Part shown: positions 1 to 25,153 of the stretch, piece by piece
How positions within the stretch are numbered: the first letter of the stretch is position 1
Layout of the letters: each line of letters begins with the position of its first letter
IMG/VR virus record: IMGVR_UViG_3300005555_000004
Location: 1-25,153 of that record
Length of the DNA: 25,153 nucleotides
Origin: a virus
Strand: one strand, 5' to 3'
Notes under the pieces: generated by a model
Database searches by the model: none
What the model was told of the DNA's origin: nothing
The model's input: only the letters and a program-made list of their open reading frames with translations
Position numbers and translations under genes: made by a program

Positions 1-711
1 GATGTCCAGCGGAACGAACGTAGTGCTGGACGTGGGCGTCAGGGTGATGGTGCCACCAGCGAGAAGGGCAATCCTGTCGGTCGTGGTGTCGGAGTCAGTG
101 ACCCTGATGCGGTAGATGTTGTCAGCCTCACCAGCCTGCTTGAACAGGAACAGTGCTCCGGTGTTCTTGAACACCGACAGAGTGGTGAGGTTAACCTCGT
201 TGTCCGTGATCCTGAGGCGGTCAACCGTAGGGTTGGCCGAGTCGCCAATGACCGAGGTGGTATTGCTGGCACCGCTGTTGTAGATGGTCACGTTCCGAAG
301 GGTGCCAGTGGCGAATGACAGCGTCTTGTTCGACAGGGTCTGAGTACTGGTCGTGCCGACCAGATCATTGCCTACACCGTTGACTCCGTGAACGTTGTTC
401 GTGGACGCCTCGTGCGTCCTGGAGTCAGTGAAGTCGCGGGCGGAAGAGACGTGACGGACTTCAGCACCAGGGTTGTGAGAGCTGCCAGACGTGCCGTCAA
501 CGGCACGGGTCACCGTGAGGCTCAAGCCTGCGACAGCAGTGACATCGACGAGCTCTTCGTTCGCTGCACCGTAGTCGAGGGCCAGTGTGAACGGAGTAGA
601 GCCAGGGAAGCCGGTGGTAGAGGCAACCGTAATGGTGGTGCTCGACGGGGTGATGCCTCCAGTAAGCGTCGTCTGTAGGGCTATAGACGAGTAGAAGCGG
701 GAGTTAGCCAC
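1..711 (-). CDS. Tail fibre / minor tail protein, N-terminal part (cut by window edge)
   Basis: The frame is open for 237 codons from a GTG at 711 to the left edge, so the C-terminus lies outside the window. The start is supported by AAGGAGAG just upstream, which overlaps the stop of the preceding gene. The product begins VANSRFYSS. It then has a beta-rich module (GFPGSTPF, EELVDVTAVAGLSLTVTRAVDGT), followed by ARDFTDSRTHEAST, VHGV, a small linker and the phrase TSTQTLSNKTL, which is typical of phage fibre and minor tail proteins. The rest is Thr/Ser/Asn-rich beta-type sequence. I remember this N-terminal layout from Streptomyces phage fibre proteins. It probably joins a receptor-binding fibre to the virion; the receptor-binding end is not visible. 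An automatic ORF caller can miss it because it starts with GTG and has no stop inside the window. Confidence 0.75.
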   Translation of the reverse strand, partial: MANSRFYSSIALQTTLTGGITPSSTTITVASTTGFPGSTPFTLALDYGAANEELVDVTAVAGLSLTVTRAVDGTSGSSHNPGAEVRHVSSARDFTDSRTHEASTNNVHGVNGVGNDLVGTTSTQTLSNKTLSFATGTLRNVTIYNSGASNTTSVIGDSANPTVDRLRITDNEVNLTTLSVFKNTGALFLFKQAGEADNIYRIRVTDSDTTTDRIALLAGGTITLTPTSSTTFVPLDI

Positions 712-720
712 AATCTCTCC

Positions 721-1659
721 TTAGGCGTTGAACGTCTGGTACGACTCGAAGAGACGCTGCATGCGGTCTCGCTCTTCAGCCAAACGCTTGGTGTAAAGCT
801 GGAGGTAGTACTGGGAAGCCTGGGCACCAGCACCAGTAGGAACGAGCGGAGCTCGCTCCGTCGCCTCGATCTGCGACTGCTGGAGGCGTGCCGCCTCGTA
901 CGCGGGGAGAAGACGCCAGCAGGCGCCATAGATGATCAGGTCGATAGTTCGCTCGGGCAGGCCGGTTGTGGCCTCATAGGCGTCTGTGTTACTAACAAGA
1001 GTGTTAGGCTTCTTGATGTAAGTAACCCGGATGTTACGACCGGGGACGATGAAGTCACGCATGATCTGGAGTGTCTTGCCGGTAGGTGTAGGTGTGGGCT
1101 TGACCTGACCAGGCGTAGTAGACGCCTGGGGATTGAATCGCCAAGAGGACAGGGGGAACCATACGGCCGAAGGGCCGATGGTATTGACCGCCACCTTGTA
1201 CACATCTTCGACTTCCACTGGCAGTGGGTACTCGTAACGTGCTGCGATCTTCGGGAACTCGAACTCGCCGAACACCCACAAGTCTGGGTACACCGCCTGA
1301 ATGGTGTCGTTGATAGCTTCCTTGACACGAGCCCTAGGGAACATCGGGTCGTCGGTGATCAGGGTGCCAAGGGTGTGAGATGCAGCGACTGTGCCCTCTG
1401 CCCCGCGACCGGCGCCTTGAGCGCCGCCTATCACTGTCACCAGACCGGAGGATCGGTCGAACTTCTTGACGAGGATCAGTTCATCGTCAATCTCAACGAG
1501 ACCCCGAGAGAGGTTAGTAGTCGTCTCGGGGTCTACCTGAAAAGTAACGTCAGTGGCTGTCATCGGCGCAACAAGGTACGAGATGGAAGCCTGATCCCTG
1601 GTGTAACCGAGGAGCTGCTGCTTCACTCGGGAGATGAGTTGGTCGAACGTGACAGCCAT
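721..1659 (-). CDS. Putative head-tail connector / neck protein
   Basis: 312 residues. ATG at 1659 follows TAAGGAGAACC, in which the TAA is the stop of the preceding gene. The N-terminus (about 1-30) is helical. Residues about 35-100 form a beta module (VEIDDELILVKKF, then TVAASHTLGTLI) resembling the module in the next fibre gene. Then comes FPRARVKEAINDTIQAVYPDLW, a pattern I associate with phage adaptor and neck proteins, where an arginine/asparagine helix is followed by VYP. A beta-rich middle (PLPVEVEDVYKV) and a helical C-terminus (RTIDLIIYGACWRLLPAYEAARLQQ, YTKRLAEERDRMQRLFESYQ) follow. The length is plausible for a connector or tail-tubular-A-like protein, but the family is not certain. 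Its place between fibre genes suits a tail-end structural part. It could also be a baseplate or tail adaptor. Confidence 0.5.
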   Translation of the reverse strand: MAVTFDQLISRVKQQLLGYTRDQASISYLVAPMTATDVTFQVDPETTTNLSRGLVEIDDELILVKKFDRSSGLVTVIGGAQGAGRGAEGTVAASHTLGTLITDDPMFPRARVKEAINDTIQAVYPDLWVFGEFEFPKIAARYEYPLPVEVEDVYKVAVNTIGPSAVWFPLSSWRFNPQASTTPGQVKPTPTPTGKTLQIMRDFIVPGRNIRVTYIKKPNTLVSNTDAYEATTGLPERTIDLIIYGACWRLLPAYEAARLQQSQIEATERAPLVPTGAGAQASQYYLQLYTKRLAEERDRMQRLFESYQTFNA

Positions 1660-1667
1660 GGTTCTCC

Positions 1668-2027
1668 TTAGCCGAAGACGTAGCCGTTCAGGGTTGCGGA
1701 GCTGGTGCCGTTAGCACCAGCGGTGAATTCGATCGTGATGTCGTTAGTGGCAGGGGCTTCGCAGAGAACCTCAAAGTAGGCTGACTGGGAAATCGTGGAC
1801 CCTGCAAGTCCTGCTAGATTGATTCGGCCAATCACGGTGCCCGACGCGGGGACGGACAGGTTTCCGTTGACCGACACTGTCGGGGTAGAAGCCCCGACGC
1901 CTGAGACTGTTGCCGACATAGTGAGACTGCCCGTGTACTTGAAGCCAGCGGGCACAGTCACCAGAGTGCCAGTGGCGCTGACCGTGTTGCACTTGATCTG
2001 ACTCGTGAGTGGGGATCCTGTCATCAT
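1668..2027 (-). CDS. Small beta-rich virion protein (hypothetical)
   Basis: 119 residues from the ATG at 2027, which has AGGAG 8 nt upstream. An in-frame start at 2054 would add nine residues and overlap the upstream gene, so I prefer 2027. A second ATG follows directly. The sequence is almost wholly Ser/Thr/Gly/Val/Ala with alternating hydrophobic residues (TVSATGTLVTVPAGFKYTGSL, TVSVNGNLSVPASGTVIG, TNDITIEFTAGANG), which predicts a single beta-sandwich. There are no catalytic motifs, signal peptide or membrane segment. It lies in a run of similar beta proteins between the spike and connector genes. A capsid-surface or tail-surface decoration role is inferred from that position and composition only. 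Confidence 0.7.
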   Translation of the reverse strand: MMTGSPLTSQIKCNTVSATGTLVTVPAGFKYTGSLTMSATVSGVGASTPTVSVNGNLSVPASGTVIGRINLAGLAGSTISQSAYFEVLCEAPATNDITIEFTAGANGTSSATLNGYVFG

Positions 2028-2038
2028 GATGAAAACTC

Positions 2039-2599
2039 CTAGAGTTCGGCCCAAATGAACTGAATATTCCAGAGCTGGTCAATGTCGCCAGCCGGAGTCC
2101 TGAATACGATTCCCTGCCCTGGTGCACACACAAACGACCCACCGGGCGGCACTGACGTGTTACCAATGGCGGAGGCACCCGAACCTGCCGTCGTAATGAC
2201 TGGCGAGAAGCCGATGAGCGGACCGTTGAACAGGGTAGTCGTGGGGTTGCCTGTCCTGACCTCAACTTGCGGGTCAGGCTGCGTGAGGAGGAACCTGTGG
2301 ACGCTGGAGCCAGCGACGAGAGTTCCTGCGCTCGCTGCGCTGATCCTAGTCACGGTCATGGAGTTGGTTACGGTGGTTGCGCCGCCAGACCAGGAGGTGA
2401 CAGTGGCCGAGAAGGCCTGCATCGTCTTGGTGCTGGACGCGGGATTGAAGAAGGACACGAAGTTGTTCGCTGCGACCACACCTGGCGTATCCACCAGGGT
2501 GTAGAAGTAGAACTGGGTACCAGCCGCCACGGCTGGTATGGAGTTGACTGTTCCGGATACGACGAGAGGATTTGCTGCACTACTTTCGACGGAACCCAC
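2039..2599 (-). CDS. Beta-rich virion protein (hypothetical)
   Basis: 186 residues starting at GTG (2599), preceded by AGGGGGATCCA; no ATG lies nearby in frame. The sequence is rich in Val, Thr, Ser, Gly and Pro with beta-type periodicity throughout (NPLVVSGTVNSIPAVAAGTQFYFYTLVDTPG; TSWSGGATTVTNSMTVTRIS). Residues about 140-175 (SVPPGGSFVCAPGQGIVFRT) look like a beta hairpin around a lone Cys. It ends in WNIQFIWAEL. I do not recognise the family. A 36-nt gap separates it from the preceding gene; the gap repeats CTTATA twice but shows no convincing promoter. A virion surface or tail-tip role is likely from context. Confidence 0.65.
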   Translation of the reverse strand: MGSVESSAANPLVVSGTVNSIPAVAAGTQFYFYTLVDTPGVVAANNFVSFFNPASSTKTMQAFSATVTSWSGGATTVTNSMTVTRISAASAGTLVAGSSVHRFLLTQPDPQVEVRTGNPTTTLFNGPLIGFSPVITTAGSGASAIGNTSVPPGGSFVCAPGQGIVFRTPAGDIDQLWNIQFIWAEL

Positions 2600-2635
2600 T
2601 GGATCCCCCTATGTATAAGCAGAGTTATAAGACTC

Positions 2636-3043
2636 CTAGGTTGACATGACGGTGCAGGTTACGCTACCGCCACCTGCCACGGTTGTGGACACGACGCCAC
2701 GAACATACCTGAACGCGACGTTGGACAAGCTGAGCTGCTGGTTAACTCCGGTAGCGAGAGCGGCGGACGAAGAGATCTTCACCCAGTTGGTTCCATCCTG
2801 ACTGACCTGAAGGTCAACGACGCCAGCGGTAACAGTCCCGTTGACCAGAATGAACATGCTGATGCAGTTGACCGCATTACCCCAGTCGACCGTGGTGCCG
2901 TTACCTGTGGTCGCCGAGCTCAGGGTGGTGACGGCAGTCACCGACCCGACCCTGATGACATCAATACTGCCTGCCTGGCTTCCGCCAGTTCCGCCACCAG
3001 TGTTAGGTATCAGGCCTTCAATCCTGACTACCATTTCAGCCAT
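2636..3043 (-). CDS. Beta-sandwich virion protein (hypothetical)
   Basis: 135 residues. The ATG at 3043 has AAGGAGG 6-7 nt upstream, better placed than an upstream in-frame start at 3067, and it overlaps the previous stop by 8 nt (ATGGCTGA), which suggests coupled translation. After MAEMVVRIEGLIP comes a Gly/Thr hinge (NTGGGTGGSQAG), then a beta domain with SMFILVNGTVTAGVVDLQVSQDGTNWVKI and VAFRYVRGVVS. The pattern of a strand, QDGTNWVKI, then FRYVRG resembles small carbohydrate-binding or discoidin-like sandwiches common in phage appendages. No enzyme motif is seen. A likely role is decoration or host-surface contact; the assignment is structural guesswork. Confidence 0.68.
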   Translation of the reverse strand: MAEMVVRIEGLIPNTGGGTGGSQAGSIDVIRVGSVTAVTTLSSATTGNGTTVDWGNAVNCISMFILVNGTVTAGVVDLQVSQDGTNWVKISSSAALATGVNQQLSLSNVAFRYVRGVVSTTVAGGGSVTCTVMST

Positions 3044-3263
3044 TGTCGGCCTCCTTGATTGCAGCATCTACCTGATGCTGTTGGGTACCGGCAGGGCTCA
3101 AGCCCTGCCGGACTGCTGACTCGTAGCCATTCAGCTCCTTGTCCCACGCCCGCTGCTTCGAGCTGTACCCGTCATTGACGTGAGGAGACACGTTCAAGTT
3201 CTTTGCCCTGAGGCATTCACCGTAAGAACGGTGGTCCTTGGTGGGGCAGGAAGATGCACACAT
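3036..3263 (-). CDS. Conserved small cysteine-containing phage protein
   Basis: 75 residues. ATG at 3263 lies 8 nt past the stop of the deacetylase gene, with a weak AGGA ahead of it. The N-terminus MCASSCPTKDHRSYGECLRAKNL carries three cysteines (C2, C6, C17) around the motif CPTKDH..YGEC.R.KN, which I remember from many Streptomyces phage genomes as a protein of unknown function. The rest is helical and charged (SKQRAWDKELNGYESAVRQG, HQVDAAIKEAD). Three Cys and a His near the N-terminus could bind a metal. It overlaps the next start by 8 nt. Position among spike and fibre genes suggests a role in their assembly, but nothing in the sequence proves this. Confidence 0.75.
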   Translation of the reverse strand: MCASSCPTKDHRSYGECLRAKNLNVSPHVNDGYSSKQRAWDKELNGYESAVRQGLSPAGTQQHQVDAAIKEADNG

Positions 3264-3271
3264 CAGGAGTC

Positions 3272-4591
3272 CTAGTTGTAGAAGCTGAGCACATCCCCAA
3301 CAGGGATGACCGGCATGGCGTTAGTATTGATCTTGTCGATGATGCTGTTGAAGTCTGTCTGACTGATCGTGGACGTATCCGTGGGTGAGCCAGTACTCAC
3401 CTTATGGAAGGTGAGTATGAGCCACGTCTGATTAGTCTTGGCCAGATCCAGATCACCGGTAGTGGCTGTCGTCAGGTTGGTTGGAGAGTAACCACCGGAG
3501 AAGCTGGAGATGGAGGATATGGATCTCAGCCTGAACGGGTCAGCCGGAGGGAAGGTCTCCTTGGTTTTGCTATTGGTGGTCCTCGCGTACCTGAAGTACT
3601 TCTGAACGATGTCGGTAGTACTGAACCCATCACTCGTGGTCCCGTACTGTCCGAGTGGATAGGCCGTGCCATCCCCTCCCCGCCACCCGTCAGAGACGGT
3701 GTATCCACGCATGGTGGCCAGGTCTGCATCCAACTGATTAGCAGTGAGGCCGGTGTAGGTGACGCTGTGATCGGCATCAGTGCTTGCGTGAGAGGCTATC
3801 TCCCAGCCCATGCGATCCTGTAGGTCGCGCAGCTCCTTCTCGCTCAGACGGCCGCTGGTGCCCACCAGATCCCTGATGGTGTAGATGCTGGCGGGGTAGC
3901 CATACAGGTCAAGCCGGGGCTTTCCGTTATCGAAGGCACTCTGCCAGCAGTCGTCGAAGCAGATGCTCACGACGCCATTGGGGAAGGCTGCCGATGCGTC
4001 AGAGATGAGCTCCACGCTCTGGTAGTGCGCAGTAACCGGGGCCGTACCATCATCAGTAACCTGAAGCCTTATGTCGGTCAGGCCGGAACGCGTAGGCGTT
4101 CCGGAGGTGGTGGCATCATGGAAGTTGAGGGTGACGGTAAGCCACTGTCCAGAGATGATGAAGTTCGACCCGACAGCTCCGCCCTGAATTATCCACTTGT
4201 AGTTGTTGGCAAAGGAAGAGGTGCCGAGGAACAGGTTCAGGCCCACCATGTGCGTGATGTCGTCAACCTTCAGGCGAAGTCGTATAACCTTGCCCGTCGT
4301 GTCGAAGGCAGATCCAGCAGTCTTGCTTACGTTAGCCGCTGCGCCCGTACCACCAGTGGTGATCTTGCAGGCCTGAGTGCCGAGTATGAAGTCGGTTGTG
4401 TCATTGGCCACGAATGTGGATCCAGCGTTGTTCACGAACCCGTGACCACTCTGGAAATTAGTCAGGATAGAGGTGGGCTGCCGCCATTGCGGCAGCCGCC
4501 GGATAGGAGGGTTGGTCATTGCTGTTGGATCCACCGCAAACTGTGTGTACGGACCAATGCCGATCATTCCATTGCTTGGAGCTACCATCAT
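3272..4591 (-). CDS. Tail spike with polysaccharide deacetylase (NodB-type) domain
   Basis: 439 residues from ATG 4591 (a second ATG follows at 4588). A purine-rich AAGGGGGG lies right in front, which suits the second ATG slightly better. Residues about 25-195 form a beta-sandwich, probably a carbohydrate-binding or trimerising part. Residues about 205-435 show the NodB polysaccharide deacetylase pattern: VVSICFDDC (D213, D214), EIASHASTDADH with H268 and H275 as likely metal ligands, a WRGGDG loop, and a late LTFHKVS carrying the usual C-terminal catalytic His. Family members remove acetyl groups from N-acetylglucosamine-containing or other acetylated glycans using a divalent metal. On a phage spike it would trim host surface polysaccharide during adsorption. 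The His spacing is wider than the common HxxxH, so activity is likely but not certain. Confidence 0.85.
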   Translation of the reverse strand: MMVAPSNGMIGIGPYTQFAVDPTAMTNPPIRRLPQWRQPTSILTNFQSGHGFVNNAGSTFVANDTTDFILGTQACKITTGGTGAAANVSKTAGSAFDTTGKVIRLRLKVDDITHMVGLNLFLGTSSFANNYKWIIQGGAVGSNFIISGQWLTVTLNFHDATTSGTPTRSGLTDIRLQVTDDGTAPVTAHYQSVELISDASAAFPNGVVSICFDDCWQSAFDNGKPRLDLYGYPASIYTIRDLVGTSGRLSEKELRDLQDRMGWEIASHASTDADHSVTYTGLTANQLDADLATMRGYTVSDGWRGGDGTAYPLGQYGTTSDGFSTTDIVQKYFRYARTTNSKTKETFPPADPFRLRSISSISSFSGGYSPTNLTTATTGDLDLAKTNQTWLILTFHKVSTGSPTDTSTISQTDFNSIIDKINTNAMPVIPVGDVLSFYN

Positions 4592-4653
4592 CCCCCCTTA
4601 CATCGGCACGACTCGAACGTGCCACCACATACGGGGCACCTGTTATCGCTCAT
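4588..4653 (-). CDS. Candidate 21-residue zinc-knuckle peptide
   Basis: ATG 4653 opens a 21-codon frame (MSDNRCPVCGGTFESCRCKGG). Its start overlaps the end of the 73-residue gene by 11 nt, and its TGA stop is nested in the ATGATG start of the spike gene. The four cysteines are spaced C-x2-C-x6-C-x-C, a layout that could hold one zinc ion. No good ribosome site precedes it, so it would depend on coupling to the gene before it. The dovetailed overlaps on both sides are what a real small gene in this tightly packed region would show, but 21 codons is short enough to arise by chance. Confidence 0.4.
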   Translation of the reverse strand: MSDNRCPVCGGTFESCRCKGG

Positions 4654-4864
4654 CGGTGAGCCCAATGACGCCAACCTTCTCCCACGGTACGAGCACAACC
4701 TCAGTCTGGGGAGCGACGTGCATGTCCCAGCGGAACTTGATGAACCGGTCGTCATAGTCAAGAACCTCCAGACCAGTAAGGGTCCGTCCGCCAATGTCGA
4801 CATTGACGATCTTCCCGATCTTAAGCAGACCGGGCTGGTCTGCGATCTTCGGCTTCGGGGGCAT
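4643..4864 (-). CDS. Hypothetical 73-residue protein, possible SH3/Sm-like barrel
   Basis: ATG 4864 with AGGAGT about 8 nt upstream. After a basic, Pro-rich start (MPPKPKIADQPG), residues about 15-70 read as a small five-strand barrel: KIGKIVNVDIGGRTLTGLEVLDYDDRFIKFRWD followed by EVVLVPWEKVGVIGL. The order of strand, Gly-containing turn, long bent strand and a closing V-P-W-x-x-V recalls SH3-like or Sm-like folds, but I cannot place it in a family. It lies 11 nt after the preceding gene and overlaps a possible 21-codon ORF. No enzyme motif is present. Confidence 0.68.
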   Translation of the reverse strand: MPPKPKIADQPGLLKIGKIVNVDIGGRTLTGLEVLDYDDRFIKFRWDMHVAPQTEVVLVPWEKVGVIGLTDER

Positions 4865-4875
4865 GGGCGTTACTC

Positions 4876-5142
4876 CTAGTCGTGGTACTTCGGTCCGAAG
4901 TGCGTGGTATAGATTCCCTGCGCGTGAGAATCATGGCTTGAGCCGAGAGGAGCTTCCTCATGCTTGTCCATGACTCGGAAGAGGCCAGATTCAAGAATGC
5001 CCTTCTCGTTGTGCTCGATGTTCGTGGTGCGACCGCCAGGGCCAGCAACGTCCATGGGGTCATAGTCTTCCCGGTCCTCATGGGCGGGCTTGAACAGATC
5101 CATGGTGGGTTCGTGCGTAACATCAATCTTCTGGTGAGACAT
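4876..5142 (-). CDS. Hypothetical acidic/His-rich 88-residue protein
   Basis: I take ATG 5142, two nt after the stop of the basic 67-residue gene, with AAGGGGAA at good distance. A GTG at 5148 in the same frame sits too close to the ribosome site. The product (MSHQKIDVTHEPTMDLFKP...) is rich in Asp, Glu and His (HEDREDYDPMD, HNEKG, SSHDSHAQGIYTTHFGPKYHD), looks largely unfolded or extended and has no recognisable motif. The strongly acidic N-terminal half contrasts with the very basic protein encoded just upstream. Whether the two pair is untested inference. Confidence 0.65.
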   Translation of the reverse strand: MSHQKIDVTHEPTMDLFKPAHEDREDYDPMDVAGPGGRTTNIEHNEKGILESGLFRVMDKHEEAPLGSSHDSHAQGIYTTHFGPKYHD

Positions 5143-5144
5143 GG

Positions 5145-5348
5145 TCACTTCCCCTTAGCTGCGTCGCTACGGCCCTTGGCTGACAGCTTGGCCATCTTGG
5201 CGGCACCATACTTCTTGCGCCCCACAGCGGCTGCTACAGCAGCCGGATTACGGGCACCTGACTTCTTGGCTGCGGCTTCAACCGCAGCAAACCGACCGCC
5301 AGCACCAAGCTTGGCCTTCGGGTTAGGCTTAGCCTTCTTGGCTGCCAT
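5145..5348 (-). CDS. Small basic Lys/Ala-rich protein (possible nucleoid-type virion protein)
   Basis: 67 residues, ATG 5348 preceded by AGGAGGAGC. About a quarter of the residues are Lys or Arg and nearly a third Ala: MAAKKAKPNPKAKLGAGG, then FAAVEAAAKKSGARNPAAVAAAVGRKKYG and KMAKLSAKGRSDAAKGK. The core NPxAVAAxxGRKKYGxxKMxxLSAxGR is a pattern I remember from small proteins near structural genes in many phages, where function is unknown. Composition suits binding to DNA or another polyanion, with short amphipathic helices. It sits between a fibre-like gene (8 nt) and an acidic protein gene. A packaged DNA-condensing or assembly role is an inference. Confidence 0.75.
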   Translation of the reverse strand: MAAKKAKPNPKAKLGAGGRFAAVEAAAKKSGARNPAAVAAAVGRKKYGAAKMAKLSAKGRSDAAKGK

Positions 5349-5356
5349 TGCTCCTC

Positions 5357-5908
5357 CTAGGACTGCTCTATCAGCAGCCAGGCAACCGTGCTGGTGTCCG
5401 TGCCGCTGGAACTGTTGATGGTAAAGCTGACGCCATTGCTCCTCGCGGAGGACAGATGGCCGACCGTTCCACCGGTCGTCTCGCGGGAGAGGAAGATCCT
5501 CGTGTTGGCGGTAACGCTGTTGTTGGTCACGGTCACTGTCCCTGCAGCCAGTGTGGCAACGCCCATTCGGGCGTTGGTTCCCGACTTGATCTGAATGCCG
5601 CCACCCAGAGTTCCGAAGTTAAGGCCATCCTTGGCGCCAGAGAACACATTCCACTGGCCTGAAGACTGGCCTGCGTTGCAGGCCAGGTATCCATTGACGG
5701 TGGCGTTAGTGTTGACCGTAAGGTTGGTGTTGATTGTGACGTCACCAGTGAAGGTGTCGCCAGACTTCGAAGCCTTGCCTGCGATCTGGGATGTGTTGGT
5801 AGCTATGTTCGTAGTGTTCGCCGCGATCCGGGTATCCTGATCGGTGAACGCAGCATTGACGGGAACATCCCAGTTCAGTGTCCCCGCTGGAATCTGTGCG
5901 TAAGTCAC
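5357..5908 (-). CDS. Fibre-like virion protein
   Basis: 183 residues from GTG 5908, which directly follows the TAA of the preceding gene, with GGAGGG just upstream. The N-terminus (MTYAQIPAGTLNWDVPVNAAF) suits a virion-binding tip. Residues about 27-45 (TRIAANTTNIATNTSQIAGK) form a heptad-like Asn/Thr/Ile coiled coil. KSGDTFTGDVTINTNLTVN is the common fibre repeat found at fibre-shaft junctions. The C-terminal about 80 residues (TVTVTNNSVTANTRIFL, GGTVGHLSS, VSFTINSSSGTDTSTVAWLL) match a beta domain I know from phage head or tail fibre tips. It is therefore likely a short trimeric fibre. Confidence 0.78.
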   Translation of the reverse strand: MTYAQIPAGTLNWDVPVNAAFTDQDTRIAANTTNIATNTSQIAGKASKSGDTFTGDVTINTNLTVNTNATVNGYLACNAGQSSGQWNVFSGAKDGLNFGTLGGGIQIKSGTNARMGVATLAAGTVTVTNNSVTANTRIFLSRETTGGTVGHLSSARSNGVSFTINSSSGTDTSTVAWLLIEQS

Positions 5909-6292
5909 TTACCCTCCAAAGGGTCCACTGCCGAAGCCTCCGAATCCGAAGCCTCCAGGGCATGGAGTGAAGTTGGCGGAGGTGGCAACACCAGAAGCGA
6001 TGAGATCATTCTGAACCTCTACCGTTATGTGATGTTCGTAGCCACCCCGGAAGTAGTGAAGGCCAGCCCTGGCGGCTGGATAGAAATCCGTGTCCAGCTC
6101 ATTAGGGTTAGGCGGAAGGTTCACCGCTCCGATCTCGTTGGTGTACGCGTCGTAGCGAACCTCTTCGTAGACGTGAGGAGACACCTCCACGGTAGAGACT
6201 CCCCTGTCCATGCGGAACCGCTCCATCAAGCGGTTCCAGGCGAAAGGAGCCTCCGCAACCGTATTCGTTTTGTAGATCACGCAAGTAGTCAC
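5909..6292 (-). CDS. Hypothetical virion protein with Gly/Phe-rich tail
   Basis: 127 residues from GTG 6292, preceded by AAAGGGG at about 8 nt. The first 100 residues are mixed alpha/beta with many aromatic residues (APFAWNRLMERFRMD, VSPHVYEEVRYDAY, LDTDFYPAARAGLHYFRGGYEHHITVEV). The last 20 are low-complexity, built from GGFG and GPFG units. Such Gly/Phe tails can be flexible linkers. The stop codon abuts the start of the following fibre gene, so the two are probably translated together. I do not recognise the family; structural by position. Confidence 0.65.
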   Translation of the reverse strand: MTTCVIYKTNTVAEAPFAWNRLMERFRMDRGVSTVEVSPHVYEEVRYDAYTNEIGAVNLPPNPNELDTDFYPAARAGLHYFRGGYEHHITVEVQNDLIASGVATSANFTPCPGGFGFGGFGSGPFGG

Positions 6293-6307
6293 GAAGGCCC
6301 CTTTCGG

Positions 6308-6625
6308 TTAAACGCTAGCGCCGAGCGAGAACCAGTTGGTCCCGTCGGAGTACAGCTCAGTCGAAGCCGGAGTCGCACCGGACGGCAGCGTCACAGACGC
6401 TGCACCGTTGATCGTGCCGCTCGCGGCGGAGACGGTGACAGCGTTGGTCGAGCCAGTGCTACGGACGATGTAGTTTCGTCCAGGCTGGACCGAGGAAGCA
6501 GCCGGAACGGTGACCGTAAAGGCGCCACCCGCCGGGTTGCAAAGCAGAACATAATCGTTGTTCGTGAGCGTGGTAGCTACAGTCGTGGACCGGATAGTGT
6601 ATGACGTGTCGTCGAAACCAGACAT
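6308..6625 (-). CDS. Beta-domain fibre/decoration protein
   Basis: 105 residues, ATG 6625 with GAGGAGG upstream. Residues about 15-100 form the repeat-like domain TTLTNNDYVLLCNPAGGAFTVTVPAA..., NYIVRSTGSTNAVTVSA, GTINGAASVTLPSG, ELYSDGTNWFSLG. This layout (NDYVLL, then TVTVP, YIVRS, GTINGA, YSDGTNW) is common in phage tail and head fibre proteins and probably folds as a beta-helix or sandwich. It is the second gene after the capsid terminator. A role as capsid decoration or head fibre fits its place next to the major capsid gene; a tail position is the alternative. Confidence 0.75.
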   Translation of the reverse strand: MSGFDDTSYTIRSTTVATTLTNNDYVLLCNPAGGAFTVTVPAASSVQPGRNYIVRSTGSTNAVTVSAASGTINGAASVTLPSGATPASTELYSDGTNWFSLGASV

Positions 6626-6634
6626 GGATCCTCC

Positions 6635-6862
6635 TCAGTTTTCTGTGATGACGATGGAGTATGTTTTACCGTACCTAAAGGGCGCCTCGCCGATAGGCCA
6701 GCCAACTGAGCTGTTCGCAATATCGAAGGTCGCTACAACAGCACTGCTGTTACCGCTGGCGTATCCCCTAAGCACTACAGACGTAGAGCTCTGTGACTGC
6801 TCATTCTCGGACGACAGGGTGAACTCAGGTGCCACGGTAAAGATGATATCTCCGGAAGCCAT
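6635..6862 (-). CDS. Small beta-rich protein (hypothetical)
   Basis: 75 residues. ATG 6862 has AAGGAG 6 nt upstream, placed just beyond the U-tract of the capsid terminator. The sequence (MASGDIIFTVAPEFTLSSENEQSQSSTSVVLRGYASG, VVATFDIANSSVGWPIG, FRYGKTYSIVITEN) looks like one small beta-sandwich without cysteines or catalytic residues. Being the first gene after the major capsid gene makes a capsid-decoration role reasonable, but there is no family match I can name. Confidence 0.68.
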   Translation of the reverse strand: MASGDIIFTVAPEFTLSSENEQSQSSTSVVLRGYASGNSSAVVATFDIANSSVGWPIGEAPFRYGKTYSIVITEN

Positions 6863-6878
6863 TCAATCTCCTTGACTT

Positions 6879-6909
6879 GAAACAAAGGAGGGGCCCGAAG
6901 GCCCCTCCT
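6879..6909 (-). terminator. Rho-independent terminator downstream of major capsid gene
   Basis: On the minus strand a perfect 10-bp stem AGGAGGGGCC/GGCCCCTCCT closes a TTCG loop (6886-6909) and is followed by TTTGTTT. A GC-rich stem, stable UUCG tetraloop and U-tract make a textbook intrinsic terminator. It begins 6 nt past the capsid stop codon. The next gene's ribosome site lies 3-4 nt beyond the U-tract, so read-through transcripts would still express the downstream fibre genes. Confidence 0.93.
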
Positions 6910-6914
6910 GATTG

Positions 6915-7925
6915 TTACGCGTACGGGCGAGCCGAAGAGGTGGTCTGAGCCACGATCATAGACTCGGGACGGTACAGGGACCAGCCAGCAACGCCGTACC
7001 AGCCAAGCGGCTGGAAGCGAGTCAGCTTGTCAACGACCGGACCGCGAACCGTGTGGAACTCCTCAGCAACAGCCTCAGCAAGAGCCTGCTGGCCAGTGAA
7101 GTACGTGTTGTACACACGGGCCTGGTTGGCGCCAGCGCCAGCACCAGACTGGACGTTCTGCGCACGAGGAGTCTCGATGTAGCAGGCACCCTCGTACTCT
7201 CCGATCTCCGCAGCCCAGATGTTGCCAGCAGCAGAGTAGTTGTGCGGGTCACGCCAAGCCGCAGCACCGGTCTCACGGCGCAGGTCGAAGCTGACCTGCG
7301 GGTGGATGTACGCAGTGTAGTAGCTGCCCTTGTTCGGGTGAACCTTGTTCGTCCGGAGCTGAGTCGTAGCGAAGCGAGCCATGTTCGAGGAGAAGACAGA
7401 GTTACCGTTGTCGGTCGGGCCAGCATTACCGACCGAGGTGAGGGCAACCGGGTTGGTCGGCGTAGATCCGAAGCCGTAGCCGAGGGCACCTGAAGTACCG
7501 TCACGGCGAAGGGTCTGCGTGCCACCCGCGAGAACATTCTGAACCAGAAGGTCAACAGAGTCGACCAGGTTCCACGCCACCTGGTTAACCAGACCGGCAG
7601 TAACGTCGGTGAAGCTGAACAGGTCAAGCTTGTTCGAAACGAGGATCGCGTTACCGTACTCGTTGAGAGTCACGGAAACAGTGGTCGGGTTACCGGCCGC
7701 AACGGCGTCCGGGTCAACCAGTTCGTTAAGCGGCGTAACCTGCTGAACGAGGTCCTGGTAGATCTCGAACGTGACAGACGAGCCGGGCATGGCCTGCTGC
7801 ACAGGCCGCTTGTCCGCTACCATTCGGAACATGGGCTGAGCACGCAGTGCGAACTCAAGGGCCCGGTCGAAGGCAGTCTGGACAAGGTTGGCCATGGCAG
7901 AAGTGCCGGTAAAGGCGTTAGCCAT
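6915..7925 (-). CDS. Major capsid protein
   Basis: 336 residues. Two ATGs stand in tandem (7928 and 7925) after CTAAAGGAGTGA; the second has the better spacing. The sequence MANAFTGTSAMANLVQTAFDRALEFALRAQPMF, then a long beta-rich body (PGSSVTFEIYQDL, NPTTVSVTLNEYGNAILVSNKLDLFSFTDV) with helix SVDLLVQNVL, and later AWRDPHNYSAAGNIWAAEIGEYEG, is the pattern of actinophage major capsid proteins with the HK97-type fold. Length and position directly after scaffold agree, as does the strong terminator behind it, as expected for the most abundant virion protein. Scaffold stop to capsid start is 19 nt. Confidence 0.92.
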   Translation of the reverse strand: MANAFTGTSAMANLVQTAFDRALEFALRAQPMFRMVADKRPVQQAMPGSSVTFEIYQDLVQQVTPLNELVDPDAVAAGNPTTVSVTLNEYGNAILVSNKLDLFSFTDVTAGLVNQVAWNLVDSVDLLVQNVLAGGTQTLRRDGTSGALGYGFGSTPTNPVALTSVGNAGPTDNGNSVFSSNMARFATTQLRTNKVHPNKGSYYTAYIHPQVSFDLRRETGAAAWRDPHNYSAAGNIWAAEIGEYEGACYIETPRAQNVQSGAGAGANQARVYNTYFTGQQALAEAVAEEFHTVRGPVVDKLTRFQPLGWYGVAGWSLYRPESMIVAQTTSSARPYA

Positions 7926-7944
7926 CATTCACTCCTTTAGGAAG

Positions 7945-8433
7945 TCAGCCCATGCGCTGTGCATTCTGCATTGCAGCGATGAGCTCTGAGAGGTTGTTAG
8001 CGCTGCCGACAGCGGCACCAGCAGCTTCCAGGTTCCCCATCGGAACGCCGGTCTGCCCTGCCTCGGTCATACGCTGGTACTGAGCCTGCATGGACGCAGG
8101 CAGTGCCGGTTCAACCGGCTGTTCGGCAACGGGCGGGGTTCCGCCCTGGTTGCTACCGAAGACGCCTCGCATGGTGTCAACCCATGCCTTGGCCTTCTCC
8201 GGATCTGCGGGCCCCTGGTACACATCCTGTGCACCGGGAACGCCCAGGGACTCAAAGACAGTGGCCATCTTCGACTTAGTCTGCTCTTCCAGGAAGCTCG
8301 TCAGCTTCGAGTTGAGCTCATCGTTCTGTCGCTTCATAGCCTCGTACGCCTGGCGGAGAGCCTTCGGCCCTGACAGTTCGGTGTTGTCGCCAGTCTCCGT
8401 AGCGTCGTTCTCTTCGTAACCCCACTGGTTCAT
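7945..8433 (-). CDS. Capsid scaffolding protein
   Basis: 162 residues. I choose ATG 8433 because AGGGAGGG lies 5-6 nt upstream; an in-frame ATG at 8496 has no ribosome site and would run through a strong hairpin. The order is typical of scaffolds: an acidic flexible start (NQWGYEENDATETGD), a helical coiled coil (ALRQAYEAMKRQNDELNSKLTSFLEEQTKSKMATVFESLG), a Pro-rich low-complexity middle (GGTPPVAEQPVEPALPA), and a C-terminal helical capsid-binding part (LSELIAAMQNAQRMG). It would guide assembly of the major capsid protein encoded next and leave before packaging. Confidence 0.85.
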   Translation of the reverse strand: MNQWGYEENDATETGDNTELSGPKALRQAYEAMKRQNDELNSKLTSFLEEQTKSKMATVFESLGVPGAQDVYQGPADPEKAKAWVDTMRGVFGSNQGGTPPVAEQPVEPALPASMQAQYQRMTEAGQTGVPMGNLEAAGAAVGSANNLSELIAAMQNAQRMG

Positions 8434-8466
8434 TCGAACCCTCCCTAAGGTGTGCATGCCAAACAT

Positions 8467-8486
8467 CCCGGGCTGGGGAGCCCGGG
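8467..8486 (-). other. GC hairpin in the scaffold/capsid mRNA leader
   Basis: A perfect 8-bp inverted repeat CCCGGGCT/AGCCCGGG closes a 4-nt loop, 34 nt upstream of the scaffold start. On the minus strand it is followed by ATGTTTGG, only a weak T-run, so it is more likely an mRNA-stabilising or processing element than a full terminator. Confidence 0.6.
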
Positions 8487-8525
8487 TGCCGCTCATGCTG
8501 ATTAAGTGAATGCCGGTCTTCTACT

Positions 8526-8550
8526 GACATGGGGCCGGTCGATCCATGTC
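8526..8550 (-). other. Hairpin following the tRNA-like element
   Basis: Seven-bp stem GACATGG/CCATGTC with an 11-nt loop, lying 4 nt past the tRNA-like element on the minus strand. No U-tract follows. It may shield the 5' end of a processed scaffold/capsid mRNA. Confidence 0.45.
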
Positions 8551-8554
8551 GAGT

Positions 8555-8602
8555 GGGCGGGCAGGAATCGAACCTGCCCTAGCTCCCTACTGAGCTCCGC
8601 CC
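8555..8602 (-). other. tRNA-like element without an anticodon arm
   Basis: Read on the minus strand, 48 nt fold as three tRNA arms. Acceptor: GGGCGG (8602-8597) pairs perfectly with CCGCCC (8560-8555). D arm: GCTC/GAGC around AGTAGG (8595-8582), matching the AGCTCAGT..GG..GAGC tRNA consensus. T arm: GCAGG/CCTGC around TTCGATT (8577-8561), with the invariant TTCRA. The acceptor strand stacks directly on the T stem as in a tRNA, but the anticodon arm and variable loop are missing: the D arm joins the T arm through four nt (TAGG). There is no CCA end. The 5' part encodes the last residues of the coiled-coil protein and contains its TAG stop. It cannot decode; it may be recognised by RNase P or RNase Z, or be a tRNA-derived remnant. 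Confidence 0.6.
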
Positions 8603-9759
8603 TGCTGGCCAAGGCCAGCTCTTGCACCGCCGGTGGCGCCACTGAAGGCGCCACGCTCCTGCGAGAGGAGCTTGCCCTTCTTGGCTGTTGCTCCAGCCTC
8701 TCCCTCGAACACCGACTGCTCGGCAGTCCTCTGAGTCCACTGGTCACCGTAGATCTGACCCAGAGTCTTGAGCGTATCCATCTCCCCCGCAATCTGCTGA
8801 TAGCCAGCCTGGGCTTGCTGCTGAGATATGCCAGCAGTGGCAAGCTGTTCAGAGTAAGACTGATCGAAAGCCAGACCCTGATGCAGTGCCTCTGCTCCGA
8901 TCGCCGCTGTAGCGGCGCTCTTCTGGAGGTGAGGCAACGCCTTGTTCGGATCAAGGAAATAAGCAGTCATGTCGCTGTCAGAGATGCCCATCTGGTTCAG
9001 GGCCTTGCGATAGTCAGGGTTTGCAAGCGTGGTCGCTTGCGTTGCCAGATCTACGCGGGACTGAATCTCCGAGGGACTGATGTTCTTGCCGATGAAGTCC
9101 ACGAAGTCAGAGTGCTGATCGTAGAAACCGGCAGGCAGCCCAGCCTGTCGCATGATCTGCTCGTAGCTAGCTTCAGTGGCAAGATACTCTGCGGGGGAAA
9201 GGACGGGCAGGCCCATCTTCTTGCGCTCTTCATTCCCCGCAAACCTCTGCTTGTACTCCGGGGTGTCCTGAAGCAGGATCGAGATCGTGTCGCCAGAGTA
9301 TCCATTCTTGACGTAGTCGAAGATCTTCCCGGCGAGCGAACTCAGGCCATACGACTTGAACAGGGCACTGATTGCCGTAAAGGCATCCCTGTCTGCTCCC
9401 TTGAGGAGCTTCTCGTACTGTCCCGTACTGGTGTAGTACTTGGTAGTGAGGTCAGACTTGCGCTTGTCGATGCTGGTTATCTGCCCAGTCAGTGACTTCT
9501 GCTGAGCCTGGAGCATCTTGAGCCGCTGCTGGCTCCCCTTGTCCTTGCGCCCCTGAAGGACCTTGATCTGAGCCTGCATAAGGTTGAGCTGCCTTGATGT
9601 CTGCTGTCGCTGACGGTCCATCTGCTGAGTCTGCCACTTGTACTCAGCCTCAGTGATGGTCACAGGCATCTTGGCGGTCCTGCTAGCCCGACTCATTGGT
9701 GAGTCGCTGGGCCCCCACCGCTTCGCGGCTTCCCTTGCTCTCTCTACTGGTGTCGCCAT
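8587..9759 (-). CDS. Coiled-coil virion core-like protein
   Basis: 390 residues, ATG 9759 after CTAAGGAGAGAC. Residues about 35-105 are a long Gln/Lys-rich coiled coil (YKWQTQQMDRQRQQTSRQLN, QQRLKMLQAQQKSLTGQI). Residues about 125-240 carry a repeat-type motif known from actinophage virion proteins: FKSYGLSSLAGKIFDYVKNG, DTPEYKQRFAGNEERKKMGL, LSPAEYLATEASYEQIMRQAGLPAGFYD, then NISPSEIQSRVDLA. The C-terminus is helical, ending in Gly/Ala/Gln-rich sequence. The YG...G...TPEYK element resembles the YG...GWTP...TWWK element of the next two genes upstream, so these proteins probably share a fold. There is no enzyme domain. It probably acts as an internal core or tail-associated protein. Confidence 0.7.
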   Translation of the reverse strand: MATPVERAREAAKRWGPSDSPMSRASRTAKMPVTITEAEYKWQTQQMDRQRQQTSRQLNLMQAQIKVLQGRKDKGSQQRLKMLQAQQKSLTGQITSIDKRKSDLTTKYYTSTGQYEKLLKGADRDAFTAISALFKSYGLSSLAGKIFDYVKNGYSGDTISILLQDTPEYKQRFAGNEERKKMGLPVLSPAEYLATEASYEQIMRQAGLPAGFYDQHSDFVDFIGKNISPSEIQSRVDLATQATTLANPDYRKALNQMGISDSDMTAYFLDPNKALPHLQKSAATAAIGAEALHQGLAFDQSYSEQLATAGISQQQAQAGYQQIAGEMDTLKTLGQIYGDQWTQRTAEQSVFEGEAGATAKKGKLLSQERGAFSGATGGARAGLGQQGGAQ

Positions 9760-9767
9760 GTCTCTCC

Positions 9768-11024
9768 TTAGAACTTAAGGCCGAAGTCTGACAGCACCTG
9801 ATGGGCTACCTGCATAATGCTGTTCTGGGCATTCTGTGTCTTACGCCAGCGAGGATCATTTCTCAGATCATTCTCGAACTGCCAAAGCGGGGTGGTGGAG
9901 ATCTTCCCCCCAGGATCCTTGGAACCCTGAAGGGCCTTCTTGATCGTCGGATTGAACAGGTTGACGCTGCCCCCGGGCAGCTCTAGGATCTGCGCCATCG
10001 ATTGCATGTACGGAGAAGCGATGTCAGCCACAGTCTGGCCACCCTCGATCTGCTTCGAGTACTGGGGGAACATCGCCTTAGCCTTCTTCTGCAACTCGCT
10101 CTTGTAGTCCTGAGAAGTAGCAATGCCACGCACAACATTACGAGACTTATCTGCATACCAGTCACCAGACATGGTGACACCCATGGAGTATGCGTACTGG
10201 TGAAGCTCATCCCAGACTTCCCCGCCCTGACCCTGATGCTTGTCTCCCGCGAAGTACACGTACTGACCAAGAAAGTAACGAGCCTGAGACTCATCCCACC
10301 CCTTGGCCACCATGTTGTAAGCGGCCTGGTCCATCTTCTTGCGGGTGAACGCAGACTCGACGATGCCGAGCTGGTTGCCCATCTGCCTCATCTTGATCTT
10401 AGCCTGATCAAGCTCCTGCTTGGCTGTGGCTGGATCGGTGTACTTCTTAGTCAGATAGTCTTTCTCGGTCTGACTGTGAGTCTTCCACCAGGTAGTTCCC
10501 TGAAGCTCCGCCTGGAACTTGGCTGGAGTCCAGCCCCCAGAGACGGCATTCTTGAAGAGCTTCTTCAGCTCGGGGTTAGCATTAAGGAAGTCGGAGGTAA
10601 ATCCGTAACTGGCAGCCAGCTCCTTGTCACTCAGCTTGGGCTGAGTGGTCTGAAAGCCTCCATCGCTCGAAGTGTTAGTGATATCGGCTCCAGAGCCACC
10701 GTAGTACTGCTGATAGGCGCCACTGTTGTACGTGGACCAGGGGCCCCAGTGGGCCCCTCCTCCCGACATCTTGTACGCCACCCTGGCGTTAGTCAGGGGA
10801 TCGAACAGATCGTCATTGCTGGACAGTCCGTACTGACGCCTGCGCTCGGGGCCCATGCCTCCGAGCATGTTGATCTGGAACAGGCCGTAGGAGTTGTCTC
10901 CGGTACTGGCGTTCGTGTTGTGGGCTGATGCATTGCCTGACGACTCAGCCATGGCGATGGCGTAAGCCATCTTCAGGCCGTTGCCAGTAAATCCAGCCTG
11001 ACGAAGGATGCTCATAAGATCCAT
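9768..11024 (-). CDS. Virion lytic transglycosylase (SLT domain) with core-protein body
   Basis: 418 residues, ATG 11024 with AAGGAGAAGTC upstream. Residues 1-110 are an SLT/lysozyme-like domain: catalytic Glu27 in AYAIAMAESSGN, then SYGLFQIN (45-52), GPERRRQYG and NARVAYKMSGGGAHWGPWSTY. Such enzymes cleave peptidoglycan glycan strands between MurNAc and GlcNAc. The remaining about 300 residues (ELAASYGFTSDFLNANPELKKLF..GGWTPAKFQAELQGTTWWK, SPYMQSMAQILELPGGS, LRNDPRWRKTQ) are paralogous to the body of the preceding gene. It has no signal peptide, so it is probably a virion part that opens the wall during genome entry rather than at lysis. Confidence 0.87.
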   Translation of the reverse strand: MDLMSILRQAGFTGNGLKMAYAIAMAESSGNASAHNTNASTGDNSYGLFQINMLGGMGPERRRQYGLSSNDDLFDPLTNARVAYKMSGGGAHWGPWSTYNSGAYQQYYGGSGADITNTSSDGGFQTTQPKLSDKELAASYGFTSDFLNANPELKKLFKNAVSGGWTPAKFQAELQGTTWWKTHSQTEKDYLTKKYTDPATAKQELDQAKIKMRQMGNQLGIVESAFTRKKMDQAAYNMVAKGWDESQARYFLGQYVYFAGDKHQGQGGEVWDELHQYAYSMGVTMSGDWYADKSRNVVRGIATSQDYKSELQKKAKAMFPQYSKQIEGGQTVADIASPYMQSMAQILELPGGSVNLFNPTIKKALQGSKDPGGKISTTPLWQFENDLRNDPRWRKTQNAQNSIMQVAHQVLSDFGLKF

Positions 11025-11033
11025 GACTTCTCC

Positions 11034-12329
11034 TTACGCCATCAGGCCCATATCCTTGAGCACCTTTACTCCGCTGTTCATTACCTGATCCTGCGCTGCC
11101 TGCGTCTTACGCCAGCGAGGATCGTTCTTCAGCGATGCCTCGAAGTCTGTGAGGGACATACCTGTAGGCTTGCCCTGAGGGTCGAGCCCATTAAGGGCTC
11201 GCCTGATCGTAGGATCCTTCAGATTGATCGATGTGTACGGAAGTTCCAGATCCTTGGACATCTGCTGGATGTACGGGGAGGCGATGTCCATCATGGTATC
11301 GCCGCCCTTGAGCTGTTCCGAGTAGGCGGGATACATCCCCATGGCCTGTTCGGTGATCTGATCCTTGAAGTCCTGGGGAGTGGCGAGCTTTCTGGCAATA
11401 AGTTGAGCCTGGTTCTTGATGGACTGTTTATCCATGTCGATACCCTGGTTGTACGCGAACTGTCTGATGTCATGCTCGTACTGACCGGCAGCGCCCGTAA
11501 GGGTGCTGCCGTTGTCCTGGAACTTGATGTACCGACCCAGCGTGTCCCGGATAAGATCCTCATCCATGTTGGTGGTGAGGGCTTTCTCCGCTATGCTCCG
11601 AAGCTTATTGTGCGGGATAGAGGCACCCATCTCCCCAGCGAGCTGCTGGATCTGAACGGTGATCGCATCCATCTTCGCGTTGTACGTGGCAGGGTCTGTA
11701 GCCTTCTCCATTTGCGCCTGCTTCATGGAGGTCGAGTTCTCTTTCCACCACTTCGTGTCTCCGAGGTGAGCTTGGAACTGGGCTGGGGTCCAGCCGTTCT
11801 CAACCGCCTGAGAGAAAACTCCACGAAGCTCCTTGTTGGAGTTCAAGAAGCTGTACGCCCACCCGTACTCAGCAGCCAGCTCCTCAGGAGATAGCTGTTT
11901 GGTATCGGTGGGATTCCAGTCGCCAGCGCTGCCACCACCCTGGACACCGGCGGACCTTCGTCCGCCCATGAATGTTCCCTGGTAGTAGCCGCCTGTCATG
12001 TCAGTAACCTCCACGCCCTTGCCGGGGCGTGGGGCATGGATCATCTTGCCGTTACCGATATAGATGCCGACATGGTCAGCGCCCTTATGGCTGGGATCAG
12101 TGTCGAAGAAGACAAGGTCGCCAGCCTGAAGCTGGTCCATTCCGACGCCCTTGCCTTCACCGATCTGTGAGTAGGTGGTGCGGCTGAGGTTGATGCCGAA
12201 GTGCTTGTACACCTGCTGCACAAACCCGGAGCAGTCAACTCCAGAGGTGAGGTTGGTGCCTCCCCACTGGTAGGGCGTCCCTATCCACTGCTGAGCCCAG
12301 GACGCAATGTCCGCTCCGTTAGCTGCCAT
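11034..12329 (-). CDS. Virion NlpC/P60 peptidase with core-protein body
   Basis: 431 residues. Its ATG shares one base with the upstream stop (TAATG), with AGGGGTGG ahead. Residues 1-125 are NlpC/P60: catalytic Cys33 in GVDCSGF, QAGDLVFFD, His86 in DHVGIYIGNG and a third polar residue H98 in MIHAPRPG. The family cuts gamma-D-Glu-to-diamino-acid bonds in peptidoglycan stems. After a Gly-rich hinge (about 128-140) comes a body parallel to the transglycosylase protein: ELAAEYGWAYSFLNSNKELRGVF, GWTPAQFQAHLGDTKWWK, SPYIQQMSKDLELPYTS and LKNDPRWRKTQAAQ. With its paralogue it would cut both peptide and glycan parts of the wall during infection. Confidence 0.88.
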   Translation of the reverse strand: MAANGADIASWAQQWIGTPYQWGGTNLTSGVDCSGFVQQVYKHFGINLSRTTYSQIGEGKGVGMDQLQAGDLVFFDTDPSHKGADHVGIYIGNGKMIHAPRPGKGVEVTDMTGGYYQGTFMGGRRSAGVQGGGSAGDWNPTDTKQLSPEELAAEYGWAYSFLNSNKELRGVFSQAVENGWTPAQFQAHLGDTKWWKENSTSMKQAQMEKATDPATYNAKMDAITVQIQQLAGEMGASIPHNKLRSIAEKALTTNMDEDLIRDTLGRYIKFQDNGSTLTGAAGQYEHDIRQFAYNQGIDMDKQSIKNQAQLIARKLATPQDFKDQITEQAMGMYPAYSEQLKGGDTMMDIASPYIQQMSKDLELPYTSINLKDPTIRRALNGLDPQGKPTGMSLTDFEASLKNDPRWRKTQAAQDQVMNSGVKVLKDMGLMA

Positions 12330-13234
12330 TATCCACCCCTGATCTTCTGCATCAGTGCATCCATGTAAGTGGTCGCTGCCTGATAGGCGCCGTACTCGGG
12401 ATCTGCCTTGGCTGCCTCTAGCGCCATCTGCTGGCGAGTCCCTTCCTTGACGCCACCCTTGGTGGTTGTCGTCTGGCTCTGAAGCTCAGAACCCTTATAG
12501 GAACTCGTTGTGGTGGCAACAGTCGGATTGGCCTTCTCGTACGCATTAAGAGACGTCTGGAAGCTGGATACTTCCTTCTTCGTTGGATCCCTGCCCAGGA
12601 GCTGCTGTGCTGCCTGGTAGAAGATGGCCTGAGCGTCAGCCCTAGTGGACAGGTCGTACGCAGTCTGCGTCTGCGTAACAGTGCGGGGAGTCATGGCTGC
12701 GGCCTGAGTCGACTCCCTCTGCATACGATCCTTGGCGAGAATATCCCAAGGCGAGATGTTCGTCTTGCCCGCACCATAGTAAGAGGCGGCCTGCTTGACG
12801 TAGTTACCCCATAGGTCAGCGAGATTACTATCACTCAGGCGGGTAACATCAACGCCTGCCAGCCCGAGCTGAGTCAGGAACTTATCCTTCGTCTTGGAGT
12901 CGAACTGGTAGTAGAGACCGCTGGCAGCGCTGACGGTGCTCAGATTACTCACGCCAGCCTGGCCATGCCGCCTGAGGTTGTCGTAGTAATCCTGAGTGCC
13001 GGGAGTGTACTTAGGCCCCAGGTAGACGGTTCCACCAGTTCCGCCAACAACACCGGCAAGCCCAGCAGCGGGGGCTGCGCCCCCGCCACTGTTCATCCTG
13101 TTGACGGCTGAGTTAAAGCTGCTGTTCTCCTGCTGCTGCTGACGCTGCTGGGTAGGCGACTGGCCGCCCATTCCTCCCCCACCGCCGGAGCCAAAGCCTC
13201 CACCAGCGCCACCGCTACTAGTATCCTGTGGCAT
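12329..13234 (-). CDS. Virion core-like protein with Gly/Gln-rich N-terminus
   Basis: 301 residues. ATG 13234 lies inside the end of the giant gene (17-nt overlap) and has GGAGG 6 nt upstream. Residues 1-40 are low-complexity (GGAGGGFGSGGGGGMGG, then QQRQQQQ). The middle (about 75-150: YTPGTQDYYDNLRRHG, LYYQFDSKTKDKFLTQLGLAG, SDSNLADLWGNYVKQAASYY) and later DAQAIFYQAAQQLLGRDPTKKEVSSFQTSLNAYEKANPT are helical motifs I know from actinophage virion proteins encoded next to NlpC/P60 and SLT genes. It ends in an amphipathic helix (YMDALMQKIRGG). No enzyme motif is seen. Probably part of the same assembly as its neighbours. Confidence 0.72.
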   Translation of the reverse strand: MPQDTSSGGAGGGFGSGGGGGMGGQSPTQQRQQQQENSSFNSAVNRMNSGGGAAPAAGLAGVVGGTGGTVYLGPKYTPGTQDYYDNLRRHGQAGVSNLSTVSAASGLYYQFDSKTKDKFLTQLGLAGVDVTRLSDSNLADLWGNYVKQAASYYGAGKTNISPWDILAKDRMQRESTQAAAMTPRTVTQTQTAYDLSTRADAQAIFYQAAQQLLGRDPTKKEVSSFQTSLNAYEKANPTVATTTSSYKGSELQSQTTTTKGGVKEGTRQQMALEAAKADPEYGAYQAATTYMDALMQKIRGG

Positions 13235-16200
13235 TCTGATCCTCCGCCGTGTTGTTCAGAACATCCATGAAGTCCTGGGCGGACTTGCCGACCAGGCTGT
13301 TGTTCTGTGAGTCCATTTCATGCTGCTTGTCCTTGCTGATCTGGACATCCTTGTTGAATCCCATGTCGGTAGCGAAGTACCTGGAGTGAATCCAGGAGAA
13401 CTTCGTGTCCGCCTCGATGAGCTTCGTGGTGAACTCGTCCCACTGGGACTTCAGGTCAGCGTTAGAAGCTGCGGTCGGATCGTTAGATCCGCCGTAGATC
13501 TTCCGAGTTTCCAGTGCAGTCTGCATCATCTTGCGCTGTTGAAGATAGGTGCGCAGGGTGAAGATGTCAGACCTGATGCCCACGGTGCCGTCAGGGTTGA
13601 CGGCCTTAGACCACAGCTCTGGGTCATCTACAGCATTCTGGAGGTCGAACGCTGTTCGATCGTACTTGCCCTTATCAAGCGAGCTCCACTGCTTCTCCCA
13701 CTGCTCGTTGTAGTAGGGATTCTTGGAGCCATCGGGGAAATACTGCTTGGTCAGGGTGTCTATCATGGACGTCTTCTGATTCTTCAGGTCAGCCGCCCGG
13801 GAGTCATCGAAAGACTTCAGACCACGGTCGAAGAGCTGAGAATACAGGTTGTCCATGTACGAGCGGAACTGCTGCCACCCCCGCGACACCTGAGCCTGAT
13901 CGAATGCCTCACGTGCAGACATCTTCGTTCGGTCCGTCATGTTGGACGCCACGTCCGTAGAGTGCGTCCTCTGGTAGTAGTACGCACCCTGAGAGTAGGC
14001 TCCATCACCTTCAGAGCCAACAACGAGACCGGCATACTCGGGACCCAGCTTCTCAATCAGGTCCTGGTAATGCTTGCTCATCTTCACACTCTCCGCCGTG
14101 GGGCGGAGACCTGTGTTGTTCTTCGACATGGACTGGGTGAACATGTAGAACGAGTCGCCGTACTTGTCATAGAACTTCTCGTCAGCAGTCTTCGGATCAA
14201 GTTTCTGCATCCGGTTGTACTCGTCCCGGAAGTACTGGTACGGATCCTGGGCATTCACCGAGAACGGCAGCCCAAAGGCTGCCGCTGTGCGGAAGATGGT
14301 CCATCGGTCAGCACGGTCCTTCAGCTCACCCCAGGTGGGCTGAGTCTTCCTGAGTCCAGCGTGCCACTTGTAATCCTCGACCTGCATCATGTAGAACAAC
14401 GCTCGTTGCTTAGCATCGCCCATGTCGTCAGTGGAGTCGCCTAGCCTCTTTCCCGTGGTGGGGTTAACAAAGTTGGTCCACGAATCCTGCGGGCCGAAGG
14501 GAAGAACACCCATCTTCTGTGCCCAGTCAGAGAACTTGGGATCCTCCTTGGCGAAGTGGTTGGCTGCGATCTGCACCATAGGCCCTGCCCCTACGGGCAG
14601 TGCCCCATCTCCGGTATTGAGGACGATGTTCAGGCTGGACATGGGAAGTACCAGACTGGCGTCGTGATCAAGACCAGTAGCCTTCTTGAACGCAGCACCA
14701 CCAAGGTAGTCGGGGATCTGGATGAGGATCTTCCGGTCCGAGAACTTGGTGAGCCTGCGCTGACCCGTAGTCGGGTCAGTTGAGTATCCAGCAGCATCGA
14801 CAGGGTTACCGTTTGAGTCAACCGTTAGACCAGCTCTCGCGGGAGCAGAGTACACCTGACCCACGTGGGCCAGGACGTCAGGCTTGTCACTGATGATCCG
14901 AGCCCAGCGGTTCCAGGATTCCTGAGTCGCACCAAAGAATGCTCCGAAGTGACGCATGGCGTACGCCATCTTCGTCTCATGATCCATGGTGAAGGTGTAC
15001 TTCTTGACCTCCTGAAGGGCCTTGCGTCTGGCCACATTCTCAAGCTGAGCACGCTCGGCCTCAGTGATGGCGGTACGGCCCTGGCGCTCAATGATGCTGT
15101 AGCTGTCAGCCAAGTGGTTCTTGTACACCTGACCGAAGAGAGGATTCCTCAGCAGCTTCGTTGCAGGCATCTCAGAGGACAGTCGGTAGAAGCCGCCGAT
15201 AGCCTTGTCCATGAGCTGGGAGATCTCGGACTGACCACTCGCATACGCCCAACGCTCCGCGTTGACCATGGGGCGGGCGGAAACAGGGATAGCCTCAAGC
15301 ATCTCCTTGGTTAGCTTGCCCTGAAGAACGGCCTTCCTAATCTCCTCCATGCCGGGCATGGCGGGGCTGAGCATGTAATCGACTTCGCCGTTGACTCGAC
15401 GAGCAAGCTCCATGTTATCTACATACTTAAGGCCGATCTGATCACGATAGCTACGGCCTTCAGGAGTGCTCCTCATCCAGTTGGCAAGTTCTTGATCAGT
15501 CTTGCCCGTGAGGGCCTGTCGGCCTACAGCCGAGTGCCCGATCTGGTCATTGACATGACGGATCCACGCTTCCATGTGCTCATCTGCACCAGCACTTTCA
15601 GGGGTGATGTTCTCCCACTGCTTGCGCCTCATACGCTTGAGATACCAATCGGCGGAAGATCCCATGAGGTTGGCGAAGTTACGGTCACCAGAAACCAAGT
15701 CCTGGAACAACTCGCCCTGCTTGCCCGCGAAGGCACCAGCAGAGATCTGCCTGCCGATCTTCACATCTCTAGTCTGGGCGCCAGTAGCGACCAGCTTGCT
15801 CATGTCAGCGTGAGTAGCCTTGGTCTTGGCGATCTCATTGGTGACGTCATCAAGGAGCTGCTGAGCGGTCTGGACATCCTGGGGCTTATTGAGTGCCTGG
15901 GCTCGCCTGAGCTCGCTCATGGCTGCCGATTGCTCACGTCCAAGGTTGTCAAGATGTTCAGCGAGAAACGCCTGCTGAGTCCTGGCCGAGGCGACTCGGT
16001 CCGACATTCTAGCCCCGTTGAAGAAGTCTTCCATGGCAACCTTGCCACCCTGGATGGTGCGAGCAGCCATGGCCATGGGGCCGAACCTGGCGACCTGGCC
16101 AAGGAAGTCATCAGCGAGAGCGCGAGGTCCATAGCCGAGTCGGAAGAGCTGAGCGAACTTCCACATGGAGTTGAGTGTGTCAGCAACCCCTACGGTCCTG

Positions 16201-18167
16201 GTCCATGCGTCACCGACGCGAGCCTTTGCCTTCATCCAGTTGGATCCATGCGCCTTGAGTGCATCCTCGAACACGTCGAAGTTCATCAGCGCATGAGAGT
16301 TGGCAAGCTGTGTCTCAAAGATCGGAGACACCAGGGTACGAGAGCCATCAACATCGAAGGAGTTTACCCGGATCTTCATGCCGGGGTTGTTCGGATTGTC
16401 GATCTCGGCAGCGCCATAGCTTCTGCCGTTCTCGGCCGCAGCGACCTGAGCACCCCTGCGCCGGTTGACGTACTCCTTGTACAGGTCGGTAGCAAGCTCA
16501 GGGCTCAGGTGGTCTGCCGGGTCGGGCAGTTTGGCGTTATGCCTGTCCACCATGCCCTGAACGATGTCGTGCTCCATGTCCATCAGCATCTGGCTGCGCT
16601 CATTGATGGGCGTAGCGATGTAGCTGGATACATAAGCATCTCGTCGAGCACGAGAGATACCAGAGTCCTGAAGCGAGGCGTTGAGCTGACGGTAGCCATC
16701 CTCCGCATTGACGTCAATGAAGTGCGTAGGCCTGATGTCGTTATACGAGCGGACCACCTTGATGGGTGCGCCAACACTGGCGTTGTACGCCAGGTTGACG
16801 GTTCCCTTGACGATGCCCAGGCCGGTGACGGGACGGAGCTTGCCATCCGTAGCCTGGAGAGCCCCACGGATCTTGAGTCCGAGCGGAGTGGTGACACTGT
16901 TGAAGTTCATGTTGTCGATAGTGCGCCAAGCTGAAAGCTTGTCGCTGACCACTCGACTCTCGTTCTCCAGCCGCTGGATATAAGCGCTCTCGTCATCAAG
17001 AGCCTGCTTGATCCGCTGACCCCGAAGGCTCATCTTCTCCACGTCGGACAGGCCATCGTAGTAGGCGCCATGAGCAACCTTCTGACGCTCAAGAATCCGG
17101 ACCTGGTCGCCGATCTTGGCATTGCGGATCTCCATGGCGGTCTTGACGCCCTCGTCGCCCATGCCCACTCGAAGGACGTCGGAGATCTCGTCCTTGCTGC
17201 GCGTCTGCGCAAGCAGACGGGCAAGAGGGTCGCCATTAGCCGAGTCCCGAATGGTCGGGAAGTCCCGACGGAGCACTAGGGCGGCGCTGTCGGGGTGAGA
17301 CTTATTGATGACGTCTACGGTGTCCACCATGTTCTGAAAGGTGGATCCATCGAACATCTTGTCCATGGCCTCCTGGCCGGACGGGATTGGCCGTCCGGTG
17401 ATCTTACGAAGACCCTTTCCAAGAAGGCTAGGCTCTGCCGTAATCTCAGCTACGGGCCTGGTGTACTTGGCGGCCTTAAGGGCACCAAGGCCCTTGCCCG
17501 TCAAGACCATGGGATCCGCATACCAGGAGACAGCGAAGTCAGTGGCGCCGGTGACGTACTTGGATGCGCCGGATCCGAAATACTCGTCCGAACGGGTCCT
17601 CGTGCCGAACGGGTCATCGGGTGTCGGCTTGTCGTGATACATGCCCTGACGGGCAAGCGCAGAGTCCTGGGTCATCTGGAGCGGGCTGATGCCCCGCTCC
17701 TTGAGTTCCTTGTTGTTCAGACCAAGTTCCCAGACAGCCTGACCCGGAGAGATGTGGTGAGCATAGTTCCAGTAGTCCTTCATGGCGTCCCACTCGCCAT
17801 CTTCACCTATATAGTCAGGTCGACCATAGGCGATGCTGTGGAGCGCCATGACGCCCGCAGATACGGCGGGAGCGACTGTGGCCGAGTAGAGCTGATAGAT
17901 CTTGGAGCCAACCCACTCGATCGGCTTGAAGATCGGCGAGTCAAGGAACGAGCCGCCCTGCTCATTCTCTGCCCGCTGCTGAGCCAGCGCATTCAACTGC
18001 GACTGGGTCAGCTTGGACTGGGGATTGGACATGTCAACGCCAAGGCTGTTCCAGTAGTCAGCAAGCTGATACTGAACATTCTTGGGGAGCTGGTCAATCG
18101 TGTGGTCACCACTCAGGACACCATCAGAGATGATCTGAAGATCCTTCTGGTTCGTACCTCCAGGCAT
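13218..18167 (-). CDS. Giant (1649-residue) virion protein, probable internal/ejected protein
   Basis: ATG 18167 with GGGAGTGTGAC upstream; the TGA of the preceding gene overlaps this spacer. At 1649 residues it is the largest gene. It is mostly helical and soluble, with a few hydrophobic stretches: PAVSAGVMALHSIAYG (about 100-120), FRLGYGPRALADDFLGQVARFGPMAMAA (about 675-705), and YAMRHFGAFFGATQESWNRWARI (about 1070-1095). A segment about 750-790 (EHLDNLGREQSAAMSELRRA, AQQLLDDVTNEIAKTKA) is coiled coil. I see no tape-measure heptad pattern, protease, hydrolase or MuF signature. The size, the amphipathic patches and the adjacent hydrolase genes recall podovirus internal virion proteins that are ejected with the DNA. 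That reading is inference; a polyvalent minor head protein is the alternative. Confidence 0.75.
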   Translation of the reverse strand: MPGGTNQKDLQIISDGVLSGDHTIDQLPKNVQYQLADYWNSLGVDMSNPQSKLTQSQLNALAQQRAENEQGGSFLDSPIFKPIEWVGSKIYQLYSATVAPAVSAGVMALHSIAYGRPDYIGEDGEWDAMKDYWNYAHHISPGQAVWELGLNNKELKERGISPLQMTQDSALARQGMYHDKPTPDDPFGTRTRSDEYFGSGASKYVTGATDFAVSWYADPMVLTGKGLGALKAAKYTRPVAEITAEPSLLGKGLRKITGRPIPSGQEAMDKMFDGSTFQNMVDTVDVINKSHPDSAALVLRRDFPTIRDSANGDPLARLLAQTRSKDEISDVLRVGMGDEGVKTAMEIRNAKIGDQVRILERQKVAHGAYYDGLSDVEKMSLRGQRIKQALDDESAYIQRLENESRVVSDKLSAWRTIDNMNFNSVTTPLGLKIRGALQATDGKLRPVTGLGIVKGTVNLAYNASVGAPIKVVRSYNDIRPTHFIDVNAEDGYRQLNASLQDSGISRARRDAYVSSYIATPINERSQMLMDMEHDIVQGMVDRHNAKLPDPADHLSPELATDLYKEYVNRRRGAQVAAAENGRSYGAAEIDNPNNPGMKIRVNSFDVDGSRTLVSPIFETQLANSHALMNFDVFEDALKAHGSNWMKAKARVGDAWTRTVGVADTLNSMWKFAQLFRLGYGPRALADDFLGQVARFGPMAMAARTIQGGKVAMEDFFNGARMSDRVASARTQQAFLAEHLDNLGREQSAAMSELRRAQALNKPQDVQTAQQLLDDVTNEIAKTKATHADMSKLVATGAQTRDVKIGRQISAGAFAGKQGELFQDLVSGDRNFANLMGSSADWYLKRMRRKQWENITPESAGADEHMEAWIRHVNDQIGHSAVGRQALTGKTDQELANWMRSTPEGRSYRDQIGLKYVDNMELARRVNGEVDYMLSPAMPGMEEIRKAVLQGKLTKEMLEAIPVSARPMVNAERWAYASGQSEISQLMDKAIGGFYRLSSEMPATKLLRNPLFGQVYKNHLADSYSIIERQGRTAITEAERAQLENVARRKALQEVKKYTFTMDHETKMAYAMRHFGAFFGATQESWNRWARIISDKPDVLAHVGQVYSAPARAGLTVDSNGNPVDAAGYSTDPTTGQRRLTKFSDRKILIQIPDYLGGAAFKKATGLDHDASLVLPMSSLNIVLNTGDGALPVGAGPMVQIAANHFAKEDPKFSDWAQKMGVLPFGPQDSWTNFVNPTTGKRLGDSTDDMGDAKQRALFYMMQVEDYKWHAGLRKTQPTWGELKDRADRWTIFRTAAAFGLPFSVNAQDPYQYFRDEYNRMQKLDPKTADEKFYDKYGDSFYMFTQSMSKNNTGLRPTAESVKMSKHYQDLIEKLGPEYAGLVVGSEGDGAYSQGAYYYQRTHSTDVASNMTDRTKMSAREAFDQAQVSRGWQQFRSYMDNLYSQLFDRGLKSFDDSRAADLKNQKTSMIDTLTKQYFPDGSKNPYYNEQWEKQWSSLDKGKYDRTAFDLQNAVDDPELWSKAVNPDGTVGIRSDIFTLRTYLQQRKMMQTALETRKIYGGSNDPTAASNADLKSQWDEFTTKLIEADTKFSWIHSRYFATDMGFNKDVQISKDKQHEMDSQNNSLVGKSAQDFMDVLNNTAEDQNATGY

Positions 18168-18168
18168 G

Positions 18169-18399
18169 TCACACTCCCAGTTGCTGTATCGGTGTCACCC
18201 CGGAATCGTCGTAGGGACTGATGCCGGTATTCAGGATGCTTTTAGCCATGTCGTTGGCCTGACTCCGGCTGATGCCGGAGCGGGCTATGTCGATGCCAGT
18301 TCGAGGGGCATCCTGAAACGTGAGAGCCAGAGCCCCCATATCGTCAAACCACTGACCACCGTATGTGTAGTCAGGCTGCTCGGTCTCCCAGTCCCTCAT
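18169..18399 (-). CDS. Hypothetical 76-residue protein
   Basis: ATG 18399 overlaps the stop of the previous gene in ATGA, the usual sign of coupled translation; a TTG 42 nt upstream in frame is less likely. The product (MRDWETEQPDYTYGGQWFDDMGALALTFQDAP...) is acidic at its start, then SGISRSQANDMAKSILNTG suggests a helix. It shows no membrane segment or known motif. It is translated just ahead of the giant virion gene, so a role in that protein's assembly is possible but unproven. Confidence 0.68.
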   Translation of the reverse strand: MRDWETEQPDYTYGGQWFDDMGALALTFQDAPRTGIDIARSGISRSQANDMAKSILNTGISPYDDSGVTPIQQLGV

Positions 18400-18824
18400 T
18401 GCATCGACTTCGCTTTCCGCACAATGTTCCTCATGGCCCAAGAGGCTCCTGGCTGGTTAGCCATGAACTCAAGGACAGGCATATAGGGAAGCAGGGACTG
18501 GAGGTCTTCCTGGCTCTGGTCGCCGAGCCCCAGAATGCTGGAGTCTGCACCGGGGCCAGCGTCAGCCCCGTCAGTGACTGGTGTATTCGGGTGCTGAGTT
18601 GGATGATCCAGGCCGACAACATTGTCGGCAGGATTGCCGAACAGGTCAGCGAAGTTCATGCCCTTGACGTTGACGTCCTGCTTGGCCATGGGAGCACCCG
18701 CCTGCTGTGCCTGATAGGCGGCCTGCTCACCATAGCCAGCGTTGGGGAGATCCCTATTCGCCTCGCTAACGGCTTTGTCTGTGCGCTCCGAGAACTTGCC
18801 CGGACCGGGGACCGGAGTACCCAT
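18396..18824 (-). CDS. Hypothetical 142-residue protein
   Basis: ATG 18824 after TTAGGGAGGTTCC. The sequence is low in large hydrophobics for the first 95 residues, with Gly/Pro/Asp/Ala-rich linkers (GTPVPGPGKF, HPTQHPNTPVTDGADAGPGADSS), which suggests a flexible segment. The last 45 residues (EDLQSLLPYMPVLEFMANQPGASWAMRNIVRKAKSMQ) look like a short helical domain. I do not recognise it. The order portal, two small genes, then giant protein suggests a head-associated role such as a minor scaffold or portal partner. Confidence 0.68.
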   Translation of the reverse strand: MGTPVPGPGKFSERTDKAVSEANRDLPNAGYGEQAAYQAQQAGAPMAKQDVNVKGMNFADLFGNPADNVVGLDHPTQHPNTPVTDGADAGPGADSSILGLGDQSQEDLQSLLPYMPVLEFMANQPGASWAMRNIVRKAKSMQ

Positions 18825-18840
18825 GGAACCTCCCTAATAC

Positions 18841-19170
18841 CTATCGGGGCATGTGCTTGTCGGTGCCGCGAGTCAGATTGAACGGCTCGAACTCGCCACC
18901 AACGACAGGGCCATGAGTCTTCCAGTCAGTACCCGGAGTGAGTTCGATGCCCTGGTAGCGGACCTCGCCGATGTTCTCGTCCTGCACGCTGTACGACAAC
19001 TCGGGCGGAGTCATCGCCATCCCCTTAAGGGATTCGAAGACGCCATCGGGAGTGTGGTCTCCAGCGAAGAGCTCGCCCTTGAGTTCGCCCTCGACGGGTG
19101 AGGAAGAATCGACCTGGTGGTATGCGCCATTGCCGGTGATGGAAGCAACGCCATCTGAAGAATAAGTCAT
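18841..19170 (-). CDS. Hypothetical 109-residue protein
   Basis: ATG 19170 with AGGAGGTCAGAC upstream, 18 nt beyond the portal stop. The product (MTYSSDGVASITGNGAYHQVDSS, GELKGELFAGDHTPDGVFESLKG, YSVQDENIGEVRYQGIELTPGTDWKTHG) is acidic and mostly beta or extended, with a basic end (RGTDKHMPR). No cysteines, membrane segment or enzyme motif. Family unknown. It is the first gene after the portal in a coupled run, so a structural or assembly role is the simplest guess. Confidence 0.68.
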   Translation of the reverse strand: MTYSSDGVASITGNGAYHQVDSSSPVEGELKGELFAGDHTPDGVFESLKGMAMTPPELSYSVQDENIGEVRYQGIELTPGTDWKTHGPVVGGEFEPFNLTRGTDKHMPR

Positions 19171-19188
19171 GTCTGACCTCCTGAAGGT

Positions 19189-21000
19189 TTAGCCTATGGG
19201 GCTTTGTCGTCTAGTCTGCACGCTGGCAGTTGCCTTACCGCCTGACGTAAGTCCCGCCAGGAGTCTTTGCATGTCCATCCCGCCCTGCTGCTGTGCCGGG
19301 CCCATGCCGGGCCCTGGAGGAGCTGTGCCAGCGGCTGGCCCCTGAGGGCCACCGCCACCCTGTAGAGCCGCCAGAGGGCTCTGCTGCTCCTCTGTGGGCG
19401 GAGGCGGAGTGAACACCTTCTGCATGGCCTCATGAATAGGCATGCCCTTCTCCCGCAGCTCCATGATCCTGGAGAGGTTAGCCAGGGCCTGTGTCGGATC
19501 TGCTCCGGTCTGCTGAGCCATTGGAAGGATGGCCTGCGCATAACCCATGATTCCCTGCTTAGCGGCGTCGGTAAGCTGCTCTAGATCGATCTGTGCCTGC
19601 ATCTGGACTACATCGATGCCCATGGGAAGCTGTCGCTGGAAGAAGTCGCGGGAGATGAGCTGATCTCCTCGAAGCTGGAGAAGCCCAACGATCGCTCTCG
19701 CAGGATCCTGGCCAGCCGCGAAGCCGTACGTAACATCAACAGTGAAGTCACCATTGATGTCCTTAGATGGGATGTATGTCTCCTCAAAAGGACTCCCCTG
19801 GGAAGTGCCACGGATTGTCTTCTTCTCGTCGGGCCACAACTTCTGGTCCATCTCGAAGCACAGCATCAGCGCTCTGCGGAGCGTCTCTCCGATGACGGTC
19901 TGTCCAGTAGAGATGACAGTGTTGAATCCACCCATCAGGGCTTGTACGCCCTTGCCAGTGATGATGCTGGCGTCCAGGTTTCCGCTACGAACTTCGGGGC
20001 TGCGCGTTCCAACGCGCAGTTCCTGTTCCAGCATGGCACCTTCCTGGAAGGCTGCCTGCGGCACATCAATCCCCACTCGCCTGATCTTGTCAGGATTGTC
20101 GGTCCTGATAATGGCGTCGTCTCCGAAGGTCATCTTCTGGACATCACGCGGTACAGCGAGCGGGGCGCGCACTGTCTTCTCTGTAGCTTCAAGCCCGAGA
20201 AGAGCCATGCGCGACTTGGCGAGCTGAACCCAGATGGCGTCATCGAATGCGCCACGAATCTCGTTATCGTAACCGGGTCGCCTGCCAATGGAAACATAGA
20301 TCTTGCCAAGAGGGTTCGGCATCTGATCGACAAGCTGATTGCCGTGCTGGGGCAGGTACATCACGATCTGCTCGTCGTCCATGTACTTAACGACTTCGAT
20401 CTCCCGCTCAGCCCAGCCAGCCTGGGCTATCTGCCCAGGCCCATTGCTTTGCAGCACGCGGAGCAGGTGAGGGAACTTGGAGACCAGGTGGATGGCCTCT
20501 TCCCGCCACACTTTGGAGAAGCTCTTCAGGCGTCCGAAGAGGTCGAACTCTGGGTACACACCCATCGGGTTCTCGGCGCGGATATGGGGACGCTTCTCCT
20601 CGAAGTCTGCCTCGATCACATACACGGCCATGCCGTACGTGGTGTAGTGATCTGCCAGAGTGACCTGCTTGCCAGCATTCAGGCCGGACGCCTGAATGTA
20701 GTAGTTGGCAACCTTAGTCTTCTTGGATGAGAACTTCTTGGCCTTGTCGGTCGTGGTGATGCCGGTTGAGCAGTTGATGCTGGGCATGGTGCCCATGACT
20801 TCCGCGATGTCGCGGGCGGAAGTGTCAATCAGGTTGGCCACGATCGGCTTGGGCCATGCGTCAGGCATGGATCCAGGGATGACGGTATCAACGTCACCGG
20901 ACCGTACATCGTGCACATCGCGATGCCTTTGGTCACGATCGGCAGCAGCACGGCGAAGGGCTTCTACTTTGCTAAACAGGTTGTCAAGAGAGCTCGCCAT
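19189..21000 (-). CDS. Portal protein
   Basis: 603 residues, ATG 21000 after GAGGAGGTGAC. The start MASSLDNLFSKVEALRRAAADRDQRHRDVHDVRSGDVDTVIPG leads into SMPDAWPKPIVANLIDTSARDIAEVMGTMPSIN, a layout typical of actinophage portals. A long alpha/beta body follows (TTYGMAVYVIEADFEEKRPHIRAENPMGVYPEFD, KIYVSIGRRPGYDNEI), then the crown/stem helices (GVQALMGGFNTVISTGQTVIGETLRRALMLCFEMDQKLWP) and a Gln/Pro/Gly-rich C-terminus after residue about 530. Twelve copies would form the DNA channel at one capsid vertex and dock the terminase. Its distance from the terminase gene is greater than usual because the lysis genes lie between them. Confidence 0.9.
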   Translation of the reverse strand: MASSLDNLFSKVEALRRAAADRDQRHRDVHDVRSGDVDTVIPGSMPDAWPKPIVANLIDTSARDIAEVMGTMPSINCSTGITTTDKAKKFSSKKTKVANYYIQASGLNAGKQVTLADHYTTYGMAVYVIEADFEEKRPHIRAENPMGVYPEFDLFGRLKSFSKVWREEAIHLVSKFPHLLRVLQSNGPGQIAQAGWAEREIEVVKYMDDEQIVMYLPQHGNQLVDQMPNPLGKIYVSIGRRPGYDNEIRGAFDDAIWVQLAKSRMALLGLEATEKTVRAPLAVPRDVQKMTFGDDAIIRTDNPDKIRRVGIDVPQAAFQEGAMLEQELRVGTRSPEVRSGNLDASIITGKGVQALMGGFNTVISTGQTVIGETLRRALMLCFEMDQKLWPDEKKTIRGTSQGSPFEETYIPSKDINGDFTVDVTYGFAAGQDPARAIVGLLQLRGDQLISRDFFQRQLPMGIDVVQMQAQIDLEQLTDAAKQGIMGYAQAILPMAQQTGADPTQALANLSRIMELREKGMPIHEAMQKVFTPPPPTEEQQSPLAALQGGGGPQGPAAGTAPPGPGMGPAQQQGGMDMQRLLAGLTSGGKATASVQTRRQSPIG

Positions 21001-21014
21001 GTCACCTCCTCAGA

Positions 21015-21230
21015 TTAGGACCACAACTCCAGGATGTGGCCGAAGAACCAGACGCTGAACGCTATCCACACAATGCCGAAGATGTTCTTGCCCAGCTTGG
21101 TGCGAGTGAAGAACAACTTGCGCACATTGTCAGTGAACGTGCCATCCCATCGTCGGTTGGCAATAGCGGTCCCTTCGGTGGCGGCGAACGTCACCGTAAG
21201 GGCTACCCATGTCCACGAGTAGGCGTTCAC
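21015..21230 (-). CDS. Small two-helix membrane protein (candidate holin)
   Basis: 71 residues from GTG 21230, sharing GTGA with the endolysin stop. Hydrophobic helices lie at about 7-25 (TWVALTVTFAATEGTAIAN) and 49-70 (NIFGIVWIAFSVWFFGHILEL), separated by a charged loop with NRRWDGTFTDNVRKLFFTRTK. The EGTAIAN...DT.T.NVR element is familiar from actinophage membrane proteins of unknown function. Its size, two helices and overlap with the endolysin gene fit a class II-like holin, which would form membrane lesions that time lysis. The conserved loop is unusual for a plain holin, so another membrane role remains possible. Confidence 0.72.
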   Translation of the reverse strand: MNAYSWTWVALTVTFAATEGTAIANRRWDGTFTDNVRKLFFTRTKLGKNIFGIVWIAFSVWFFGHILELWS

Positions 21231-22084
21231 TTCGGAACCGCTACCTTCAGCATCTTCCAGGTCAGTGGACCTGGAATGCCGTCCGCGTTGCCAGCGAGCT
21301 CAGCATGCTGACGCTGGAACCAGGCCACAGCCTTCTTGTCTGTCGCCGTGAATACCGGGCCAGGACCGAACGTGTAGCCCTTCCAGCCTTCCCGCACCAG
21401 GGCCTTACCCATCGCTGTAATGAGGTTTGATGTGCGGCCGATACGGAAGAACGACGCGCCCGGGAAGGGCGCGTACACCGGAACGGGCTTCGGTGCAGCC
21501 TTGACGAAGTCAGGCCACGAGCCGGGATCCTGGTGGGTATTCTCGGGAACCTGGGAGTGGCCGTACCAGCCACCCTGCGTCTCCCAGACAGCCTCATTGC
21601 GGTGAGGCGTGAAGTCGACAGGCTTGCCCATCGGCCACCCCTCCAGAACGTCCCAGGACTTGACCCAGGCGCTCAGCTCATCCCAGCCCTTGCAGGGCGT
21701 GTCAGTGAGCTTGGCGTACACCTTGCCATCGACTCGGCAGTACGGGAAGAACAGTGCCTCGATCTGGATGACCACCTTGCCCGCACGGTTGGTGCGGGTT
21801 CCACCCGCGAGGTCAACTACAGACTTGCTTCGCGAATCTGCGGGGAAGAACTGGGCGAACCGGCCGGTGAAGGGATCCCAGAGGATATGTGGCGCCACAC
21901 CGGCGCCACTCCCTGAGAAGTAGGCCTTCAGGTTCTCGAATGGAACCAGGTCCTTGGGATCGCTCAGGCTGGCATTCTTGTCCCAGGTGATGTGGGCGAT
22001 GGCCTTGGCCGGATACTGTGAGTCTGTCGGTGCATGGTCTCCGACGTCGCACCTCTCTGCCCCGGGAAGCCAGTAGTCAGTCAC
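21227..22084 (-). CDS. Endolysin: N-acetylmuramoyl-L-alanine amidase with peptidoglycan-binding domain
   Basis: 285 residues from GTG 22084, chosen over an in-frame TTG at 22144 because TTGGAGT lies 6 nt upstream and GTGACTGA overlaps the preceding stop. Residues about 1-200 form an amidase_2/PGRP-like zinc domain: AIAHITWD with His31, GVAPHILWDPFTGRFAQFFPADSRSK, GGTRTNRAGKVVIQIEAL with its conserved Glu, and GHSQVPENTHQDPG with His near 184 as the second metal ligand. The enzyme cuts the bond between MurNAc and L-Ala in the wall. Residues about 215-285 (GRTSNLITAMGKALVREGWKGYT..., DKKAVAWFQRQHA, GIPGPLTWKML) are a peptidoglycan-binding type 1-like domain. No signal peptide, so it needs a holin. 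Confidence 0.88.
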   Translation of the reverse strand: MTDYWLPGAERCDVGDHAPTDSQYPAKAIAHITWDKNASLSDPKDLVPFENLKAYFSGSGAGVAPHILWDPFTGRFAQFFPADSRSKSVVDLAGGTRTNRAGKVVIQIEALFFPYCRVDGKVYAKLTDTPCKGWDELSAWVKSWDVLEGWPMGKPVDFTPHRNEAVWETQGGWYGHSQVPENTHQDPGSWPDFVKAAPKPVPVYAPFPGASFFRIGRTSNLITAMGKALVREGWKGYTFGPGPVFTATDKKAVAWFQRQHAELAGNADGIPGPLTWKMLKVAVPK

Positions 22085-22412
22085 GTGATACTCCAAGGTG
22101 GTCTGCGATCCGCTCGACGAGCAGATTGGTTTCTGTGTCTTCAAGGAAGTCCTTGTGCAGGATCTGCCGGTCCATCTCCGCAGTACGGTTCTGGGACATC
22201 ATGATGATCGGGCCAGTAAAGGCAGCTTCTGCTGACATGAACAGGTTAGCCAGAACGAACGGATACGAATCCCAATGCGTGAACCAAGCCACCGTGTTCA
22301 ACATGAACCAGGCAGCAAGGAAGAGCGCTTGGCCGATTACGAAGGACCAGGAACCTACGATTGCTGCGAGCCGGTCCGCGGCTCGCTGTCCGATGCTCAA
22401 CTGCTCCACCAT
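22077..22412 (-). CDS. DUF1003-like two-helix membrane protein
   Basis: 111 residues. ATG 22412 overlaps the terminase end by 16 nt; GGGAGG and AGGGGA lie upstream. The signature of DUF1003 is clear: ADRLAAIVGSWSFVIGQALFLAAWFMLN (first helix about 22-44), HWDSYPFVLANLFMSAEAAFTGPIIMMSQNR (second helix about 52-73) and a charged helical tail (AEMDRQILHKDFLEDTETNLLVERIADHLG). DUF1003 proteins are mostly bacterial inner-membrane proteins of unknown function. Here it lies directly ahead of the endolysin and overlaps it, so a part in lysis (holin, antiholin or timing) is a fair inference, as is a membrane-protecting role. Confidence 0.85.
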   Translation of the reverse strand: MVEQLSIGQRAADRLAAIVGSWSFVIGQALFLAAWFMLNTVAWFTHWDSYPFVLANLFMSAEAAFTGPIIMMSQNRTAEMDRQILHKDFLEDTETNLLVERIADHLGVSRD

Positions 22413-24358
22413 TCCCCTGATCCTCCCACCATGGACGCCTGACTCAGGTAGTCAAGATCGATGGTGACTCGCTTGGACTTGTCTCTCTCGGACTGGTACT
22501 CATTCTCGATGTGGAACACAGACTCCACATCGTTGACAAGCTCTCGCGCTCTAGTCTCCGCGAACCACAAGGCCATGACAGTATCCTGCTTGGCCTTGGT
22601 CTGAGGGAACCAAGTGGTGAGCTGTTCCACGAGAGCCTTGATGCCCTCGTTCTGTGAGCGGGAGGGGAGCCGGATGAGGCCCCTGCCTTCCTTGGCTCCG
22701 TCAAAGAGCATGCTCATGGATGCGACGCCGAAGTCGGCGTCGTTCTTGTTGCTGCCAGTGAAGTGTTCCTTCAGGATCGTGCCACGGCTGCCGAGGAAGT
22801 TTCTCAGGTCACGGTTCTGTGTGACCATCAGGTTCATCGCGTTCTTCTCGATGACCCACTCGTGCATGTGGTACTTCACTGTCCAGTCTTTGATTTTGTT
22901 GAAGAGGTCGTCTGGCTTCTGGTTTCCGGCGGTCCATACGTCCAGTACGTACCGCACTCCAGACATTCGATCAACGCCGAGGACCAGGGCTGCCGCGTAC
23001 CCTGTGATAGCAGGGTCAAAGCCCCCCACGACATATAGGCCATCCATTCCGTGAGGACGGTGTCCGGGTGCTCCTGAGGACATGAGTCCGGCTGCCCGCA
23101 TTCCGTCAATCGATGCAGCAACCTTGTCTGCCGGGAAGATCGCATCCTCAACCACCTGCTCCTGCTGGTAGACCATCTTCCAGTTCTGCGGAGAGCTGGT
23201 GGCTCTCCGCCTGGCTAGCGACTTTCCTGAGTGCCAGGGATAGAGACCTTCCGCGTTTGCTTCCACCAGCTTTCTTGCTCCAAGCGACACTGGGGGGCGG
23301 TTGGTCCAGGGCGCGAGAACCATCCAGTCATCAGGGTTCTCGGCGAACTCAAGAACAGCAGGTTGGGTGAGGTAAGTCCAGGGAGATTCCTCGTCTTGTC
23401 CGTACCACTCAGGCTTCTGGATTTCGGAGTAGAGCTCAACGGGGGCAAGTCGTGTTCCGACAAGGAGAAGAGTTCCGCCAGGGTAGGAGAGCCGGTTGAT
23501 GACTTCTCGCTGGATCCAGTCGATCTGCTTCTCGAACTCATGGGCGTTCTTTCCTGTCACGGTGTCGTCGAGGATGATCAGGTCAGCACGGTTACCGTAG
23601 ATCTGCCCGTTCATGCCGAGAGCCTGAACAGTAGGCGTAGGCTCACCGGAGTCACGGGCTTCAGCGTTCACGTAGATCGAGTCAGCCGTCCAGCTAGCAC
23701 TGTTGGCATCGAAGCCACCTTCAGGAGCAAAGTCGATCTGAAGTTGACGGTAGGCCTGGTTCGCTCCAGCGAGGCGATCCTTAATCGCCCTGAGGAACCT
23801 CTTCGCCATCTCCTGAGTCTGGGAGACGATGATGATGCGGATGTTCGGATCCTGGCAGATCCTCCATGTCGTGTAGTTCACAGTGATCGTCGTGGACTTG
23901 GCGTGCTCCGGAGGGGTGTTCACGATGATCATGCCAGGATCTCCCGGCTTGTAGATCTGGTTCTCGTGGAGGTCTCTAGGTCGACGTCCCTCAAGGACGT
24001 CGTACCACTGAAGCTGATGCCAGAACAGTGTGGTGTCCAAGTACTTCTTACAGAACTCAGGGAAGTCAGGCATGTTCTTGCGGATCGCCTCAGATCCACC
24101 AGTAGCTATCAGCCTGAGTCGGTCGTAAGCAGCCCTGAAGTCTCCATCGGACTTGCGGTAGTAGGTGACGTTCTGTTCGGTGATGTCCATGTCACGACAG
24201 GCCTGAGCTACGCTCTGGCCCTTCTGCATGTACTTGAGGATCGTCTCCTTCTTCTTCGCTGTCGACAGGTTCGTCTTAGGGCCTCGCTTCCGGGCGAGGC
24301 TCCCATCAGTGTTCTGCTTGTACTGACGACCTTCTTCATCCACGTAAATTTTTGCCAC
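22397..24358 (-). CDS. terL: Terminase large subunit with N-terminal helix-turn-helix
   Basis: 653 residues from GTG 24358, with AAGGGGC about 9 nt upstream. Residues about 35-75 (KKETILKYMQKGQSVAQACRDMDITEQNVTYYRKSDGDFRAAYDR) are a helix-turn-helix of the small-terminase or transposase type. The ATPase follows: Walker A-like TPPEHAKST near 146-153 and Walker B IILDD near 262-266, with RIIIVSQTQEMAKRF and TLLLVGTRLAP between and after. The RNase H-like nuclease has FDPAITGY (near 447) and WVIEKNAMN (near 502) with acidic metal ligands. It cuts and pumps DNA into the capsid through the portal. No separate small subunit is seen in this window, so the N-terminal domain may recognise the packaging site. 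Confidence 0.92.
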   Translation of the reverse strand: MAKIYVDEEGRQYKQNTDGSLARKRGPKTNLSTAKKKETILKYMQKGQSVAQACRDMDITEQNVTYYRKSDGDFRAAYDRLRLIATGGSEAIRKNMPDFPEFCKKYLDTTLFWHQLQWYDVLEGRRPRDLHENQIYKPGDPGMIIVNTPPEHAKSTTITVNYTTWRICQDPNIRIIIVSQTQEMAKRFLRAIKDRLAGANQAYRQLQIDFAPEGGFDANSASWTADSIYVNAEARDSGEPTPTVQALGMNGQIYGNRADLIILDDTVTGKNAHEFEKQIDWIQREVINRLSYPGGTLLLVGTRLAPVELYSEIQKPEWYGQDEESPWTYLTQPAVLEFAENPDDWMVLAPWTNRPPVSLGARKLVEANAEGLYPWHSGKSLARRRATSSPQNWKMVYQQEQVVEDAIFPADKVAASIDGMRAAGLMSSGAPGHRPHGMDGLYVVGGFDPAITGYAAALVLGVDRMSGVRYVLDVWTAGNQKPDDLFNKIKDWTVKYHMHEWVIEKNAMNLMVTQNRDLRNFLGSRGTILKEHFTGSNKNDADFGVASMSMLFDGAKEGRGLIRLPSRSQNEGIKALVEQLTTWFPQTKAKQDTVMALWFAETRARELVNDVESVFHIENEYQSERDKSKRVTIDLDYLSQASMVGGSGEWWSS

Positions 24359-24410
24359 GATCGTTGTGCCCCTTATAAGTACCTTAGAAGTTCAGACAGG
24401 ACCTTGGGAC

Positions 24411-24432
24411 CAACTGACCTGTCGGTCAGTTG
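24411..24432. repeat. Hairpin, perfect 9-bp inverted repeat
   Basis: CAACTGACC and GGTCAGTTG enclose TGTC. It lies about 53 bp upstream of the terminase GTG. No U-tract follows on either strand, so it is an operator or RNA-leader candidate rather than a terminator. Confidence 0.6.
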
Positions 24433-24491
24433 ATCTACGCGGGGAAGATACCGCAAGGGCAGAAGACTCCTCTTAAGAGTATGTAGGAGTC

Positions 24492-24510
24492 CTTGTAGGA
24501 TCCTACGAAG
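24492..24510. repeat. Near-perfect 19-bp palindrome
   Basis: The 12-bp core GTAGGATCCTAC is perfectly palindromic and extends to 19 bp with one mismatched pair. It lies against the next hairpin and may be a dimeric repressor site or part of a compound RNA fold. Confidence 0.5.
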
Positions 24511-24533
24511 AGCACCCCCTTCAGGGGGGTGCT
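24511..24533. repeat. GC hairpin, 9-bp stem
   Basis: AGCACCCCC and GGGGGTGCT enclose TTCAG. It is strong enough to end transcription but has no U-tract on either strand. U-less terminators have been proposed in actinobacteria, so this remains open. Confidence 0.55.
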
Positions 24534-24539
24534 TCTAGT

Positions 24540-24568
24540 AAGAGGTTACAAGGAGGTAACAACCTCTT
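24540..24568. repeat. Nested inverted repeats
   Basis: Outer arms AAGAGGTT/AACCTCTT contain inner arms GTTAC/GTAAC around AAGGAG. On the plus strand the loop shows a ribosome-site-like AAGGAGG, but no start codon with an open frame follows. Confidence 0.45.
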
Positions 24569-24586
24569 AGAAGCTACCTAGTAGGT

Positions 24587-24606
24587 CAGCCCCCTGAGGG
24601 GGGCTG
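24587..24606. repeat. GC hairpin, 8-bp stem
   Basis: CAGCCCCC and GGGGGCTG enclose TGAG. It has the same build as the hairpin at 24511, again without a U-tract. Both are flanked on the plus strand by TCTAG. Confidence 0.55.
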
Positions 24607-24767
24607 TCTAGAAGGACTTCCCCAAGGTACTTCTAAGTACTTACTACTACTTATATAGAGACCCGTGCTGAGCGAGTTTGAGCTAGGTCGGACCAGTTTC
24701 ATTGCCAAGACTTTACCAACTACTACTGTGTGTAGCTACATAGGGGTAGCTTGGTGTACGGAGAGCT

Positions 24768-24800
24768 ACTTAGGTGGGCCTAAGTATGCTACATATGTAG
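24768..24800. repeat. Two adjacent palindromes
   Basis: ACTTAGG/CCTAAGT around TGGG (24768-24785) is followed three bases later by the perfect 12-bp palindrome CTACATATGTAG (24789-24800). These look like protein-binding sites more than terminators. Confidence 0.45.
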
Positions 24801-24851
24801 TGGGTTACACACCCACCCACCCAGCGCCAGTTTAAAACCCCCGGGTCGGCA

Positions 24852-24932
24852 TGTCCTGGTTCGTCCAGCATGTCCGATCGAGCCCTGCTGCCTGCTCTGT
24901 CCAGCTTCGCCCCGCGTTGTCCTGCTTCGTCC
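24852..24932. repeat. Array of 15-bp degenerate direct repeats
   Basis: The unit TGTCCWGSTTCGYCC occurs at 24852-24866, 24898-24912 and 24918-24932, with a diverged copy at 24871-24885. Start-to-start distances are 19, 27 and 20 bp, so two neighbouring pairs are about two helical turns apart. Confidence 0.6.
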
Positions 24933-25010
24933 CGCCCAGATGAGCAGGCTCGCCCTCAGGTGAGCGTGTGTGTACACAGCCGCCTCGATGCGTATGGGTC
25001 AGCCTCGTGG

Positions 25011-25050
25011 TGCATCACTATGCATCCTGGTGCATGACCATGCAGATGCT
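25011..25050. repeat. 10-bp phased iterons
   Basis: TGCAT starts at exactly 25011, 25021 and 25031, with TGCAG at 25041: four units one helical turn apart. Further TGCAG and TGCAC units lie at 25073 and 25091. Confidence 0.65.
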
Positions 25051-25086
25051 AGGCCAGATGTCCAGATATCCTTGCAGATGCTAGGC
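25041..25086. repeat. 14-bp exact direct repeat pair
   Basis: TGCAGATGCTAGGC occurs at 25041-25054 and 25073-25086. The second copy covers the -35 position of the candidate rightward promoter. Confidence 0.65.
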
Positions 25087-25126
25087 AATGTGCACGATAT
25101 GCCTGGATAATCGTCGACATCTGGCC
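25052..25126. repeat. Separated 11-bp inverted repeat
   Basis: GGCCAGATGTC (25052-25062) and GACATCTGGCC (25116-25126) are exact reverse complements 53 bp apart, flanking the candidate promoter. This could be a looping operator pair. Confidence 0.55.
25082..25111 (+). promoter_or_regulatory. Candidate rightward sigma-70-like promoter
   Basis: TAGGCA (four of six to TTGACA) stands 18 bp from GATAAT (five of six to TATAAT). A ribosome-site-like GGCGGAGGAC follows at the window edge (25144-25153). The -35 overlaps a direct repeat, as a repressor-controlled promoter would. The gene it would serve is outside the window. Confidence 0.35.
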
Positions 25127-25153
25127 AAAAGTCTGATGATTGAGGCGGAGGAC

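Follow-up and report, generated by a model that had tools for sequence, protein, structure and literature searches.

What does a tRNA-like structure without an anticodon arm do across the stop codon of a late gene, directly ahead of the genes for scaffold and capsid? The question arises in the window, the whole stretch of 25,153 nucleotides analyzed here, whose gene order implies transcription toward lower coordinates from the core proteins through the coiled-coil gene (9759→8587) to the scaffold and capsid genes. The relevant features are as follows.

8587..9759, minus strand: coiled-coil, internal-core-like gene without a Pfam match, whose last five codons and stop enter the element
8587..8589, minus strand: TAG stop of the coiled-coil gene
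8555..8602, minus strand: anticodon-less tRNA-like element, read 8602→8555, 48 nt
8602-8597, minus strand: acceptor 5′ strand of the element
8595-8582, minus strand: D arm
8577-8561, minus strand: T arm
8560-8555, minus strand: acceptor 3′ strand
8554, minus strand: discriminator A
8439..8446, minus strand: Shine-Dalgarno sequence of the scaffold gene, AGGGAGGG, partly complementary to the CCCC hairpin loop of the leader
7945..8433, minus strand: scaffold gene, corrected start, N-terminus MNQWGYEEN...
6915..7928, minus strand: major capsid protein gene (PF13252, Phage_capsid_3), relative of the Beephvirinae major capsid proteins

The scaffold ATG was placed at 8433-8431 behind AGGGAGGG and not at the ORF-finder ATG at 8496, as both the Shine-Dalgarno sequence and the MNQWGYEEN terminus match those of relatives. 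What separates the element from the scaffold gene is therefore a non-coding leader. Neither a promoter nor an intrinsic terminator was detected near the element, the promoter scan being of the sigma-70 type, which does not cover Streptomyces promoters.

The element in the window

On the minus strand, the acceptor strand GGGCGG is followed by an A, the D arm (GCTC, AGTAGG, GAGC), the four nucleotides TAGG, the T arm (GCAGG, TTCGATT, CCTGC), the second acceptor strand CCGCCC, the discriminator A and then CTC. The geometry proposed in the preliminary description, with a perfect 6-bp acceptor, D and T arms in order, neither anticodon arm nor CCA, and a gene end inside the element, was confirmed. 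All six acceptor pairs form, the D stem is GCTC/GAGC, the T arm has 5 bp around the TTCGATT loop, the tail is ACU, and the TAG at 8589-8587 lies in the D loop with the last five codons running in. The element is confirmed as real and not a chance arrangement, since its fold has a z of -3.35, with 0/200 shuffles equally stable, and since a covariance model derived from the anticodon-less elements of 16 relatives, the window excluded, matched 8553-8602 with E=5e-7, the next best match having E=1.6.

Standard annotation passes it over. ARAGORN returned 0 tRNA and 0 tmRNA on the window, and Rfam at gathering thresholds gave nothing for the element, the tRNA family (RF00005) remaining below threshold and the best sub-threshold match being tRNA-Sec (22 bits, E 0.03). 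Its acceptor and T stem lie 19 nt apart, which leaves no cloverleaf with an anticodon arm, and the element is not a tRNA gene. A tmRNA in the window was rejected on this same distance between the arms and on the negative ARAGORN result. In contrast to tmRNA, whose tRNA-like domain likewise combines an acceptor and a T arm without an anticodon arm, the element shows a D arm of the tRNA type, with no tag-coding and no pseudoknot region. Its acceptor and T stems amount to 11 bp with a 7-nt T loop, TTCGATT, the layout of an RNase P minihelix substrate (about 12 coaxial acceptor/T base pairs and a 7-nt T loop).

The gap and its contents in relatives

Relatives were collected by their capsid gene, which yielded 80 IMG/VR loci and cultured Streptomyces phages (Beephvirinae), and further scans extended the set to 266 loci. 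The cultured phages Percastrophe, Dennebes, Abafar, JXY1, Stella and Manuel carry 14-22 annotated tRNAs in the equivalent gap. Metagenomic relatives have arrays of 22-24 tRNAs (L025, L072), one to three tRNAs, or an element invisible to ARAGORN; when read by hand, most ARAGORN-negative gaps contained a T arm and an acceptor with the same end point. ARAGORN found a tRNA in 86 of the 128 distinct gap-plus-leader sequences, and for 85 of these 86 its end falls between -1 and +4 nt relative to the start of the leader; about 31 of the remaining 42 have an acceptor/T tRNA-like that beats shuffles and ends at the same point. The distance from element to leader stays within about 5 nt across relatives. 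L098, L223, L236 and L240 were kept out of the tRNA-like class, their pairing being no better than that of shuffles. Just 5′ of the leader, the minus strand of L240 has an odd element without a T-loop consensus, made of two hairpins and a stem of 8 bp that resembles an acceptor (GGGCAGGT/ACCTGTCC-ACC).

A complete tRNA still precedes the scaffold gene, within the gap, in L207, L208, L210 and L211 (53-55% capsid identity). In an outer clade of contigs (L221, L225, L230, L234, L237 and L252) and in ct2KA10 (L386), the leader is present without a tRNA-like and the stop of the upstream gene abuts it; to judge from this arrangement, these phages must use another route to the 5′ end. The element is therefore not universal. 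In BRock, a remote Streptomyces phage whose capsid is 27% identical, neither leader nor tRNA-like was found. When a profile was run on the loci listed by the pattern scan of genome contigs, its matches surrounded the searched pattern, were partial and weak, and have the appearance of chance matches.

A capsid tree was built from 118 relatives, 109 of them in the main clade. Each of these 109 carries a tRNA or tRNA-like at the conserved boundary between coding regions, where gene order implies a single transcript, and complete loss was seen in 0/109. The tree rows without an element are a separate clade (L221, L225, L230, L234, L252) and two long-branched sequences (L223, L236). The state, tRNA or tRNA-like, changes 22 times on the tree, at least 11 changes being forced by strongly supported branches; for the strict anticodon-less class there are 19 changes, at least 8 of them forced. 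Two pairs with identical or near-identical capsids (L039 and L040; L015 and L008) differ in having a full tRNA or a minihelix. No tRNA-family match was obtained in the whole records of the window (25 kb), L062 (44.9 kb) and L020 (45.5 kb), the last two being near-complete. Frequent swapping of state, the absence of losses in the main clade and near-complete records without a tRNA match argue for selection on the acceptor/T helix, which is well supported, and not on decoding, and they argue against passive decay. It is probable that tRNAs gave rise to the element or alternate with it.

The layout, which the preliminary description had believed to be without a described case, recurs in 22 further distinct relatives: 23 distinct sequences, the window included, have an acceptor-to-T spacing too short for D and anticodon arms. 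Among 28 tRNA-like elements, the acceptor and T stems form a helix of 11-12 bp with full or near-full pairing in almost all, pairing being weaker in L069 and, in the automatic fit, in L253. Compensatory changes, proposed at the outset as a check on the gap of relatives, were found for the acceptor, whose pairing score was 161.4 against 126.0 +/- 5.1 with 3′ strands swapped and linkers re-optimised (0/300, kinship not controlled). The lineage of the window itself has no close relative that shows a compensatory change within the lineage. The sequence of the element varies from phage to phage while the structure is kept, and there is no sequence conservation beyond the tRNA consensus.

Reduction goes furthest in L049 and L203, which have exact minihelices of 7+5 bp, free of any linker and closed by a T loop of 7 nt. 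Another group (L017, L040, L062, L073, L191 and L027) shares a linker of 11-12 nt around AAYGGCATACG on differing acceptors (GGGCG/CGCCC, GGGTG/CACCC, GGACTG/CAGTCC and GGGGC/GCTCC); the GG of this linker may be a remnant of the D loop docking on the T loop. Across the 117 tRNAs and tRNA-likes, the tail is mostly RCC and less often RCT, as against ACU in the window. The covariance model from the elements of 16 relatives, R2, was built with a named structure because RNAalifold had dropped the acceptor stem (model R1), and a scan of 305 kb from relatives with R2 gave 11 matches, all in or near this gap.

Two relatives have unusual gaps. In place of a tRNA, L253 carries on its minus strand, at about 3578-3650 and directly before the leader, a domain resembling the tRNA-like domain of tmRNA (GGGGCTGAGACGGTTTCGAC...GGTTCGACTCCCTCCAGCTCCACT) without the message part. 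In L069, an open frame at about 4845-5370, with a CxxC...CxxCH pattern like that of HNH endonucleases when inspected by eye, lies between what appear to be two tRNA halves and is possibly a mobile insertion.

A conserved leader RNA

Directly 3′ of the tRNA or tRNA-like, and beginning exactly at the predicted 3′ cut of the element, lies a leader, overlooked in the preliminary description, with a pseudoknot and a stem that reaches the scaffold Shine-Dalgarno sequence.

8434..8553, minus strand: conserved leader RNA (match to model R3, made without the window, at 8437-8553, E=2e-18)
8550-8544/8532-8526, minus strand: stem P1
8538-8535 with 8516-8513, minus strand: pseudoknot, CCGG with CCGG
8498-8494/8458-8454, minus strand: stem P3, with an apical hairpin at 8486-8467 and its CCCC loop

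A profile search located the leader in 243 of the 266 loci, and most loci without it start too near the capsid gene or are chance matches of the pattern scan; a more sensitive covariance model also recovered it in L123, L249, L207, L208 and, weakly, L210. The pseudoknot occurs as CCGG/CCGG, CTGG/CCAG, CCAG/CTGG and other variants. In 72 diverse sequences that do not include the window, 92.9% of the cells of the pseudoknot and P3 were paired, against 76.6% in shuffles and 23-33% in controls with slid partners, and the covariation score was 0.402 against 0.155 in shuffles, none of 500 being as high (kinship not controlled). P1 was tested sequence by sequence because a one-base shift hides it in the linear MAFFT alignment: it has at least 5 bp in 100/100 leaders, and its mean length is 7.39 bp, as against 5.39 bp once the 3′ strands are exchanged among sequences.

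The leader appears to be undescribed. Rfam gave no family for it in the window, where the region yielded three weak matches at E<=10, none of them a ribozyme. HDV-like theta ribozymes, proposed to make the 3′ end of phage tRNAs, are likewise structured, pseudoknotted RNAs that adjoin this 3′ end (PMC10879173). Compared by hand, the topologies differ: theta ribozymes have the nested HDV double pseudoknot, whereas the covarying pairs of the leader are P1 with an H-type pseudoknot and a separate P3/hairpin. An HDV/theta ribozyme was rejected for the leader on these grounds.

A probable tRNA-derived punctuation mark and its alternatives

We consider it probable that the element is a tRNA-derived punctuation mark, at which host RNase P and/or RNase Z would cut the late transcript and free the scaffold-capsid mRNA. 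Once ribosomes have finished the coiled-coil gene and left, the element would fold as the acceptor/T (elbow) half of a tRNA. RNase P of the host would then cut its 5′ side, at 8603/8602, and/or RNase Z or a similar tRNA 3′-end machinery its 3′ side, at 8554/8553; RNase Z is hindered by an encoded CCA. Such cutting would detach the mRNA for scaffold and capsid from the message of the core proteins upstream. The RNase P cut would remove the last codons and the stop of the coiled-coil gene, and must therefore compete with translation. The freed mRNA would open with the pseudoknotted leader, which would shield the 5′ end and perhaps tune ribosome access. P1 starts 3 nt into the freed 5′ end, where it may act as a barrier to 5′→3′ exonucleases like RNase J, to judge from what is known of actinobacterial RNases. 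In relatives, a full tRNA, the last tRNA of an array or a bare minihelix would do an equal job, decoding being optional and the acceptor/T helix not.

Structure, position, compensatory conservation, the RCC tail of relatives and the conserved leader are directly supported. The processing signal advanced in the preliminary description is partly supported, in that it fits a gap that is always filled in the main clade, an acceptor/T helix preserved by compensation where the anticodon arm has repeatedly been lost, the usual RCC and a leader placed at the predicted 3′ cut; the cleavage itself, the enzymes, the protection of the 5′ end and any effect on capsid output are inferred. Minihelices and duplexes of 12 bp are substrates of RNase P (PMC11221534), and the elements described here keep these features, although the tail in the window is ACU and not ACC. 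They share with the minimal substrates of the pATSer type the coaxial helix of 11-12 bp, the T loop and, in most relatives, the 3′ RCC (PMC11221534), but those substrates are laboratory constructs, whereas the present elements look like natural, repeatedly evolved genomic versions.

Comparable processing is known elsewhere. In mitochondrial tRNA punctuation and in the t-elements of plant mitochondria, a tRNA or tRNA-like likewise lies between coding regions of one transcript and its expected excision by tRNA-processing enzymes defines mRNA ends; the present case differs in belonging to the late operon of a DNA phage, in always concerning one junction, before scaffold and capsid, in being coupled to a conserved leader, and in that cleavage is predicted. 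Host RNase P also cuts phage transcripts with tRNA or tRNA-like structures, namely M3 RNA, the P1/P7 C4 antisense RNA, T4 gene 32 mRNA and T4 tRNA dimers, none of which is described there as an anticodon-less minihelix that serves as a fixed boundary before capsid genes (PMC11143913). No phage tRNA punctuation and no anticodon-less phage tRNA-like was found in the open-access literature searched.

Codon supply or escape from tRNA-cutting defences is the usual explanation of phage tRNAs. For the 15 tRNAs of Abafar, escape from defence was offered as the explanation (PMC11536984). If selection keeps the acceptor/T helix alone at this boundary, phage tRNAs can also act as mRNA punctuation, as in mitochondria. 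We propose, tentatively, that a large group of actinophage-like podoviruses has a dedicated, translation-independent minihelix cut site before a pseudoknotted leader that protects the 5′ end, for which tRNAs and arrays would be interchangeable stand-ins, the arrays being partly mRNA-processing devices. The set provides natural minimal tRNA-likes, including the exact 7+5-bp minihelices, as well as a conserved leader RNA without an Rfam match in a large group of soil phages, and the cultured Streptomyces phages allow direct tests.

An unlikely alternative is that the tRNA-like is never cut and acts with the leader as a structural domain, be it a 5′ stabiliser, a contact for EF-Tu, a synthetase or the ribosome, or a switch for scaffold translation. 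Such a domain would fit the constant abutment of tRNA or tRNA-like and leader, the strong conservation of the leader and the apical loop (UCCCC or UCCCUAG), which is complementary to the Shine-Dalgarno sequence and can pair with it through CCCC, loop and Shine-Dalgarno covarying weakly between groups (4.09 against 3.83 in shuffles, 0/500, relatedness uncontrolled). However, full tRNAs and arrays replace the minihelix freely, a freedom easier to reconcile with excision than with a specific contact made by an uncut element, conservation does not extend beyond the tRNA consensus, and one clade has the leader without a tRNA-like.

It is rather improbable that the element is a functionless, decaying stub, left by deletion between array members in a gap where tRNA genes land. 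The preliminary description had considered such a relic, and its premise stood: relatives do carry true tRNAs and arrays in the gap (14-22 tRNAs in cultured relatives), near-identical capsids accompany either a full tRNA or a minihelix, and the D arm in the window resembles that of a normal tRNA. The element does not behave as decaying sequence, though, as the acceptor/T helix is fully or nearly fully paired and compensated in almost all reduced forms, no main-clade relative shows complete loss and the leader distance is constant within about 5 nt.

The core of an attachment or recombination site, also suggested earlier, is very improbable and found no support. tRNA genes are common attachment sites, and the tRNA content of the gap is frequently swapped. 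The cultured relative Abafar is, however, described as strictly virulent and without lysogeny genes (PMC11536984), and the sequence of the element differs among phages while its structure persists. A tRNA gene or array collapsed during assembly is hardly credible even for a metagenomic virus record whose relatives have repetitive arrays at this position, since a second IMG/VR contig (3300026334_000005) differs from the window at a single position in 14,629 matching nt, an agreement of limited weight because the contig is possibly from a related sample, and since similarly reduced elements occur in many distinct contigs and include two perfect minihelices of different sequence.

Elsewhere in the window, two neighbouring proteins encoded before the coiled-coil gene (9768-12329, minus strand) have SLT and NlpC/P60 peptidoglycan-cutting domains, consistent with internal virion ejection proteins. 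A late-gene protein at 3272-4591 on the minus strand contains a polysaccharide deacetylase domain (PF01522, E=1.4e-5) and is perhaps a receptor- or capsule-modifying tail protein. In the non-coding end region at 24350-25153 there are several inverted repeats, along with a direct repeat of 17 nt.
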